A stretch of DNA of 64,000 nt from Aureimonas sp. AU22 (GTDB lineage: Bacteria; Pseudomonadota; Alphaproteobacteria; Rhizobiales; Rhizobiaceae). Position 1 is the stretch's first letter. Each line of letters opens with the position of its first letter. The position numbers and the translations under genes are program-made. The stretch spans positions 186,001 to 250,000 of the forward strand of contig NZ_BBWJ01000004.1 of the NCBI RefSeq assembly GCF_001463745.1, read 5' to 3'. The notes under the pieces are model-generated. The model was not told where the DNA came from, searched no databases, and was given only the letters and a program-made list of their open reading frames with translations. This document shows, piece after piece, positions 1 through 64,000 of this stretch.

Positions 1-1114
1 ATCCGGCGACCGCGCGGATGTTGTCCAGCGTGAAGGTGGCATCGAGGATCGTGGACGATGTGAAGCTGGTGAAGGCGACGTAGAAGAGCGCGAGGTACGG
101 CAGCACGATCGCCAGCACGACATAGACGCCGATCAGCGCGATCGCCGGGAACCGCAAGCCTCGCAGCTTGACCATGCGCATCCGATAGCCGCGGGCCGTC
201 ACGGTGACGAACCGCGACGCGACGCGGGACGCGAAACGGTAGAAGGCGACACCGATCAGGGAGATCCAGAACAAGAGCGTGCCGATGGCCGCGGCGCGGG
301 CGTAGTCGAGCGGAAAGGTGGCGACGGCCCGGTAGATATCGACGGCAAGGAAGGGCATCGACTGCGTGCCGCCGAGCGCGGCAGGGATCGAGAACGTTCC
401 GCAGGTCAGGACGAAGACGAAGAAGAAAGCCGAAACGATGGACGGCCGCACCACGGGGAACGTGACCTTCACGGCCGTCGCGAACGTGCCCGCCCCGTTC
501 AGATAGGACGCCTCCTCCATGGACGGGTCCATGCCCTTCAGCGCCGAGGACACCGTCATGTACGCGTAGGGCACGTTGTAGAGCGCCATGACGAGGATCA
601 CGCCCGTGGATGTCATGACGTTGATCACCGGCCCCGTCGCGCCGAAGAGGTCCCGGGCAAGGACGTTGAGAAGACCCGCATTGGGCGAGGCGAGGATCAG
701 CCACGCCAGCGCCCCGACGAAGGGCGACAGGTACAGGGGCGCGATGACCGCGTTCTCCATCATGCCCTTGGCCGGGAGATCCGTGCGGGCGAGCAGCCAC
801 GCGAGCGCGATGCCGAGGAAGCAGGCGACGAACGAGACGACGAGCGAGGCTCCGACGGTGATGCCGAGTGTCCGGATGAAGGGCCACGTCGTGTAGACCG
901 TCGCGAGGCTGCGCAGCGAGAAGGTCGCACGAGGGTCGACGAATGTCCCGGTTCGGATCGATCCGACGAACATCAGGACGATCGGGACGAGCACCAGGAC
1001 GAACAAAATCGCCCCGAGCGCGAGCGGCAGTACGTAGCCCTTGCGCTGTCTTCTCAACGCCTCGTAGGCGATCGGCTTCGCTGCGCTGCCGGGGGCGTCG
1101 ACGGAGATCGTCAT
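1..1114 (-). CDS. ABC transporter permease, FbpB/AfuB-like (partial)
   Basis: Translated by eye from the ATG at 1114; the frame stays open to the left edge (at least 371 residues), so the C-terminus is missing. It has several hydrophobic segments and an EAA-type loop (EEASYLNGAG) about two thirds along the first half, the cytoplasmic contact for the ATPase. A second hydrophobic block begins near residue 340, as in the fused two-domain permeases of Fe3+/2-aminoethylphosphonate/polyamine importers. The start lies 10 bp after the stop of the binding-protein gene, so the two are one operon. The ATPase is presumably off the left edge. The substrate cannot be read from the sequence. Confidence 0.85.
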   Translation of the reverse strand, partial: MTISVDAPGSAAKPIAYEALRRQRKGYVLPLALGAILFVLVLVPIVLMFVGSIRTGTFVDPRATFSLRSLATVYTTWPFIRTLGITVGASLVVSFVACFLGIALAWLLARTDLPAKGMMENAVIAPLYLSPFVGALAWLILASPNAGLLNVLARDLFGATGPVINVMTSTGVILVMALYNVPYAYMTVSSALKGMDPSMEEASYLNGAGTFATAVKVTFPVVRPSIVSAFFFVFVLTCGTFSIPAALGGTQSMPFLAVDIYRAVATFPLDYARAAAIGTLLFWISLIGVAFYRFASRVASRFVTVTARGYRMRMVKLRGLRFPAIALIGVYVVLAIVLPYLALFYVAFTSFTSSTILDATFTLDNIRAVAG

Positions 1115-1124
1115 CGGACCGCCC

Positions 1125-2255
1125 TCACCGTCCGAAGATCTGGTTCCACTCGGCGATGATGGGTTTCGACGGGTCGACGTAGCCGGGATCGCTGAGGTAG
1201 TCGATGTAGAGATCGGTGGGATCGGCGTACCAGGCTTCCTTGTACCAGTCGGCCTTGGCGGCCTTGCGCGGGTCGACCGTATCGTCGCGAGCGGATGCGA
1301 CCCCGGCCACCTTGAACCATGCGGCCTGCCCTTCGGCGCTTGCGGCCCATTCCTGGAACAATCGGGCGGCGTTGGGGTGGGGCGCGCCCGCCGAAATTGC
1401 CTGGACGGTCAGATTGGCGGGCGTCGGGCTGGGAAAGATCCAGCGGATCGGCGCACCCTTCAGATAGAGCCCGCCCATATCGCTTTGCGACGCCTGATCG
1501 ACGATCGCATGCTCGCCGGCCGCCATGCGGTCGTACATCGGCGACTTGCTCTCGTAGACCTGCGGTTTGAGCGCCGCCATCTTCTCCTCGAAGGCCGGCC
1601 CGAACTGATCGCGCTTGCCGCCGAGGAACATGTAGACATAGGAATAGCTCGAGCCGCCCGAGGCTGGCGTGCCGGTCGCGATACGGCCCGCCCACCGCGG
1701 ATCCGTGAGGGCGTTCCAGCCCTGCTCGCGGATCGAAGCCTCTTCTTCGGGCGTGACCTTGGTCGAATTCCAGGCGATGCCCATGGCGTTGACGAAGACG
1801 GTGTACCAGACCCCGTCCTTCTTCATCGACGGACGGATCCCCGAGCCGGACGGAGGGGCATAGTCCGCGATGAGACCCTCGTCATCAGCCGATTCGATGA
1901 GAACGGTATCGGTGATCTGCACGACGTCGGCGATGTGCTGTCCGACGCGCTCCTCGGTCAGCCAACGTTCGAACAACGGATAGCTGGGCCCGCGCACATT
2001 CTGCGTGGTGATGCCGTATTTCTTGGTGAACTCGGCGGTCCACACCGCCGTCGGGTCGATGGCGGTCGTGTGGTAGTAAGTTAACGTTCCCTCGGCCTTC
2101 GCCGCGGCAACGAGGTCGGCGGGCACGCCTTCGGACGTTGCCTGCGCGTGTGCGGACATCGGCGCGCCGGGCAGCATGACCGCGAGCCCCCCGACGAGCA
2201 AAGTGCCGAGTAATGCACGGCGGGTCCGCGAGACCCGATGCCGGTTCTTGTTCAT
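1125..2255 (-). CDS. extracellular solute-binding protein (family 1, Fe3+/phosphonate-type)
   Basis: 376 residues. I chose the ATG at 2255 because GGGAGG lies just upstream and the product then begins MNKNRHRVSRTRR, followed by a hydrophobic signal peptide ending AHAQA; an open frame to 2435 would cross the operator. The mature part starts with LVAAAKAEGTLTYYHTT, typical of FbpA/AfuA/PhnS-like periplasmic binding proteins that bind ferric ion, thiamine, polyamine or phosphonates. It is the first gene of an operon with the permease downstream and is divergent from a GntR-family gene. The ligand is not resolved. Confidence 0.88.
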   Translation of the reverse strand: MNKNRHRVSRTRRALLGTLLVGGLAVMLPGAPMSAHAQATSEGVPADLVAAAKAEGTLTYYHTTAIDPTAVWTAEFTKKYGITTQNVRGPSYPLFERWLTEERVGQHIADVVQITDTVLIESADDEGLIADYAPPSGSGIRPSMKKDGVWYTVFVNAMGIAWNSTKVTPEEEASIREQGWNALTDPRWAGRIATGTPASGGSSYSYVYMFLGGKRDQFGPAFEEKMAALKPQVYESKSPMYDRMAAGEHAIVDQASQSDMGGLYLKGAPIRWIFPSPTPANLTVQAISAGAPHPNAARLFQEWAASAEGQAAWFKVAGVASARDDTVDPRKAAKADWYKEAWYADPTDLYIDYLSDPGYVDPSKPIIAEWNQIFGR

Positions 2256-2311
2256 GACGATCCCTCCCAGACCTCGCGGCAGAACGTTCCGAGACGCTTC
2301 GCTCACCCTCG

Positions 2312-2329
2312 TACATTTGCGCAAATGTA
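2312..2329. promoter_or_regulatory. perfect 18-bp palindrome, probable GntR operator
   Basis: TACATTTGCGCAAATGTA is a perfect palindrome in the 131-bp divergent region between the binding-protein gene (start 2255) and the GntR-family regulator (start 2387). It lies 57 bp upstream of one start and 58 bp upstream of the other, so it is centred between them. Inferred to be the operator for the adjacent regulator. Confidence 0.7.
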
Positions 2330-2386
2330 TTTGCTCGTCAACCGGGCTTGGCGTAGCTAGGATGAACTGCCGATCGGGAGACACAC

Positions 2387-3115
2387 GTGCAGCGCCGACG
2401 AACGTCCGAAGACCTTCCCCTGAACGAACCGACATACCTTCGGGTAAAGCGGGCGATCATCGCCGACCTTGCCGATGGCGGCTTCGTCCCCGGCACCCAT
2501 CTGACGATCGAGACGCTGACATCCCGATACAAGGTCAGCCATATGCCGATCCGCGAGGCGCTGCGGCAACTGGAGGGCGAAGGCATCCTGATCTCGATCG
2601 CGCATCGCGGCTTTCGCATCGAAGCGATCACCGAGGGCTACATCCGCAACATCTACGATATCCGCGTGGGGATCGAATCCATGCTCGCGCGGCGCGCCGT
2701 CGAACTCGCCTCGAAGGACGACATCGAGAACATCCGGGCGATGCACGAGGATCTCAACGTGCTGATCCGATCCGCCAAGCCCATGGTCGCCTCGCGCGAG
2801 AACATCGCCTTCCACGAACGCATCTATTCGATCGCGGACAATCCGGAGGCCGAGACGATCCTGGAAGGGCGAACCCGCGTCGTACGGACGGTCGCCGACA
2901 GTTTGGGGGGATACCATCCGGACATCGTCGAAGATGTCATCCGCGAGCACGAAGCGATGGTGGCGGCCTTTGAACGACGTGACCCCGCCGCCGCGGGACA
3001 AGCCGTCTTCGATCATGTCACGGCCGCCCGCGACAGACTATTGGCAAACATGGCGTCGCACGAGGGTTTCGCAAAGGACGCCGACGCTGCCCCGTTTCAG
3101 GCTTCGAACGGCTAG
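2387..3115 (+). CDS. GntR-family transcriptional regulator, FCD (FadR) subfamily
   Basis: 242 residues from a GTG start preceded by CGGGAG at 2374-2379. Residues about 15-78 form the winged helix (YLRVKRAIIADLADGGF..IREALRQLEGEGILI..HRGFRI). Residues about 88-225 are an all-helical FCD ligand domain with conserved acidic and His positions (YDIRVGIESMLARRAVELA, FHERIYSIADN, EHEAMVAAFERRD) that usually hold a metal and a small carboxylate. Divergent from the importer it probably represses, with a palindrome midway. Ligand unknown; the importer substrate or a breakdown product is the natural guess. Confidence 0.9.
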   Translation: MQRRRTSEDLPLNEPTYLRVKRAIIADLADGGFVPGTHLTIETLTSRYKVSHMPIREALRQLEGEGILISIAHRGFRIEAITEGYIRNIYDIRVGIESMLARRAVELASKDDIENIRAMHEDLNVLIRSAKPMVASRENIAFHERIYSIADNPEAETILEGRTRVVRTVADSLGGYHPDIVEDVIREHEAMVAAFERRDPAAAGQAVFDHVTAARDRLLANMASHEGFAKDADAAPFQASNG

Positions 3116-3336
3116 AGTGCAGCGTCGATCGTCGCACCGCGAACGGCATCGAGGGCACGCAGAACCATCGGCGCGGCCAAGCCCTTGCAGGATATGACGC
3201 GATACGCGTCCCCCGCCTTCGCCCTCCCCTGCGGGTAACGGGGCGAGATTGCCGTCGTATCGAGGAGCGGCAGCCGTTCGCTGGCTTGCCGCGGGCGGAT
3301 GATCACGACCGAAGACGGGCCGTTCGCATCATGCAA
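3112..3336 (-). CDS. possible small hypothetical protein
   Basis: A 74-codon open frame with a TTG start that overlaps the end of the SDR gene by 8 bp. It ends on a CTAG shared with the stop of the convergent GntR gene (3112-3115). The product (SSVVIIRPRQASERLPLL..AYRVISCKGLAAPMVLRAL) has no motif I recognise and no clear ribosome binding site. It is the only candidate in the 213-bp interval after the SDR gene and may be spurious. Confidence 0.25.
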   Translation of the reverse strand: MHDANGPSSVVIIRPRQASERLPLLDTTAISPRYPQGRAKAGDAYRVISCKGLAAPMVLRALDAVRGATIDAAL

Positions 3337-4069
3337 TGGCGCCTCCGTCGGCCGTCAGGGTGGCGCCCGTGATGATGCTCGCCGCGGAACTCGCAAGGAA
3401 AACCACGACGTTCGCGATCTCCCTCGGCTCGCCGAACCGCCCCAGGGACGTGAGGCTCCGCTGGAAGTCGGCGGCCGCACCGTCCGCCGGGTTGGCATCG
3501 GTGTCGACGGAACCGGGTTGCACGAGGTTCACCGTGATGCCCTGCGGCCCGAGTTCCCGTGACAGACCGCGCGTGAACGAGCTGAGGGCTGCCTTGGACA
3601 TGGCGTAGGCGGTTACGCCCGGAAACGGAACACGCTCGCCGAGGCTCGAACCGATCGTGATGATGCGCCCTCCTTCACCGAGGTGAGGAACCGCCGCCTT
3701 GGCAAACAGCACCGGCGCGCGCACGTTGACGTCCAGCAAGGCCTGAAACTCGTTCAAGTCGATATCCGCAATGGGTCCAGCGTGGCCGATGGCGGCGCTG
3801 TTGACGAGGATGTCCAGGCCACCGAGCGTTTCGACGCATTCGCGAATGGAGCGCGTGATCGCCTGCGGGTCGGCGCTGTCGGCCTGGATGGCGCGTGCGC
3901 GGCGCCCCGTCGCTGCGATGGACGCGGCCGTGCTTTCCGCCCGTTCGGCCGAGCGCTGATAGGTGAAGGCGACGTCCGCGCCATTTTCCGCCAAAGCCAG
4001 CGCGATCGCCGCGCCGATGCCCCGCGAGCCGCCGGTTACGAGGGCTCGCTTTCCCTTCAGATCGATCAT
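3329..4069 (-). CDS. SDR-family NAD(P)-dependent oxidoreductase (FabG-like)
   Basis: 246 residues, the usual length for classical short-chain dehydrogenases. Seen: the nucleotide loop TGGSRGIG (residues 12-19), NSAA at 90-93 in place of NNAG, N114 in LLDVNVRA, the SS pair at 141-142, and the catalytic Y155-x3-K159. The C-terminus ends TGATLTADGGAIA, as in FabG-type enzymes. An acidic residue that would favour NAD is not obvious after beta-2 (FTYQRSAERAE), which fits NADP. The substrate is unknown. It stands alone, convergent to the GntR gene and 552 bp from the next gene upstream. Confidence 0.9.
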   Translation of the reverse strand: MIDLKGKRALVTGGSRGIGAAIALALAENGADVAFTYQRSAERAESTAASIAATGRRARAIQADSADPQAITRSIRECVETLGGLDILVNSAAIGHAGPIADIDLNEFQALLDVNVRAPVLFAKAAVPHLGEGGRIITIGSSLGERVPFPGVTAYAMSKAALSSFTRGLSRELGPQGITVNLVQPGSVDTDANPADGAAADFQRSLTSLGRFGEPREIANVVVFLASSAASIITGATLTADGGAIA

Positions 4070-4621
4070 GTCACCATCCCTCGATGTCTCGTGAAGTGTT
4101 TCGCATTGGGATTACCCGCCGATGCCTTCGGCCGTTTCCCTGCAGTTCAGTCCAGCTGGAAGCTCAGACGCCTGACAACTCAGTCGACGAGACTGAGGAC
4201 AGTAGACGCGACTGGCGCGCAACTGAGTTGTCCGTCGGGGAACGCCGGGGCAACGGACGCGCGTCTTGAAACCACGCCCCATCTTTCGGATGGAACATCC
4301 GAGATGCTGAGCGGTCTGATCAACCCGGTCGGCGAGATTTCCCCGTGAAGGGAGCGACGAGCTATCAGACGCACCCCGCTGGCTGCCAACGATCACGGAT
4401 GACGCATCGTGTTGGACGGAGCGTCCTGAATGATACGTGCTTCCAGCCGGGCCAGCCGCATCGCCCGGCGACGCCAACCCATGTCGCAGCGGCAACGAGT
4501 GCGGTCCGACCTTGGCGCCCGGAACGGCGCTTCGGGTCGGCGACGTCGGCCGGCCGGCATCGCACCCCGCAAGGCGTCCCGGGAGCGTCGCGCCGCCCGG
4601 GACAGTTGCACGTGGACCGGA
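4070..4621. other. 552-bp gene-free interval with an inverted repeat
   Basis: No convincing gene. The one structure I see is a nested inverted repeat: GACAACTCAG at 4174-4183 pairs with CTGAGTTGTC at 4223-4232 (10 bp, perfect), and the left arm also forms a shorter hairpin CTCAGTC/GACTGAG at 4180-4198. This puts three copies of ACTGAG/CTCAGT in 60 bp, 105-160 bp upstream of the SDR start. It could be a multi-site operator for the SDR gene. Confidence 0.35.
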
Positions 4622-5272
4622 TCAACCGGCCCGTTCGACCGGCGTATTGAGCAGCTGCTGTTCCCACATGTAAGCGATGCCGCTGCCGCCGACGTGGTCG
4701 ATCAGGACCTCGGTGAGCGGACCGGCCGTATCCGTCCGTGCCCAGTCACGCTGCCATTCGGCGGCCAGGGCGAGCCAGGTCATCATGTTGATGCCGGCCG
4801 CGATCATGCGCTGGATGGCGACCTGATGCGCCTCGACCGACGTGCCTCCGGACGCATCCGTGATGACCGTCACGTCCCAACCTTCACCGGCCGCCTGGAT
4901 CGCCGGCATCGCAACGCAGACCTCGGTCCAGAGCCCCGCGATGACGAGCTGCCTGCGTCCGGTCGCCTCGACGGCGCTGACCACAGTCTTGTCCTCCCAT
5001 GTGTTGATGAAGGTCCGATCGATCACCTCCTGGCCGGGAAAGACGTCGGTCAGGTGCTTGAAAAGCAGACCGCCGCGCCCCGCGATGACACTGGTCAGGA
5101 TCGTGGGAACGCCGAAGGCTTTGGCGGCCTTCGCCAGCGCGGTCGTGTTGTTCACCACGGCCTGGGGATCGTGGCTGTTCAGGTTGGCCAGTTGGTAGGG
5201 CTGGTGGTCGATCAGGAGAAGCACCGAGTCTTCCGGGCGCAGAAGTGAATCAAGGCCGTTTCGCAGTGTCAT
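4622..5272 (-). CDS. isochorismatase-family hydrolase, YcaC-like
   Basis: 216 residues. The nucleophile cysteine is C119 in GLWTEVCVAMPA, preceded by the usual cis-peptide region, and the conserved aspartate is D22 in LLLIDHQ. As in the YcaC branch, the segment FINTWED replaces the part that carries the catalytic lysine in true isochorismatases and nicotinamidases, so the reaction cannot be named from sequence. A Shine-Dalgarno-like AGGAGGA lies upstream of the ATG. It stands alone between the SDR gene and the Tad genes. Confidence 0.85.
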   Translation of the reverse strand: MTLRNGLDSLLRPEDSVLLLIDHQPYQLANLNSHDPQAVVNNTTALAKAAKAFGVPTILTSVIAGRGGLLFKHLTDVFPGQEVIDRTFINTWEDKTVVSAVEATGRRQLVIAGLWTEVCVAMPAIQAAGEGWDVTVITDASGGTSVEAHQVAIQRMIAAGINMMTWLALAAEWQRDWARTDTAGPLTEVLIDHVGGSGIAYMWEQQLLNTPVERAG

Positions 5273-5509
5273 GGCAGTCCTCCTGAGGTTGCGCGAACAT
5301 CATCGCGGCCGATGAAGGCACCGAGACCTCGTCGACCGAGGGAGAATTGCCATTCCGATTTCCCAGACGGTAGTGTCGCCCGGTGCACTGCTGTGTCGCT
5401 CATCGCGGAACGTGGGATGGACGTCGAGGAGTTGCTGTCGCAGACGCCAACCGCGTGACGGCGACTGCGCAACGAGGCTCCGACGGATGCGCGGGTGACC
5501 TTCCAAGTC

Positions 5510-6058
5510 CTAACAATCCGGACATTCGACCCGACCCCCGACACGAGGATACCGGTATGTCAGCGCCTCCATGGCGAAGGGCTCGGACAGGACGAGGTTG
5601 GAAATCGGGCGGTAGAGATACGACAGTTCGGAGACCACGACGAACTTCGGGCTTGCGGGATCCGTGCTGACCGACAGGGAGATGGGGGAGGCCTTTGCTC
5701 GCGCGTTGCCACCCAATGCGCGCGACCATTTGACGATCCAGTCCCCATTCGGATCGAGTTCGGCACCCGAGACGACGATGCGCAACTGTTCGACGTCGTA
5801 GGGTTCGATGAACTGCCGGGCGACATTCTCGAGCCCGGTCAGTTCCCGGGCGCTGGTGTGCAGTTCACGGCTGGCGATATCCGCGACAGCGCCCGCCACG
5901 CTGTTGAGCTTGCCGAAGAGTGTCAGAGCCATCGTCAGCTGAAAGGCGCCGAAGCAAAGGATCAGCAGGACCGGAAAGACGATGGCGAACTCGACGGCGG
6001 CAACGCCGCGTCGATCGCGAAGCATCGTCTTCCAGCGGCCGGGTCCGGCGAGCGTCAT
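5510..6058 (-). CDS. TadE-like pseudopilin/assembly protein
   Basis: 182 residues. Begins with a short basic stretch, then RRGVAAVEFAIVFPVLLILCFGAF, the TadE signature: a processing-like site followed by a Glu and one membrane helix. The rest is predicted extracytoplasmic and ends with a Cys pair (ECPDC). Its ATG overlaps the stop of the preceding gene by one base (TGATG), so the three genes are translationally coupled. In other bacteria TadE/F are minor pseudopilins of Flp/Tad pili; no motor or secretin gene is in this window, so these may act in an accessory or orphan system. Confidence 0.85.
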   Translation of the reverse strand: MTLAGPGRWKTMLRDRRGVAAVEFAIVFPVLLILCFGAFQLTMALTLFGKLNSVAGAVADIASRELHTSARELTGLENVARQFIEPYDVEQLRIVVSGAELDPNGDWIVKWSRALGGNARAKASPISLSVSTDPASPKFVVVSELSYLYRPISNLVLSEPFAMEALTYRYPRVGGRVECPDC

Positions 6059-6561
6059 CAGTACGGCTCGGACTTCAGGAACGTGCCGACGACGATCAGG
6101 TGGTTACCGCTCTCGAGGGTCGACAGGTATCTCTGCATGAAGTTCGTGATGATCGGCCACTCGTAGGCGACGCGCAGGCTCATGACGATGCTCGATTCTC
6201 CGGCCTCGAACGTCGTTGCGATCGAACCATCCTGTACGATGGGCGGGATGCTGATCCCCTCGAAGGTCGGATAGCGGCGAAGATCGATGTGCAGTTTTTC
6301 GCAGTCGAGGAGATAGCCGACCTCCGCGCAGATCAACGATCGCAACTCCCCGTCGGTCGTCGCGATCGGACTTCCGAGGCGGACCTCGCGCGCCACGCGC
6401 TCCACGGCGTTGTTGATCGAGGTTTCCGCCATGAAGACAAGCGACGTCTCGAGGATGAAGAAAACGACCAGGAAGAATGGCGTGGCAAGCAATCCGAACT
6501 CGACCGCCGTCACCCCGTCCTTTCGCGCGTAGAAAGACCTGATCTCTCGAGCGAACGGCAT
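6058..6561 (-). CDS. TadE/TadF-like pseudopilin
   Basis: 167 residues from the ATG at 6561, which lies one base after the stop of the vWA gene; an upstream extension to 6690 would overlap that gene. The N-terminus reads FYARKDGVTAVEFGLLATPFFLVVFFILETSLVF, the TadE/F motif with Glu in the hydrophobic helix. The remainder contains two Cys (residues about 99 and 107) that could form a disulfide. It is in the middle of the three-gene operon. Confidence 0.85.
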   Translation of the reverse strand: MPFAREIRSFYARKDGVTAVEFGLLATPFFLVVFFILETSLVFMAETSINNAVERVAREVRLGSPIATTDGELRSLICAEVGYLLDCEKLHIDLRRYPTFEGISIPPIVQDGSIATTFEAGESSIVMSLRVAYEWPIITNFMQRYLSTLESGNHLIVVGTFLKSEPY

Positions 6562-6562
6562 G

Positions 6563-8044
6563 TCAGTCCCGGGACAGGCGAACGCGACTGATCGAGTCGC
6601 CGATGTTTCCGAACGCGGTCTGCAGCGACGCGGAATCATTCGCGTCGAAATAGTTGGCTGGGGTGCTGGCGCAGTAGGCCATGAGCGCACGCCCCTCCGA
6701 CGTGTCGACCATGAACGCGACCGTGTAGATCTCGATCTTCTTCGACTTCATGTAGTCGCAGAGCTTGCGGGAGTCGCTGTCGGTGCGCTCCCGCTCCTCC
6801 CTGCGAACCCGTTGATCGGTCGACGACAGTTCCGCATCCGGCTTCTCGCCACCGCGGACGGGACCGTGATGACCCCACCAGTCCTGGAACATCATCGTAT
6901 TCGCTCCATCGGTCATCAGGACGACGATCTTCCTCGGTTTCCGGTTCTTGGGATCGTAGTCGAGCCCTTCCTGGAACGGTGCCGATGCCGACAGAACGTT
7001 CTGACCCCACATCAGTCCGGACGGTATGTACGTGAGGGGTTTGTAGTATGGCTTCTCGACGACCATGCCGTTGACGGCGCTCAGAAGCTTCGCCCGATCC
7101 GTCGTGAGAGGCACGATGGGGTTGGGGCACTTGATCTCGTTGTCGATGATGCCGGGATAGGGAACGGAAGGGTTCGCGTCGGTCACGTTGTAGGGCGGAG
7201 TCGCCTGGGCAAACCGGGACCCCACACAGCCGAACCATTCCCGCTTGTCGGGACCGTCGCAGGTTTCCTTCGGCGGAACGAGAGGCACGACCTCCGATTC
7301 CAGGCAGTCCCCGCCACAGGTGGACGATTGCGGAATGCCGTCTCGCGTCACCGTGCAGGCGAAGGTCGGGCTCCTGCGATGGCAGATCGTCTCCGTCGTC
7401 TGGGTGCGGCACGTGGGGGCGCGCTTGCCTTCGATGCTGAGCCAGGACGCGGAGCGGTATTGCGTTCCGACGTTGACGTAATCAGCATAGGGGACGAGTG
7501 CGATACGAACCTGATCCTGGCCCCCGTCCAGAAGGGTGCCGACCAGCTTCGAGGCGGCGCTCTTCAACGAGGCGAGCTTCTGGCCACTCGTGTTGGGACC
7601 GATCATCGAATAGGTGTTGTCGAGAACCAACGCGACTTCGACCGTTCCCGTCACCTCGCGCTTGGCGATCGAGGCGGCCTGCACATCGAACGCGTCGAAG
7701 CCCGCGATCGACATGAACGTCATGTTCACGGTCGACACCAGGGACAGCTCTATCTGCTTGTCGCTGGTCTTGAGGTCAGCGATCTCGACGGCGTTCAACG
7801 CCCCGGCCGCCCGGTTGCCGTCGATGGTCGCCTCGCCGATCGAGCGCAGCTTGCCCGCCTGCTGCTCCTTGGAGATCGCCATCGCCAGCGAACCGGCATC
7901 GGCCAGATCCTGAAGGTGGACCCGGGCGGTATGAAGACGGTTGAGGTCGATACCCGCGCCGACACCGAAAATCAGAGGAAGAATGAGCAGTGCAGTCAAT
8001 ATAGCAAAATTGCCTTGCTCGTTTCGGATGAATCTCGAGAGCAA
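6563..8044 (-). CDS. TadG-like protein with von Willebrand A domain
   Basis: 493 residues counted from a TTG at 8044. The N-terminal motif NEQGNFAILTALLILPLIFGVGAGIDLNRL is that of TadG, an envelope-anchored Tad protein. A vWA domain starts near residue 155 (VEVALVLDNTYSM), giving the MIDAS DxTxS set, and continues to VLMTDGANTM. A Cys-rich insertion (CRTQTTETICHRR..CTVTRD..CGGDCLE) interrupts it. The start is doubtful: the only strong ribosome site and ATG (8104-8106) sit upstream in another frame, one base off at a T6 run; see the separate entry. Confidence 0.85.
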   Translation of the reverse strand: MLSRFIRNEQGNFAILTALLILPLIFGVGAGIDLNRLHTARVHLQDLADAGSLAMAISKEQQAGKLRSIGEATIDGNRAAGALNAVEIADLKTSDKQIELSLVSTVNMTFMSIAGFDAFDVQAASIAKREVTGTVEVALVLDNTYSMIGPNTSGQKLASLKSAASKLVGTLLDGGQDQVRIALVPYADYVNVGTQYRSASWLSIEGKRAPTCRTQTTETICHRRSPTFACTVTRDGIPQSSTCGGDCLESEVVPLVPPKETCDGPDKREWFGCVGSRFAQATPPYNVTDANPSVPYPGIIDNEIKCPNPIVPLTTDRAKLLSAVNGMVVEKPYYKPLTYIPSGLMWGQNVLSASAPFQEGLDYDPKNRKPRKIVVLMTDGANTMMFQDWWGHHGPVRGGEKPDAELSSTDQRVRREERERTDSDSRKLCDYMKSKKIEIYTVAFMVDTSEGRALMAYCASTPANYFDANDSASLQTAFGNIGDSISRVRLSRD

Positions 8045-8464
8045 ATTGATACCCGCAGCTGTGGATCTCCGGGTATTCGTAGAACAATATCGCCTTAAAA
8101 AATCATGTTCCTCCGACAGTCTGTCGCGAGTTTTTTCGAATGATTACTTTAGGCCCGATTAACGCTCGAATCGATCAAGTGCCGCGGCGAGGCAGGAGAC
8201 GTTCGTGAAGCTCGCAGCCTTCTCGCATCGGCTGGCACGGTCGCAAGGCGTCCGCCGTCACCCTCAGTGTGCAGGCCCACAGGCCGACGAACATCTCGGC
8301 CTCACGGATCTTGCGCAGCCAACCATGGCCGACAAGCGCCAGGCATCCGTTTCCGATTGTCCCCTCTGATGGGGTCTAGGCCATCGGCCCACGATAGCTC
8401 AGGATGAGGCCTGCGACTTGCCATCTTCGAGGACGCTGCCGCGATCCTCGGTGAACTCCTGATC
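8045..8464. other. 420-bp interval: leader of the Tad operon and a possible decayed frame
   Basis: The right part of the Tad leader (8095-8165) is clearly AT-richer than its surroundings and likely holds the minus-strand promoter. Between about 8160 and 8355 the minus strand has an open stretch without a start codon reading LALVGHGWLRKIREAEMFVGLWACTLRVT, which may be the remains of a gene. I see no RNA gene or repeat here. Confidence 0.3.
8095..8114 (-). promoter_or_regulatory. strong SD-ATG followed by a T6 run, out of frame with the TadG-like gene
   Basis: On the minus strand GGAGGAAC precedes ATG (8106-8104), which runs ATG-ATT-TTT-TAA and stops. With one more T in the six-T run (8102-8097) the ATG would read through MIFLRRYC into the vWA gene with no stop. 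This could be a homopolymer error in the assembly, slippage-controlled expression, or a tiny leader peptide. Confidence 0.5.
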
Positions 8465-8479
8465 GTGACGGTGCTCCTT

Positions 8480-9856
8480 ATGATCCGCTCCTTCGACGCT
8501 GTCATCGTCGGCGCAGGCCAGGCCGGCCCCTCGCTCGCCGCGCGCCTCACCGCAGCCGGACGGACGGTCGCCCTCGTCGAGCGCCACCTCGTCGGGGGAA
8601 CCTGCGTCAACACCGGCTGCATGCCGACCAAGACCCTGGTCGCCAGCGCCAAGGTGGCCGCCACGGCGCGCCGGGCAGCGGACTACGGCGTCGTTCTGCC
8701 CGGCCCGGTCTCCGTCGACATGGCGCAGGTACAGACCCGCGCCGCAGCCGTCTCGCGCACGGCGCGCGAGAACAACGAGCGCTGGCTGGAGGGAATGGAG
8801 GGGCTGACGCTGATCCGCGGCCACGCCCGGTTCCTTGATGCGAAGACCTTGGGCGTTGGCGGCGACAGACTTACGGCGCCGTTGATCGTCCTCAATGTCG
8901 GGGGACGCGCATTCGTGCCGGACATGCCGGGCATCGGCGATGTGCCCGTCATGACCAACAGCGATATCGTCGCGCTGGATACGCTACCCCGCCACCTCGT
9001 GGTGATCGGCGGCAGTTATATCGGACTGGAGTTCGCGCAGATGTACCGCCGCTTCGGATCGGCTGTGACGGTGATCGAAAGGGGTCCGCGCCTCGTCTCG
9101 CGCGAGGATGAGGACGTTTCGGTGGCGATCCGCACCATCCTGGAGACCGAAGGCATCACGGTGCGCACGTCGGCGGAATGCATCGCCTTCGCGCCCAATG
9201 CGGACGGCGTCGCCGTGCGCGTCGATTGCCGGACCGGAGAACCGGAGGTCGTCGGGAGCCACGTCCTCATGGCGGTCGGGCGGCGCCCGAACACGGACGA
9301 CCTCGGCCTCGATGCCGCCGGCATCCGAACGGACAAGCGCGGCTACATCGAGGTGGACGAGCGGCTGGAGACCAGCGTGCCCGGCATCTTCGCGCTCGGC
9401 GACTGCAACGGTCGGGGCGCCTTCACCCATACCGCCTACAACGACTACGAGATCCTGGCGGCCAATCTCCTGGATGGGGACGCGCGCAGCGTCGACCAGC
9501 GCATCCCGGCTTACGCACTCTACACCGACCCTCCGCTCGGCCGCGTCGGCCTGACGGACGCGCAGGCCCGTGCGAGCGGCCGGCTGCTGCTGTTCTCCAA
9601 TCGGCCGATGAGCCGTGTCGGTCGGGCGATCGAAAAGGGCGAGACGCAGGGCTTCATGAAACTCGTCGCCGACGCGCAGACGCACCGGATCCTTGGCGCC
9701 GCCATCCTCGGCGTCGAGGGCGACGAGGCGATTCACGGCATTCTCGACGTCATGAACGCCGACCTGCCCTACACGATCTTCGAGCGGGCCGTTCCCATAC
9801 ACCCGACCGTGTCGGAACTCATCCCAACCCTCGTCGGCGATCTCCGACCCGGATGA
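8480..9856 (+). CDS. FAD-dependent pyridine nucleotide-disulfide oxidoreductase (mercuric reductase-like)
   Basis: 458 residues from ATG 8480; a GTG at 8465 would add five. FAD-binding GAGQAG at residues 11-16, redox-active disulfide GGTCVNTGCMPTKTL, NAD-binding VVIGGSYIGLEFAQ near residue 175, FAD second site GIFALGDCNGRG, and the C-terminal HPTVSELIPTL typical of the dimer interface base. It lacks the N-terminal HMA domain and the C-terminal vicinal cysteines of MerA, so mercury reduction is unlikely. It belongs to the broad group that includes RclA-type stress flavoproteins. Monocistronic. Confidence 0.87.
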   Translation: MIRSFDAVIVGAGQAGPSLAARLTAAGRTVALVERHLVGGTCVNTGCMPTKTLVASAKVAATARRAADYGVVLPGPVSVDMAQVQTRAAAVSRTARENNERWLEGMEGLTLIRGHARFLDAKTLGVGGDRLTAPLIVLNVGGRAFVPDMPGIGDVPVMTNSDIVALDTLPRHLVVIGGSYIGLEFAQMYRRFGSAVTVIERGPRLVSREDEDVSVAIRTILETEGITVRTSAECIAFAPNADGVAVRVDCRTGEPEVVGSHVLMAVGRRPNTDDLGLDAAGIRTDKRGYIEVDERLETSVPGIFALGDCNGRGAFTHTAYNDYEILAANLLDGDARSVDQRIPAYALYTDPPLGRVGLTDAQARASGRLLLFSNRPMSRVGRAIEKGETQGFMKLVADAQTHRILGAAILGVEGDEAIHGILDVMNADLPYTIFERAVPIHPTVSELIPTLVGDLRPG

Positions 9857-10097
9857 CGCATCGCTATCGCGCGGAACGTGCGCATTCTTGGCTTCCTAAC
9901 GGATAGGCGACGGACCGTTTTCCACCCCTTCGAGCCTTGTGATCGCTCAATACGAGGGCCGCGGAAAGTCCGCCGGACTCTGCCGGCAGACCACAGCGGC
10001 ACCTCGGGTGCGTCGACCGGATGGACGGCTTCGACAGAGCCCTTGATTGTGTGAAGTACGATCGCCCTCGCCGGCATTCCGCTTCACTGGTCCTCGA

Positions 10098-11243
10098 TCA
10101 CCAGGACTTGCCTCTCGCGGTGACCGGCCACAAGGCCTCCACGCGGCCGTTGCGAACGCAGACGTACCAGTCGTGGAGGTTGCAGGTCGGGTCGCAATGG
10201 CCGGGTACCAGCCGGATCCGGTCGTTGACGCGCAAGGTGTCGCCTGGGTCCGACAAGCTCCCGTGCTCGTCGGAGACCCCGACATAGGCAACACCCTCAC
10301 GATCGAAGACGCGGGGCAAGCCGCTGTCGGTCGACAGCGACTTCAGGCCTGCATCGCAAACCGCACGACCCTGCGCCGGTCGGCTCATCACCGACGTCAG
10401 CACGAAGAGGGCATTCTCGAAGCCGCCGGGGCGTCCGCCGTCCTCCGTCCGGACGCGCTCGTAATCGGCGTCCATGAAGACGTAGGAGCCGCATTGCAGC
10501 TCGTTGTAGACGCCCGAGCCACCTTCCAGCGGGAAGCTGCCGGTGCCCGCCCCGCCAACGATGGCGCAGGACAGGCCCACCTCGGCCAGAAGCGACACGG
10601 TCCGCTCCGTCGACACAACGGCCTTGGCGATCGCGGCGCGCCGTTCGGACGGGTCGGCGATATGCTGAGCCGGTCCGTGATAGGCCTGAAGGCCAGCGAA
10701 GACGAGCCCGGGTGTCTCGGCGATGCGCAAGGCGAGATCGCGGGCCGGCTCTCCCGGCGAGATTCCGCACCGGCCGGCGCCGCAATCGATCTCGACGAGA
10801 ACCTCGAGGGTCGAGCCGTGGCGGGACGTGGCGCGTGCCAGATCCGGCAACGCCTCCGCGTCGTCGACGCACAGGATGATCCGCGCCTCAAGGGCCAGTC
10901 GCCCAATGCGGTCGAGCTTTGCGGGATCGCGCACCTCGTTGGCGACGAGGATATCGTCGATGCCCGCGCGCACCAGAGCCTCCGCTTCCGAAACCTTCTG
11001 GCATGAAATGCCGCAAGCCCCGCCCCGCTCCATCTGGATGCGGGCGATGTCGGCGGACTTGTGGGTTTTGGCATGCGGGCGCAGACGCACGCCCATGGCG
11101 TCCGCTGCCGCCCGCAGCCGCTCGAGGTTCCGCTCGAACGCATCGAGGTCGATCACGAGCGCGGGCGTCTGGACGGTGTCGAGAGCGTCGCCCGGGCGAG
11201 CGGGCACGTCGTAACCGACGTCGAACGTGGTGAGTGCGTTCAT
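10098..11243 (-). CDS. PLP-dependent D-threonine aldolase / D-3-hydroxyaspartate aldolase family enzyme
   Basis: 381 residues. Alanine-racemase-like barrel with the Schiff-base lysine K59 in RLRPHAKTHKS, and the C-terminal metal site PGHCDPTCN. H349 and D351 give the HxD pair I associate with D-threonine and 3-hydroxyaspartate aldolases, rather than the HxC of D-serine dehydratase; this last point is from memory. AAGGAC precedes the ATG. It is divergent from the ROK regulator with only 79 bp between the starts, so the operator at 11306-11320 may also affect it. It would cleave a D-beta-hydroxy amino acid to glycine plus an aldehyde. Confidence 0.85.
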   Translation of the reverse strand: MNALTTFDVGYDVPARPGDALDTVQTPALVIDLDAFERNLERLRAAADAMGVRLRPHAKTHKSADIARIQMERGGACGISCQKVSEAEALVRAGIDDILVANEVRDPAKLDRIGRLALEARIILCVDDAEALPDLARATSRHGSTLEVLVEIDCGAGRCGISPGEPARDLALRIAETPGLVFAGLQAYHGPAQHIADPSERRAAIAKAVVSTERTVSLLAEVGLSCAIVGGAGTGSFPLEGGSGVYNELQCGSYVFMDADYERVRTEDGGRPGGFENALFVLTSVMSRPAQGRAVCDAGLKSLSTDSGLPRVFDREGVAYVGVSDEHGSLSDPGDTLRVNDRIRLVPGHCDPTCNLHDWYVCVRNGRVEALWPVTARGKSW

Positions 11244-11305
11244 TATGTCCTTTCAGGCTGGAACAGCCTATGAGCTAGATGCCGAACGCGCGGCTCGCCC
11301 TATTG

Positions 11306-11320
11306 GTTAAACGTCCTAAC
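11306..11320. promoter_or_regulatory. ROK operator copy 1 (GTTA-N7-TAAC)
   Basis: GTTAAACGTCCTAAC, an inverted repeat GTTA/TAAC with a 7-bp spacer, ends two bases before the ROK start codon. It matches the copy at 12556-12570 at 11 of 15 positions. Position next to the start points to autorepression. Confidence 0.7.
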
Positions 11321-11322
11321 AA

Positions 11323-12504
11323 ATGAAATCTACCCCGTCGCCTGCTTCACCGACCATGCCGCTCGTCAGCCTGACGGCCAGCGCGCGGGCCGTGTTCCGA
11401 ACCCTTGTCGCTTCGGGACCGGCGACGCGCCCGCAGATCGGCGCACTGCTGGACCTCTCCCGTCCGACCATGTCCGCCGCCATGGGGGAACTGGAACGAC
11501 ACGGCTTCGTGGAGAATGTCGGCGAATCCCAAGGCAGCCTCGGGCGCAAGGCCGCACTCTACCGTGCGGGCGGGGGCGCCGGCCATGTCGTCGCCGTCGA
11601 TGCCGGATCGACGCATGTTCGGCTGCGCGTCTCCACGCTCGATCGGCGGCTCCTGCACAGCCGCACCTACCGCCTGCCTTCCAATCACAAGGTCATGGAC
11701 GAGGAGATCAGCCTCGCCGTCGCCGAAGAGTTCGAGGCCGCCACTGCCGAGCGCGAGCCGTCCTGGGGCCCACTTCGGGCCATCGGCATTGCCCTCCCCT
11801 CCCGCGTAGTCCGCCCGGACTCGGGCGATACCGCGGCCACCCGTCAGGACCGCCTCTTTACTCGCTTCGAACCGCCGGGAGGCTTGCCCCTGATCCTGGA
11901 GAACAACGTCAACTGCGCTGCTGTCGCCGAGCGCTTCTACGGGGTGGCGCAGGGCGAGGAAGATTTTGCCTACATTCAGATCGGCCTGAAGCTCGGCATG
12001 GGCCTGATGCTGGGCGGGCGGCTGGTGCGGGGGCGCAACGGTGCGGCGGGCGAGATCGGGCATATCGCCTTCCCCTTGGCGGCTGGGATGGTTCCCGTAC
12101 CGGGGGAGATCGAAGCCTATCTCGGCACCGAGGCGCTCATGGAGCGTGTGCGTGGAGCCTGGGACGCGAGCGAAGGGCCCCCGCCAAGCGATGCGAGCGA
12201 GCTCTTCCGGCTCGCCGAAAGCGGTCATGGAGGTGCGCTTGCGGCGGTGTGCCGGCATGCCGACGACATCGGCGGGCTCGTCGCCACCTGCGTGGCGGTC
12301 GTGGATCCCGGCCTCGTCGTCCTGGGCGGCGGGGTCGGCACGAGCCCGCTGCTCCTGCCGACGGTTCCGGAGGTGGCCGCACGGCTGAGTTACCCCGTCA
12401 CCGTGCGCAGCAGTTCCCTCGGCCCGGATGCAACGGTCCTGGGAATCGAACGCCTCGCCATCGAGGAAGCGCTGGTCCTCCTTCTCGCGGACGGAGCCAG
12501 ATAA
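11323..12504 (+). CDS. ROK-family transcriptional regulator
   Basis: 393 residues. N-terminal winged helix at about 25-80 (ATRPQIGALLDLSRPTMSAAMGELERHGFV, then the wing SQGSLGRKAALYRA) and a ROK/hexokinase-fold sugar domain (AVDAGSTHVRLRV, ILENNVNCAAVAERFYG, GEIGHIAFP). The Zn-binding CxCGxxGC of most ROK proteins is absent; the matching stretch reads MVPVPGEIEAYLGTEAL. The ATG at 11323 touches the operator and has no ribosome site, so translation is leaderless or starts at ATG 11356. Its neighbours suggest control of amino-sugar uptake. Confidence 0.88.
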   Translation: MKSTPSPASPTMPLVSLTASARAVFRTLVASGPATRPQIGALLDLSRPTMSAAMGELERHGFVENVGESQGSLGRKAALYRAGGGAGHVVAVDAGSTHVRLRVSTLDRRLLHSRTYRLPSNHKVMDEEISLAVAEEFEAATAEREPSWGPLRAIGIALPSRVVRPDSGDTAATRQDRLFTRFEPPGGLPLILENNVNCAAVAERFYGVAQGEEDFAYIQIGLKLGMGLMLGGRLVRGRNGAAGEIGHIAFPLAAGMVPVPGEIEAYLGTEALMERVRGAWDASEGPPPSDASELFRLAESGHGGALAAVCRHADDIGGLVATCVAVVDPGLVVLGGGVGTSPLLLPTVPEVAARLSYPVTVRSSSLGPDATVLGIERLAIEEALVLLLADGAR

Positions 12505-12555
12505 GCCGGGAGCGAAAGTCGCCGGCCATGCGCCCTTGCGCACTTCGATTTGTTT

Positions 12556-12570
12556 GTTAACATGCCTAAC
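12556..12570. promoter_or_regulatory. ROK operator copy 2 (GTTA-N7-TAAC)
   Basis: GTTAACATGCCTAAC lies 61 bp upstream of the start of the sugar-binding-protein gene. It shares GTTAA at the left and CCTAAC at the right with the copy at the ROK gene. Likely the repression site of the transport operon. Confidence 0.7.
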
Positions 12571-12631
12571 ATAAGCCGGACCGAAGAGGGCGAGGCTTGG
12601 TGATCGTGTCGACGAGCAACGGAGCCGTTTC

Positions 12632-13909
12632 ATGCGCCCTTCAGTCAGCCTGACGTCTGCCCTCGCCCTTCTCTGCCTCGTGGGGAATCCCATTGCCGTC
12701 ATACCGTCCGCTGCCGAGGAGCCGGTGACGCTCGAGTACTGGGTCTATTCGGATTTCGCGCAGGGCGACGCGCTCGCGCTCCAGCAGACGTTCATCTCGG
12801 AATTTCGCGAGAAGCACCCCAACGTCACGATCAACATCTCCGGTCGCGGCGACGACGACCTGACCGCCGGCCAGATCGCCGGCGCGGCGAGCGGCACGCT
12901 ACCGGACGTCTTCATGAACGGCTTGGCGGTCGGCGCGCAACTCGTGGAGGTCGGCGCCCTCTCCAACATCTATCCGCAGTGGATGAAGATGCCCGATGCG
13001 TATCGCAGCCAGTTCGACAAGGACGCGCTCGCGAGTTGCATGCCGCAGCCGGAGACCCTCTACTGCCTGCCCTATACGGGCTTCGGCGAGATCATGTTCC
13101 GCAACCTCACGGTCCTCAAGGAAGCGGGGATCGACACGACGCAGCCACCGAAGGACTGGGCGGAATGGTACGCCCAGATGCAGAAGGTGAAGGAGGCCGG
13201 CAAGTTCGCCATGCCGGACCAGACCCAGGTCTTCAACTCCGTCGCCAGCACCTACGCGATCGTCGGCGACGTGAACGGCTGGGGCGTCGATTTCGAGACG
13301 AACAAGACGCGGATCGATCCTGCGACCTATGCCAAGGTCCTGCAGCTCTTCGTCGACATGGCCCCGCTCAACAGCGGAACCAGTCGTAACGACCAGGCGA
13401 CCAAGGACCTCTTCATCACGAACCAGCTCGCCTTCCATGTGGTCGGCCCGTGGGTGGACCCGACCTACAAGCAGGCGGCGGCGGATTCCGGCCTCCAATA
13501 CGACTACACGCTGGTGCCCGCCATGGGTGCCGGCCGCCACGGCGGCATCAAGAGCTACGAGATCGTCGGCGTGGCACCGGGCGAGAACCAGGATATCGCC
13601 TTCGAGTTCGCCGCCTACATCACGGAGAAGAACCAGATGGCGCGCTGGGCCACGCTCCTCTCGCGCTACAACGCCAACGCCGCGGCCATGGCGGAGCCGG
13701 AGGTCGCCAAGCTTCCGCTGATCGCAACTTCGCTGGAAGCCGTGAAGTACGCGGTCGACGTGATGCCGCCCTACTTCGTCGGCGCCTATCCCAACTGCTA
13801 CCGCTCGATCGTCACCGACAACGCATCGGCCGTCGCCGACGGCGACATGACGCCCGACGAGGGCGCCGGGGCGCTGGTCGAAGAGCTGAACGACTGCCTC
13901 ACGAACTGA
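12632..13909 (+). CDS. sugar ABC transporter substrate-binding protein (family 1)
   Basis: 425 residues with a signal peptide (hydrophobic core about 8-24, cleavage near PSAAEE). The mature part begins VTLEYWVYSDFAQGDALALQQTFISEFREKHPNVTINI, the usual opening of family 1 carbohydrate-binding proteins. Four Cys are visible in the mature part. GGAG stands upstream of the ATG. It is the first gene of a transport and catabolic operon; the kinase and SIS genes downstream suggest an amino sugar or its derivative as ligand. Confidence 0.9.
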   Translation: MRPSVSLTSALALLCLVGNPIAVIPSAAEEPVTLEYWVYSDFAQGDALALQQTFISEFREKHPNVTINISGRGDDDLTAGQIAGAASGTLPDVFMNGLAVGAQLVEVGALSNIYPQWMKMPDAYRSQFDKDALASCMPQPETLYCLPYTGFGEIMFRNLTVLKEAGIDTTQPPKDWAEWYAQMQKVKEAGKFAMPDQTQVFNSVASTYAIVGDVNGWGVDFETNKTRIDPATYAKVLQLFVDMAPLNSGTSRNDQATKDLFITNQLAFHVVGPWVDPTYKQAAADSGLQYDYTLVPAMGAGRHGGIKSYEIVGVAPGENQDIAFEFAAYITEKNQMARWATLLSRYNANAAAMAEPEVAKLPLIATSLEAVKYAVDVMPPYFVGAYPNCYRSIVTDNASAVADGDMTPDEGAGALVEELNDCLTN

Positions 13910-13982
13910 CCGGTTGGGAGCGGATCCCGGCGGCGCTTCGGTCGCCGGGTTCCTCTCGAAGTCCCTCGCGGAGTCGTCGTCC

Positions 13983-14870
13983 ATGCCCGCCACGAGATAC
14001 TTGCCGCATTACCTGATGGTACTGCCGTTCATGCTGCTCTTCGCGGCCTTCTTCCTCTACCCGATCGTCAGCGGCCTCTTCTACAGCTTCCACGACTGGA
14101 ACGCGGCCAGCGATCCCCGCTTCGTCGGGTTCGCAAACTATACCCGCATCCTCGGCTCGCGCGACTTCGAGCGCGCCCTGTGGAATCTCGCCACCTACAT
14201 CATCATCACGGTTCCGCTCGGCATCCTCGTGGCACTCGGCCTCGCGCTCCTCGTCGACAGCTTCACCGGGTTCTGGTCCAACCTCTTTCGCAGCGTCTTC
14301 TTTCTGCCCGTCGTGCTGCCGGCCTTTCTCGCCGCCACGATCTGGCGCTGGATGTACGCGCCGAGCTTCGGCCTCATCAACATGGTGCTCGGCTGGCTCG
14401 GCATCCCCTCCGTCAACTTCCTCAACGACACCGGCACGATGCTCTACGCGCTGATCGCCGTCGACATATGGGTATCGGCAGGCTTCAACATGGTGATCCT
14501 GCTGGCCGGCCTGAAGAACATCCCGACCGACCTCTACGAGGCTGCGCGCCTCGACGGGGCGAACCGCTTCCAGCAGGTTCGCCACGTCACGGTCCCGATG
14601 CTCGCGCCGGTGCTGTTCTTCGTGACCACATACGGCTTTATCTCGGCGCTGCAGGTCTTCGACGTGCCGTGGCTCCTCACCGGCTCGTCCTTTACCCAGT
14701 ATGGCGGGCGTCAGAACGCGCTCCTCTTCCCCGTCATGGACATGATGGGCCGGGCCTTCGGCTCCGTGCGCTTCGGGCAGGCCGCCGCCTACGGCTTCAT
14801 CCTGACCGCGATCATCGTCGCCTTTACGGGCCTCATGTTCGCGTTGCGCGGCAAGGAGGCCCCGCGATGA
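13983..14870 (+). CDS. sugar ABC transporter permease 1 (MalF/UgpA-like)
   Basis: 295 residues from ATG 13983, where the hydrophobic N-terminus begins (MPATRYLPHYLMVLPFMLLFAAFFLYP) and GCGGAG lies upstream. An upstream TTG frame adds a non-homologous leader. Six membrane segments; EAA loop at LYEAARLDGANRFQQVRHVTVP. The stop overlaps the next start (ATGA at 14867-14870), so the two permeases are translationally coupled. Confidence 0.9.
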   Translation: MPATRYLPHYLMVLPFMLLFAAFFLYPIVSGLFYSFHDWNAASDPRFVGFANYTRILGSRDFERALWNLATYIIITVPLGILVALGLALLVDSFTGFWSNLFRSVFFLPVVLPAFLAATIWRWMYAPSFGLINMVLGWLGIPSVNFLNDTGTMLYALIAVDIWVSAGFNMVILLAGLKNIPTDLYEAARLDGANRFQQVRHVTVPMLAPVLFFVTTYGFISALQVFDVPWLLTGSSFTQYGGRQNALLFPVMDMMGRAFGSVRFGQAAAYGFILTAIIVAFTGLMFALRGKEAPR

Positions 14871-15742
14871 CCCTCGCCCTCGACGCCGCGATCGTGCGTC
14901 GCCGACGCCTGGCCACGCTGACCTATTGGAGCGTCCTGAAGTGGGTGATCGCCCTTTCTGTCAGTCTCGTCATCCTGTTTCCCATCTGGTGGATGATCAA
15001 CGTCGTCTTCTCCGAGCCCGGCACCCCCGTCTCGATCAATCCACGGCTGCTGCCGACCTCCTTCGAGTCGGGCTGGTCGAAGATCTCGATGATCCTGCGC
15101 GAGACCGACTACCTGCGCGCCTACTACATCTCGATGGCCTACGCGCTCCTCACCATCGTCGGGGTACTGGCCGTCGGCTCGATGGCAGCCTTCGAATTCG
15201 CGCTCTTCGAGTTTCCCGGCAAGCGACTGTTGTTCGGTCTCGTCATGCTGTCGCTGATGGTGCCGACGGCGGTCACGATCATTCCGACCTACCTTCTGGT
15301 CGCCGACCTCGGCTGGCTCAACACCATGCAGGGCCTCGTCGTGCCGGGTGTCGCATCGGCTTTCGGGCTGTTCCTTCTCGTCCAGTTCATGAAAGGCATA
15401 CCGCGTGAGATGATCGAGGCGGCACGCCTCGACGGTGCCGGACACTTCCAGATCTACTGGCACGTGGTCATGCCGCTGGCGAAGAACGCTCTCGTCACGC
15501 TCGCCATCCTCACCTTCATGCGCACCTGGGGCAACTTCATGTGGCCTCTGATCGTCGCACCCAACTCGCGGATGTACACGGTCGGCCAGGTCGTCGGCCT
15601 CTTCAACGCACCCTTTTCCCACCAGACGGTCGACGTCGTGATGACGGCGAACCTCCTGGCTGCCGTACCCCCCCTGATCTTCTTCCTGATCTTCCAGCGA
15701 AAGATCGTCGAGGGCATCGCCATGTCCGGCACCAAGGGCTGA
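14867..15742 (+). CDS. sugar ABC transporter permease 2 (MalG/UgpE-like)
   Basis: 291 residues from the ATG in the ATGA overlap. A much longer frame open from 14180 is only the shadow of the first permease. Six membrane segments and the EAA loop MIEAARLDGAGHFQIYWHVVMP. It forms the heterodimeric channel with the preceding permease. Confidence 0.9.
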   Translation: MTLALDAAIVRRRRLATLTYWSVLKWVIALSVSLVILFPIWWMINVVFSEPGTPVSINPRLLPTSFESGWSKISMILRETDYLRAYYISMAYALLTIVGVLAVGSMAAFEFALFEFPGKRLLFGLVMLSLMVPTAVTIIPTYLLVADLGWLNTMQGLVVPGVASAFGLFLLVQFMKGIPREMIEAARLDGAGHFQIYWHVVMPLAKNALVTLAILTFMRTWGNFMWPLIVAPNSRMYTVGQVVGLFNAPFSHQTVDVVMTANLLAAVPPLIFFLIFQRKIVEGIAMSGTKG

Positions 15743-15764
15743 CGGAAACAATCGAGGACCATCG

Positions 15765-16871
<1,107 letters not shown>

Positions 16872-16878
16872 GGACCAG

Positions 16879-17844
16879 ATGGCCGCTCCCGGTCCGATAC
16901 GACCGATCCGGGTCGTCGGCGTCGACATTGGCGGCACCAAGACGCAGCTTCGCCTGGAAGGCCCGGAAGGCGTGCGCGAGCGTGTGCTGCCGAGCCGAGA
17001 CTGGCGCCGGCGCGATTGGGCCCACGACGCCGCCGCTGTGGTGGATCTTGCCCTGGCGCTTGCCGATGGCGCCTCGCCGGATGCGATCGCCGTGGGCGCC
17101 CACGGCTGCGACGACGGATCGGAATGCGAGGCGTTCGAAGCGGCCTTGGCGTCGGTCAGCCCTTGCCCCGTTCAGGTGGTGAACGATGCCGAGCTGATGC
17201 CGGCGGCGCTTGGCCTGGAGCACGCGATCGGCCTCGTGGCGGGGACCGGTTCCATCGCTGTCTGCCGAGACGGCACCGGGCGGATGCATGTGGCCGGGGG
17301 CTGGGGCTGGATCATCGGCGACGAAGGGAGCGCCGCCAGCCTCGTGCGCGAGGCGGCGCGAAGCGTCGCGCGCCATCTCGACCGCGGAGGCTCGACAGCC
17401 GATCCCCTCGTCTCGCACCTGTTCGAGGCGCTGGAAATCCCCTCCCCCGCTCGGATCGGCAGCCGGCTCGGCCAGATCGGCCCGGCTTCCGCGGTCGGCG
17501 CACACGCCCAACTGGTCTTCGAGGCCGAACGCGAGGGCTCCGATCTGGCCGCCCAGGTGGTCGCGGAGGGCGGGCGGGCGCTCGCCGACCTCGTTGCGAC
17601 GCTCGAAGCGCGAGGCGTTCGCGCCGACACCGCGGTCGCCGGCGGCAGCGTGATCGCAGCCCAACCGAGCCTCTGGAACGCTTTCTCCGGCGCGCTCGAA
17701 GTTGCTTGCGAAGGCCGCGTCGCCGCGCGCCTTTTCACCGGGGCACCCGTCGAGGGCGCCTGCTTTCTGGCCCGACAGCGGGCCGCCCTCGGGAAGTTGG
17801 GCGGTAAGCCGCCCGCGACCCTCATCGACATGGCAAAGGCTTAA
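16879..17844 (+). CDS. BadF/BadG-family sugar kinase, N-acetylglucosamine kinase-like
   Basis: I prefer ATG 16879 (321 residues) because GAGG lies 5 bases upstream; ATG 16861 is the alternative and would overlap the ATPase gene. ASKHA-fold kinase: phosphate loop VGVDIGGTKTQLRL, VVNDAELMPAALG, adenosine loop GLVAGTGSIAVCRDGTG, and GGWGWIIGDEGSAASLVREA, the pattern of GlcNAc-kinase-like proteins. Likely phosphorylates the imported amino sugar, making the substrate for the SIS protein downstream. Confidence 0.85.
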   Translation: MAAPGPIRPIRVVGVDIGGTKTQLRLEGPEGVRERVLPSRDWRRRDWAHDAAAVVDLALALADGASPDAIAVGAHGCDDGSECEAFEAALASVSPCPVQVVNDAELMPAALGLEHAIGLVAGTGSIAVCRDGTGRMHVAGGWGWIIGDEGSAASLVREAARSVARHLDRGGSTADPLVSHLFEALEIPSPARIGSRLGQIGPASAVGAHAQLVFEAEREGSDLAAQVVAEGGRALADLVATLEARGVRADTAVAGGSVIAAQPSLWNAFSGALEVACEGRVAARLFTGAPVEGACFLARQRAALGKLGGKPPATLIDMAKA

Positions 17845-17853
17845 GGCACAGGT

Positions 17854-18852
17854 ATGAGCTACAGATCCACCATCGCCCGTCAGACGGAATCCCTGCGCGA
17901 CAGCCTCGAAGCCGCTGAGGCCGAGATCGCCGGGCAGGACATGTCCGCCCTCGGGGACGGCCTGATCGCCGTCACCGGCATCGGAGCGAGCTTCGCAGCC
18001 GCCGTGGTGGTCGCGGGCGAGCTCCAGCGTCGCGGCCGGCGCGCCTTTGCCATCCGCTCGGTCGACATGATGGACGGGCTCGATCTCGCCGACACGGTGA
18101 TCGCGCTTTCGCATCGCGGCCGCAGCGTCGAGACCGTCGAGGCATTGCGCCGCCTGCCGAACGCCCGCAGCATCGCCGTCACCAACGACTCCGAGAGCCC
18201 TCTGGCGAAGGCGGCGACGCATCATGTCCGCCTCGCCAACGGGTCGGACGCAACGCCGTCCAGCACCGGATACACGGCGACGCTCCTGGCCGCAGGCCTC
18301 GTCTGCGACGCGATCACCGGCCAGCCGGACGACTGGTCGGCTGTGCCTGATCTGGCTGCTTCGGTTTTGGCGTCGGCCGGCGAGCGGATGGAGCGTCTTG
18401 GCCGGCTTTTCGCCGAGCGGCGCGCCATCGACTGCGTCGGCGCGGGCTCAAGCCTCGGCACTGCCGACGGCGCCTCGCTTCTCATCCGCGAGGCCGCACG
18501 CATCCCTGCTTCCGCTTACGACACGCGGCACTATCTCCATGGCCCCATGGAATCGATGGACGAGACCACGGGGGTCGTTCTGTTCGGGCGCGGTCGCGAA
18601 ATCGAACTCGCCCGCAACTTGGAGACCATCGGCTGCCCCTCGCTTCTCGTGACCTCGGACGAGACCGTCGCCGACGGGCGCTCGATGACGGTCCTGCGCG
18701 TTCCGTTCTTCGAGAATCGTATCATGCAGGGCCTCGCCGACATCTTCGCGCCGCAACTCCTCGCGGCCACCCTGTCGGACGCGGCCGGCTTGACCGACGT
18801 CAAGTTCCGCTATCGGCAGAACGACACGAAAATCCCGGCTCAAGCCGCTTGA
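17854..18852 (+). CDS. double-SIS-domain protein, GlmS isomerase/AgaS-like
   Basis: 332 residues. Two SIS folds: residues about 36-150 (VTGIGASFAAAVVVAGELQ..LSHRGRSVETVEALR, then VTNDSESPLAK) and about 190-315 (CVGAGSSLGTADGASLLIREAARIPASAYDTRHYLHGPMESMDE). The second half carries the Glu/His region typical of the GlmS isomerase domain; no glutaminase domain is present. Begins 9 bp after the kinase stop. The likely role is aldose-ketose isomerisation with deamination of the phosphorylated amino sugar. Confidence 0.85.
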   Translation: MSYRSTIARQTESLRDSLEAAEAEIAGQDMSALGDGLIAVTGIGASFAAAVVVAGELQRRGRRAFAIRSVDMMDGLDLADTVIALSHRGRSVETVEALRRLPNARSIAVTNDSESPLAKAATHHVRLANGSDATPSSTGYTATLLAAGLVCDAITGQPDDWSAVPDLAASVLASAGERMERLGRLFAERRAIDCVGAGSSLGTADGASLLIREAARIPASAYDTRHYLHGPMESMDETTGVVLFGRGREIELARNLETIGCPSLLVTSDETVADGRSMTVLRVPFFENRIMQGLADIFAPQLLAATLSDAAGLTDVKFRYRQNDTKIPAQAA

Positions 18853-18920
18853 GCGGAAGGCCTCCCTGCTTCCGACCGTGTCGTGTCTTGCGAGGGGGTC
18901 CGGGTCAGCTCGCCTCGATC

Positions 18921-18946
18921 CGGAAGCGCCGTGCGCGGCGCTTCCG
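18921..18946. terminator. strong hairpin between convergent genes
   Basis: Perfect 11-bp stem CGGAAGCGCCG/CGGCGCTTCCG with loop TGCG, 68 bp after the SIS stop and 117 bp before the end of the YkgB gene. There is no T tract on either side, so it is a likely but not classical bidirectional terminator. Confidence 0.55.
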
Positions 18947-19062
18947 TCCATAGGATGCAAAATCGATCAGCGGCGCTGGCTCGCACGGCGACCAGCAACC
19001 TTCGGCGCCTGCGACCGGGTCTTGGTCCTCTTCGAACTGATCGGGCCCACGAGAGCGGATGC

Positions 19063-19599
19063 CTAGAGATCGGCTGCGTTCGTCGCCACGCCATTCGTTT
19101 GAAGCCGCGCCAGGCTGTCACCGAAGACCCCAAGACTTAGTCCGAGCAGCCCGATATCCTTGATCAGGAACTGGCCGGTCGCGTTGATCCAGGGAAAGCC
19201 ACCGACCGTGTCCTCCCAGATCGGAACGGTGAGGAGAATGGATACGGTCGTGACGAAGGTCAGCGCGGCCAGCGCACCGCCGACGATCCCGGCCCGCGGC
19301 GACCGGATCGAGAGAACCAGGAGACCGGCGGTGGCGATCTCGACCAAGCCCAGCAGCGCCGACGTGCCCGTCGCGCCGAAGACGACGTAAAGCCATGCAA
19401 GCCAGGGCGTCGCGGTGATGAGGGGGCGCAGCGCCTCGACCTCGAACGGGGTGAACTTCACGATGCCGATCAGGAAGAGTGGCAGAACGAGCCCCGCCAA
19501 CCCAATCGCTCGCCCGACGGCTACAATCCGAGGCGCAGGTGCTCGGCGTTCGAGCGCGAGAAACGCGTTGTCGAAGGCGGAAAGGGGACGGGGTTGCAT
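19063..19599 (-). CDS. YkgB-family (DUF417) inner-membrane protein
   Basis: 178 residues from ATG 19599, with GGAG upstream; the longer frame to 19665 would run through the operator. Four membrane segments; family features LVLPLFLIGIVKFTPFEVEALRPLITATPWLAWLYVVFG and GGFPWINATGQFLIKDIGLLG are clear. E. coli YkgB is RclC of the reactive-chlorine-resistance operon, so a role in oxidant defence fits the adjacent methionine-sulfoxide-repair genes. Divergent from the MarR gene. Confidence 0.88.
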   Translation of the reverse strand: MQPRPLSAFDNAFLALERRAPAPRIVAVGRAIGLAGLVLPLFLIGIVKFTPFEVEALRPLITATPWLAWLYVVFGATGTSALLGLVEIATAGLLVLSIRSPRAGIVGGALAALTFVTTVSILLTVPIWEDTVGGFPWINATGQFLIKDIGLLGLSLGVFGDSLARLQTNGVATNAADL

Positions 19600-19613
19600 G
19601 GCTCGCTCCGATG

Positions 19614-19666
19614 TATGCGTGACGCATATAATCAGATCGAATTGATCTCTATGCGTCAAGCACATA
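19614..19666. promoter_or_regulatory. two MarR-type operator sites in the divergent promoter
   Basis: TATGCGT-G-ACGCATA at 19614-19628 is a perfect 15-bp inverted repeat. A second, looser copy, TATGCGTCAAGCACATA, lies at 19650-19666, 10 bp before the MarR start, and AGATC-N5-GATCT at 19635-19649 fills the gap. The shared half-site TATGCGT points to two dimers of the adjacent MarR regulator. Confidence 0.65.
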
Positions 19667-19676
19667 TTTTGAGGTC

Positions 19677-20189
19677 ATGACCGAACGACGGACCGAGAAC
19701 ATCGTCGGAGCCCTGGCTCTGGCCTTCAGCGACATGCTTCTGCACGGCACCGCCGCAGAGGCCCCCGAGCCTGGTCAGGCCGCTGCCGCAATCGCGCTGC
19801 TCCGCCATGAGCCCGGCATGCCGATCGAGCGAATGCGGCAGGCGCTGGGGCTATCGCATCCCGGAACCGTCCGTCTCATCGACCGACTGGTTGCCAGCGG
19901 ACTGGTCGAGCGCCGTCCCGGCGTTCACGATCGCCGCTCCGTCGCCGTGCATCTGACCGATGTGGGAGAACGAACCTGCACGCGTATCCTCGAAGCCCGC
20001 GGGGATCGCCTGGCACGAGCGCTGGCGGTTCTGGATCCGGCGGAGCTCGAGACGTTTTCCCGGCTCACCGAGAAGCTGCTTGCGGCGTTCGTCGAGGACG
20101 CTCGGCACGCCTATGCCGTATGCCGCCTGTGTGACGCGGACGTCTGCGTCGACTGCCCCGTGGAAAAGGCTGTGAACGCAACGGCCTGA
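19677..20189 (+). CDS. MarR-family regulator with C-terminal Cys4 cluster
   Basis: 170 residues; GAGG precedes the ATG. Winged helix at about 49-100 (PIERMRQALGLSHPGTVRLIDRLVASGLVERRPGVHDRRSVAVHLTDVG). The C-terminal tail has C149-x2-C152-x4-C157-x2-C160 (CRLCDADVCVDCPVE), an arrangement suited to metal binding or thiol oxidation. With YkgB divergent, an oxidant-sensing repressor is the natural reading (inference). Confidence 0.88.
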   Translation: MTERRTENIVGALALAFSDMLLHGTAAEAPEPGQAAAAIALLRHEPGMPIERMRQALGLSHPGTVRLIDRLVASGLVERRPGVHDRRSVAVHLTDVGERTCTRILEARGDRLARALAVLDPAELETFSRLTEKLLAAFVEDARHAYAVCRLCDADVCVDCPVEKAVNATA

Positions 20190-20289
20190 CCGAGGCTCGA
20201 GGGTCCCCGTCCGTCGCGGCCCGTCGGCGTCTGGGCATCCGCACCTCGCGAGCATGGTCCGCGGACGCTGCGATCTTTTACGGTCCGCT

Positions 20290-20315
20290 GTAACGTCGGG
20301 CGGTGTCGCCGCGTA
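20290..20315 (+). promoter_or_regulatory. ECF-type promoter upstream of the DUF1223 gene
   Basis: GTAACG at 20290-20295, a 16-bp spacer, then CGTA at 20312-20315, 58 bp before the DUF1223 start. The same hexamer, spacing and tetramer occur at 23293-23318 before msrB. It resembles the GTAACC-N16-CGAA motif I recall for Caulobacter sigma-F. Confidence 0.65.
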
Positions 20316-20372
20316 GACACTCCAGACGCCGCCGTCACCGCCGGTGACACAGCGATCGTCGGGGAGAGTCCG

Positions 20373-21098
20373 ATGACGTCATCCACACATACGACGTGGC
20401 CGTGGCCAGGGAGCCAAGCGTTCGTCAAGCTGGCGACACTTCTGGGTGCGGGTCTCATGGCTCTTCCCGCGATGGCTGCCAGCCGTCCCGTCACCGTCGT
20501 GGAACTCTTCACCAGTCAGGGATGCAGTTCCGTGCCGCCGGCGAACCGCAACGTCATGGCGGTGATGAAGGCGCCCGACGTCCTGCCCCTCAGCTTCAGC
20601 GTCACCTACTGGGATCACCTCGGCTGGAAGGACACGTTCGGGTCGGAGGCCTTCACGGCGCGCCAGCGCGACTACGAGGCAGGCCTCGGGCGAGACGGGC
20701 CGTTCACGCCGCAAGTGGTCGTCAACGGCGCCGGCGACACCGTGGGCAACAGGCTGGATCCGTTGCGGTCGATGATCGGCCAGGCCAAGCCACCCGCCGT
20801 GGTGCCGATCGACATTACGATGAACGTCGTCAGGATCGGCCGCGGCATGGCTCCGGCGTCCGGCGCCGATGTCTGGTTCGTCCGCTACAAGCCCGGCGTG
20901 CAGACCGTCGCGATCGAACGGGGCGAGAACGCCGGCACCACCTTGCCGGTCCCGAACGTCGTGACCGAAATCCGCAACGTCGGCCGCTGGCTCGGCGTCG
21001 AAATGTCCTTCACGGGCCCGCCCGTCGAGGACGGATTGCGGACCGCCATCATCGTCCAGAAGCCCGGCGGGCCGATCCTCTCGGCCGTGACGGACTGA
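20373..21098 (+). CDS. DUF1223 thioredoxin-like exported protein
   Basis: 241 residues; GGGGAGAG precedes the ATG. Signal peptide (LATLLGAGLMALPAMAA). The DUF1223 opening VVELFTSQGCSSVPPANRN is present, but the second Cys of the usual CSSC is V54, so only C51 remains. A disulfide reductase role is therefore unlikely; a thiol-binding or structural role is possible. It is the first gene after a predicted ECF promoter. Confidence 0.87.
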   Translation: MTSSTHTTWPWPGSQAFVKLATLLGAGLMALPAMAASRPVTVVELFTSQGCSSVPPANRNVMAVMKAPDVLPLSFSVTYWDHLGWKDTFGSEAFTARQRDYEAGLGRDGPFTPQVVVNGAGDTVGNRLDPLRSMIGQAKPPAVVPIDITMNVVRIGRGMAPASGADVWFVRYKPGVQTVAIERGENAGTTLPVPNVVTEIRNVGRWLGVEMSFTGPPVEDGLRTAIIVQKPGGPILSAVTD

Positions 21099-21245
21099 CC
21101 CTTTCATCGGGCGCATCGAAACACTCGAGCGGCGCGGCGTGATCCGCGCGGCCTCGACGAAGTGCGCCCCTTCCATGCCGCGTCCGATGGCCGGCTCAAC
21201 CGGAAGCGCCCCACGGGGTCCGCTTCCCCATCCCCGGAGAAACGC

Positions 21246-21569
21246 ATGATCCATTCCCTCGTTCGCAGCGCTCTGCCGCTCGGCGCCGTCCTGTTCGCGG
21301 TCACGGCCGGTCTCGTGCCGGCGGCGTTCGCTGAGGATGCCATGAAGCCGCATGCGGAAGACACCATGAAACCCGATGCCATGACGCCGGATGCGATGAA
21401 GGCCGACGCCATGGCCCCCGATGCGATGGCCCCCGATGCGATGAAGCCCGCCGATGCCATGAACGCCGACGCGATGAAGCCCGACGCCATGGCTCCGGAC
21501 GCCATGAAGGCCGACGCCATGGCTCCCGATGCGATGGCCCCGGCCCCCGCGAAGCCGAAGACGAAGTAG
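21246..21569 (+). CDS. MXKDX-type pentapeptide-repeat exported protein
   Basis: 107 residues; GGAGA lies 5 bp upstream of ATG 21246. Signal peptide ending PAAFA, then about 15 copies of a five-residue unit DAM(K/A/T)(P/A), with Met at a fixed position in every unit and a short PAPAKPKTK tail. It resembles the family named for MXKDX repeats. So much exposed methionine next to methionine-sulfoxide reductases suggests an oxidant sink or a reductase substrate (inference). Confidence 0.8.
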   Translation: MIHSLVRSALPLGAVLFAVTAGLVPAAFAEDAMKPHAEDTMKPDAMTPDAMKADAMAPDAMAPDAMKPADAMNADAMKPDAMAPDAMKADAMAPDAMAPAPAKPKTK

Positions 21570-21582
21570 GCGCTTCGATCCG

Positions 21583-21610
21583 AGCGCCCGGGCGGCTGCG
21601 TCCGGGCGCT
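21583..21610 (+). terminator. hairpin after the Met-repeat gene
   Basis: AGCGCCCGG (21583-21591) pairs perfectly with CCGGGCGCT (21602-21610), 13 bp after the stop and 24 bp before the cytochrome gene. Without a T tract it may be a partial terminator or an mRNA 3' stabiliser that sets a high level for the repeat protein. Confidence 0.45.
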
Positions 21611-21633
21611 TCATCACGAGACAGGGGCGGGCC

Positions 21634-22485
21634 ATGACCGACACCGGATCGCACATCGAGCAGGGAGCCGCCGCCAGAGCGCGGCAGGAGCCGCCGACCA
21701 TCGTTTTGCGGCACCGCTGGCCGACCCGCCTCTGGCATTGGGTCAACGTCGTGACGCTCCTCGTCATGCTGATGAGCGGGCTCACCATCTTCAACGCCCA
21801 TCCCCGCCTCTACTGGGGCGCCTATGGGGCGAACCCGGACCAGGCGTGGCTGCAGATCGGGGCGACGGATGACGGCGGCTATCTTCGCATCGGCAGTCTC
21901 TCCGTCGAGACCACCGGCGTGCTCGGGCGCTGGACGAACGCCGCGGGCGGCGAGGTCACCCGCGCCTTTCCCTACTGGGCGACGATCCCGTCGAGCTACA
22001 ACCTCGCGGTCGCGCGACACTGGCACCTCTTCTTCGCCTGGATCTTCGCAGGCGGTCTTCTGCTCTACGGGCTCTGGAGTCTCGCGGCCCGGCACCTGAC
22101 ACGCGATCTCCTGCCGACGCGAGCGGAACTCGCTCCCGCGCACATCCTTCGCGACATCGGCCAGCATGCGCGACTTCGCTTTCCCAAGGGCGAGGCCGCC
22201 CGGCGCTACAACGTCCTGCAGAAGCTGGCCTATTGCGGCGTTCTCCTGGTCCTCCTGCCGGCGATCGTGCTGACGGGCCTGACCATGTCCCCCGCGATGA
22301 ACGCCACCTGGCCCTGGCTTCTCGATCTCTTCGGCGGACGGCAGTCCGCGCGCTCCATCCATTTCATCGCGGCGGCATTCGTCGTCGCTTTCATCCTCGT
22401 CCATGTCGCGATGGTCGTCCTCGCGGGCCCGATCAACGAGGTGCGCTCGATGATCACCGGGCGCTACCGTCTCCCGAAGGAATAG
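21634..22485 (+). CDS. cytochrome b561-type membrane protein
   Basis: 283 residues from ATG 21634, preceded by GGGGCGG. Four to five membrane helices with His in helix 1 (RLWHWVNVVTLLVMLMSG), helix 2 (VARHWHLFFAWIFAGG) and the last helix (IHFIAAAFVVAFILVHVAMVV), the ligands of a di-haem b-type cytochrome. Directly followed by a periplasmic molybdenum oxidoreductase, which it probably supplies with quinol electrons, an arrangement analogous to MsrQ-MsrP. Confidence 0.87.
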   Translation: MTDTGSHIEQGAAARARQEPPTIVLRHRWPTRLWHWVNVVTLLVMLMSGLTIFNAHPRLYWGAYGANPDQAWLQIGATDDGGYLRIGSLSVETTGVLGRWTNAAGGEVTRAFPYWATIPSSYNLAVARHWHLFFAWIFAGGLLLYGLWSLAARHLTRDLLPTRAELAPAHILRDIGQHARLRFPKGEAARRYNVLQKLAYCGVLLVLLPAIVLTGLTMSPAMNATWPWLLDLFGGRQSARSIHFIAAAFVVAFILVHVAMVVLAGPINEVRSMITGRYRLPKE

Positions 22486-22489
22486 CCCG

Positions 22490-23257
22490 ATGGTTCTCAG
22501 ACCCACGCGCCGCGGCTTCATGACGGGCATCCTCGCCGGCGGCGCCCCGCTCGTCCTGACCGGCTGCGACGTCTTCGGCCTCGCGCAGTCTCCGGCCGTC
22601 TCCGAGGCGCTCGGCTCCGCCGACGGCCTCGCTCGGCGCGTGCATCGGCTGCTCGGCGGCGACGTCCTCGCCCCGGAGTTCGAGGCGGCCGAGATGTCGC
22701 CCGTCTTCCGCACCAACGGCAACACCATGCCCTCGAGCCCGATCTATCGAGCGCTTGCGAACGGCGGCTTCAAAGGCTGGTCGCTCGCCATAGACGGGCT
22801 GGTCGAACAACCCAGGCGCTTCAGCCTCGCCGAGATCATGGCGATGCCCTCGCGAACCCAGATCACGCGGCATGACTGCGTCGAGGGCTGGAGCGCCATC
22901 GGTCAGTGGACGGGCGTGCCGCTCGGGCGGCTCCTCGGCGAGGCCGGGCTGCGGCCGGCCGCGCGCTACGTCGTCTTCCACTGCGCCGACGATTTCGACG
23001 GCTCCCCCTACTACGAGAGCATCGACCTTGCCGAGGCGCATCATCCGCAGACGATCCTTGCCTACGCTATGAACGGAGCCCCGCTGCCGATCGGCCACGG
23101 CGCACCGTTGCGCCTTCGCGTCGAGCGCCAGCTCGGATACAAGCAGGCCAAGTACGTGATGCGGCTCGAGATCGTCGCCAGCCTTGCCGGCATCGGTGGG
23201 GGCAAAGGGGGCTACTGGGAGGATGCGATCGGCTACGACTGGTATGCCGGGATCTGA
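22490..23257 (+). CDS. molybdopterin-dependent oxidoreductase, MsrP/sulfite-oxidase fold
   Basis: 255 residues, 4 bp after the cytochrome. Twin-arginine signal (PTRRGFMTG) followed by LVLTGC, a lipobox that would make it a Tat-exported lipoprotein anchored at C26. The molybdenum-ligating cysteine is C130 in RHDCVEGWSAIGQW. Other conserved pieces are FHCADDFDGSPYYESIDL and GAPLRLRVERQLGYKQAKYV. Candidate periplasmic protein-methionine-sulfoxide reductase with the cytochrome as partner; substrate inferred from neighbours only. Confidence 0.88.
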   Translation: MVLRPTRRGFMTGILAGGAPLVLTGCDVFGLAQSPAVSEALGSADGLARRVHRLLGGDVLAPEFEAAEMSPVFRTNGNTMPSSPIYRALANGGFKGWSLAIDGLVEQPRRFSLAEIMAMPSRTQITRHDCVEGWSAIGQWTGVPLGRLLGEAGLRPAARYVVFHCADDFDGSPYYESIDLAEAHHPQTILAYAMNGAPLPIGHGAPLRLRVERQLGYKQAKYVMRLEIVASLAGIGGGKGGYWEDAIGYDWYAGI

Positions 23258-23292
23258 TCTGCGCAAACTCCCCGAAAAAACCGCATCGGCAT

Positions 23293-23318
23293 GTAACGAA
23301 GCGCTGGCTCGTTCCGTA
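23293..23318 (+). promoter_or_regulatory. ECF-type promoter upstream of msrB
   Basis: GTAACG at 23293-23298, 16-bp spacer, CGTA at 23315-23318, 33 bp before the msrB start. Same elements and spacing as the promoter at 20290. It would drive msrB, msrA, the sigma factor and nrsF, giving an autoregulated operon. Confidence 0.65.
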
Positions 23319-23350
23319 GCTCGTTCGATGGAACGGGAAGGAACCCCATC

Positions 23351-23845
23351 ATGACGACGCGGCGATCGCTTCTGCGAACAGGAATGACGGCGCTCCTGGC
23401 GGGAGCTGGTCTCGGACGCTTCGGCTCGGCGATCGCGGCTGGCGCCGGCCGCTTCGAGATCACCCGCACCGATGCCGAATGGCGCAAGCTCCTGCGCGGC
23501 GACGTCTACGAGGTGATGCGCCGGTCCGGCACGGAGCGCCCCTTCACCAGCGATCTTCTTCACGAGGTGCGGACGGGAACCTTCACCTGCGCCGGGTGCG
23601 AGCGCGACCTCTTCGCCTCGCATACCAAGTTCGAAAGCGGCACGGGATGGCCGAGCTTCTGGCAACCTTTGCCCGGCAGCGTCCTCACGCAGCGCGACAC
23701 CAGCTTCGGCATGGTGCGCGACGCGGTCGAATGCAGCCGTTGCGGTGGCCATCTCGGTCATGTCTTCGACGACGGCCCGAAGCCGACGGGCCTTCGATAC
23801 TGCATGAACGGCATCGCCCTGCACTTCCGCCCGGCCTCCGCCTGA
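23351..23845 (+). CDS. msrB: peptide-methionine (R)-S-oxide reductase MsrB, exported
   Basis: 164 residues. Twin-arginine leader (TTRRSLLRTG..AIAAG), so it acts in the periplasm. Zinc ligands C80-x2-C83 and C128-x2-C131, substrate motifs SGTGWPSFW and GHLGHVFDDGP, catalytic C151 in RYCMNGIAL. Reduces methionine-R-sulfoxide in proteins. First gene of the operon behind the ECF-type promoter, with msrA next. Confidence 0.93.
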   Translation: MTTRRSLLRTGMTALLAGAGLGRFGSAIAAGAGRFEITRTDAEWRKLLRGDVYEVMRRSGTERPFTSDLLHEVRTGTFTCAGCERDLFASHTKFESGTGWPSFWQPLPGSVLTQRDTSFGMVRDAVECSRCGGHLGHVFDDGPKPTGLRYCMNGIALHFRPASA

Positions 23846-23880
23846 ACGGCGACATCGCCTGCACCGAAAGGATCCACTCC

Positions 23881-24585
23881 ATGAGCCGCTGCATCCTCGC
23901 GCTCGTCGCCCTCGGCGGCCTTGCCGCCTCGCTCTTTGCCGCCGCCGGCTCGGCCGACGCGATCGAGGCCAGCCGGCGCACGCCGGCACCGATCCTGAAA
24001 GCTGAAACCGCGGTGAATCGAGCGGTCCTTGCCGGCGGTTGCTTCTGGGGCGTTCAGGGCGTGTTCCAGCATGTGAAGGGGGTCACGAGCGCGGTGTCCG
24101 GATATGCCGGCGGCGAGCGGTCGACGGCGCGTTACGAAGCCGTCGGCAGTGGCCTGACCGGTCACGCGGAGGCAGTGGAGGTTACGTTCGATCCCGCCGT
24201 CATCACCTACGGCGAGATCCTTCGCATCTACTTCTCCGTCGCGCACGACCCGACGGAGCTGAACCGTCAGGGCCCCGACAGAGGCACGCAGTATCGCTCG
24301 GCGATCTTCCCCGTCGATGCGGCGTAGCGCCGGATCGCGGCGGCCTACGTGAAGCAGCTCGGCGAGGCGAAGATCTACGGCCGGCCGATCGCCACCACGA
24401 TCGAGACGGGCAAGGCCTTCTACGCCGCCGAGGGCTACCACCAGGACTACCTCGCGAGGCACCCGGACGCCCCCTACATCGTCGCGAACGACCTTCCGAA
24501 GATCGGCGATCTCGAACGCCTCTTCCCCGAGCGCTTCCGCGGTGAACCCGTGCTGACCTCGGGGACCGGGACGGCATCCAACTGA
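23881..24585 (+). pseudogene. msrA: peptide-methionine (S)-S-oxide reductase MsrA interrupted by an in-frame TAG
   Basis: Full-length frame of 235 codons with one amber codon at 24325-24327; upstream it encodes 148 residues (signal peptide, then catalytic C54 in AGGCFWGVQG, VSGYAGG, TGHAEAVEV, VAHDPTELNRQGPDRGTQYRSAIF) and downstream the normal MsrA C-terminal third (AAAYVKQLGEAKIYGRP..TGKAFYAAEGYHQDYL). The homologous position usually holds Gln (CAG), so a single C-to-T change explains it. No other lesion is visible, so it is recent, a base-call error, or suppressed. Confidence 0.85.
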
Positions 24586-24634
24586 GAGCCCCCGCACAGG
24601 GTCGGCCGGAAGAACGGGACGCGATCCCTTGACG

Positions 24635-25186
24635 ATGCGCTCGCGCGAAGAGGACTGGTCGGCCTGGATGGCGGCGGCGCTGGAGGGTGACGAGCCTTCC
24701 TACCGCCGCTTCCTCGAGGCCGTGACGCCGCACCTCAGGATGCTCGTGCGGGGGCGCCTGTCCGCCTTCGGCGCAGGCAACCAGGATCTGGAGGACGTCG
24801 TCCAGGAGGCGCTCCTCGCCATCCACCTGAAGCGCGGCACGTGGGATCCCCAGCGCCCGATCGGGCCGTGGATCTCGGCGATCGCGCGCAACAAGCTCGT
24901 CGACGCCCTGCGGCGGCGCGGACATCGCATCCATGTCCCGATCGAGGACGTGGTCGACCTCGTCCCGGACGAGCGCCAGACGACGTCGATGGACGAGCAT
25001 GACGTCGATCGAATGCTCGGCAGCCTGAAACCCGTCCAGCGCGATATCGTCCAGGCCGTCTCGCTCGACGGGACCAGCGTCCGCGACACGGCCGAGCGCC
25101 TGTCGATGACGGAAGGCGCGGTGCGCGTCGCGCTTCACCGGGCGTTGAAGAGCCTTGCGATGCTCTATCGCGGAGGAATGACATGA
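24635..25186 (+). CDS. ECF sigma factor (SigF-like)
   Basis: 183 residues from ATG 24635; a TTG at 24629 is possible. Region 2 at about 20-90 (LEDVVQEALLAIHLKRGTWDPQRPIGPWISAIARNKLVDALRRR) and region 4 at about 125-178 (LKPVQRDIVQAVSLDGTSVRDTAERLSMTEGAVRVALHRALKSL). Overlaps the next gene, an NrsF/DUF1109 membrane anti-sigma, by ATGA. In Caulobacter the SigF-NrsF pair responds to oxidants and metals; the Msr genes upstream fit that regulon. Confidence 0.9.
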   Translation: MRSREEDWSAWMAAALEGDEPSYRRFLEAVTPHLRMLVRGRLSAFGAGNQDLEDVVQEALLAIHLKRGTWDPQRPIGPWISAIARNKLVDALRRRGHRIHVPIEDVVDLVPDERQTTSMDEHDVDRMLGSLKPVQRDIVQAVSLDGTSVRDTAERLSMTEGAVRVALHRALKSLAMLYRGGMT

Positions 25187-25848
25187 TGCCGGACGACGAT
25201 CGCGGTCAAAAGCCGTCCATCGGGACGGACCGGCTCATCCGCATGTTGTCGAAGGACGCGAAGGTTCGGGTCCGTTTCGGCCGGGTCATTGTCCAGGCCG
25301 CCGCCGCCGGCATTCTGGCGGCTGCGATCTCCTACTTCGCCATGCTGCATCCACGGCCCGACCTCGAAGCCGTGTTGCGCACCGCCCGCGTCCTCTTCAA
25401 GTTCATCGTCACGCTCCCGCTGGCCGTCGCCATGATCGGCCTGCTCGACCGCATCGGCCGACCGGCGGCCCCGCTCGGGGCCTGGCCATGGCTTCTGGGC
25501 GGCGTCGCCGCCGTGGTGGCGACCGGCGTCGGCGTCGAACTGGCGATGTCGCCTCCGGCGGAATGGGCGAGCCGCCTCGTCGGCACGAACGCGCGCTACT
25601 GCCTGTTCTTCATCCCGGCGATCGCGATCGGTCCGCTTGTCTGCTTCATCGCGGCGCTTCGCCAGGGAATGCCGTCGCGCCCCGGACTGGCGGGCGCGGC
25701 GGCGGGCGTCGCGTCCGGAGCCATGGCGGCGGCCTTCTATGCCACCCATTGCCCCGACGACAGTCCGCTGTTCGTCGCCACCTGGTACACGCTCGCCATG
25801 GGGATCACGGCAGCCTTCGGCTATCTCGCGGGGCGTCGGTTCCTATGA
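25183..25848 (+). CDS. nrsF: NrsF/DUF1109 membrane anti-sigma factor
   Basis: 221 residues, six predicted membrane helices after a cytoplasmic N-terminus. The family motif THCPDDSPLFVATWYTLAMG is present with C190; further Cys are C140 and C154. In the Caulobacter homologue conserved cysteines are needed for signal response. Translationally coupled to the sigma gene, which it holds inactive at the membrane. Confidence 0.9.
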   Translation: MMPDDDRGQKPSIGTDRLIRMLSKDAKVRVRFGRVIVQAAAAGILAAAISYFAMLHPRPDLEAVLRTARVLFKFIVTLPLAVAMIGLLDRIGRPAAPLGAWPWLLGGVAAVVATGVGVELAMSPPAEWASRLVGTNARYCLFFIPAIAIGPLVCFIAALRQGMPSRPGLAGAAAGVASGAMAAAFYATHCPDDSPLFVATWYTLAMGITAAFGYLAGRRFL

Positions 25849-26055
25849 TTCCGGGCGAGTCGTCGGGTCGGAAACGGCCCTCGCATCGATCACCCTGGTA
25901 TGAACCGGCGAACGCCGTCGCTCGACCGCGGAGGCGCCGCCACGAGGCCACTGGTACGGGTGGCCTCATCCGCGCCATCATGCGGTGCCGGATCGCTCGT
26001 CTGGCGGGGCGAGGGCCGCGGCCAGTCGATGCCGCCGGTGCGATCAGCTCGGGAC

Positions 26056-27120
26056 ATGTCGATGCGACGACATCACCTATGGTTCCTTCTGATCGCTCCA
26101 GCGATCGGGGCCCTGGCAGGGCTCATCTACTGGTCTGTCTTCGAGCAGGCCGGAACGTTCGTCGGATCCCTCGTGCGGGGTGCCTGCGTGGGTTCGCTGA
26201 TCCTCTTCTACGAACGCGGGCTTCTGCTGCCGGCCTGGCGAAACCGCATCCGCCGTCTGGCGACCCCGCTCTTCGCCGGGGCCACACTCGTCACCTACGC
26301 CTCGATGATCGCCGCCGCCAACATGGCGGCCGGATTGGCGCTGCATCATGGGCTGGGCGTCATGGAAAGCGCGCGCGCCGCGATGGTGATGACGCAGTCC
26401 GGCTTCGCCTATTCGATCGTCGCGTCGCTCGTGGTCATTCTCATCTTCCGGATCCGGGATCTCATCGGACCGAAAGTCTTCTCCAACCTCCTGCTCGGCC
26501 TCTATCACCGTCCGATCCGGGAGGAGCGCGTCTTCCTGTTTCTCGACATCGTCGGGTCCACGAACTTTGCCGAAAGGAACGGCGATCTGGCCACGCAGGT
26601 CTGGCTCGGACGGATCTTCGACGCCCTTGCCGCCCCCGTCCGGCGATCCGGGGGGGCGATCGACGACTATATCGGCGATATGGCGCTCGTCACCTGGACG
26701 ATCGGGCGCGGAACGCACGATGGCGCTTGCCTTCGGTGCGTCTTCGACTTCGCATCCGTGCTCGCGCAGGACGCCGCGTCCTGGGAGGCCGATCATGGCG
26801 CCCTGCCGCGCTTTCGCGCAGCTCTTCATTGCGGACCGGTGGTGACCGCCGAAATCGGCCTCGAACCGCACAAGATCACCTATTTCGGTGACGTCGTGAA
26901 CACGACAGCCCGCCTGGAGGCCTTGTCCAAGGCGCTCGATGTTCCGGTCATCGCGTCCGCGAATCTTATAGAGCGGATCGATCGGCTTCCCGCCTGCCTC
27001 GAAGTCCACGATCTCGGCACCCACACCGTACGCGGCCGCAACGAAGCGCTCTCGGTGGTCGCCGTTTTCGAACGAAGCGGCAACGGGGAACCTGAAAACG
27101 TCAAACCCCTTGGCGAATGA
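26056..27120 (+). CDS. class III adenylate cyclase with N-terminal membrane domain
   Basis: 354 residues from ATG 26056 (a second ATG at 26062); a frame open from 25900 adds an Arg-rich leader of poor likeness. Five or so membrane helices in residues 8-155, then the cyclase homology domain: metal-binding LFLDIVGST, second Asp in DDYIGDMALVTW, lysine for adenine in EPHKITYFGDVVNTTARLEAL, consistent with ATP as substrate. Makes cAMP; signal unknown. Alone between the NrsF gene and the RpiR-controlled operon. Confidence 0.88.
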   Translation: MSMRRHHLWFLLIAPAIGALAGLIYWSVFEQAGTFVGSLVRGACVGSLILFYERGLLLPAWRNRIRRLATPLFAGATLVTYASMIAAANMAAGLALHHGLGVMESARAAMVMTQSGFAYSIVASLVVILIFRIRDLIGPKVFSNLLLGLYHRPIREERVFLFLDIVGSTNFAERNGDLATQVWLGRIFDALAAPVRRSGGAIDDYIGDMALVTWTIGRGTHDGACLRCVFDFASVLAQDAASWEADHGALPRFRAALHCGPVVTAEIGLEPHKITYFGDVVNTTARLEALSKALDVPVIASANLIERIDRLPACLEVHDLGTHTVRGRNEALSVVAVFERSGNGEPENVKPLGE

Positions 27121-27372
27121 AGGCATGGAAGCGATGCGCGCTTCCGGTTTCGCCCACGGATACCGGACGGCTGACGCTCGCATCGACGTCACCGCTCCGC
27201 GACTGAGGCCGCTCTGACGGGAAGCTGCTGGTCTTCCGCTCACCGAACAAGGGAAACCGCCCGCAATTTCAGCAGGCGCTGCCCCGCACGGTGCCAATTG
27301 AGGCACAACCGGCCGCAAGACGACGGGCGACATGGGCTTCGGTTCTGGCACGACACTTGCTTGAACAGTTTC

Positions 27373-27397
27373 AGGGCCCATGGCCCTTTCGTTTTCC
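27373..27397 (+). terminator. rho-independent terminator
   Basis: AGGGCC-CAT-GGCCCT stem (27373-27387) followed by TTCGTTTTCC. It sits 253 bp after the cyclase stop and just before the operators of the next operon, insulating it. The rest of 27121-27372 holds nothing I recognise. Confidence 0.6.
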
Positions 27398-27405
27398 GCG
27401 AGGAT

Positions 27406-27447
27406 GAAACCCCAGTTTCATTTTCCGCGGATTGAAACTCGGGTTTC
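27406..27447. promoter_or_regulatory. tandem RpiR-type operators GAAAC-N4-GTTTC
   Basis: Two inverted repeats, at 27406-27419 and 27434-27447, each GAAAC-N4-GTTTC, repeat at a 28-bp period. The sequence to the left of each (TTTTCCGCG) is repeated as well. They end 25 bp before the binding-protein start. The layout fits binding by the RpiR regulator encoded last in the operon. Confidence 0.65.
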
Positions 27448-27471
27448 CTTTACGCTGTGGGAATGTGCATC

Positions 27472-28326
27472 ATGATGACGGACAATCTTCGCAAAAAATG
27501 CTGGGCGACAGCGTCGCTTGCGGCCGCCCTCTTCTGCCTGGCCGCATCGCCTGCATCGGCCGATGCACTCGACGACATAAAAGCGCGCGGCAAGATGATC
27601 GTAGGCCTCGATCCCACCTTCGCTCCGTATGAGTTCACCGACGCAAGCGGAGCGATCACCGGTTACGACCCGTCTCTTCTGTCGAAGATCGCGGCGAACA
27701 TGGGCGTCGAGGTCGAGTACCGTACGATGGCGTTCAGCGGCATCATTCCCGGTCTCGTCGCCGGTTCGTTCGACTTCACGGCAACGGCCCTGAACGTCAC
27801 GGCGGAACGCGCCGAACGCATCTCCTATACGATCCCGGTCAGCCAGTCGGTGAACGGCATCCTGCGGCGGGTCGGCGACACGAAGGTCGACGGCGATAAA
27901 CCCGGAGCCCTCGCAGGCCTGACGGTCGCCGTGAAGCAGACGAGCACACCGGAGCGGGTCGTTCAGGAAGCCAGCCAGGAACTCGAGACGAAGGGCAGCG
28001 CACCGCTGAACATCGTCAGCGTCGAAACGACGGAGCAGACCGTGACGGCCCTCGGCACCCGTCGCGCCGACTTCATCGTCGACGACATGAGCGTGCTCGC
28101 CCAGATCATGAAGGAGCGCCCCGGCCAGTTCGAACTCGCAGGCGAACTCGGAGCCACCGACTACATCGCCTGGGGAGCGCGAAAGGACGACACCGCCCTG
28201 ACGGACGCGTTGAACGCGGAACTGCGCAAGCTGAAGGCTTCCGGCGAGATGAAGGCGCTCCAGGAGCAGTTCCTCGGCATCGCCTTCGACCTTCCCGAAG
28301 CCGACTTCGTCCCGACCGCGAAGTAA
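27472..28326 (+). CDS. amino-acid-type ABC transporter substrate-binding protein (family 3)
   Basis: 284 residues from ATG 27472 with GGGA 9 bases upstream; GTG 27457 and ATG 27463 are alternatives. Signal peptide (SLAAALFCLAASPASA), then GKMIVGLDPTFAPYEFTDASGAITGYDPSLLSKIA, the family 3 fold for polar amino acids, opines and guanidino compounds. First gene of an operon with three DUF1989 genes, two permeases, an ATPase and an RpiR regulator. Confidence 0.9.
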   Translation: MMTDNLRKKCWATASLAAALFCLAASPASADALDDIKARGKMIVGLDPTFAPYEFTDASGAITGYDPSLLSKIAANMGVEVEYRTMAFSGIIPGLVAGSFDFTATALNVTAERAERISYTIPVSQSVNGILRRVGDTKVDGDKPGALAGLTVAVKQTSTPERVVQEASQELETKGSAPLNIVSVETTEQTVTALGTRRADFIVDDMSVLAQIMKERPGQFELAGELGATDYIAWGARKDDTALTDALNAELRKLKASGEMKALQEQFLGIAFDLPEADFVPTAK

Positions 28327-28383
28327 CGGGAAAAGGGGGTCTCGCATCCTCCTCCCGTTCCATCCGAAAGCAGAGAAGACACC

Positions 28384-29046
28384 ATGTGCAATCGCCATAG
28401 CCATTCCGGCATGGGCCCGGACGGCATGCTCGTTCCCGGTGGTTTCGGCCGCGGGTTCGAAGCCACGGCCGGCCAGTTCATCACCATCGTCGACCTGAAG
28501 GGGGAGCAGGCAGGAGATTTCGTCGCGTTGAATCGCGCCGACCTCGGGGAGGTGCTGTCGCCGGTCCACACCCGTCGCCGCAACCTCTCGATCTACTTCA
28601 AGGAAGGGGACTTCCTGATGTCGTCGGAGGGAAATCCGATGTTCGAGGTCGTGAAGGACACGGTCGGCATCCACGACGCCAACGTCCCGGCCTGCGACCC
28701 GACCCGCTACGCCGTCGACTTCGGGGTGCCCGGACACCGCAACTGCCTCGAAAACATGTTCGAGCCGCTCCAGGCCTACGGCATCGACATCCTGCAAGTG
28801 CCGGAACCGTTCAACTTCTTCCAGAACGGCCCGGTGAGCCCCGACGGGCGCATGGCCGTCACCGACACCGTCAGCCGGTCCGGCGACCACCTGATCCTCA
28901 AGGCGCTCATGGACGTCGTCTGCGCGATCTCTCCCTGCCCGCAGGACATCATCCCCGGAAACGGGCTCCTGGTCACCGACATGCGCGTAGCCGTGACCGA
29001 AGCGCGCCCTGACGCCAGCCAGATCGAGGCACTGCAATGCTGTTGA
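28384..29046 (+). CDS. DUF1989 (urea carboxylase-associated) protein 1
   Basis: 220 residues; AGAGAAGAC precedes the ATG. DUF1989 fold (QFITIVDLKGEQAGDFVALNRADLGEVLSPVHTRR). It keeps the residues expected for a metal or active site: CDPTRY, GHRNCLENM and SPCPQD. Members called CgdA/CgdB are carboxyguanidine deiminase subunits in guanidine degradation, but here no urea carboxylase or allophanate hydrolase is adjacent, so the substrate may differ. Overlaps the next DUF1989 gene by 10 bp. Confidence 0.85.
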   Translation: MCNRHSHSGMGPDGMLVPGGFGRGFEATAGQFITIVDLKGEQAGDFVALNRADLGEVLSPVHTRRRNLSIYFKEGDFLMSSEGNPMFEVVKDTVGIHDANVPACDPTRYAVDFGVPGHRNCLENMFEPLQAYGIDILQVPEPFNFFQNGPVSPDGRMAVTDTVSRSGDHLILKALMDVVCAISPCPQDIIPGNGLLVTDMRVAVTEARPDASQIEALQCC

Positions 29047-29672
29047 TGAAGTCGCCCGAAACGGGCATCGCCCCGCCCGAGGGCCGCTGGACGGTCGCGG
29101 ATGGACAGGTCGTCGCCTGCGACGCGTTCCAGGGACAGCTTCTCACCGTCACCGACGAACTCGGCGGCCGTACCGCCCAGCTCTACGCGTTTACGAAGGC
29201 CGACCTCGGCGAATTCCTGTCGCCCCATCACACGAGGGTGTTCAGCAACTCCTATCTGCTTGGCCTCGGCATGCGTCTCGTCACCAACCGGCGGCGGCCA
29301 ATCATGGTGCTCGGCAAGGACACCGTGCGCGCGCACGACCTCCTGCTCCCGGCTTCCACAGACCGAAGCCTCCGCGAGGCGGGCCTTGGTCCCCATACGG
29401 GTGCGCGCGAGGCGTTCTCGGCAGCTGTCGCGACGCGCGGGCTCGACCCGATCAAGTTGCCCGACCCCGTCAACCTGTTCCTCCATGTCGGCATCGGAAC
29501 CGACGGGGGAATTCGACCCAACCCCGTAGCGCACGCAGCGTCCGGACACGTCACCTTTCGCGTGCTGATCGACTGCACCGTCTTCGTCGGCGCCTGTCGC
29601 AGCGATCTCGGCACCGAGCAAGGCAACGGCCCGATCCGTGTCGAGGTGCACAACGAGCTCCGGAGGGGCTGA
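29037..29672 (+). CDS. DUF1989-related protein 2, divergent
   Basis: 211 residues. Similar fold to its neighbour (GRTAQLYAFTKADLGEFLSPHHTRVFSNSYLLGLGMRLVTNRRRPIMVL), but it has lost the CD..HRNCLxNM set (reads PASTDRSLREAGLGPHTGARE) and has VGACRSDLGTEQGNG in place of SPCPQD. It looks like a non-catalytic partner of protein 1, as CgdA and CgdB pair. Overlapping genes support a heteromer. The C-terminal GQxNGP stretch is kept. Confidence 0.75.
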   Translation: MLLMKSPETGIAPPEGRWTVADGQVVACDAFQGQLLTVTDELGGRTAQLYAFTKADLGEFLSPHHTRVFSNSYLLGLGMRLVTNRRRPIMVLGKDTVRAHDLLLPASTDRSLREAGLGPHTGAREAFSAAVATRGLDPIKLPDPVNLFLHVGIGTDGGIRPNPVAHAASGHVTFRVLIDCTVFVGACRSDLGTEQGNGPIRVEVHNELRRG

Positions 29673-29674
29673 CG

Positions 29675-30325
29675 ATGCTGGAGCCGGCGAGACTTGTCGC
29701 GGCCTTACCGGAACTCGCACAGGGCGCGGCGACGACGCTGGCTCTGACTGCCTGCTCGGCCCTGCTGAGCTGGGTCGTCGGGGGTGTCGTCGTCTGTGCC
29801 CTGCTCTCGGGTTCGACCGCCTCGCGGTGGACGGCTCGGGTCTATGTAAGCTTCATGCGAGGCACGCCGGCTCTGGTTCAGCTCTTCCTTGTCTTCTTCG
29901 CGTTGCCGCTCCTTGGCGTCCATCTGCCGCCGTTCCTGGCTGCGAGCCTCACGCTCGGGCTGAACTCGGGCGCCTATGTCGCCGAGATCATGCGGGGCGC
30001 GCTCCTTTCGATCCCGGCCGGCCAGCGGGAGGCTGCGGACGCGATCGGCATGCGCAGCGTCGCGCTCTGGCGACGGGTCCTGCTGCCGCAGGCCGTGCGC
30101 ATCGCCCTGCCCTCCCTGATCAACGAGATGACCCTGCTTCTCAAGACGACACCCTTGGCCTCGGTCGTGGCCGTGACGGAGCTGACCTTCGCCGGCCAGA
30201 TCGTCATCGCGCGGACATTCGAACCGACCGAGGTGCTGCTGGCGGTCGCCGTCGGCTATCTCGTCGCCAGCCAGGCCCTGGTCCAAACCGCGCGCGCCAT
30301 CGAGCGACGCACGGCGATCGGTTGA
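29675..30325 (+). CDS. polar amino acid ABC permease 1 (HisM/GlnP-like)
   Basis: 216 residues, starting 2 bp after the preceding stop. About five membrane helices; the family loop is REAADAIGMRSVALWRRVLLPQAVRIALPSLINEMTLLLKTTPLASVVAVTEL. Forms a heterodimeric channel with the next permease for the binding protein upstream. Confidence 0.9.
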   Translation: MLEPARLVAALPELAQGAATTLALTACSALLSWVVGGVVVCALLSGSTASRWTARVYVSFMRGTPALVQLFLVFFALPLLGVHLPPFLAASLTLGLNSGAYVAEIMRGALLSIPAGQREAADAIGMRSVALWRRVLLPQAVRIALPSLINEMTLLLKTTPLASVVAVTELTFAGQIVIARTFEPTEVLLAVAVGYLVASQALVQTARAIERRTAIG

Positions 30326-30333
30326 GGAACCCC

Positions 30334-31026
30334 ATGTCGCTCGACTGGTCGCTGGTTCTTGCAACGGTTCCCCTTCTTGCACGTGGCGCCTGGATGACGG
30401 TGCGGCTCAGCATCGCCACCGGCCTGCTGGCGCTGGCCGGCGGCGCGGTTCTGGCGCTGCTCTCGTCGGCGCGCCTTCCGCTCCTGCGTGGCCTTGCCCA
30501 CGCGTTCATCGGAGCAATGCGTGGGATCCCACCCCTCGTCCTGATCCTGATCGCCTTCTATGTCCTGCCCAATCTCGGCCTTCTCCTGTCCCCGGAGGCC
30601 GCGGGCGTCATGGCGCTGGCCGGCTATTTCTCGGCCTATGTCGCCGTCGCCCTGACCGGCGCGCTGGCGGCCGTTCCCCCCGGCCAGACCGAAGCGGGGC
30701 TCGTGGTCGGCATGACGCCGGTTCAGCGCCTGGTGAGGATCGTCCTGCCGCAGGCGCTGCCCATCGCGCTTCCCGTTCTTTGCGGACTCCTGATCGGCCT
30801 GATGAAGGAGACGGCGCTTCTGTCGGTGATCTCGGTGGGAGAGCTGACCTTCGCCACCAAACAGGCGGTGTCGCGAACCTACGCCCCCTTCGAGGTCTAC
30901 CTCGTCGCAGCCCTTCTCTACTGGGCCATCAGCATCGCGCTCGAAAGCCTCGCCCGCCTCCTGGAGCACCGTGCCACACGCTTCCGCCGCGGTACGCCCG
31001 CACTGTCCGAAGGACGTAGCCGATGA
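30334..31026 (+). CDS. polar amino acid ABC permease 2
   Basis: 230 residues from ATG 30334, preceded by TTGAGGAAC; the long frame open from 29638 is a shadow of permease 1. Conserved TEAGLVVGMTPVQRLVRIVLPQALPIALPVLCGLLIGLMKETALLSVISVGEL. Overlaps the ATPase start by ATGA. Confidence 0.9.
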   Translation: MSLDWSLVLATVPLLARGAWMTVRLSIATGLLALAGGAVLALLSSARLPLLRGLAHAFIGAMRGIPPLVLILIAFYVLPNLGLLLSPEAAGVMALAGYFSAYVAVALTGALAAVPPGQTEAGLVVGMTPVQRLVRIVLPQALPIALPVLCGLLIGLMKETALLSVISVGELTFATKQAVSRTYAPFEVYLVAALLYWAISIALESLARLLEHRATRFRRGTPALSEGRSR

Positions 31027-31817
31027 CCATTCCCGCCCTGCACGCCGAAGCCATCACCAAGACCTTCGACGGCCATCAGGTGCTGTCCGGCATCGACCTG
31101 AAGGTCATGCCGGGTGAAGTCGTGTGCATTCTCGGCCCTTCGGGCTCCGGCAAGTCGACGTTCCTGCGCTGCATCAACCGCCTCTCGCCCGCCACCTCCG
31201 GACACATCTACCTCAGCGGCGAACTCTTCGGCGAACGGGAATCGGCCGGCGGCGGCGCCGTGCCGTTGGAACATCGCCGGCTTCAGGAACAGCGCCAGCG
31301 CATCGGCATGGTATTCCAGTCGTTCAACCTCTGGCCGCACCGAACGGCGATCGAGAACGTGATGGAGGGCCCGCGCGTCGTGAAGGGCATGAAGGCCCGT
31401 GACGCACGTTCGCTTGCCGAAACGCTTCTCGAACGCGTCGGACTGTCGGAGCGGATGAAATACTATCCCACCCATCTTTCCGGCGGGCAGCAGCAGCGCG
31501 TCGCCATCGCCCGCGCCTTGGCCATGCAACCCGAGCTCATCCTCTTCGACGAGCCGACGAGTGCCCTCGACCCGGAACTGGTCGGAGAGGTCCTCGCCGT
31601 CATCCAGGAACTCGCTCGCGAACACACAACGATGGTCATCGTCACCCACGAAATCGGCTTCGCGATGGAGGTCGCGGACCGCATCGTGCTGATGGACAAG
31701 GGGCAGATCGTGGAGGACGCATCGCCGCGCCAGTTCGTCGAGAGGCCGCGCGAGGAGCGCTCACGCAGGTTTCTCGAGAAGGTGATGAGCCGTCACGCCC
31801 TCTCGACGGCGCAGTGA
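31023..31817 (+). CDS. polar amino acid ABC transporter ATP-binding protein (GlnQ/HisP-like)
   Basis: 264 residues. Walker A GPSGSGKS at 38-45, Q-loop FQSFNLWPHRT, signature LSGGQ at 152-156, Walker B LILFDEP at 172-178, switch H209. The segment after Walker A (ESAGGGAVPLEHRRLQEQ) is somewhat longer than usual. Coupled to permease 2 and overlapping the GTGA at the next gene. Confidence 0.92.
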   Translation: MTIPALHAEAITKTFDGHQVLSGIDLKVMPGEVVCILGPSGSGKSTFLRCINRLSPATSGHIYLSGELFGERESAGGGAVPLEHRRLQEQRQRIGMVFQSFNLWPHRTAIENVMEGPRVVKGMKARDARSLAETLLERVGLSERMKYYPTHLSGGQQQRVAIARALAMQPELILFDEPTSALDPELVGEVLAVIQELAREHTTMVIVTHEIGFAMEVADRIVLMDKGQIVEDASPRQFVERPREERSRRFLEKVMSRHALSTAQ

Positions 31818-31855
31818 CCGACAACTCAACCCATTCGCCAGCACAGGACCACACG

Positions 31856-32530
31856 ATGCGCGATCCCCAACCGACCCTCGTTCCAGCCCGACACGGCAAG
31901 GCCACGCGCCTGCGCGCCGGCCAGGCGGTGAAGCTCGTCAACATCCACGGAACGCAGGTCGTTGATTGCTGGGCCTGGAACGCCCGCGATCTTGCCGAGC
32001 ACATGTCCATGGAAGCGACGCGCGTCTGGAACCAGCGCCTCAATCCCGTTGTCGGGGACAGCTTCGTCACCAACCGCCGCAACCCGATCCTCACCCTGGT
32101 GGAGGACACCTCGCCCGGCGTGCACGACACGTTCATGGCGGCCTGCGACTGCCATCGCTACCAGCGCCTCGGCGTTCGCGAGTATCATCGCAACTGCCTG
32201 GACAACATGCACGAAGCCCTGCGCGACATCGGCCTGGAGGCGCCCCAGCCGATCCTCGCCTCCTTCAACATCTTCATGAACATCGCCGTCCAGCCCGACG
32301 GACGCACGCTCGCCACGAAGCCGACCGTCACGAGACCCGGTGACCACGTAATCCTCAAGGCCGAGATGGACTGCATCGTCGCCTTCTCGGCATGCCCGCA
32401 GGACATCGTTCCGATCCAGGGACAGGGCGACAACACCCCGAAGGACGCGGCCTTCATGGTGCTCGACGAGGGGTTTCCCGATCTTCCTCCCTCCGCTACC
32501 TGGGTCCCCGACCGCTCCATGACCTCCTGA
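31856..32530 (+). CDS. DUF1989 (urea carboxylase-associated) protein 3
   Basis: 224 residues from ATG 31856 with AGGA upstream; a GTG at 31814 overlapping the ATPase stop would add 14 residues. It keeps the full set AACDCHRY, YHRNCLDNMHEAL and SACPQDIVPIQGQG, and reads VVDCWAWNARDLAEHMSMEATR at the front. Third, clearly distinct member of the family in this operon, more complete than protein 2. Confidence 0.85.
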   Translation: MRDPQPTLVPARHGKATRLRAGQAVKLVNIHGTQVVDCWAWNARDLAEHMSMEATRVWNQRLNPVVGDSFVTNRRNPILTLVEDTSPGVHDTFMAACDCHRYQRLGVREYHRNCLDNMHEALRDIGLEAPQPILASFNIFMNIAVQPDGRTLATKPTVTRPGDHVILKAEMDCIVAFSACPQDIVPIQGQGDNTPKDAAFMVLDEGFPDLPPSATWVPDRSMTS

Positions 32531-32546
32531 CCGAATCGGCGCGCCG

Positions 32547-33392
32547 ATGTCCGTTCCCCTGGAAACACGGATTCGCGAGAACTACGACCGCCTGCCGCCT
32601 CACGAGCAGCGGCTGGCGGACGTGATCCTCAACTTTCCCGGGGAACTGGCGAGCTATGCCGCCAGCGAACTGGCAGGGCTGGCCGATGTCTCGAAGGCCA
32701 CGGCCAGCCGCTTCTTCCGGCGGATCGGCTACGAGGATTTCGAAGAGGCCAGGCGGGAAATGCGGGCGAACCAGCGCTGGGGGTCGCCCTACTACCGACA
32801 TACGCGCGAGGCCGAAGCGCGCGGCGTTTCGGATACGTTCGACGGTCATGTCGCAAGCGAGGTCGCCAACATCCATTCCACCTTCGCCCAGCTGTCCCGG
32901 GAAGACCTCGACGCGGCCGTCGCGGCTCTGGCCGGCGCCCGGCGGGTCTACTGCCTGGGCTTCCGGACGAGCGCGATGGTCGCAGCCTATGCCGCGTGGC
33001 TTCTCGGGCAGGTGCGAGACGACGTCGTCGTGCTCCCGAACGGAGCGAACACCATGGCCGAGCAGGTCGCCGGCCTGAACTCGAGCGACGTCGTGTTCGC
33101 GATCGGGCTGCGGCGACGCGTGCCGGCCCTCTCGTCCGTGATGCGAGCCGCGGGAAAGCGTGGCGCCCGCATAATCTACGTCACCGATCCCAGCGCTCAT
33201 CGCTCGGCGTCGCTTGCAAGCTGGGTGTTCCGCATCGAGGGCCGCAGTCCGACCCTGTTCGACAGCGACATCGCCGCCAACAGCCTCGTCCACCTCGTTT
33301 GCGGCTTACTGGCCAGCCGCGCCGGGCCCGCTGGCCGTCTTCGCCTGCAAGACATGGAACGGCTTCACGGCGAACTCGGCGACTTCGAGTAA
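32547..33392 (+). CDS. MurR/RpiR-family transcriptional regulator
   Basis: 281 residues. N-terminal HTH_6 domain at 1-75 (LPPHEQRLADVILNFPGELASYAASELAGLADVSKATASRFFRRIGYEDFEEARREMR) and a SIS domain at about 125-255 (ARRVYCLGFRTSAMVAAYAAWLLGQVRDDVVVLPNGANTMAEQVAGL). SIS domains usually bind phosphosugars, yet the operon looks nitrogen-related, as in other RpiR-DUF1989 clusters I recall. Last gene of the operon; probable target is the tandem GAAAC-N4-GTTTC site. Confidence 0.9.
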   Translation: MSVPLETRIRENYDRLPPHEQRLADVILNFPGELASYAASELAGLADVSKATASRFFRRIGYEDFEEARREMRANQRWGSPYYRHTREAEARGVSDTFDGHVASEVANIHSTFAQLSREDLDAAVAALAGARRVYCLGFRTSAMVAAYAAWLLGQVRDDVVVLPNGANTMAEQVAGLNSSDVVFAIGLRRRVPALSSVMRAAGKRGARIIYVTDPSAHRSASLASWVFRIEGRSPTLFDSDIAANSLVHLVCGLLASRAGPAGRLRLQDMERLHGELGDFE

Positions 33393-33538
33393 TCATCCAG
33401 ACCGTCCGGACCGAGAGCTCGTCCTCGTCGAAGATCCGGCGCACGGCCGGGTCGTGGCTACGGCACGGATGTCGAGGAGCTCGTCGGCGAGTTAGTCGAG
33501 GGGTAGCGGAGCCAGAAGTCGATCGCCAGGGCTCGCTG

Positions 33539-33697
33539 TTATCCGACGAACACCCGGTCCCAGTCTTCGGTGCGAGCGCCCTCTGGCAAGGGTTCGCTGC
33601 CGCGGACGAGGATGAACAGAAGGCGCAGAGCGTCGCGGAACGCGTGGCCGGTTCGTCCGGGCTGACGGCGGCCTCCCCCTTCAGGCGGCGTTGGCAT
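33539..33697 (-). pseudogene. decayed gene remnant beside the attachment site
   Basis: From ATG 33697 the minus strand reads 52 residues (GHAFRDALRLLFILVRGSEPLPEGARTEDWDRVFVG), stops at TAA, then continues in the same frame QRALAIDFWLRYP before losing register; a neighbouring frame picks up LADELLDIRAV. This looks like the C-terminal part of a protein with two or more lesions. I cannot name the family. The rest of 33393-33877 shows nothing else. Confidence 0.35.
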
Positions 33698-33877
33698 GCT
33701 CTTGCGCTCCTCCAGAGGGATTCACCGGAGGTTGAGCGACCGCGCGAGTGCCGTCCCTCGAACGCGAGCAATCTCGACGTGCAGGAACGGATGCAGGGCC
33801 ACTGGAAAAGCGCTGTCGCCGAGCCCCCGTCCCAAAACCTGTCGTCCAGTCTCAAGGGGTCTGTCGTCGGCCGAGTT

Positions 33878-33924
33878 TGGAGCGGGCGATGGGGATCGAA
33901 CCCACGACATCCAGCTTGGGAAGC
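33878..33924 (-). tRNA. 3' half of a tRNA-Gly(CCC) gene, prophage attachment site
   Basis: Minus strand: loop TTCCCAA (anticodon CCC), 3' anticodon strand GCTGG, T-arm GTGGGTTCGATCCCCAT, acceptor CGCCCGC, then TCCA at 33881-33878. The 5' half is missing: the sequence beyond 33924 (GGAGG) does not pair with GCTGG and shows no D-arm. This is the truncated copy left when an element integrates in the anticodon region; the whole tRNA should lie at the far right end of the prophage. Confidence 0.75.
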
Positions 33925-34042
33925 CCTCCACGATGATGTTTGCCGAGTTTCGCATACGTTCACCATAGGCCGAACCGCCTGCAAACGCTGCAATCCGACG
34001 TCTGTTGCCGTTCGCGGATGTTCGCTACAGTCCGGGCTCGGT

Positions 34043-34077
34043 GGGACCACAGCGGGACCACGGACGCTCGTGGTCCC
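34043..34077. repeat. three GGGACCAC arms upstream of int
   Basis: GGGACCAC occurs at 34043-34050 and 34054-34061, and its complement GTGGTCCC at 34070-34077. The last two form a 9-bp hairpin GGGACCACG/CGTGGTCCC with a 6-base loop, ending 5 bp before the integrase ATG. Candidate arm-type integrase sites or an autoregulatory hairpin. Confidence 0.5.
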
Positions 34078-34082
34078 AGACG

Positions 34083-35399
34083 ATGCCCAAGATGGACTTC
34101 ACCGCCGCACGCGTGGCGGCAATCAACCCGACTACCGCCCTCGTCGAGTATCAGGACGAACGGCAGCCTGGTCTATCCCTCCGGGTGACACCTGCTGGGG
34201 CCAAGAGTTGGACAGTGCGCTATCGGCTCAAGAATGGCGATCGAAAGCGGGTCAACCTGGGTGCGTACCCTGCCCTACCCGTTTCTGTCGCGCGCTCCGA
34301 AGCAGCGAAGGTCGTGGGCGACGTCGCGCGCGGTGCTGATCCCGCGGGAGAGCGCGACAGCGAGCGGAAGGCGGGCCAGGAGCGCCGGGTGAACACGGTG
34401 GCCGCGATTGGCGAGGCATATCTGGAGAAGGCTGCAATCGGGCGCCACCGGCTCAACGGAAAGCCGATGCGGCCCAGCTCCCTTGCGCAAGATACAGCCT
34501 ACTTCGAAAACGTCGTTCGGCCATACCTCGGCAGCCGACCCCTCGCCGACCTGACGCGGGCAGAGATCCAGACCGCAATAGATAAGGCCGAAACCGAGAA
34601 GTCGAAGTCGGCCGCCCGGTTCGGGCGCAACGTTCTTCAGCGGATCTACAACTACGCGATCTGGCAGGACATCGTCGTCAGCGATCCGACGCGCTTCGTA
34701 TCCGCGCCGACCTGGACGGAGCGGGAGCGCGTACTTACGGATCCCGAGTTGCGAGCAATGTGGAAGGGGCTGGGGATGGTGCCCTCGATCGAGGGCGTCA
34801 GCATTTCGCCCAACCTCGTCGCGGCAATTAAGCTAGCGGCCGTGACGCTGCAGCGACGCTCAGAGGTCATCGGCTTGCGCGTCGACGAGGTTGACCGCAC
34901 AGCCCGGACATGGACGATCCCGGGCACCAGGACGAAGAACGGGCGGACCCACATAGTACCACTATCCGATCTGGCCCTCTCCCTGATCGACGAGGCGGTA
35001 ATGTTGCGTGTCGGAATGGGACGCGAGAGCCAGTTCGTCTTTGCCGCCCGTCGCGATCCGAACGCGGCGATCGGCGCCATGGCTCTGACGCATGCCTGGC
35101 GGCGGCTTGTGCCGCACCTGACGATCCCTGACCCGACCGAAAAAGATCCAAAGCGGACGAAACCTCTCGCCGGGATCACCCCGCACGACCTGCGCCGGAC
35201 GGGTGCAACGGCCATCACCAGCGAGCGGATCGGTATACCTCGCTTCGTCGTCAGCCAAGTTCTGAACCACACCAGCGACGCTGGCGGGACGGCCGCCGTC
35301 ACGGCAGTCTATGATCGGAATGCGTACCTTAGGGAGAAACGGGCAGCACTCGACGCGTGGGCCATTTTGCTTCAGACGATCGTCGGAGAGAAGCGTTGA
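34083..35399 (+). CDS. tyrosine-type integrase (P4-like, DUF4102 N-terminus)
   Basis: 438 residues from ATG 34083. N-terminal DUF4102 arm-binding domain (LVEYQDERQPGLSLRVTPAGAKSWTVRYRLKNGDRKRVNLGAYP), central SAM-like domain (about 105-205), catalytic domain with R259 (QRRSEVIGLRVDE), H368-x2-R371 (HDLRRTGAT), H396 and Y410 (AVYDRNAYLREKR). All catalytic residues are kept. Next to a tRNA fragment, the normal target of this family. Confidence 0.92.
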   Translation: MPKMDFTAARVAAINPTTALVEYQDERQPGLSLRVTPAGAKSWTVRYRLKNGDRKRVNLGAYPALPVSVARSEAAKVVGDVARGADPAGERDSERKAGQERRVNTVAAIGEAYLEKAAIGRHRLNGKPMRPSSLAQDTAYFENVVRPYLGSRPLADLTRAEIQTAIDKAETEKSKSAARFGRNVLQRIYNYAIWQDIVVSDPTRFVSAPTWTERERVLTDPELRAMWKGLGMVPSIEGVSISPNLVAAIKLAAVTLQRRSEVIGLRVDEVDRTARTWTIPGTRTKNGRTHIVPLSDLALSLIDEAVMLRVGMGRESQFVFAARRDPNAAIGAMALTHAWRRLVPHLTIPDPTEKDPKRTKPLAGITPHDLRRTGATAITSERIGIPRFVVSQVLNHTSDAGGTAAVTAVYDRNAYLREKRAALDAWAILLQTIVGEKR

Positions 35400-35550
35400 A
35401 GAATGCAGTCAAAAATCACCTACCCTCTGCACGACCCGCAGCCGACGCCCGGTGAGCCGACCCTCCCGCACTGGCCCGCAAGAGGCAATCCACCGCCCAT
35501 GGGTGCGCGTCTTAGTGTATTGTTTTTGCTAGGTTTTTTGCGGAACTCTC

Positions 35551-35580
35551 AACGACTCTCAACGACTCTAAACGACGTGA
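35551..35580 (+). repeat. 10-bp tandem repeats in the leader of the AlbA gene
   Basis: AACGACTCTC, AACGACTCTA and AACGACGTGA follow each other at an exact 10-bp period (35551-35580), ending 9 bp before the ATG, with a fourth part-copy AACTCTC at 35544. The DNA upstream (35515-35540) is AT-rich and promoter-like. Helically phased repeats suggest an operator. Confidence 0.5.
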
Positions 35581-35589
35581 GTGCGTGAA

Positions 35590-37152
35590 ATGACGACCCA
35601 GCTCAGTTTCGTCTTTGAAGCCTCCGAGCCACCTGAGCTGTCCCAGCTTTGGACTCCCGACGAGATCTATGATCGCTTGTCGTCCGAGAACATTCACCTG
35701 TTCAACGAAGATCGCCGACTGGAACGAAAGAGCGCTCGGATCAAGCCTAAACAGCTCGGCGAATACCTTTCGATGTGGTCGAACACGCACCCCTACGGCG
35801 GCATAATTTTGATCGGCATCGAGGATGACGGCAGCATCTCAGGGTGCGCCTCACTCAATCAAGTCCAGATCAACGAACTCCACTCGCTATCTGCCTACTG
35901 TGAAGACGCCCGATATGCAGTCAAGCAGGTGGCAGTCACGAACTCGAAGGGCGGCGATGATTTCGTCATTGCGATCCGGGTAAACTACAGGGATGACAAG
36001 CTAGTAGAAATAAGCAACGGCAAAGCGTTCATCCGCGAAGGCGATAAACGGATGGAACTGACAGAGACGTTGAAACGTGAGGTTAGGATTGCCAAGCATG
36101 AGATTCATTACGAGTTAGAGCAAGTCAACCTCAACTTCCCTGACGACTTCGATCGAGATCAGGTATCCAAGTTCTGCACTTCGTTTGCCGCCAATCGTGG
36201 CTTCAAGGGCAAAAAGACGGTCGATGAAATTCTTGGTCTAGCGAAGCTCGGCAAGGTGATTGGTGGCCGTTTGAGGCCCAACCTAGCCTGCGCGTTATTG
36301 TTCGCCCGCGATCCACGAGAGGTAATTCCCGGGGCACGTATCAGGATCATTAGATATGAAGGAACAGAAGAACAATTCGGCGACCGCCTGAACTCAGTTT
36401 TCAGCAGGTTCGTAGATGGCCCAATACCGACCATGCTTGCGGAGGCTCGGGAGATTATCGAGGCTCAAATCAAGGTCTATCAGAGACTAGTAGACGGCAA
36501 GCTAACATTCTCTCCAGAATATCCACAATCTGCATGGTTTGAGGCAATCGTCAACGCCGTTGCTCATAGATCATACAATCTGAAGACGCAGAACATATTT
36601 GTGAAAATTTTCGATGACCGTTTTGTCGTTGAAAGTCCAGGTGGCTTTGTACCCCCCACAACGTCGGAGACGGTGTATGACGCCCATAATCCAAGAAACC
36701 CGTTCCTGATGGAAGCAATGATGCAGTTCGAACTTACGTTCTGCGGCTTCGAAGGAACACGAAGAATGCGCCAAGATATGCAGAGAGCTGGACTACCAGC
36801 TCCAAACTTTATCCAGAAGGAAGTTAATGGACACCAAGTCCATGTGACCCTGAGTAACGATGCGGATCGACGCAGAAAGATTCGGGAGATAAGTCCTAAC
36901 GTTTTCCTAAACGAGGAACTATTAACGTCTCTGACCGATGATGAGCGCAGGTTGATATCTGCGATGACGGAAGCAGATACCATCAATATAACTCTTGCTG
37001 CGTTGATCCTGAAGCGCAGCTGGCCCTATGCAAGCAAGGTGATCAATGGACTGGTTGAAAGGGGCTTGATTGAACCCGCGAACAATCGGTCAAAGAAACA
37101 CGATGCAACCAAAAGGTACAGGATCAAGAAGCAACCTCGCAATGATAAATGA
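35590..37152 (+). CDS. AlbA_2 (Schlafen-like)/HATPase_c_4 protein
   Basis: 520 residues from ATG 35590. Residues about 35-150 are an AlbA_2 putative nucleic-acid-binding domain (ERKSARIKPKQLGEYLSMWSNTHPYGGIILIGIEDDGSISGC). Residues about 290-400 carry a GHKL ATPase N-box and G-box (AWFEAIVNAVAHRSYN, FVVESPGGFVPP), and a C-terminal winged helix ends the protein. Codon use is AT-richer than all neighbours, a sign of separate acquisition. Lies between int and the lysis genes on the plus strand, a usual site for accessory or defence genes. Function unknown. Confidence 0.82.
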   Translation: MTTQLSFVFEASEPPELSQLWTPDEIYDRLSSENIHLFNEDRRLERKSARIKPKQLGEYLSMWSNTHPYGGIILIGIEDDGSISGCASLNQVQINELHSLSAYCEDARYAVKQVAVTNSKGGDDFVIAIRVNYRDDKLVEISNGKAFIREGDKRMELTETLKREVRIAKHEIHYELEQVNLNFPDDFDRDQVSKFCTSFAANRGFKGKKTVDEILGLAKLGKVIGGRLRPNLACALLFARDPREVIPGARIRIIRYEGTEEQFGDRLNSVFSRFVDGPIPTMLAEAREIIEAQIKVYQRLVDGKLTFSPEYPQSAWFEAIVNAVAHRSYNLKTQNIFVKIFDDRFVVESPGGFVPPTTSETVYDAHNPRNPFLMEAMMQFELTFCGFEGTRRMRQDMQRAGLPAPNFIQKEVNGHQVHVTLSNDADRRRKIREISPNVFLNEELLTSLTDDERRLISAMTEADTINITLAALILKRSWPYASKVINGLVERGLIEPANNRSKKHDATKRYRIKKQPRNDK

Positions 37153-37164
37153 ATTGACTGGATA

Positions 37165-37497
37165 CTAACCCGTCACCTTCCCGAGATCCTTCATCGCTTG
37201 GTTGATGCGGGCGAACCCGTCTTCCATTGCCTCATGCATCTCGTGCCGCTCCCTATCCGCCAGGACAGCGAGCGAGCCGGCAATGCTTTCCAGCGCGACC
37301 GTCTGGCGGGTCTCCAGGGCGTCCCGTCGCTCTTCTGCCTCCTTGCTGACGAAGCCGACACCCACGCCCGCCACAACGCTGGACACCTGCTCGTCCGGCT
37401 TCTTATCCTTCGGCGAGTTGCGGAAGTAGGCGATGACGACGGCGATGATGGATCCGAGGAAGAAGGCGACGTTGTAGAGAATGTCCTTCTCGGGCAT
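37165..37497 (-). CDS. small phage membrane protein of the lysis cassette
   Basis: 110 residues: one N-terminal membrane helix (ILYNVAFFLGSIIAVVIAYF) and a charged, helical, probably coiled-coil remainder (EAEERRDALETRQTVALESIAGSLAVLADRERHEMHEAMEDGF). Such a layout fits an i-spanin-like or accessory lysis protein. Follows the next gene by 6 bp in the same operon and is convergent with the AlbA gene. Confidence 0.6.
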   Translation of the reverse strand: MPEKDILYNVAFFLGSIIAVVIAYFRNSPKDKKPDEQVSSVVAGVGVGFVSKEAEERRDALETRQTVALESIAGSLAVLADRERHEMHEAMEDGFARINQAMKDLGKVTG

Positions 37498-37503
37498 GCG
37501 CTT

Positions 37504-37983
37504 TCACTCCGCTGGCGGATCGGTGTCGACAGCGCGAGCCAGGCGGGCGCATCGGATGGTGTGATAACATTCAAGGGCAAGCAGGACCGGGTAGACCGCC
37601 AGCCCTGTCGCGTAAGTCCCCGACTGCATCAGGCCGATCAGGATCTGGAACCAGAAGAAGCAGGACACGAACGAGCCCAAGCAGCGCAGGTGCGGCGATC
37701 GGCGAAGCAGCCCGTTCACCAGAAGGATGATCAGCCTCCCACCTCCGGCCATCAGGCATAGAATTGCCCAGGAGTGCTGCGGCATCAGGTCCGCCATCTT
37801 CACGTAGGACGGGCCTTCCTGGAACAGCTTCGGGTTGAGGTGCAGGACCACCGACCACAGGAACAGGATCGCTGCGAGCGCCCATTCCGAAACGCGCGTG
37901 TCGAACGTCTTGCGAAAGCTCCGGTTGACATGGACGAAGAACGCGCCGACCGAGCGGTCTCCGCTCTTCTCGATCCCGGTCAT
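37504..37983 (-). CDS. phage membrane protein, four helices
   Basis: 159 residues from ATG 37983, which overlaps the endolysin stop by ATGA. Four hydrophobic segments (WALAAILFLWSVVLHL, WAILCLMAGGGRLIILLVNGLL, CLGSFVSCFFWFQILIGLM, YATGLAVYPVLLALECY). Holin-like by place and topology, though longer than most holins. Confidence 0.6.
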   Translation of the reverse strand: MTGIEKSGDRSVGAFFVHVNRSFRKTFDTRVSEWALAAILFLWSVVLHLNPKLFQEGPSYVKMADLMPQHSWAILCLMAGGGRLIILLVNGLLRRSPHLRCLGSFVSCFFWFQILIGLMQSGTYATGLAVYPVLLALECYHTIRCARLARAVDTDPPAE

Positions 37984-38882
37984 ACGGAACGCTCCGACTG
38001 AAACCGCTTGTCCCTCGCAAGATACGCGCCGAGAAAGTTGCCGATCAGGGTGCAGGCACCTCCGACGACCAGGCCCAACGCCGTTGCCGGCGCTCCGCTC
38101 TCCCAAGCGGCCGGGAGCCATCCAGCGGACTGGACGAGCAGGATAAGCGCGGCGCCAATTCCACCCGATACGACGCCCGCCTGCGCGCCTTTCACAGGCT
38201 TGTTCATCTGCTCGATCGGCGTCAGAGGCTTGTCGGTCATGGCAGGCGTCTCCTTCTCGGCCGGGCGCGACGAAGGCACCTCCACAACGATCACGTCTTC
38301 CGGTTCGGGCCGCGCGATCGGCGCGACAGCATCGGCCGCGGCAAGGTCCAGGACTTCGGCGAGAATCCCTTCAATCGCCTCCGGCTTCACCAGCGCCTTG
38401 TTCAGCCCATCGCCGGCATAGAAGCTCTGGCCACGCGAGATCTGCCGATGCTGGCCGCGCGTGGCGATGAGGACGGGGAAACTCGCCCACTCCTGCGCGA
38501 GGCGCTTGGCGAACTCGGTCCGGTCCATCTGACCGGACACGAACTTCTCGTATCCGCGGCGCTTCAGGAGGTGGTAGCCGAGCCGGTCCTGCAGGTTCGG
38601 CTCCATCACCTGCGCGCCGCGCAGCTTCAACTCGCTCTTGAGCTGCGAGAGCGTCGCTCGCATGAACTGGTAGCCGCCGGTCGCCGAAGAGCCGAAGCGC
38701 GAGGACCAGGACTGCTGCTGCCCCAACACCTCGTCCACGGTCATGGACGTGACGGGCTTCGGTAGCTTGTCCTGGTTGTGGCCGAAGATGATGTCGTAAC
38801 CGGATCGGGCCTCCGTCCCAACCTCGGTATCTCGGATGAAGTCGAGCAGGCGCGCCGCGCCGGCGGGGACGGTTCGGTCCAT
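37980..38882 (-). CDS. endolysin (muramidase) with C-terminal membrane segments
   Basis: 300 residues from ATG 38882, with AAGGA upstream. Residues 1-170 are a lysozyme-like domain (LLDFIRDTEVG with probable catalytic E20, YDIIFGHNQDKLPKPVTSMTVDEVLGQQ, SSATGGYQFM). After a linker, residues about 235-290 contain two hydrophobic helices (AGVVSGGIGAALILLVQSAGW, GLVVGGACTLIGNFLGAYLA). A muramidase fused to a holin-like or membrane-tether part. First gene of the lysis operon. Confidence 0.87.
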   Translation of the reverse strand: MDRTVPAGAARLLDFIRDTEVGTEARSGYDIIFGHNQDKLPKPVTSMTVDEVLGQQQSWSSRFGSSATGGYQFMRATLSQLKSELKLRGAQVMEPNLQDRLGYHLLKRRGYEKFVSGQMDRTEFAKRLAQEWASFPVLIATRGQHRQISRGQSFYAGDGLNKALVKPEAIEGILAEVLDLAAADAVAPIARPEPEDVIVVEVPSSRPAEKETPAMTDKPLTPIEQMNKPVKGAQAGVVSGGIGAALILLVQSAGWLPAAWESGAPATALGLVVGGACTLIGNFLGAYLARDKRFQSERSV

Positions 38883-38900
38883 GGGAATGATCCTTTCGGG

Positions 38901-38932
38901 CAAAGAAAAAGGCCGCCCCGAAGGACGGCCTT
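38901..38932 (-). terminator. terminator before the endolysin gene
   Basis: Minus strand: stem AAGGCCG/CGGCCTT (plus CC/GG across a UUCG loop), then TTTTTCTTTG. It lies 19 bp before the endolysin start and would end transcripts coming from the repressor side. The T-tail matches those at 55243 and 57629. Confidence 0.75.
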
Positions 38933-39077
38933 GACGATGGATGGTGGCAGGAGGCCCCCGCCATTTGAATACGCAGGTGACTCTGGTCACAGAAAGGCCC
39001 GCCGCGGCGGATCGGGCGGGCTCAGTATAACTCGTATGCTATGATCTACACGTGGGCGGACATGAGAGCCTGAAGCT

Positions 39078-39491
39078 TTATCGCCTGCGCTTCGATACGC
39101 TCACGTCTCCGATGGCATCCACCAGGTCACGTAGCCGTGCTCGGATCCTGACATCTTCCACCCGTTCGAGTGTTAGTTGCGTATCCGTGTTCACAGGTAT
39201 GGATCCGATCGTTCTGGCGTCCCCTTGGTCGGTCGTTGGGTGTCCTTCAAAGAAATAAGTGATCTTCACCTCAAGGACGTCGGCAATTTTCAACAGCGTG
39301 CTCGCACTAATCCGATTGGTCCCAGTCTCGTACTTTTGGACCTGCTGATACGTCAGCCCCAGCTCATCACCTAAAGTGGACAGGCTCATTTTCCGATACT
39401 TACGAGCTTCTCTTATGCGCCCGCCTATCCTACTCTCGATATCTTCATCCCGGCGCACTCGCGTAGGCTGTTTTTCTGGAATGATGCTCAC
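39078..39491 (-). CDS. XRE-family repressor (Cro/CI-type)
   Basis: 137 residues. HTH_3 domain at about 24-80 (IREARKYRKMSLSTLGDELGLTYQQVQKYETGTNRISASTLLKIADVLEVKITYFFEG). The C-terminal part (LTLERVEDVRIRARLRDLVDAIGDVSVSKRRR) is short, with no LexA-type protease domain, so it would not self-cleave. Probable lysogeny regulator. The 202 bp upstream (39492-39693) have no gene. Confidence 0.85.
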   Translation of the reverse strand: MSIIPEKQPTRVRRDEDIESRIGGRIREARKYRKMSLSTLGDELGLTYQQVQKYETGTNRISASTLLKIADVLEVKITYFFEGHPTTDQGDARTIGSIPVNTDTQLTLERVEDVRIRARLRDLVDAIGDVSVSKRRR

Positions 39492-39693
39492 CTGCTCGTC
39501 TGCCGGTTCACCGAAGGCCGGAAGTCACCGCGTTTCCTACACCATTCGCCGCGTGTGTTTACCCTAATCCTGAGCCGAGTTTGGTCACGGCCACGCGTTC
39601 GGCGGAAGATCGTTCGTGTGGTTGGCGTGGGCTACGAATTTACTCCGCCCTCGACACACGTGCGGGACGTGCATAGCTCTACCGTCGCGCGAA

Positions 39694-39909
39694 TTACGTT
39701 GGATCGAACTCCCTCAGGGCAATAATCCGTCGCAGATCCGATCTCATGATCAGGCTGTACCGCGTCAGGATACGATCTTCAGACCAACCAGCATCAACGA
39801 GCTGCATGACGTCCTCGAGAGGGACGCTGGCAATCCGAACTGTCCAGCCCCCGTCCGAGACCTCCCGCGTACGAACGACTGCACGCCCATAGGTCGGGTG
39901 AAACTCCAT
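39694..39909 (-). CDS. small protein, DUF433-like
   Basis: 71 residues from ATG 39909 with GGGG upstream; a GTG at 39936 is possible. The stretch VRIASVPLEDVMQLVDAGWSEDRILTRYSLIMRSDLRRIIAL follows the pattern of DUF433 proteins (helix-turn-helix-like antitoxins). No toxin gene is adjacent. Weak but consistent codon use. Confidence 0.55.
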   Translation of the reverse strand: MEFHPTYGRAVVRTREVSDGGWTVRIASVPLEDVMQLVDAGWSEDRILTRYSLIMRSDLRRIIALREFDPT

Positions 39910-39995
39910 ACGCATCCCCACGTTACCAACGCGCACGATACAATCGAAGCCGGTTCCCAGGGTTCCCTAGCGTAATATTGAACGGTGCACGTCAG

Positions 39996-40103
39996 TTGTC
40001 TGGGCGTCTTAAAACCGGTGAACATTCGCTATCGCGTCCGTCGTCCAGCGGGCTCGCCACGAAGACCCACCTGGCCTCAACATCACGACCGGGTGGGTCG
40101 CCC
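39996..40103 (+). ncRNA. predicted small RNA element, copy A
   Basis: TTGTCT at 39996-40001, then 29 bases later ATCGCGTC at 40031, the same register as copies B-D. Terminator stem GACCCACCTGG (40064-40074)/CCGGGTGGGTC (40089-40099), 14-base loop, then GCCCTC. The -10-like CGTCYT of the others is not kept. Predicted RNA about 73 nt. The rest of 39910-40258 has no gene. Confidence 0.55.
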
Positions 40104-40258
40104 TCAGATGAAGTGTGGGCGGCGTCACCCAAATATGCTTGCGACGCTTGCCACGACATACGGCGGAAACAAACCTTGGCCTTTCGTTGTCTTGCGCCGC
40201 TTACGCAGCCCTATGTCGGTCGCACCTATGTCCTGCGGCCTGCGTTGAGGAACATTGT

Positions 40259-40441
40259 ATGGACGAGCTCGTGCGACGCCTGGCCTTCGAGATCCAAGAG
40301 GACGGCATGAGCCGGCTCAAAGCACAGCGTATTGTCAGTGCCGTTCTCGCCGCTTTGGGCGACGGAGATCAGATCGGCAAAGCGTTGGTTGTGCGATCTG
40401 TTGCTCCGCACGCCAATCGTGACGAAGAACAGCGGTTCTGA
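40259..40441 (+). CDS. small hypothetical prophage protein
   Basis: 60 residues from ATG 40259, with TTGAGGAAC 8 bases upstream. MDELVRRLAFEIQEDGMSRLKAQRIVSAVLAALGDGDQIGKALV reads as a compact helical protein; no family recognised. Between element copies A and B. Confidence 0.5.
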   Translation: MDELVRRLAFEIQEDGMSRLKAQRIVSAVLAALGDGDQIGKALVVRSVAPHANRDEEQRF

Positions 40442-40476
40442 CCGTTGGACTGGCTCCCCCGCCGTTTGATGTGGAG

Positions 40477-40590
40477 TTGACTCTGCCCGACAACGGGCGC
40501 GTCTTGATCTAATCGCGTCGTGTAGGGTCCCTAAAACTCATGACGTGAAGGCCCGTCTGGTAATTGATACTCCCGGACGGGTCGCCTTTT
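40477..40590 (+). ncRNA. predicted small RNA element, copy B
   Basis: TTGACT (40477-40482), N17, CGTCTT (40500-40505), N6, ATCGCGTC (40512). Hairpin 1 closes CGCGTC with GACGTG; the terminator stem is CCCGTCTGG (40552-40560)/CCGGACGGG (40573-40581), then TCGCCTTTT. Stem pairs differ from copy C by compensatory changes. Predicted RNA about 79 nt. Confidence 0.65.
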
Positions 40591-40599
40591 GAGCGGCGG

Positions 40600-40712
40600 T
40601 TGACTCCCTCCCTATTCGGGCGCGTCCTGCGTTGATCGCGCCGCGAAGCGTCTCCAACGGTCTCGACGCGAAGACCCACCCGGACACGCCATCACGACCG
40701 GGTGGGTCGCCT
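40600..40712 (+). ncRNA. predicted small RNA element, copy C
   Basis: TTGACT (40600-40605), N17, CGTCCT (40623-40628), N6, ATCGCGCC (40635). Perfect 11-bp terminator stem GACCCACCCGG (40673-40683)/CCGGGTGGGTC (40698-40708), then GCCTTC. In tandem with copy B, 9 bp after it. Loop shares CATCACGA with copy A. Confidence 0.65.
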
Positions 40713-40741
40713 TCTAGAAAAGGGTCGGTACGATCTGCGCC

Positions 40742-40918
40742 CTAGCGTCGAACGTTATCGTTTTCCGACAGGCGGCGAGCTGGCCACGACAAGATCGCGC
40801 GAAAGTCGGACTCTGCCTCGTATAGGTCGAGTAACGACATGAAGCCGGAAAGTTCCAAAGCTTCAGCGCCCGACATGGCGCCCGCTTCATACGCCTCAAT
40901 GATCTCGTGCAGTCCCAT
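40742..40918 (-). CDS. small acidic helical prophage protein
   Basis: 58 residues from ATG 40918, with AGGAG about 9 bases upstream. MGLHEIIEAYEAGAMSGAEALELSGFMSLLDLYEAESDFRAIL is a convincing amphipathic helical protein, but I do not recognise a family. Opposite strand to the flanking small RNA elements. Confidence 0.6.
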   Translation of the reverse strand: MGLHEIIEAYEAGAMSGAEALELSGFMSLLDLYEAESDFRAILSWPARRLSENDNVRR

Positions 40919-41076
40919 TCGGCGCACTCCTGCTGCGTATCTTCATCGAAGAGGCGCAAGGCATTGAATGTTCCGATAAATCTTCGGTGCCGGCGCGATG
41001 TTCACGCGTCGACTGAGGGATCGCGCCTGCCGCCTGGGCAAATCTGAATTGGCTGGTGGTTGCTGATGAGGTGAGG

Positions 41077-41182
41077 TTGACTCCAGCTGTCGCGCGGCGC
41101 GTCCTAGCGGTATCGCGTCTTCACTCCTACGGTCACGACGCGAAGACCCGCCCAGTAAGTGATACTCCTGGGTGGGTCGCCC
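41077..41182 (+). ncRNA. predicted small RNA element, copy D
   Basis: TTGACT (41077-41082), N17, CGTCCT (41100-41105), N6, ATCGCGTC (41112). Hairpin 1: CGCGTC pairs perfectly with GACGCG; its loop contains ACTCCTAC. Terminator stem GACCCGCCCAG (41145-41155)/CTGGGTGGGTC (41168-41178), loop shares TGATACTC with copy B. Predicted RNA about 71 nt. The rest of 40919-41361 holds only an inverted repeat GTGCCCT/AGGGCAC (41200-41240). Confidence 0.65.
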
Positions 41183-41361
41183 TCAGATGGGAGCGAATAG
41201 TGCCCTTGTTTAAACCAAACGACCCGCTCGCATAGGGCACGTATCGGATTCGCATTCGAGGCACGGAGACAATTCAAATCCTTAATGAGGCCCCATGCTA
41301 CTAGTCAGTTTCGAATAAAGCTGGTTTGCTCCCGCGGTTCAAAGAGCCCGAGGAGGGACTG

Positions 41362-41727
41362 ATGGCTAGCATCCGGTATCATTGCGAGACGACTGCCAGC
41401 GGCCATCAGCTGCGGTTTGAAAGTGGGGGCCGAGAGATCCTCCTGGATCTTGATCGGAGTGAGTTGAAGAAACTTGTCGGCACCCTCGTAACAGCGCTCT
41501 CTGGCCCTGCTGCGGTAAAGGCCGAGCCACCGATTTTGACGCTGAATGACCCGAACACGTCGTTCGTGTTGGCGACGGACGGGCGGATCTCTTTAGAATG
41601 TCAGTCTGCAGGCCTCCCTCCATTTGCCTTCTCATTCGATGACGCAACGTCCCTCAGGATTGCGCGAGAGTGGCAGACGCTGGCAAGCACTCCGCGGGGC
41701 GATCGACATGCAGGCAACACGCTCTGA
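41362..41727 (+). CDS. hypothetical prophage protein
   Basis: 121 residues from ATG 41362, with GAGGAGGGA just upstream, a strong site. Beta-rich start (MASIRYHCETTASGHQLRFESGGREILLDLDRSELKKLVGTLV) and a second half with ISLECQSAGLPPFAFSFDDATSLRIAREWQTL. No family recognised. Followed by a terminator. Confidence 0.65.
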   Translation: MASIRYHCETTASGHQLRFESGGREILLDLDRSELKKLVGTLVTALSGPAAVKAEPPILTLNDPNTSFVLATDGRISLECQSAGLPPFAFSFDDATSLRIAREWQTLASTPRGDRHAGNTL

Positions 41728-41753
41728 CCTGAGGTGCAGCTTCCCTTAAGCGA

Positions 41754-41792
41754 GGCAATTCGTCCGGCGCCGTTAGCCCCGGGCGAATTGCC
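41754..41792 (+). terminator. long hairpin after the 41362 gene
   Basis: GGCAATTCG (41754-41762) pairs perfectly with CGAATTGCC (41784-41792), with an inner CCGG/CCGG pair. Followed by ATTTGAG, a weak tail. Confidence 0.5.
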
Positions 41793-41855
41793 ATTTGAGA
41801 CGGGGGCTGCAGGGCTTTAACCGGATGTTCGCCTACTGCCTCCCATCCTACCGTA

Positions 41856-42032
41856 ATGGAAGCTGATCAGACGAACGTACCGGCTCGGGCGGACGACCTA
41901 TGGGACGAGGTTGTGCCCTATCCCATGTGGGTCTGCGTGCTGATCCAGGTCGGCGGCTTCCTCACCATTGCTGCTGTGATCGGCGGTCTTGGCTGGTCGA
42001 CGGTGCAAGTCGCCAGCTGGATCATCAGCTAA
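41856..42032 (+). CDS. 58-residue single-span membrane protein
   Basis: Found by direct translation: MEADQTNVPARADDLWDEVVPY, then a hydrophobic segment (MWVCVLIQVGGFLTIAAVIGG), ending WSTVQVASWIIS. No clear ribosome site (TACCGTA precedes the ATG). A small membrane protein by composition. Confidence 0.45.
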   Translation: MEADQTNVPARADDLWDEVVPYPMWVCVLIQVGGFLTIAAVIGGLGWSTVQVASWIIS

Positions 42033-42069
42033 GACCCACGCCGTTTCGAGTTGAAAGCGGAGGGGCTCC

Positions 42070-42570
42070 CTAAGTCTTGGCGTCGGCGTCCTGACGCATC
42101 AGGTGGATCAGGATGTGTTCCGCCATCAGCTTGACCGGCAACCCTTGCCCGCCAGCGGCTAGGGTCATGATCTGCAAGGCGAGATCGGCAATCCTGTCTG
42201 CAGATGTCTCGTCCGCATCGTCCCGCTCCACGATGCGATTACATGTGGCTTGCAGTTCGCCCGCCTCATTTTCGATCCAAAAGCCTTCGACTTTCACATC
42301 GCGATATACGCCGAACCGATCGCGGAGCGCGTAAGTGAGACGGAGTGGCTCTCGAGCTACGATAGCGGCTTGCGCAATGCGCCGGACGTTCGGCAGATCG
42401 TTAGGGTGAACGTACGTTCGATACTCTTCCCCATCCAGGACGACGCTTTGGGTGGAGACCCCGAGGATCGATGCTAGGTTCGCGTCTAGGTGAAACTTGT
42501 CGCCCTTGGGGCACCATACGAGACCGCCGTCGATCCTAATATTCGCCTTCGCGCTCTGCACATGCGGCAT
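42070..42570 (-). CDS. PAS-domain protein in the prophage
   Basis: 166 residues. Residues about 15-115 form a PAS fold (LVWCPKGDKFHLDANLASILGVSTQSVVLDGEEYRTYVHPNDLPNVRRIAQAAIVAREPLRLTYALRDRFGVYRDVKVEGFWIENEAGELQATC), of the PAS_3 type. No kinase, cyclase or DNA-binding part follows; a short helical C-terminus ends the protein. Unusual cargo for a phage. Confidence 0.8.
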   Translation of the reverse strand: MPHVQSAKANIRIDGGLVWCPKGDKFHLDANLASILGVSTQSVVLDGEEYRTYVHPNDLPNVRRIAQAAIVAREPLRLTYALRDRFGVYRDVKVEGFWIENEAGELQATCNRIVERDDADETSADRIADLALQIMTLAAGGQGLPVKLMAEHILIHLMRQDADAKT

Positions 42571-42662
42571 ACACCACCTCTCCCAAGGTCCACACCTTCA
42601 GCCTATACGTGTGAAGGCACAACTCGGATGCACATTGAGGTGGAATTCACAGGAATATTAAC

Positions 42663-42872
42663 ATGCCATTCACTTACCGCGACCCATCCACCCTTCGCGA
42701 GATGTCTGAACAACAGCTCCTGGATAGCCTGAAAGAACTAGCTGGCGGTATCCTTCGTGAATTGCAGCGTCGCGGTTATGAGATCCAGCTGAATGTGCTG
42801 GCGGACAGTGACACGGCCCACGGTGGGGCCGAACCCCTAGAGATCACCCTGCGGCATGCTGCAATAGAGTAG
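42663..42872 (+). CDS. small hypothetical prophage protein
   Basis: 69 residues; AGGA lies 9 bases before the ATG. MPFTYRDPSTLREMSEQQLLDSLKELAGGILRELQRRGYEIQLNVLAD is helical and charged. No family recognised. Convergent with the tail-deacetylase gene. Confidence 0.5.
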   Translation: MPFTYRDPSTLREMSEQQLLDSLKELAGGILRELQRRGYEIQLNVLADSDTAHGGAEPLEITLRHAAIE

Positions 42873-42907
42873 CGTCGTTGGCATCAGCTTCGTGACGTGA
42901 AGGCGAG

Positions 42908-44461
42908 TTAGCTCGGGAAGCTTGCCCCGTAGTCCGCGGCGATAAGCTGCGGGATGGTAACGACCTCGATCGTGCCCGCGTCGCGAAGCTGGGCCAGCCG
43001 TTGAAGCCATGTGGTGAAGTCCACATCGAGCGGCTGATGGAAGTGGTACATCACCGTCGCGCCGCGCTGGATGGCGCGATTGACGTTGACCATCAGGGCG
43101 TCGGCGTCGAGGTTCGAGGTGGAGCAGCTCGGGAACAGCAGACAGCCGTCGTTGAAGCCATAGCGCGTCGGGTAGGTGCCTGCGTCCGTCGTCCGCGCGA
43201 GCTTCACGCCTGCACCTTTGAGTGCCGCAGGCAGTTTGCCGCGATCGTAGGGGCCGCCGACCGTTGTGCGATCCTCGTACACCCCATCCGGATAGCAGAT
43301 GCCATCACCCCCGTACCCGCCCGGACCGTTGACGAGGCCGTTCGCAGCAAGCCATGCACGACCACGCTCGATCTCTGCGACGTTGTCCGACGGCTGAGCA
43401 CGGGTGATGCCATTGCTGCTCGCCGTCATCACCCCGTCGTCTGCCGTCCCGTCGAGGCAGATGGCGTGACCGCGCGCGTAGAGATCCTTCACCATCGCGA
43501 GCGTCATGCGGCCGCTGGTTGACACGGCGCCGCCGATGAATTTTTCCCACGGGGCGAAGAAGCTCAATTTGAAGCCGTAAGCTTCGGCCTGACCTGCGTT
43601 CTTCGTGTATTGCGTGTCATACCCGTCGTCCATTGTGATGGCGACCTTGGTCATGCCGCGCGATTTCGCCAGCGCCATGATGTGCTTGCGCACGGTCAGA
43701 TTATTGGACCCGGTGAACGAAGCCGCAGTGGACATGTTCAGGACCGTTGGCGTGTTGATCGCAGCCAGCGTCGAGACCTCGCTGACATTGCGAGACGTTG
43801 AAACGACGCCCAACGTCCCATCGTCCGCGAGGCCGGACCTGGGCCCGCCGCCAATCGCATTGCGATACGCCGTGTCCGTCGCAAAGCCGTAGGTCGGGCC
43901 ATTGGACTGGTTCTTGGCGGGGTCGGTGCCGCGGTCCTGGAAAAAGGTGACGACGTCCCACTCCGAAGGCGTCTGCGTGCCGATCGACTTATATGCGCGG
44001 CCTGCGGCTCCAGTTTCTGTGACGACCAGCTTGCCCCAATCCACCGCCAAGGTCGGGAGCGGAGATCCTGCGGGCGACCACGCAGTCGTCGTGGCGAAGT
44101 CCTGAAGGACGATCGCAGTGACAGGCACCGGGTTCCATGCCGCTGCGACCTTCTGCGTTCCAGCGTCGGTGCCGGCCATGACGAGGCGGAAGCCAATGTC
44201 GTCGTTCGTCGCCGTGTAGGTGCGGCTGATGGCCCCGGAAATGGCAGTGCGCTGCTTCGGGCTCGCCAGCGTCTCGCGATACCACTGCGGCGAGGTCCAG
44301 TTGGGGCCAGTGTAGGTCTGCCCGACCGAGCCGTCCGTCGTCTTCGTAACGAGGCCGTAGATTGCTGGAACCGAGGGCACCACTCCGCCACCCGCGGCAG
44401 GGGTGATGATGCCGGCGCCGATGTAGCTGTTCGTTCGTTGGGAGTTCGATTTCGACGCCAT
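42908..44461 (-). CDS. tail protein with NodB-type polysaccharide deacetylase domain
   Basis: 517 residues. The N-terminal half is a tail-fibre-like beta region (TYTGPNWTSPQWYRETLASPKQRTAISGAISRTYTATNDDIGFRLVMAGTDAG). From about residue 270 it has the NodB motif 1 (KVAITMDDGYDTQ, the two Asp near 280), RGHAICLDG near 332 and MYHFHQP near 472. The usual HxxxH metal motif is not clear (RGHAICLDG gives one His). Likely removes acetyl groups from a host surface polysaccharide during adsorption. Last gene of the late operon, behind its own terminator. Confidence 0.82.
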   Translation of the reverse strand: MASKSNSQRTNSYIGAGIITPAAGGGVVPSVPAIYGLVTKTTDGSVGQTYTGPNWTSPQWYRETLASPKQRTAISGAISRTYTATNDDIGFRLVMAGTDAGTQKVAAAWNPVPVTAIVLQDFATTTAWSPAGSPLPTLAVDWGKLVVTETGAAGRAYKSIGTQTPSEWDVVTFFQDRGTDPAKNQSNGPTYGFATDTAYRNAIGGGPRSGLADDGTLGVVSTSRNVSEVSTLAAINTPTVLNMSTAASFTGSNNLTVRKHIMALAKSRGMTKVAITMDDGYDTQYTKNAGQAEAYGFKLSFFAPWEKFIGGAVSTSGRMTLAMVKDLYARGHAICLDGTADDGVMTASSNGITRAQPSDNVAEIERGRAWLAANGLVNGPGGYGGDGICYPDGVYEDRTTVGGPYDRGKLPAALKGAGVKLARTTDAGTYPTRYGFNDGCLLFPSCSTSNLDADALMVNVNRAIQRGATVMYHFHQPLDVDFTTWLQRLAQLRDAGTIEVVTIPQLIAADYGASFPS

Positions 44462-44482
44462 GCAGGCCTCCGTGCGGGCATG

Positions 44483-44504
44483 AAAAAGGGCGCTCGCGGC
44501 GCCC
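44483..44504 (-). terminator. terminator before the tail-deacetylase gene
   Basis: Minus strand: GGGCGC-CGCGA-GCGCCC stem followed by TTTTTCA. Lies 36 bp after the DUF1353 stop and 22 bp before the next start. Confidence 0.75.
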
Positions 44505-44539
44505 GGTGATTGGTCTGTGGAGTGGTTAGTTCTCGCCGG

Positions 44540-44893
44540 TCAGGACCAGCGAAAGAATGCGACGGCGGCCGTCATGACGAACCGCCTGGCTGCCGACACG
44601 CCGTCGGCATTCAGTGCTTGGTTGAACGCCCCGGCGGCGGTGACGCGGTCGAACCCCTGACGCAGCAGCTCGTCGTGAAGCGCAGCCGCCTTCAGGTATC
44701 GCGGGTCGTGCGGGTCGAAGATGAGCCGAAGCGGGCCGGCTGGAATGGAGACGTCGAAAAGCGTCCCGTCATCCACCTCGAACCAGTAGTTCGACCCCTT
44801 TCTGCCGATCTCCCAATGTGTCGCGCCGTGCTGGCGGTACTGGATGCCTCCAAGCCGTTCGAAGATGACCGGCGCGTCGGTATAGGCGCCCAT
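44540..44893 (-). CDS. DUF1353-like phage protein
   Basis: 117 residues. HWEIGRKGSNYWFEVDDGTLFDVSIPAGPLRLIFDPHDPRYLKAAALHDELLRQGFDRVTAAGAFNQAL matches the DUF1353 pattern (a His-Asp-rich fold found near phage tail genes). Its start shares one base with the stop of the collar-protein gene. Confidence 0.75.
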   Translation of the reverse strand: MGAYTDAPVIFERLGGIQYRQHGATHWEIGRKGSNYWFEVDDGTLFDVSIPAGPLRLIFDPHDPRYLKAAALHDELLRQGFDRVTAAGAFNQALNADGVSAARRFVMTAAVAFFRWS

Positions 44894-45384
44894 CAGCCCG
44901 ATTGGCCGGTGAAGACGAACAGGGCGAGCGCCAAGTGCGGAGGCGTGGGTAGGTCGATCGCCTTGCCTGCCCCTGCCGTGCCCGTCTGAGCCTCGCCAGC
45001 GACAACGGACGTCGTCGGCGGCTTTGTCACGTCGCCGAGGCCGATGCCTGTCAGCAGGGCTTTCTGCGAGGCTGTGGCCGCAGTCGTCACCTTGGCCGAG
45101 GAATGCGTGTGTTCCGGCAGCTGTTCGGCGGTCAGGGTCAGCTTCGACGAACCGCTAGTCTGCCCGACCTTCAGCTTGCCGCCTGCCCCCATCAGAAGCC
45201 TATCGCGCGCGTCGGGCAGCACCGCCTCGTCGCCGGTCAGCTTCAGCTTGGCGAAGAACTGCGGATAAGCCTTCCGGGTGACTGTGCGCCCGTCCAGGAG
45301 AAGCCAACCATCGTGATCGCCAGCCTGGAGGCCCGGCTTGCAGTCACCGGGCTGCGAAATGCGTCGGTATCGTTCGCCCGCCAT
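44893..45384 (-). CDS. phage tail collar-domain protein
   Basis: 163 residues. GDCKPGLQAGDHDGWLLLDGRTVTRKAYPQFFAKL..LPDARDRLLMGAG and LPEHTHS are the tail-collar motif at the base of tail fibres. Ends PPHLALALFVFTGQSG. Confidence 0.85.
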   Translation of the reverse strand: MAGERYRRISQPGDCKPGLQAGDHDGWLLLDGRTVTRKAYPQFFAKLKLTGDEAVLPDARDRLLMGAGGKLKVGQTSGSSKLTLTAEQLPEHTHSSAKVTTAATASQKALLTGIGLGDVTKPPTTSVVAGEAQTGTAGAGKAIDLPTPPHLALALFVFTGQSG

Positions 45385-45387
45385 AGC

Positions 45388-46002
45388 TCAACTCCACAGC
45401 GCGTCGGCCGTCACGTCGGCGATTGTCTCTCCGGCGGTCAGCCGATCCTTGATGCCCTTCGCTACGAAGATCAGCCGCTGCTTATGCAGCATCGCGGAAT
45501 AGCCCATCGTGATCATGGCGTCGGCATCGAGCGGCAGCATCGAGTTGTCGAGCGTGATCCATGCGAAGACGTCCGCCCCCTTTTCCGCGTCGAGCCGCTT
45601 CTGCCAGGACAGCTCGCCCGGCTCTGCGCCGAGAAGCTTTGCATCTTGCGCAGCCGACTTCGCCCCGGCGATGTTCTCCCGGTCTTCGGCGCGGGATTGG
45701 ATGACCTTGCCCATGAAGGGGAAGCCAGCCTCGATCCTGCGCACCTTTTCGGCTTCGACCAACATAGGCAGGTCCGCCGGATCGGGATCGCTCGCCGCCT
45801 CGATCGGCACGATGGCGTAGCCGTCCCCGCGCTTGACGACAGCCTGCGTCAAGGGATCGTAGGAGCCAAACTTTACGAACCCCAACTCGCGTCGGCTGTC
45901 CGGCTGGTTGGCTAGGTCTGTGCGCGCAAGCCCGTCCACAGTGTAGGCGCGTTCCGGCAGCTTTTCCGGCGGACCATCGTTGCGTCGGTAAAGATCAATC
46001 AT
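45388..46002 (-). CDS. tail fibre-associated protein, DUF4376-like C-terminus
   Basis: 204 residues. The C-terminal half (FAWITLDNSMLPLDADAMITMGYSAMLHKQRLIFVAKGIKDRL) resembles DUF4376 domains of tail-fibre accessory proteins. Start lies in an ATGA overlap with the next gene upstream. Confidence 0.65.
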   Translation of the reverse strand: MIDLYRRNDGPPEKLPERAYTVDGLARTDLANQPDSRRELGFVKFGSYDPLTQAVVKRGDGYAIVPIEAASDPDPADLPMLVEAEKVRRIEAGFPFMGKVIQSRAEDRENIAGAKSAAQDAKLLGAEPGELSWQKRLDAEKGADVFAWITLDNSMLPLDADAMITMGYSAMLHKQRLIFVAKGIKDRLTAGETIADVTADALWS

Positions 46003-46676
46003 GCTCCCGCCACCCGAATAGCTTGTTGGTTGCCGTTGTTCGTGCGCAACGGAGTTATCCCGAGCGTCTGAACACCGGGAGGCACGTCTCTCGTTAGGAA
46101 CGCCGCGAAGCTCATCAGACTAGTCTGGCCAGAGGCAAGCGTATCTGATCGCTCTAGGCCAAGAGCGACGTTGGAACTTCTCGCGGAAACAAAGCTCAGG
46201 ACGTCACTCGACTTCGCTGAATATGGCACCGCAATGCTAGTCTGATTTCCGAAACCTCTCGACGATGGGAAGCCGACGAACTCAGTGTCGCGAAGAGCAA
46301 TAAGGACACCCCACCAGCTGACGCCACCGGTCTGGACGTTGAAGACAGGGTTCGCCTCAGACGAGCCTTCCGAGATCTTGGCAATCATATCAAGCTGATA
46401 TCCGCCGTAGATGTCGTATGGTCCCGGCACGAACCATCCAGCGTTATCTGTCACTACTTTCACGCCGTTCGAGCTAGACATCCAGACCGCCAGTAGGAAG
46501 TCACCCGACGCCACGTTGGCTGGCTTTAGAAGCGTGATCGGCTTGAGGAAGTTGGACTGGGTTGCTTCCACAAACTGGGCTGGGCCAACTCCAATGATCG
46601 TCGCAGGAGATGAACCACTTCGCCGATCGCTCAACCGCTCGAAGGGGCGCCCGATCCCCGCCATCAGCGCATCCAT
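45999..46676 (-). CDS. hypothetical tail protein
   Basis: 225 residues, beta-rich (FLKPITLLKPANVASGDFLLAVWMSSSNGVKVVTDNAGWFVPGP..VSWWGVLIALRDT), typical of a minor tail-tip component. Base composition is slightly lower in G+C than its neighbours, which suggests exchange. Shares one base with the next gene's stop. Confidence 0.65.
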   Translation of the reverse strand: MDALMAGIGRPFERLSDRRSGSSPATIIGVGPAQFVEATQSNFLKPITLLKPANVASGDFLLAVWMSSSNGVKVVTDNAGWFVPGPYDIYGGYQLDMIAKISEGSSEANPVFNVQTGGVSWWGVLIALRDTEFVGFPSSRGFGNQTSIAVPYSAKSSDVLSFVSARSSNVALGLERSDTLASGQTSLMSFAAFLTRDVPPGVQTLGITPLRTNNGNQQAIRVAGA

Positions 46677-47011
46677 CAGGCCGCCTCCTCGAAGATCTTC
46701 GTAGCGAGGGCATAAAGGTCGCCAGCGGCCGAAGCCGAGGCCTGAACGCTATCGCCAGGGTCAAGTGTGATGCGCGTCATAAGCGCATCCCGCGCTTTCA
46801 CCGTGGCGTTGACCGGCAGGATGGGCCGGGATGCACTAGACGCGCTCTTGTCGATCAGCAGGCACTGCGTGAGGTCAACGCTAGCCGCACCGTCGATGTT
46901 CGAGAACCGGATTTCGTACGTCCGCACTTTGGCGTCAGCCTCGGCGTTGACGACGACGGTCTGAAGCCCGGTCGTGAGCGAGACCCCGCCTTCGGCTTTG
47001 GTGTTGGACAT
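46676..47011 (-). CDS. hypothetical tail protein
   Basis: 111 residues. MSNTKAEGGVSLTTGLQTVVVNAEADAKVRTYEIRFSNIDGAASVDLTQCLLID reads as a small beta-sandwich of the tail tip. No family name can be given. Confidence 0.65.
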   Translation of the reverse strand: MSNTKAEGGVSLTTGLQTVVVNAEADAKVRTYEIRFSNIDGAASVDLTQCLLIDKSASSASRPILPVNATVKARDALMTRITLDPGDSVQASASAAGDLYALATKIFEEAA

Positions 47012-47014
47012 GGT

Positions 47015-47425
47015 TTAGCCTCCGAAGGCGAGAGAATAAGCGTTGGTGGATGCGATGCGTGCGGAGAAGGCGTCTTGCGCTGCCTCCAGTTCGGCGAGTT
47101 GCGCCTCGACCTCCGCCGAGATAGTCGATAGGTCGATGACGACGGCGCCGGACTGTCCGTTGACGCTGGTCACTGGCCCAGCCTCAATCGCCGCGACGGC
47201 AGCTTCGAAGCGATCAGCGATGCTCTTGATCTCAGCCAAGGCGCTCGCCGATACACGAACCACGCCTTGGGCGAACCGCACGAAGTCCGTCAGCGCCCCG
47301 GTGAACACGCCGCGGCTGTAACCATCTCGCCCCAAGCCGAAGATGTTCTTGAGCCGATCCCATGGGGCGTCGTTGACTTGAAGCAGGCGGTCGCCGGATG
47401 CGTTTTCGTCGGGCGTCAGGCTCAT
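47015..47425 (-). CDS. hypothetical tail protein
   Basis: 136 residues from ATG 47425, which overlaps the upstream stop by ATGA. The C-terminal half is helical and likely coiled coil (VSASALAEIKSIADRFEAAVAAIEAG..EVEAQLAELEAAQDAFSARI), with VTSVNGQSGAVVI in between, a motif common in tail fibre shafts. Confidence 0.7.
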   Translation of the reverse strand: MSLTPDENASGDRLLQVNDAPWDRLKNIFGLGRDGYSRGVFTGALTDFVRFAQGVVRVSASALAEIKSIADRFEAAVAAIEAGPVTSVNGQSGAVVIDLSTISAEVEAQLAELEAAQDAFSARIASTNAYSLAFGG

Positions 47426-48312
47426 GGAAGCCGTTCCTTGAGTTGGAAGGAGATGTTGGCCAAGCGCGGGGCGGAGCGCTCCCACGTAGGCGGCTGGCGC
47501 AGTCGCGCGAGGAAGCTGAGCCGGTGCAGGTTGGCTGGCCGGAAGTCGTTGACAACGAACACCTCGCCGTCGACCCCGATACGACGGCCCATCTCTAGGC
47601 CCTGATCCAGCGTCTCCTGCTCGGGCAGATAGCCGTAGTTCAGCTGGTAGACCCGGAACGGCTCACGTCGGTCGAAGCTCTCCGCGCCGGACATCGACTT
47701 CTCGACCGTCGTGTCGGTCTCAATGCCAAGTGAACTACCGATCAGCGGGTTGCGCGCTGGCTGCCAACCGGACATGCACAGCAGCCGGCCAAGGTCGATG
47801 AAGCCGTCAGGGTTGTCTTCGTCGAAGATCTGCACATCCAGCGCCGAGACGCGCACGTCGTCATCGAAAATCGTGAAAGCGTTCTGCGTCAGGCCCTCAA
47901 GATCCTTCGACCGCGCCTTCTGATCCCAGATCGTCTCGTCGCCCCACTCAAGCCCAGGCTCGGCGCCGATTGTGGGGTAGGCGTCGAACACCGTCTCGAA
48001 CGCGATGTCTGTGCGCCCGACATCGTAGTATCCGGTCAATCCGATCTGGGCTGAGATCGACAGGCTCGTGTTGCAGAGAAAGAACGCCGACAGCTTGGTC
48101 AGGTTGGTGAAGGTGATGGTAAAGCGCGCATCGTCCGGCGAAGCCGACGCAGAGCGCGCGATCAGCCCGAGTTCGGGGTCCTGCAGGTTGGCGAGCGGGA
48201 TCACCCACTCCCCGCCAGACAATGTCGCACCTGGGATCTGACCGAAGCGGCCGGCGTAGGCCAGGTCCGACTTGTTGTCGTAATACAGCTTCAGGATGCG
48301 GGGATCGTTCAT
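47422..48312 (-). CDS. hypothetical distal tail protein
   Basis: 296 residues. MNDPRILKLYYDNKSDLAYAGRF..WVIPLANLQDPELGLIARSASASPDDARFTITF. Place between the hub-like protein and tip proteins suggests a tail-tip component. Overlaps both neighbours by 4 bp. Confidence 0.7.
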   Translation of the reverse strand: MNDPRILKLYYDNKSDLAYAGRFGQIPGATLSGGEWVIPLANLQDPELGLIARSASASPDDARFTITFTNLTKLSAFFLCNTSLSISAQIGLTGYYDVGRTDIAFETVFDAYPTIGAEPGLEWGDETIWDQKARSKDLEGLTQNAFTIFDDDVRVSALDVQIFDEDNPDGFIDLGRLLCMSGWQPARNPLIGSSLGIETDTTVEKSMSGAESFDRREPFRVYQLNYGYLPEQETLDQGLEMGRRIGVDGEVFVVNDFRPANLHRLSFLARLRQPPTWERSAPRLANISFQLKERLP

Positions 48313-49847
48313 GCCCAGACGTCCAGCGTGGTGAGGTTGGTTCCGTAGGTCGGAGCGATGCCGAGCACGCGGGCCAATCGTCCTTCATCGAGGCCGTAGC
48401 GGTTCACCTGCAATGTGACGCAGGCCCCCGGCTCGACATGGGCGACCGTCTGGCTCGCCTGGACGATCTGGAAGCGGCGGCGCGTCACGCGGTAGATCGC
48501 AAGCAGCCGATCCGCCTCGGCTCGCGCATCTGCCTCCTGAACGAAACAGGTCTCGAACAGCATCTCGATCGCGCGCGGATGGAGCGCGGCGGTCTCGGGT
48601 GCCTCAACCTTCACTTGACGCCACTCCTCCTTCGCGAAGGTGCGGAAGGCGTCGTCGCTGGCGACCTCTTTCAGGTCGCTCTCAGAAAACGTCGTGTAGG
48701 CCCGCCCAAAACGAACGGTCAGGCTTTTTGCTGCCATCCCCTCGCCCGTGTCCTCCGTCGGCAGGCGGGCGAACCCCTCGCCTCGATCGATGATCCGATT
48801 GCGCGTCAGGACCGTAACCGGCACGCCGGCCGGCAGTTCAAGGCGGCCCGTCACGAACACGCCGAAGCGATCCGGCAGGAGCCAGCCGCCGACCGACGCG
48901 AGTATCGTCGTGGCCGCTGCCAAGACAGTTGTCTCGCCCTGGCTGATCCACAGGCCACATTCGGCAGGGTTGGCCGCGTGGAGTGCGTCGAAGGACGCTT
49001 CGTCGACGGGAACTAGCGAGCCGAGGATGCGTCGAGAAACCCGCGCCGTAGAGCGGTCGGCCGCCGTCGCACCTTCTGCCGCGTCCAACGTCAGCGTACC
49101 GTCAGGTCGCAAGCCTGTGCGCAGGAGACCGAGCGCGAGACAGGTGGCGTACTGGCCTGCTGCCACCGTCGCAGCCTTCAGCGCGGCTAGGGTCGGATAG
49201 TCCTGCGAGGCCTGTAGCTTCACGCCGCCGTCGCGCACGTTCTCGATCAGCGCCAGGGCGTTGCTCGCGACTTGATAGACATTGTCGAACTGGTCGACCA
49301 TGACGGGCGCGATTGACAGCGCCCGGCCGAACAGCATCGGCTTCTTCACGTCCTTGAGGTCGACGTTACCCTCGGCAACCGTAAGCCCACCGTTGATCGT
49401 CGTGCCGAGATAGGCGAGCGGCTGGATCGCCTCGCGCAGGAGTTCCAACCGATCCATGAGCCGGATCTGCACGTCCCGGCCGTTGAAGCTGGCGAGGTCC
49501 ATGGTGCCGATCAGCACCGTCTCGCGCGAAGCCCACGGGCTGTTTGATCGCTTCACCGACCAGATGCGGATTGCTCGTCCGTCGAGCGCCAGGCGTTCGA
49601 TCCCGTCAAGCTTGCCGTCGGCATTGTTCAGGACGACCTCGCCGACGCCCACCTCGCTCGAACCGTAGGTCCGCCCCTCGCCGAAGAGATGCCGCTCGAA
49701 GTTTCCGGGGTCTTTGAGCCGAGACCGGAACACCGCGTTGGCCGGCGTGTCGCCAGGCTCTGTCGTGTAGGGCTTGGAGCCAAAGCGCAACGTCTCCGCC
49801 GCGCCAGTCGTCTCGTCGACGGCGTCGATCTCAACCAGGATGATCAT
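48309..49847 (-). CDS. tail hub/baseplate-like protein
   Basis: 512 residues. Follows the tape measure gene as distal tail/hub genes do in siphoviruses. LRFGSKPYTTEPGDTPANAVFRSRLKDPGNFERHLF..VGVGEVVLNNADGKLDGIERLALDGRAIRIW and a C-terminal LEPGACVTLQ-like segment suggest a gp27-type hub. No enzymatic motif seen. Confidence 0.72.
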   Translation of the reverse strand: MIILVEIDAVDETTGAAETLRFGSKPYTTEPGDTPANAVFRSRLKDPGNFERHLFGEGRTYGSSEVGVGEVVLNNADGKLDGIERLALDGRAIRIWSVKRSNSPWASRETVLIGTMDLASFNGRDVQIRLMDRLELLREAIQPLAYLGTTINGGLTVAEGNVDLKDVKKPMLFGRALSIAPVMVDQFDNVYQVASNALALIENVRDGGVKLQASQDYPTLAALKAATVAAGQYATCLALGLLRTGLRPDGTLTLDAAEGATAADRSTARVSRRILGSLVPVDEASFDALHAANPAECGLWISQGETTVLAAATTILASVGGWLLPDRFGVFVTGRLELPAGVPVTVLTRNRIIDRGEGFARLPTEDTGEGMAAKSLTVRFGRAYTTFSESDLKEVASDDAFRTFAKEEWRQVKVEAPETAALHPRAIEMLFETCFVQEADARAEADRLLAIYRVTRRRFQIVQASQTVAHVEPGACVTLQVNRYGLDEGRLARVLGIAPTYGTNLTTLDVWA

Positions 49848-52800
49848 GCGCTCTTCTTCGACTTGATCGCAGCGCGCCGTGACGCGAAGGCTGCCTGTTC
49901 CGCCGCGCTGGACATGCGATTGGTGGCGTCAATCGATCCGCCGAACCCCTCGGCCAGCGTGTCCACGATACGGTCGAGCCGCATGGTGACGTCGCGCATG
50001 TCGCCTCGTGAGGCGAAGCCGCTCTGGCCGTTTAGATTGGCCGCCGTGCGCCGAAGCATCTCAGTCCGGGGGTACGGGTCACGAACGAGACCGAGGCGCA
50101 TTGCGTCGACCTTCTGCGCACCACCAGCTCGCGCCACGTCATCCTGGTTCCAAACGACTTCGCCTCGATGGACGAGACCGGCCACCTCTTTGCGGCCGCC
50201 CGGCCCCGTGTAGCCGCCGGCATCGTAGTTCATGCCCGCATAGCGCTGCTCAATTGCGCGCAGGATGGCCTGATCGGACGGCTTCATGGACGAAATCCAT
50301 GCGTTCCATCCGCCTGAACCGAAAGCGCCCGTGTAGTCGTAGCCGGCGGCGCTCGCCGCCTTGACCATGGCCTTGTTGCGTTGGGGGTTCAGGCCCCAAT
50401 TGCGGGTGTCGTTGACGGCCTGCTGGCTCTTCAGTAAATCCGCGAGCGCCTTCTCTACGTTTACGCTGGTGTCGGCGATCGTCTTCAGGAACGCCGCCTG
50501 CTTCTCCATGGTGGTGAGCTGGCTAGTCGCCTTGCCCTCGGCCGCCTTCAGCGACGCGCTGACGCTGTTGAAGATGGCGACGTATTCCGGGCTCGTCTTG
50601 AAGTAATCCTTGGCCTTCGACAGAAGGTCGCCGGCCGCGCCGGTCAGGTTGCCCATTGCCTCCTTGTCGCCCGCGTTGGCCTTCGCCAGCGTTTCGCCGT
50701 AGACCCGCTGGGCCTCCTTCACCTGGTCGGCTTGGCTCAGGGTCGAGCTGTCGCTGAGCTTCAGCTGGCTCTGGTAGGAACGCAGCCCGTCGCGGTAGCT
50801 GAGGATCGTCTGATAGACGCTTTGCAGCTGCGACTTCGACGCGTCGAGCGAGGCGAGCGCCGCGTCCCTGGCGTCCTGCGCCAACTCCGCCGCGGTGCGC
50901 GCCGTGCCGTTGAAGGCCTTCACAACGCCGGACAGCTGCGGAAAGGCCTTGATCAGCGCATCGAACGCGTCGCCCGCCAGTTCGGACCCGTCGACGATCC
51001 GCTGCGCCTGCTTGGCGAAGATGGTCGGCAGCAGCGACGTGTCCGCGCCGAGCTTGGCGGCGTCCTCCTTCGACTTGTCGAACGTCTTGATCAGGTCGCG
51101 CGCCTGCGTGAGGTAGCCCTCCCCGTTCAGGTCGTCGAGCTGGTCGCGCAGGCCCGTTTCGAAGTCGCTGCGAGCCTTCGTCATGGCGAAGGTCAGGTCT
51201 TCCTCGACGATCCGCGCGACGTCCTCGCTGGCGACGCCGAGCTTGACCAGTTCGGTGCGCAGAGCCGCCGCAGCGCCTTCCAACGCCAGGACGTTGCTCT
51301 GGACCTCCGTCAGGTCTTCGGACCCGCGAAGGGCCGCGCGCAGCTGCTCGACACCGGCCTTCTTGGCGCGATCCACCTCGGCGGCCGCATCGCCGAACGC
51401 GACGGACGTGTCGTCGACAAAGGTCAGGAGCGTTTCGGACGCCTGCCGGATTGCGTCGCGCGCCTTCGCCCACGGGCCTTCAAGACCCTGACCCGCCAGG
51501 AGACCGCCCTCGTTCGTCTCGAAGCTGTCGCGGAACGCGGACTTCGCCCGGTTCTGATAGGCGTAGCGATCGAGGCCGACTTGGTAGTGCAACGCGGTGC
51601 TGTTTTCGCTGCCGTATTTCCATGCCTTGCCGCCGACCCGCATGAAATCGGACAGCGCCTGGTCGTCGGCCGCGAAGCTCTTGCGCAGGTTGCTGGTCGG
51701 GACAGCGCCCGACTTCATGCGCTCCTGGTACTCGCGCCACTGCGGAAGCATCTGCTCCCACTCAGCGGCCTGCTGCCGGTGCGCGGCTTCGCGCTCCTTC
51801 TTGTTGAAGAGGTTCTTGGCGAGACCGCCGAGCACGCCAGCGCCGATGCCCGCGATGATGCCGACCGGGCCGAGGCCCATGCCTATTGCGCCGAGACCGC
51901 CGGACAGAGCCCCCGACAAAGGCCCACCCGACGCACCGGAGCCGAAAGCGCCCAAGGCGTTCATAGCCCCCTGGCCGAACGGCGACTTCAGCAGTCCCAT
52001 CAGGCCGCCCGTGCTGCCCGACGCGGACTGCGGCGCCCCTGCATCGAACCGGCCGCTGGTGTAGCTCTCCGGGCCGCCGAGCTTCCGCTGATAATCCTCG
52101 AGGCCTTGGGATACGCCCTTGGCAACGATCTTCTGATCGTTGGTGGACGAGGCGACGTTGGTGCTGCCGAGGTGCTTGTTGAACAGCGAGGCGAACTTGG
52201 AGCTGTAGCCGCTGACGGATGTGCCGACGACGTCCTTCGCCGCAAGATTGCGCATCCCACCTTCGCCGGCGAACCATGCCTGCGAAGCCCCGACCATGCC
52301 GTACTTCGTTGCGTACCGATCCCCGAAGCGGCTCTTGAACACCGCATCCTGGATATTCTTGCTGCCAAGGAACTCGACGTTGGAGACGACGCGCCCGAGC
52401 GCCTCCTTCGACCACTGCGGGATGTTCGCGCCCATCATCTGATAAGCGCCGTAGGCCCGGTCGCCGGTGCGCGTGATCGGGCCGAGCGCGGAATAGTTGC
52501 CGGCCGGCGAGCCGCTCTCGATCGTGCGGATGGCCTTCGCCGCAGCGTTTAGTTCGCCGGAAAAACTCGTGAGCGCGGGAAGAACGCTCCGCTGAACCGT
52601 CGCGATCGGTGCGGCATAGGTCTGTTCGATGGCGCGGGTGGCGCCGAATGCGGGGGCGTTCTGGTTTGCGGCAGTGCGGGGGGCGTTCGCAGTGAGGGTG
52701 CCGAGAGCACCTAGAAGGCCGCCGCCCGAACCCGACGATGGCGACCCTCCGGAGAATGCGCCGACGAGCTTTTCCAACCCGATCCGCGCGAACGCCTGGG

Positions 52801-55234
52801 CCATGTTTTTCAGACCGCCGAGAATGCTGTCGATCGCGTTCTCGCCCGACATGAAGCCGTCGACGATGTCCCTCAAGGCGTCGCGGCCGATCTCCCCGGT
52901 TTCTTGAAGGCGGTCCTGCGTCTCGATCAGCGCATCGTTGAACCGACGCTCTTCGGCGAGACGTTGCCCGTTGGCGCTGGTGTAATCGACCCCCGTGCTC
53001 CGGACGAACTCGCGGACGCGCTGCTCGGCTTCCGGTAGGCCAAGGATGGACCTTTCGAAGGCGAGATCGTCGAACGCTGTGCTGACCCGCTTGGCCTGCT
53101 CCTGCGTCTCGCGCAGCTTCGTCAAGCTGTCGGTCAGGGTTCCGATCTCGGCCGCCGCCGCCTCGATCTCGGCGACCTGGGCAGGGGTGACGACCTGATT
53201 GTTTTCCCGCGCCAGCCGGTAGGCGTCCGCCAGCATGCGCGTGCGGGCTTCGGCCGAAGCCATGGCGCCTTCAGACTGGCCGAACATATCGACCTGCCGG
53301 CGCATCGCCTCCACCTGATCCAGGGTGGCCGTACGCTGGTCTTCCACTGCCTTCAGGTAGGCCTTCGCGTCCTCGGCGCGCTTCAAGCCGGCGTCGTGCT
53401 TGGCCTGCTCGCGCACGGCGGCCGTGGCCTCTTGCTGGGCGGCATCGTAGGCAGCGATGGCGTCGGCGTTCCCTGCGACGCTCTCCTTCAGCTTTTCGTA
53501 GCGCGCATTCACCTCGGCAATGGCCGCCGCCTCTTCGGAGAGCCCAATGGCGGCACGCTTTGCTCGCTCTTCGCGTAGATTGTCGTTGGCCGCGTCGGTA
53601 ATCGGCTTCATGGCCGCGTTCGCCGCCGCGACCGCGGCCTGGACTTGACCCATCGTGCGAGCGCTATCAGCGGCCGCTTGGAATGCCGCGTTGATGCGCT
53701 CGGCCTCGGTGCGCGCGTCTGGCGCCATGGACGTTAGCTCGCCCATCGCTCGACCGTAGGCGGCGGCCATCCGATCTGCGGCTACTGCTACGCTGTCGAG
53801 CGAACGCTTGGTGCCAGCAAGGGTCTGCTGGGCCGTGACGTTGGCTTCGATGCTTTCCTGGGTCGCCTTTGCAAAGGCGATGATCGCCTTATCCGCAGTC
53901 GACGACTGGATTGCACCAAGTGCCCTATGGAGTTCGAAGAAATCGGGATTGCCCGCCGAGACAGAAGCCCGAAACGCGTCGGCTGCCTTCTTCAGGTCGA
54001 CCAGCGCTGGGGCCGTGCGACGGGACAGACCAGTCGCGTCGAATGGGGCGAAGCTTTCCAGTACGTCACTGGCGGATCGCGCTTGGCTTTTCGTCCCCTC
54101 ACGAACCCTCGCCTCGGCACTTGCCCGAATTGCTTCGATGGAACGGCGTCCGTATTTGTCGGCCCCTTCCTCCGCCAGCCCGTACGCCTGACGTAGCGCC
54201 CGGATGCTCTCCGCCTGTTTCTCGACGATGTTGCCGATCGGCTCGACCTTCTCGCGGAAGGTGTACCAAAGCCCGGCGGCCGCGACCGACGCCGCCGTCA
54301 GGCCAATGCCGACCGGTCCAAGGGCGGAGACGACGGTGCCGAACGCGCTGCGGGCGGAACCGGCGATCTCCTTCAGGCCCTGCTTGAACCCATTTTGGCC
54401 GGCGATCGCCTCGAAAATCTGGCCGCTTTGCGTCGCAGCGATCTGGCCGATGGAAGCGCCGCCGGCATACATCGTTGCGATGTCGATCCCCTGCGACCTC
54501 AGGTTCGACATCTGGTGGCCGGCAAGCTGAAGGTTCTCGTTCGCCGCCGTGAGGTTCTTCGTCGCGTCCTTGAACCGCGCGTTCGCCAGGGCATGACCCT
54601 TCGCCAACTCGCTGCTGTCGATAGCCCCGGCGCGGGCAAGAGCGTTGTACTGATCGAGCTCGGCGTTCAGCCGCCCTTGGGCCACGGCGACTGGGTCGAT
54701 CTCGGCGCGCAGCTTGGCGGCAGCAGCGGCAAGCTGCGTCTGCGCGTCGGCCTGGGCTTTGATCGCAGCCTCTTGCGCCTGGGCGTTCCGAAGTGTCTGT
54801 GTCGCGGCCTCGCGTTGTGCAGCCGAAACCTTCTGCGTGCTTCCCAGAAGCGAGGACAAACCTGTCGCATCAACGTCCATGCGCAAGTTGGGGGCAACGA
54901 CGCGCTGCAACTGCTGCTGTAGCTGCTGGATCGAGCGGCCGTATTGCTCGACCGTCAGTCGCCCGGCATCCAGGCCGTTCGTCGCCGCACGCATGCCGCG
55001 CTCATATGCGGCCCACGCCGCGGGTGCACCAGCCAACTGGCGCTGGAGGCGGTCGACCTCGCGTTCGACGGTTCCGATCCGTTTCGCGGAGGTGTCAGAA
55101 GTGCGGGCGAACTCGTCTACGCCCCGCGCCGCGCCACCCGCCGCTCCCTTAAGCTTGTCGAGCTTGGAGGCGACGGCATCGACCCCCTGCTCTTCAGCTC
55201 GGAAGGTCGCGGTCGTGATGGTTTGGTTGGCCAT
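49844..55234 (-). CDS. tail tape measure protein with transglycosylase-like domain
   Basis: 1796 residues, the longest gene here. Long helical stretches flank a hydrophobic segment near 290-330 (FGTVVSALGPVGIGLTAASVAAAGLWY) and another near 1105-1140. Residues about 905-1030 resemble a lytic transglycosylase (IESGSPAGNYSALGPITRTGDRAYGAYQMMGANIPQW..ASQAWFAGEGGM). Length should set the tail length, by the usual 1.5 A per residue about 270 nm, but this is only a rule of thumb. Confidence 0.92.
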   Translation of the reverse strand: MANQTITTATFRAEEQGVDAVASKLDKLKGAAGGAARGVDEFARTSDTSAKRIGTVEREVDRLQRQLAGAPAAWAAYERGMRAATNGLDAGRLTVEQYGRSIQQLQQQLQRVVAPNLRMDVDATGLSSLLGSTQKVSAAQREAATQTLRNAQAQEAAIKAQADAQTQLAAAAAKLRAEIDPVAVAQGRLNAELDQYNALARAGAIDSSELAKGHALANARFKDATKNLTAANENLQLAGHQMSNLRSQGIDIATMYAGGASIGQIAATQSGQIFEAIAGQNGFKQGLKEIAGSARSAFGTVVSALGPVGIGLTAASVAAAGLWYTFREKVEPIGNIVEKQAESIRALRQAYGLAEEGADKYGRRSIEAIRASAEARVREGTKSQARSASDVLESFAPFDATGLSRRTAPALVDLKKAADAFRASVSAGNPDFFELHRALGAIQSSTADKAIIAFAKATQESIEANVTAQQTLAGTKRSLDSVAVAADRMAAAYGRAMGELTSMAPDARTEAERINAAFQAAADSARTMGQVQAAVAAANAAMKPITDAANDNLREERAKRAAIGLSEEAAAIAEVNARYEKLKESVAGNADAIAAYDAAQQEATAAVREQAKHDAGLKRAEDAKAYLKAVEDQRTATLDQVEAMRRQVDMFGQSEGAMASAEARTRMLADAYRLARENNQVVTPAQVAEIEAAAAEIGTLTDSLTKLRETQEQAKRVSTAFDDLAFERSILGLPEAEQRVREFVRSTGVDYTSANGQRLAEERRFNDALIETQDRLQETGEIGRDALRDIVDGFMSGENAIDSILGGLKNMAQAFARIGLEKLVGAFSGGSPSSGSGGGLLGALGTLTANAPRTAANQNAPAFGATRAIEQTYAAPIATVQRSVLPALTSFSGELNAAAKAIRTIESGSPAGNYSALGPITRTGDRAYGAYQMMGANIPQWSKEALGRVVSNVEFLGSKNIQDAVFKSRFGDRYATKYGMVGASQAWFAGEGGMRNLAAKDVVGTSVSGYSSKFASLFNKHLGSTNVASSTNDQKIVAKGVSQGLEDYQRKLGGPESYTSGRFDAGAPQSASGSTGGLMGLLKSPFGQGAMNALGAFGSGASGGPLSGALSGGLGAIGMGLGPVGIIAGIGAGVLGGLAKNLFNKKEREAAHRQQAAEWEQMLPQWREYQERMKSGAVPTSNLRKSFAADDQALSDFMRVGGKAWKYGSENSTALHYQVGLDRYAYQNRAKSAFRDSFETNEGGLLAGQGLEGPWAKARDAIRQASETLLTFVDDTSVAFGDAAAEVDRAKKAGVEQLRAALRGSEDLTEVQSNVLALEGAAAALRTELVKLGVASEDVARIVEEDLTFAMTKARSDFETGLRDQLDDLNGEGYLTQARDLIKTFDKSKEDAAKLGADTSLLPTIFAKQAQRIVDGSELAGDAFDALIKAFPQLSGVVKAFNGTARTAAELAQDARDAALASLDASKSQLQSVYQTILSYRDGLRSYQSQLKLSDSSTLSQADQVKEAQRVYGETLAKANAGDKEAMGNLTGAAGDLLSKAKDYFKTSPEYVAIFNSVSASLKAAEGKATSQLTTMEKQAAFLKTIADTSVNVEKALADLLKSQQAVNDTRNWGLNPQRNKAMVKAASAAGYDYTGAFGSGGWNAWISSMKPSDQAILRAIEQRYAGMNYDAGGYTGPGGRKEVAGLVHRGEVVWNQDDVARAGGAQKVDAMRLGLVRDPYPRTEMLRRTAANLNGQSGFASRGDMRDVTMRLDRIVDTLAEGFGGSIDATNRMSSAAEQAAFASRRAAIKSKKSA

Positions 55235-55242
55235 GGAGACCT

Positions 55243-55273
55243 CAAAGAAAAAGGCCCACCGGAAGGTGAGCCT
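55243..55273 (-). terminator. terminator before the tape measure gene
   Basis: Minus strand: AGGCTCACC-TTCC-GGTGGGCCT stem followed by TTTTTCTTTG, 9 bp upstream of the tape measure start. Confidence 0.75.
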
Positions 55274-55307
55274 CGTGTATCAAGCTGCCCACCGAAGGGA
55301 GGGGCAC

Positions 55308-55559
55308 ATGTGGTTCAAAGCGTTAGTCTCAGTCGCCTGTGTGGCCGTGATCGGGTTCGTCGCGTTTTATAGCTGGGACCGCTACACCGCGGCGTCGGCG
55401 CGGCAAGAAGCCGAGGATGCCGAGGTCGCTTTGTTCCAAGCCTGTTCCGAAGCTGCGAACGCTTATCGGGTCGGTCAGCTGACTGCCGAAAAAGCCGTTC
55501 AGCTACGCGAATGCAAACGTGTGGGCATACCAACTGGGCTAGAGCACATTTTCGATTGA
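55308..55559 (+). CDS. small single-span membrane protein, inserted plus-strand gene
   Basis: 83 residues; GGGAGGGGCAC precedes the ATG. One N-terminal membrane segment (MWFKALVSVACVAVIGFVAFYSW), then a charged helical tail with two Cys (LFQACSEAANAYRVGQLTAEKAVQLRECKRVG). Opposite strand to the late operon, with hairpins on both sides. Confidence 0.75.
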   Translation: MWFKALVSVACVAVIGFVAFYSWDRYTAASARQEAEDAEVALFQACSEAANAYRVGQLTAEKAVQLRECKRVGIPTGLEHIFD

Positions 55560-55561
55560 AA

Positions 55562-55591
55562 GAAGGCCGGTGAGCGAACCCACCGGCCTTC
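55562..55591. terminator. bidirectional hairpin after the 55308 gene
   Basis: Perfect 11-bp stem GAAGGCCGGTG/CACCGGCCTTC with an 8-base loop, 2 bp after the stop codon; on the minus strand it is followed by TTTC. Confidence 0.65.
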
Positions 55592-55643
55592 AGGTTCAGA
55601 TCAGCACCCTCTGAGAGTGTGATGCGTCAACGGAGGACGACGC

Positions 55644-55871
55644 ATGGCAGATTACAGCGACATCGATCGGTGCATTTCGGCTCTTGAAGCCGTCAAGCTC
55701 ACCAGAAGCTACTACGCCTCCAGTGCAGAGGGCGCGGAGCAGATCAAGAAAATCGTCACGATGCTCGGCATGAAGGACGAAGGGTATTCACATCCGCCGA
55801 TCACCCTGAGCGTGGCTCGGGCAATCCATCAGACCTATCTCGGCCCGGTTCCTACGGCACCAGAAGCCTGA
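55644..55871 (+). CDS. small hypothetical protein, inserted plus-strand gene
   Basis: 75 residues; GGAGGA lies 7 bases before the ATG. MADYSDIDRCISALEAVKLTRSYYASSAEGAEQIKKIVTMLGMKDEGYSHPPITLSVARAIHQTYLG is a compact helical protein of no known family. Overlaps the end of the convergent tail gene by 20 bp. Confidence 0.65.
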   Translation: MADYSDIDRCISALEAVKLTRSYYASSAEGAEQIKKIVTMLGMKDEGYSHPPITLSVARAIHQTYLGPVPTAPEA

Positions 55872-56394
55872 TCCCGAACGCTGGCGGCCGTTTCAGCCGG
55901 ATCGTGCCGTCGGCCGGCCGAATGTCGTAACAGGACGGTTCCAGGACGACGTCGCCGTCCATGATCGCGAGAACAGGGCTCGATCCGAGCTGATAGACGT
56001 TCTCGCGCTCGTCGATGATCATCGCGTCGACGATACGGCCGGACTTGACGACCGGTTCGGCTGTGGCTCTCAGAGCCTCGAGGGCCAGCTTCGCCTCAAG
56101 GCGCTTGATCGCCGCCTTAATCTGCTCGGGCTGGACCGCGAAGGGGCCGGCCCCTGGCTTGGCCGACAGAAGCTGCTTCACCTGCCGGTCGATCGGCACC
56201 TCGAAGTTAATCACGAGGTAAGTCTCGCCGTTGGTCCCGGTCACGGGTACGTCGGCATAGCGCCCCTTGGCGAGAGGCAGCCAGTGCATCGGCTCCAGCG
56301 CGGGCGCTGCCGAACCCCATACGGTTTCGCCTTCCTGTAGCCGGATATGTGATACGCGACCGCTTCCGGCCTCTGCGTAGCTGACGTCAGCCAT
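55852..56394 (-). CDS. hypothetical tail protein
   Basis: 180 residues from ATG 56394. MADVSYAEAGSGRVSHIRLQEGETVWGSAAPALEPMHWLPL; centre KRLEAKLALEALRATAEPVVKSGRIVDAMIIDERENVYQLGSSPVLAIMDGDVV. No family recognised. Overlaps the chaperone frame by 8 bp. Confidence 0.7.
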   Translation of the reverse strand: MADVSYAEAGSGRVSHIRLQEGETVWGSAAPALEPMHWLPLAKGRYADVPVTGTNGETYLVINFEVPIDRQVKQLLSAKPGAGPFAVQPEQIKAAIKRLEAKLALEALRATAEPVVKSGRIVDAMIIDERENVYQLGSSPVLAIMDGDVVLEPSCYDIRPADGTIRLKRPPAFGIRLLVP

Positions 56395-57045
56395 GATGCT
56401 CTCCTGATGGCGCAGCTGCGGCGCGCTTGAAGCGAGCCAGCGTCTGTCGGAACTGCGCATTGAACTCTTCGTCCGTCTGCGGTTCTGCCTCGTCCTCAGG
56501 CTCGGGCACGTCATGCCCGCGAAGACGAGCGCGCTGGCGCCAGTCTGCCGCGATCCGGTCGTTCGCCGACCTGATCGCCGTGTTCAGCCGGACGAGGTCG
56601 CACTCGACGATTGCCTCGTCCGTCCAGCCGGGCAGCGCGACGATTGCCGCCCGGTAGGTGCTTTCCAACGCCTCCTCAGGCGTGATCAGCCGTTTCCCTC
56701 TGCGCCCTCGTCGGACTGCTTGGTCTCATCGGCTTCGAGGTCGGGATCGCGTCCGCCGTTGGCGAGCCGAGTGACGTAGCTCATCACGTCGCCCATCAGG
56801 TGGCGGGTGCCGGCGAGCCACACGGCCTCTTCTAGGTCTTTGCTCGACACGTCCCTCATGGGGACGCCCTGGCGCACGACGAACGTGATTGCGGCGAGGT
56901 CGGAGCCTGCGACCGCAGCGAGGGCGTTGGAGAAGCCGCCGAAACGGTTCGAGATGGCGGTGGCGGCCTTGAGGTTGGCCTTCAGTTCATACTCGTCATC
57001 GCCCAGCGTGATGACGACGCCAGCGGAAAGGGTCTGTGCGGACAT
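56387..57045 (-). CDS. tail assembly chaperone, G and G-T products via -1 frameshift
   Basis: Zero frame 57045-56686 encodes 119 residues (MSAQTLSAGVVITLGDDEYELKANLKAATAISNRFGGFSNALAAVAG), the lambda gpG role. The second frame (56692-56387) lies in -1 phase with no own start worth the name. Slipping at GGGAAAC joins them into a 219-residue protein continuing RLITPEEALESTYRAAIVALPGWTDEAIVECDLVRLNTA. This is the conserved pair that coats the tape measure protein during tail assembly. Confidence 0.87.
56668..56698 (-). promoter_or_regulatory. programmed -1 ribosomal frameshift signal
   Basis: Minus strand: heptamer G-GGA-AAC (56698-56692) in the correct phase (GAG-GGA-AAC-GGC-TGA), 8 nt spacer, then a 6-bp stem ACGCCT/AGGCGT (56683-56668) with loop GAGG. 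The stop of the zero frame is 3 bases after the heptamer. Confidence 0.87.
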
Positions 57046-57143
57046 TGGAAGTTCCTACCGGGTTCGGGATGGGTGCCGGGGATCGGGGGTGGACGGACGG
57101 CGCCCCGACAACGCCGCCCGCCCGTCTCTCGCGAGAGAGGCTG

Positions 57144-57605
57144 TTAGGGCGTCACGACCTCGATCGGCGCCTCGTTCGGCTGCAGGGTGAAGGTCACCGT
57201 CTGCGTGTCGTTCGGACCACCGCGACCGCGCGGCTTGCCCATGACGAGTGCGGAAATGTACGTGACCGAGAAGGTGCCGTCGGCGTTCGGCTCTTCGATC
57301 TTGAAGTTGAACGACGCGAGGCTGTCGGCGGCCGCCTGGCACGCGATCTGCCCGACATCGCCGGCACGCCGCGAGCACACGATGTCCATCGCCTGGGCGT
57401 TTGCGGTGCCCTTGGCGTGACGGGCGCGGGCGTCCTCGACTTCCTCGACCGTGATGTCGTTGTAGGTGTCGCCGGTGCCGGGCACCGAGCGGACGCCGCC
57501 GATCTTCTTGTATGTGTCGGCCGCGAGCGCGGTCTGCGTGTAGTCGGCCGTTGCACCGCCGATCGAAATGCGCGTGCGCGCGACCGGCAAGGGGTTGTTC
57601 GCCAT
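57144..57605 (-). CDS. major tail protein
   Basis: 153 residues; AAGGAACAAGG precedes the ATG. MANNPLPVARTRISIGGATADYTQTALAADTYKKIGGVRSVPGTGDTYNDITVEEVEDARARHAKGTANAQAMDIVC follows the fold of short siphoviral tail tube proteins. Place just before the chaperone frames and behind a terminator supports this. Confidence 0.85.
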   Translation of the reverse strand: MANNPLPVARTRISIGGATADYTQTALAADTYKKIGGVRSVPGTGDTYNDITVEEVEDARARHAKGTANAQAMDIVCSRRAGDVGQIACQAAADSLASFNFKIEEPNADGTFSVTYISALVMGKPRGRGGPNDTQTVTFTLQPNEAPIEVVTP

Positions 57606-57628
57606 GACCTTGTTCCTTCTGACGATGG

Positions 57629-57656
57629 CAAAGAAAAAGCCGCCTCAGAGGGCGGC
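57629..57656 (-). terminator. terminator before the major tail gene
   Basis: Minus strand: GCCGCC-CTCTGA-GGCGGC stem followed by TTTTTCTTTG, 24 bp upstream of the major tail start. Confidence 0.75.
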
Positions 57657-57697
57657 CATGGGTCTCGCGGGATGCGAGATGCGGGAGCGGCGAACCG

Positions 57698-57934
57698 CTA
57701 TTCGGTGGGCTTCTCGGCGCCGGCCGTGACGGGCGACTTCTCGCGCGCCGCGCGCGCCGCCTGCTTCTCGGAGCCGCCGATCTCGATCAGGCGGGCGTTC
57801 ACCTTCGCCTCGACGTGCGGATTATCCTTGTCGATGTCGATGGTGGCGTGCTCGCCGGGCTCGATCTCGTGGACCTCGCCCGCCTTGTCGGTGAGACGCT
57901 GGACGATGTGCGAGATGTTGGCGACCTGGACCAT
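57698..57934 (-). CDS. small phage protein
   Basis: 78 residues. MVQVANISHIVQRLTDKAGEVHEIEPGEHATIDIDKDNPHVEAKVNARLIEIGG, then a basic tail. Between tail completion and major tail genes; no family recognised. Confidence 0.65.
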   Translation of the reverse strand: MVQVANISHIVQRLTDKAGEVHEIEPGEHATIDIDKDNPHVEAKVNARLIEIGGSEKQAARAAREKSPVTAGAEKPTE

Positions 57935-57943
57935 GATGGCCTC

Positions 57944-58339
57944 CTATCCGATGATGACAGTTGCGTAGGGAACGGTGATCTCGAGGCGGAAGTATCCAGC
58001 CACCTCGTTCCGGTCGTCCGAGGCGGGCGACTGCGGCGCATAGCACTGCACCCCGTCGAACGCCGTCCCGCGGAACAGTGTCGTGAGGTCTTCAAGCCAT
58101 CCGCGCCCCTCGTCGGTGCTCCGGCCGGCCTTGATGTGGAGCCGCAGGCGGAACCCACCCTCCTCCAGGAACTCGTCATCGCTCTGCCACTGCGATCGCG
58201 ACCACGGGAAGTCCAGAAGAAGCCAGGGGCCGCCGTCGTCGGGCATGCTGGACGAAACGTTCTCGGTCACGATCGGACAGCGGTCGAAGCTGCCCCGCAG
58301 CCGCGCCTCCACAGCGGAGATGACCGAAGGGTGCGCCAT
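57944..58339 (-). CDS. tail terminator/completion protein
   Basis: 131 residues. MAHPSVISAVEARLRGSFDRCPIVTENVSSSMPDDGGPWLLLDFPWSRSQWQSDDEFLEEGGFRLRLHI fits the DUF4128-like tail-completion group by place and pattern. Overlaps the upstream gene by one base. Confidence 0.7.
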   Translation of the reverse strand: MAHPSVISAVEARLRGSFDRCPIVTENVSSSMPDDGGPWLLLDFPWSRSQWQSDDEFLEEGGFRLRLHIKAGRSTDEGRGWLEDLTTLFRGTAFDGVQCYAPQSPASDDRNEVAGYFRLEITVPYATVIIG

Positions 58340-58995
58340 CAGTACGGCCAGACGATAATGGCCGGATGGGAATAGCCCGTCGCGGCGTCGTAGTTGTTCA
58401 GAGTGTAGAGTATCCGGGCGACCTCGCCGAAGCGGGTCTGGGCCACCACGGCGACAGCGGCATAGACGCCGTCCGGTGCCTGATAGGACTGGCCGACGTC
58501 GGTTCGCTTGTGCTTGCGGAACTTGCGCCGGTCGCCGAAGAACGCCCGCTCGGAAACAGTGCGCTCGCGAGGCTCGATCTTCCGGGCATAAGGCTGCGTG
58601 TTGCGGAAAACGTAGCGCTCGCCGTCCGGCATGGGGCCGATCGCGTCCCAGGCGACGCCGTCGATCTCAAGGACGTGGCTGCGCTGATACTTTCCGGTCA
58701 GTCGCGGGCTCTCCAGGATCAGCTGCTCTCCGATCCACTCCAGGGCGCCGCGCACCGGGTCGAAGTTGGCGACGATCACGCCGTCGGGCCGGACACTCGC
58801 CAGCGGCGCGCCCTCCCGCCCGTCGACGTAGACGCGTGGCGTCGGATTGGCGCCGGTCAGCGCGCGGTTCGACTGCCGGATCTCAGTGATCCCGTCCTCT
58901 GCAACCTGGGCGAGGCGCGCCGAGCGCGCGGCCGGCGACTTCAGGTCGCTGGTGAAGACCGAAACCTGCCGGTTGAACGCCTCAAGCTTCATCAT
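58339..58995 (-). CDS. neck/head-tail joining protein
   Basis: 218 residues. MMKLEAFNRQVSVFTSDLKSPAARSARLAQVAEDGITEIRQSNRALTGANPTPRVYVDGREGAPLASV resembles the HK97 gp10-type group by gene order. ATGA overlap with the gene upstream. Confidence 0.65.
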   Translation of the reverse strand: MMKLEAFNRQVSVFTSDLKSPAARSARLAQVAEDGITEIRQSNRALTGANPTPRVYVDGREGAPLASVRPDGVIVANFDPVRGALEWIGEQLILESPRLTGKYQRSHVLEIDGVAWDAIGPMPDGERYVFRNTQPYARKIEPRERTVSERAFFGDRRKFRKHKRTDVGQSYQAPDGVYAAVAVVAQTRFGEVARILYTLNNYDAATGYSHPAIIVWPY

Positions 58996-59333
58996 GCGCC
59001 GACTGCCAGACCGTCGTAGGCCAGGAGCATGTCACCGTCTCGGTGCGTCTGATCATCCGGACGACCGATGAAGGTCAAGCGGAGACCATCCACGAGCACG
59101 TCGTCACTCTGGCGAAGCGGACGGAAGCTCACCGGCACGTCCGACGCGAGGATCAGGATTTTACGCTCGATCGAGTTGTTGCCGGCGGAGACCTCGACTG
59201 GATCGCCGCCTGCGCCTCGGATGCGCGCGCGCACGTTCGGGACTTGGACTGGGGCGCCGTCGACATGCCGTTCGATCGTGACGCGCCGGCCGCCCATCTC
59301 GAAGAGCGCCGCATATTCGGCTGCGACGCTCAC
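58992..59333 (-). CDS. head-tail joining protein
   Basis: 113 residues. EMGGRRVTIERHVDGAPVQVPNVRARIRGAGGDPVEVSAGNNSIERKILILASDV, a small beta protein in the place of the head closure protein. ATGA overlaps on both sides. Confidence 0.7.
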   Translation of the reverse strand: MSVAAEYAALFEMGGRRVTIERHVDGAPVQVPNVRARIRGAGGDPVEVSAGNNSIERKILILASDVPVSFRPLRQSDDVLVDGLRLTFIGRPDDQTHRDGDMLLAYDGLAVGA

Positions 59334-59893
59334 GAGAACACCCGGAGCGGCTGCAGCAGGTTCTCGACTGCTTGCGTGCGGACGCGGGCGACGAGCTCCG
59401 GACTGTTGAACTGGCGCGAGAAGGCGCCGTCGACCGTGAAGGCGCGAAGTCCGCCGTTCGCCTCGGTCGTGGATGCGAGGCCCATCGCCATGAGGATGAC
59501 AGCAGCCTTCGCGTTGGCCGGCGGATCGTCATAACCGGCTCGGTAGAGGATCCTCACATCGTGACGATCCCCACGCACGTCAGGAAGATCGACTAGCTCA
59601 ATCAAATCTTCGGGGGGAAGTGTCTGCATCACGCCCGCCGGGTCGATGTAGCGGACGCCAAGAACTTCGATCAGCGGCGGATACGGCAGTATGACCGGCC
59701 AGGGCCAGTCGCTCCCGCACCACTCGAGCAGCTGCACTCCAAGGCATCGCCCCAGCCAACCGGACGGCCCGTCGATGTGCGCCTGAGCGGCCGCGATCAT
59801 CATCGTCACCAGCGGGTCATTTGCCGCATGAGCGCCCGGCACGTCAGCCGGCGTCACGATGGGCGCCGGCTTGTCGATGACGACGACGGTCAT
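59330..59893 (-). CDS. head-tail connector (gp6-like)
   Basis: 187 residues. NDPLVTMMIAAAQAHIDGPSGWLGRCLGVQLLEWCGSDWPWPVILPYPPLIEVLGVRYID is the pattern of the phage gp6-like connector family. First of a tightly packed connector series. Confidence 0.85.
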   Translation of the reverse strand: MTVVVIDKPAPIVTPADVPGAHAANDPLVTMMIAAAQAHIDGPSGWLGRCLGVQLLEWCGSDWPWPVILPYPPLIEVLGVRYIDPAGVMQTLPPEDLIELVDLPDVRGDRHDVRILYRAGYDDPPANAKAAVILMAMGLASTTEANGGLRAFTVDGAFSRQFNSPELVARVRTQAVENLLQPLRVFS

Positions 59894-59896
59894 GGC

Positions 59897-60118
59897 TCAG
59901 GAGGCCTTGTCGGCGGGCTTGCGAGCTGCCTTGTTCGCGACCGAAGGAGCCACCTTGTTCGCGACGTTCGGGGCGGACTTCTCGCCCTCTTCCTCGACTT
60001 CTCCGGCAGCTCGTACTGCGCCAAGCGCGACAAGGCGCTCGAAGTCCGGCTTGTCGAACTCCCGCTCCGTGCCCTTGGGATCGCCGTCGAGAGGTTTGAT
60101 CGTGATGGCTTTGATCAT
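59897..60118 (-). CDS. small phage protein
   Basis: 73 residues from ATG 60118, with AAGGAG 8 bases upstream; the frame to 60154 has no ribosome site. MIKAITIKPLDGDPKGTEREFDKPDFERLVALGAV, then a Lys/Ala-rich tail (APNVANKVAPSVANKAARK). Could be a decoration-type or connector-accessory protein; unknown. Confidence 0.65.
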   Translation of the reverse strand: MIKAITIKPLDGDPKGTEREFDKPDFERLVALGAVRAAGEVEEEGEKSAPNVANKVAPSVANKAARKPADKAS

Positions 60119-60185
60119 TGGTTCGCTCCTTCGGTTCATGAGAGGGGCGAGCACTTGGCCCGCCCCTCGTGATGAGCCGATCGGC

Positions 60186-61388
60186 TTAGTTGTTGGCGAC
60201 GCGGCCGAGATCGCCGTAGACCAGCGCCTGGCGACGATAGATCGCGAGTGCGAGGCGTTCCTCGGCGCGGATCGTCACCTTGTTCTTGACGAAGTTGTCC
60301 TGGTCCTCGGTCGAGACGTCCACGGTGGCGTCCTGACGATCGAAGATCTGCGCAGCGAGGTTGAAGGCGCCGACGAGCGCCTTGTCGACGCCCATGGCCT
60401 GGGTCTCGACGACCGGAAGGCCCCAGAGGTTCTTCTGGATCGTGCCCTGCGGATTGCCGATCAGGTAGTTGCCGCCAGCGTCTTTCGAGAGTTCGATGGC
60501 CGCCATGTCGATCGGGTTCATCACGATGCCGTTCGCCGGGTACTCGGCCAGCGCGACCTGCAAGATCATCAGGCGGACGATGTCCACCTGCGTCGTTGCC
60601 GACAAGCTGCCCGCAGCCGCGTAGGCCGTCGCCGCCGTCACGAGGCCGAGCAGGTTCTGACCGGCGCCCGAGCCGTTGAGAAGCTGGGTCTCCTCGGCGA
60701 GCGACAGGCCGTAGCGCAAACGCTGGTCGATGATGGAACGCAGGCCCGGTGCGTCGGCAAGGATCTGGACCGACGTCCGCATCCAGTGCGCGATGGTCCG
60801 GACGGTGGCCGTCGCATCCTCGAACTGCAGTTCGGACTGCGGCTTGAGAACACCCTCGGCGACGGGGGCCGCGTTGTTCTGGAACAGCTTTTCCTGCTCG
60901 TACTCGATCGCATTACCGGCCGTCTGGCCAGGCAGCAGAAGCGATCGAACCGTCAGTCGGCGCTGCGGAAGCTCGACCTGAAGACCGCGGCGGTCGGAAT
61001 TGACCAGCGCGCCAGCAGATCCCGGCGCGTCGGTCGAAAGCGAAGTGATGTCCTTGACCTCGACCAGCACGCGCCCGCGCGGACGGGTCTGGCCGGCGAA
61101 CGCCTTGAACTGCTCGTCCTCGACGAAGCGTTCGCCGGCCGTGCGCGGGCCCTCGTTGCCGCTACCGCCGCGGGCCAGCTTCTGCTCCAGCTCGTCGAGA
61201 CGCGCCTTGGTCTCGTTCATGCCGGTCAGAGCCTCGTCCGCCAGTTCCTTGGCGGCCTTCGACAGCGGCGTGCCCTTCTCGGCCTCGGCAAGCGCCTTCT
61301 CGGCGATCTCCTTGACCTTGTCATGCTTGGTTTCGAAGTCGCGCTTGACCTCGGCGGCCAGCTCGGCCGCGGTCCTCTGTTCCGACAT
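60186..61388 (-). CDS. HK97-type major capsid protein
   Basis: 400 residues. N-terminal helical delta domain (about 1-80, LAAEVKRDFETKHDKVKEIAEKALAEAEKG..LDELEQKLA), probably removed by the protease, then the HK97 fold (LQVELPQRRLTVRSLLLPGQTAGNAIEYEQE..GIVMNPIDMAAIELSKDAGGNYLIGNP..WGLPVVET). Directly follows the protease gene. Confidence 0.93.
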   Translation of the reverse strand: MSEQRTAAELAAEVKRDFETKHDKVKEIAEKALAEAEKGTPLSKAAKELADEALTGMNETKARLDELEQKLARGGSGNEGPRTAGERFVEDEQFKAFAGQTRPRGRVLVEVKDITSLSTDAPGSAGALVNSDRRGLQVELPQRRLTVRSLLLPGQTAGNAIEYEQEKLFQNNAAPVAEGVLKPQSELQFEDATATVRTIAHWMRTSVQILADAPGLRSIIDQRLRYGLSLAEETQLLNGSGAGQNLLGLVTAATAYAAAGSLSATTQVDIVRLMILQVALAEYPANGIVMNPIDMAAIELSKDAGGNYLIGNPQGTIQKNLWGLPVVETQAMGVDKALVGAFNLAAQIFDRQDATVDVSTEDQDNFVKNKVTIRAEERLALAIYRRQALVYGDLGRVANN

Positions 61389-61419
61389 GGGAACCTCCTG
61401 ATCTGGTTGAAGCGGGCTT

Positions 61420-62088
61420 TCAGCCCTTCAAGGCGCGCAGGAATGCGACGCCGTCGTCAGCCGCTTCGGCAGGTTCCCCCTGCCCCTTCAGGTGGAGACG
61501 CGCGGCGCGCTCCGCCTGCGAGTTGGACAGGCCCAATCCCTTGAGCCAGGTCTCGAACTCACGCTCTGTCAGCCGGTCCCCGGCCTTCAGTCGTTCGAAA
61601 AGGTCGTGCGCAGCCTTGGCGGCCTTCACGCTCTGCACGACCGCATTCTCGTTGGCGCCGACCGACACGATGCTGACCTCGACGAGGTCGAGCTTCTCAA
61701 GCGTCCAGACGCTCGTCTCGGTGTCGACGCTGTATTCCTTGATCCGGTAGCCGATCGATAGACCATCGATGTCGCCCGCCTTCAGGAGCGCATGCGCTTC
61801 CCGGCCGCGCTGAACGTCCATGTTCAGCTTGCCCTTGAGGAGCAGCCCGTGCCCGTCCTCTTTCGCATCCAGCCACTTCCCGATCGGCTCGCTCGGATTG
61901 TGCTGCCAGAACAGCTTGGGCATCGTGCCCTTGGCCTGATGCGACTTGAGGCTGTCGGTGTAGGCGCCCGCCGCAATGACGTCGCCATAGGCGTCCGGCT
62001 CGCCGCCGAAAGTCGATCCGTAGCCTTCGAACTCGCCGCTGTCCTTCAGGGCCTTGATCTCGAGCAGTGGAGCGGTCGTCTTGTCCAT
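61420..62088 (-). CDS. HK97-type prohead protease
   Basis: 222 residues. Catalytic His in KLFWQHNPSEPIGKW and Ser in GDIDGLSIGYRI; opening LEIKALKDSGEFEGYGSTFGGEPDAYGDVI is typical of phage S78 protease. C-terminal half has a helical extension (FERLKAGDRLTEREFETWLKG). Between portal and capsid, as usual. Confidence 0.92.
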   Translation of the reverse strand: MDKTTAPLLEIKALKDSGEFEGYGSTFGGEPDAYGDVIAAGAYTDSLKSHQAKGTMPKLFWQHNPSEPIGKWLDAKEDGHGLLLKGKLNMDVQRGREAHALLKAGDIDGLSIGYRIKEYSVDTETSVWTLEKLDLVEVSIVSVGANENAVVQSVKAAKAAHDLFERLKAGDRLTEREFETWLKGLGLSNSQAERAARLHLKGQGEPAEAADDGVAFLRALKG

Positions 62089-62097
62089 CGTCGTCTC

Positions 62098-63396
62098 CTA
62101 AGCCTGCGGCGCGGCCGCCGGGCTCGAACCGCCCTCGCCGTCCGCCTTGGGCTTGATGGCCTGTGCCAGCGGGATGTCCTGCATCTGCACCGTGATGACG
62201 TCGCCACCGTCGACCGGGGGCAGGTTCTCTAGCGCCCGGCATTCGTTGCGGGTCATCAGGCCCATGCCGATCGCGCGCTCGTGCGCCTCGTACCGGCTGG
62301 CGGTGTCACCCCGCAGAAGGCCCTCGAGGTTGAACTCGATCGTGATGCCCTGCGCCCGGCGCTCCGCCAGCGACACCAGCTGTTTCGTCAGCGCCTGCTC
62401 GATCCGCTTCAGCCGCTTGCGCAGCGTGAACTTCTGGAAGCCGAGGACGTCGACTTCCTTGCCCGTTCCCCAATTCGAGGCCTTGTCGCCGAAGCCGACC
62501 ATCGCGGGCGGGACACCGAACACCGTGCAGATCTGCTCGCCACTGAACTTCCGGCTTTCCAGCATCTGCGCGTCGACCGGATTGATCGAAAGCGGCACCC
62601 ATTTCAGCCCGCCATCCAGCAGCATCGGAGTGCCTTGGCGGATCGAGCCCATGTATTTCGTACGGAGCTTGTCCTCGAGTTCCTGACGCTGGGGACCGGT
62701 CAACCGAACCGTGTCCGATGTGGACAGGATGCCGCTCGGGTTTACACCGTTCCTGAACATCGAGGCTGCGGCGACATCGGCGTGCACCGCTCCCTCGAAG
62801 ACGCTGCGGCACACCGACAGCGTCGATGCCCCGGACAGAGCGTCACCGAGTGGCCCGCGGATGTGCAGGACGTCCTCGCCCCGGCGCACCACCCGGCTGC
62901 CGTTCTCGGTCCATTCGTACTCGATCGACCCGTCGTCGCGGCGGCGAGCTTTGACGAGATCCGGTCGGATGGGCGTCAGAGAATTGATGACCCCGCCAGC
63001 GCGGCGGGTGATGTCGGCGTAGGCGTTCCCCTCCAGCTCGAGGCTGGCAGCCATGACCTCCCAGAAATCGACTGCGGTCTGGTCGAAGTTCGGACTGTCG
63101 TGGAGCACGAAATAGAGCGGGTGATCCTTCGCCACCCGACGGATACCCTGCGCGTCCGTCCGGTAGACCATCAGCGGAAGGGATGCGATCGTTCCGGCGA
63201 TCAGCTGAACGCATGCCCATGTCGCTGCGAGGCCGATGGCGCTCGATCCCTGCGCTGCTTGGAGGTCCCGATAGTCGGCGACGCTGACTTGATTGCGGAC
63301 GAAGTTGTCGCCGTTCTCCGTCGATACATGACGCCCGTTGACGCGTTCAATGTCCTTGGTGCCGCCAAGGCGGAGAAGACGCTGGATCAGTTTCAT
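62098..63396 (-). CDS. HK97-type portal protein
   Basis: 432 residues. IASLPLMVYRTDAQGIRRVAKDHPLYFVLHDSPNFDQTAVDFWEVMAASLELEGNAYADITR and NPSGILSTSDTVRLTGPQRQELEDKLRTKYMG..PPAMVGFGDKASNWGTGKEVDVLGFQKFTLRKRLKRIEQ are clear portal motifs. ATGA overlap with the terminase gene. Confidence 0.93.
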   Translation of the reverse strand: MKLIQRLLRLGGTKDIERVNGRHVSTENGDNFVRNQVSVADYRDLQAAQGSSAIGLAATWACVQLIAGTIASLPLMVYRTDAQGIRRVAKDHPLYFVLHDSPNFDQTAVDFWEVMAASLELEGNAYADITRRAGGVINSLTPIRPDLVKARRRDDGSIEYEWTENGSRVVRRGEDVLHIRGPLGDALSGASTLSVCRSVFEGAVHADVAAASMFRNGVNPSGILSTSDTVRLTGPQRQELEDKLRTKYMGSIRQGTPMLLDGGLKWVPLSINPVDAQMLESRKFSGEQICTVFGVPPAMVGFGDKASNWGTGKEVDVLGFQKFTLRKRLKRIEQALTKQLVSLAERRAQGITIEFNLEGLLRGDTASRYEAHERAIGMGLMTRNECRALENLPPVDGGDVITVQMQDIPLAQAIKPKADGEGGSSPAAAPQA

Positions 63397-64000
63397 GCGT
63401 AGCTCGCTATCCAGTCGTCGGCGTCGAAGCCGGTGCCGGCGTAGGAAACGGCAGCCCCCAACGCCATCGCGAGGGCGACCGCGCAGTCGATCTTGTTCGA
63501 GGCACGCTCTTTCGCGAGCCAGTAGTTCCCCCAGCGATCCTCGTCCGTCACCGCCGACATCATCGCCGAGATCAGGACCGGGTTACGCTGGATCCTGATC
63601 CGGCCTTCCAGAAGCGCGTCCTCAAGCTCGCGAACGGAGCCGGGCATCCAGAGGCCTTCCGGGTCGCGCCCGTCGGCTTCCGCCGCCTGCTTCATCGGCT
63701 CGTTCGGCTTGCCCTTCTTCGTGCCACCTTGGGGATGCTCGACGAACTCGACATCGATGCCGAGACGCTCGCATTCGGGCTCGAACCCGCGCCGGAAGGC
63801 GAACCGATCGTAGGCGAGGCACTGCACCCGGTAGGCGTTCGTGTATTCCGCCAGAGCTTGCGCCACATGGTCGAAGCGAATGCTGACCCCCTTCGGCGCA
63901 TGCAGATGTCCGACGCGCGCCCATTCCTCGTAGGGCTGCTTGTCGCGAAGCGCGCGGGCGGCGATCGTGTCCCCAGGCGTCCAGGCCTCAACCCACGCTG
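63393..64000 (-). CDS. terminase large subunit (partial)
   Basis: The C-terminal 201 residues; the frame stays open to the right edge, so the ATPase half is outside. GDTIAARALRDKQPYEEWARVGHLHAPKGVSIRFDHVAQAL..CLAYDRFAFRRGFEPECERLGIDVEFVEHPQGG and KIDCAVALAMALGAAV belong to the RNase H-like nuclease domain, with D in the last motif as a metal ligand. Confidence 0.92.
   Translation of the reverse strand, partial: AWVEAWTPGDTIAARALRDKQPYEEWARVGHLHAPKGVSIRFDHVAQALAEYTNAYRVQCLAYDRFAFRRGFEPECERLGIDVEFVEHPQGGTKKGKPNEPMKQAAEADGRDPEGLWMPGSVRELEDALLEGRIRIQRNPVLISAMMSAVTDEDRWGNYWLAKERASNKIDCAVALAMALGAAVSYAGTGFDADDWIASYA

Follow-up and report, generated by a model that had tools for sequence, protein, structure and literature searches.

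Four abundant small RNAs (sRNAs) of Escherichia coli, comprising AgvB, AsxR and their relatives, share 3' parts of about 42 nt, vary at the 5' end and are encoded at a moron site (extracts of PMC4104026). The same extracts place the EcOnc01-03/AgvB/AsxR group of E. coli O157 at this accessory site of related prophages. AgvB and AsxR form a system that antagonises a host sRNA. Pas sRNAs are likewise encoded in E. coli prophages, beside capsid/tail and holin/lysozyme genes and in variable copy number, as stated in part of a preprint (PMC13192938). In Alphaproteobacteria, SmelA075/SmelA099 and RS0680a occur in several copies per genome and consist of hairpin modules whose loops are C-rich and whose stems vary (extracts of PMC3927594). 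The alphaR8 sRNAs of Caulobacter (SisA-D) are several homologous sRNAs in one genome that combine a C-rich core for pairing with a terminal hairpin (extracts of PMC12559287); one copy adjoins an N-formyl glutamate amidohydrolase gene.

We compared these systems with a family of predicted RNAs that has four copies in a 64-kb stretch of Aureimonas DNA (the whole stretch analysed, hereafter the window). An earlier note had proposed that the four copies encode small RNAs with constant ends and variable loops. This core idea stands and the proposal is partly supported, with its promoter, setting and loop claims corrected below. Like EcOnc01-03, AgvB and AsxR, the Aureimonas copies are short, present several times per genome and built of a shared 3' part and a variable 5' part that would pair. 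The combination of conserved 3' part, variable 5' part and prophage location was found here too, with only 14 of 37 copies beside phage genes. The E. coli sRNAs differ in being 51-60 nt long, with a variable 5' end of 14-18 nt, and in coming from an enterobacterium (extracts of PMC4104026), whereas in Aureimonas the varying loop sits inside a fairly constant outer helix and units stand in tandem. A search with the whole Rfam library, in which the models RF02702 and RF02703 are presumed included, gave no match to the E. coli group. The resemblance is a likeness of build, not descent. The Pas sRNAs are alike in being encoded in prophages near lysis/tail genes, in a different host class, and the likeness is by description and not by sequence (part of preprint PMC13192938).

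The two alphaproteobacterial groups were compared in the same way. SmelA075/SmelA099 and RS0680a have two to four hairpins with a CCUCCUCCC motif (extracts of PMC3927594). Their multicopy occurrence is shared by our family (2 to 14 matches per carrier genome), whereas the CCUCCUCCC loop motif of these aSD sRNAs was found in 0 of 37 copies, and in place of three or four aSD hairpins (two in RS0680a) the Aureimonas folds mostly have one loop-bearing hairpin and a terminal one. The alphaR8 sRNAs have a single-stranded UUUCCUCCCU core, which is likewise present in 0 of 37 copies, and the extracts of PMC12559287 give no conserved upstream motif for SisA-D, in contrast to the common promoter-like box of the Aureimonas copies. 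These sequence tests gave no ground for placing the family in AgvB/AsxR, SmelA075/RS0680a or alphaR8.

The pattern TTGNCT-N29-ATCGCGYC has exactly four matches in the window, all on the + strand (39996, 40477, 40600 and 41077), against a mean of 0.02 in 100 dinucleotide shuffles, none of which contained four; the four co-oriented elements of the earlier note are thereby confirmed. Copy A (39996..40104, +) has TTGTCT at 39996-40001, a predicted +1 A at 40031, a degenerate helix 1 (40032-40038 with 40056-40062) and a terminal hairpin at 40064-40099. In copy B (40477..40588, +), TTGACT (40477-40482) and CGTCTT (40500-40505) precede the predicted +1 A at 40512, helix 1 (40513-40519 with 40542-40548) and the terminal hairpin (40550-40583). 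The TTGACT of copy C (40600..40713, +) begins about 12 nt past the predicted end of copy B. It occupies 40600-40605 and is followed by CGTCCT (40623-40628), the predicted +1 A (40635), helix 1 (40636-40642 with 40665-40671), which encloses the apical loop CUCCA, and the terminal hairpin (40673-40708). Copy D (41077..41183, +) has TTGACT at 41077-41082, CGTCCT at 41100-41105 and its predicted +1 A at 41112; helix 1 (41113-41119 with 41137-41143) carries the apical loop CCUAC, and the terminal hairpin spans 41145-41178. As had been noticed before, CGTC stands at N17 from TTGACT in three of the four elements (B, C and D only), each copy ends in a terminal hairpin (11 pairs) followed by GCC(C/T)T, and the compensatory base changes between the stems of B and C are real. 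The suggested CGCGTC/GACGCG helix is perfect in D and has one G-U in B, contains one mismatch in C, and does not hold in A, where 2 of 7 pairs fail and the helix is absent from the minimum-energy fold. Of the supposed variable loops, what stood is that the 5' hairpin differs among copies; several copies nevertheless have the same CUCC(A/U)A apical loop.

Beyond the window, the exact promoter-plus-start pattern matched in 2 of 61 and then in 2 of 121 genomes. A covariance model built from seven copies (R1) had 37 matches in 6 of 21 Aureimonas genomes, and a second one built from 35 copies (R2) had 40 in 5 of the 21. The R2 matches number 14 in the source genome and 10, 8, 6 and 2 in the other carriers; one of the eight is a terminal hairpin only. 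Matches found by R1 alone (two in G016 of at most 24 bits, G002:C324 at 25.4 bits and L006:2616 at 26.5 bits) lie below the R2 listing threshold. The covariance-model search that the earlier note had proposed was thus positive in other Aureimonas genomes and prophages. Applied to 297 genomes of the bacterial family (E 1e-4, stricter filters), R2 matched only in two genus members and at one place elsewhere. This sole place outside the genus (G139; 33.4 bits, E 2e-5) has unrelated ORFs around it and was taken as chance. A pattern for the terminal hairpin retrieved 55 stretches from named genomes; six are Aureimonas records, each of at least 46.7 bits, and the best of the 49 non-Aureimonas stretches reached only 29.1 bits. 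No credible match outside Aureimonas was therefore found among the 297 family genomes and the 49 pattern stretches. Rfam 15 gave no gathering-level match in the 64-kb window, no match up to E 10 over the four copies, and at eight further copy-bearing loci only tRNAs and one nhaA-I RNA at gathering level, none of them on a copy. This agrees with the former statement that no named family matches. We found no description of the family in the literature searched, including that on Aureimonas small RNA, and the extracts of PMC12197685 hold nothing on it. It is an RNA-structure family outside Rfam, seen by sequence in only part of Aureimonas.

We aligned 37 of the 39 whole-unit R2 matches, leaving out two weak ones in G009:C22. 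This alignment (A8) is fitted to the model and so leans toward the model structure. Minus-strand terminal-hairpin matches, L013, L019, L006:2616 and the duplicate L027 were excluded from the alignments; L047:7962 and L039:10099 are in A8 and absent from the alignment A6. The A8 helices comprise 18 pairs and are 94.9% paired, with 11 of the 18 pairs changed on both sides. Doubly changed cells number 61; column shuffles gave 17.5, with 0 of 500 reaching the observed count, and slid-partner controls at most 13. Pairing reaches 91.1% in helix 1 and 97.3% in the terminal helix. Doubly changed pairs in helix 1 numbered none in the first seven copies and four in the 37, and RNAalifold on the fitted alignment recovers the terminal helix only. 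G-U/U-G cells outnumber A-C/C-A cells by 37 to 10 in A8 (p 1e-4, treating cells as independent) and by 31 to 9 on the 29 rows less than 80% alike; the ratio is 19 to 1 in the terminal helix and only 18 to 9 in helix 1. This bias points to the + strand RNA, and not to the DNA or the other strand, as the object of selection. Folds of single sequences mostly have two hairpins, with a small inner stem in the 5' hairpin and apical loops such as CUCCA, CUCCU, GCCCAA, UCCC and CCUU, and also UUGG and AGCU. In one copy (L006:2743) the terminal hairpin is damaged, and the fold is no better than that of shuffled sequences. Covariation over the 37 copies thus supports the view that the family consists of predicted RNAs of about 70-80 nt with selected pairing, and the similar outer parts around a varying 5' hairpin are supported across copies.

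A TTGAC-like box was looked for at 33-39 nt ahead of the helix and occurs in 27 of 35 copies, at a distance of 36 nt in 22, 35 nt in three and 37 nt in two. It begins about 35 nt ahead of a near-invariant A, which directly precedes the helix in 25 of the 27 boxed copies and occupies +1 in 34 of 37. Most spacer positions between box and helix vary freely, with G or C favoured near -16 to -14. A TATAAT-like -10 was not found in 29 copies (mean best match 2.2 of 6, versus 2.5 in shuffles). The CGTCYT motif marks a subgroup only and does not serve as a -10 for the family as a whole. Downstream of the hairpin there is no U-tract, with only 29% T in the 8 nt past the stem over 37 copies, and a consensus scan of 39900-41300 detected neither a sigma-70 promoter nor a U-tract terminator. 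Since TATAAT and U-tract are both missing, transcription of the copies is only predicted. GACTC occurs inside TTGACTC in 12 of 37 copies (window 40477, 40600, 41077 and others). We take this to be GANTC, a CcrM-type site; together with the missing -10 it could, on this assumption, mean that transcription of the copies is linked to methylation or GcrA.

Both signals have parallels in Alphaproteobacteria. Among the mapped transcription starts of S. meliloti is a class of 159 genes that have just a conserved TTG followed downstream by an A; the authors speculate that this class is RpoD-dependent (extracts of PMC3616915). In the high-GC alphaproteobacterium Methylosinus sporium, terminators of the 'I-shaped' kind, which lack the U-tract, account for 78% of the 'HS' transcript ends (extracts of PMC12403871). 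By analogy, a U-less (I-shaped) terminator is possible at the Aureimonas copies, and judging by the sequence both a promoter and a terminator are plausible.

The source genome comprises 4.63 Mb in 85 contigs, and the window copies lie inside a prophage with integrase, endolysin, regulator, tape measure and portal genes. The array is located between the lysis and tail sides of the prophage, on the strand opposite to the late genes. A phage endolysin gene (37980..38882, -, phrog_90) lies on its lysis side, a large ORF without PHROG match (42908..44461, -) on its tail side, and a gene for an XRE-type transcriptional regulator (39078..39491, -) adjoins it. The location, previously called the prophage control region, is hence corrected to the lysis/tail gap adjoining the XRE-type regulator. 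Two small ORFs stand within the array. The one between A and B (40259..40441, +) encodes 60 amino acids from the chosen start at 40259 (MDELVRRLAFEIQ...), has no Pfam match and has relatives near copies in L042 and L043. The other, between C and D (40742..40927, -), encodes 61 amino acids including ...EIIEAYEAGAMS..., gave no Pfam match for the 57 residues searched, and has relatives near copies in L040 and L047. A small PAS-fold ORF (PF08447) also occurs in the prophage close to the array, at 42070-42570.

Phage-type genes stand beside five clusters (window, L042, L043, L045 and L047). The copies of L042 and L043 adjoin endolysin genes, in L042 together with a holin and a weak spanin match. 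Those of L045 are near an ORF of the phage family phrog_8917 (function unknown) that has 40% identity to a late-region ORF of the window prophage, and those of L047 are downstream of a tail-fibre-like gene; for both loci the phage placement is based on few genes. Copies are oriented opposite to the late genes in four of the five phage-type loci, the exception being L047. Among IMG/VR viral contigs, we found the window prophage (L117, four copies) and the L043 prophage (L115, two copies); a further match (L116; 15.5 bits, inside an ORF) was dropped. Searched against plasmid and phage collections, the DNA of 39950-41200 gave no match at E 1e-5.

The family also occurs outside prophages: of the 37 aligned copies, 14 adjoin phage-type genes and 23 are elsewhere. 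Contig C49 of the source genome (121 kb) has 10 matches that are not beside phage-type genes, all on one strand and spread over 67 kb (10634-77685). As for C49 being a plasmid, the RepC family PF03428 had no match in the five genomes. Small ORF families recur next to copies, and the neighbouring ORFs vary from cluster to cluster. Other elements were seen near copies as well. An nhaA-I RNA (Rfam RF03057, 55.1 bits) lies at L039:9398-9453 on C49, about 220 nt upstream of a family copy. Transposase-like ORFs, recognised by eye and split near an (AL)n codon run, stand beside family copies at L006:4592-5427. A divergent hairpin unit with a T-rich tail (22.8 bits) is found at L040:17460-17570, just upstream of a family copy, with a matching stretch upstream of L047:9596.

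Comparison of matching sites suggested how the copies change. In one trio of such sites, the upstream DNA is largely unalignable and the RNA nearly identical, which we read as a sign of selection on the RNA. Two copies from different species have an identical 33-nt 5' part and differing terminal hairpins. At a site common to G009:C23, G009:C24 and G002:C288, the RNA of the downstream copy is 88-95% identical and the roughly 274 nt between the copies are 82-92% identical. The upstream copies of G009:C24 and G002:C288 are 82-85% alike, whereas the identity of the G009:C23 copy to these two is only 48-52% over the hairpin and 51-57% over the promoter, next to about 274 nt at 82% and a downstream RNA at 88-91%. 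This pattern fits replacement or fast change of one cassette. The 60 nt upstream of the divergent copy have 26-55% identity, so a rearrangement ending near it is also possible, and the copy may be a neighbour brought in that way rather than an altered ortholog. More generally, the family could be a cassette system of phage and host made of tandem sRNA genes, in which a similar promoter and terminator would flank a 5' targeting hairpin that is swapped or quickly evolves anew, giving changing regulator repertoires in related prophages and other loci of one clade, with a prophage site beside late genes. We consider this reading tentative and doubtful; the lack of conservation upstream of the divergent copy lowers its odds.

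The sequences themselves show the family, the covariation and strand bias of its structure, and the phage genes around five clusters. On this basis, we think that the copies are probably members of a multicopy Aureimonas sRNA gene family, each with its own promoter and producing a trans-acting RNA of about 70-80 nt with two hairpins. Each unit would have TTGAC at -35 and A at +1, with no clear -10. In the predicted product, the 5' hairpin would consist of an outer helix of the UCGCGUC/GACGCGA type enclosing a small inner stem, whose apical loop is C-rich in most copies; the GC-rich, U-poor terminal hairpin is probably the transcription end. The apical loop would pair with host or phage RNA, a mode that we judge most likely from the precedent of AgvB/AsxR, Pas and the alphaproteobacterial multicopy sRNAs; copies would diversify as the 5' hairpin is changed or exchanged between similar promoter and terminator. 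Hfq is encoded in all five carrier genomes, and any role for it, like the termination, pairing, targets and hairpin exchange supposed here, is something we infer. The loops contain C at 41 of 87 letters, compared with 107 of 297 in the source inner segments. Of 17 distinct loops, 6 contain CUCC (2.2 expected, p 0.011), a modest enrichment of a pattern chosen after looking; the 17 were drawn from 34 of 35 copies, with one over-long loop excluded. The earlier note had pointed to complementarity between a loop and ribosome sites. As a set, the loops do not pair better with a generic Shine-Dalgarno sequence than shuffled ones do (p 0.155), and we rejected a generic anti-Shine-Dalgarno role for the whole family. 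The complement of the copy D loop, GTAGGAGT, has no occurrence in the window other than at copy D.

The loops might instead pair with host sRNAs or with each other, and not with mRNAs. Prophage AgvB and AsxR in E. coli (extracts of PMC4104026) and CrfA, which acts against SisA-D in Caulobacter (extracts of PMC12559287), are precedents for such anti-sRNAs or sponges, and some loops contain CUUGGGUGG, others UGCCCAAG or CCACCUAG. Within genomes, however, loop-loop energies equal those of shuffles (-8.82 versus -8.85, 156 pairs), so we dropped kissing or sponging between copies and regard the wider idea as rather unlikely. The trio L042/L043/L046, with a small co-directional ORF shortly past the terminal hairpin, and L047:7962, which precedes a relative of that ORF, would suit units that are 5' leaders of downstream small genes, hairpin 1 sensing and hairpin 2 acting as a conditional terminator. 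Such an attenuator is unlikely, given that copy B runs straight into the TTGACT of copy C, that an opposite-strand ORF follows copy C, that every tandem unit keeps its own box and +1 A, and that the neighbouring ORFs are not the same between clusters.

A spreading repeat of MITE or REP type, with a role as hairpin-forming DNA and no RNA function, would account for the many copies, the tandem units and the presence in prophages and at other locations, and the fixed distance from box to hairpin is also compatible with a DNA-processing enzyme. Yet diverged copies with free spacers retain a fixed box, the +1 A and paired stems, and the excess of G-U over A-C is what selection on RNA of one strand would give. 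Where sites match between genomes, moreover, the RNA parts are better conserved than their upstream flanks. We therefore hold a repeat of this kind to be quite improbable.

A trans-acting sRNA family, as we prefer to read the copies, would bear on how such regulators arise. All descriptions that we found of prophage sRNAs with a constant and a variable half concern E. coli; a separate family in an alphaproteobacterium, with as many as 14 copies in one genome, would point to more than one origin of the constant/variable design. The copies could help to examine a promoter type with TTGAC and a +1 A but no -10, and their naturally occurring loop variants could be used to learn how sRNAs gain targets. 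With its varying front hairpin and similar start and end, the family looks like a changing toolkit of predicted RNA regulators.
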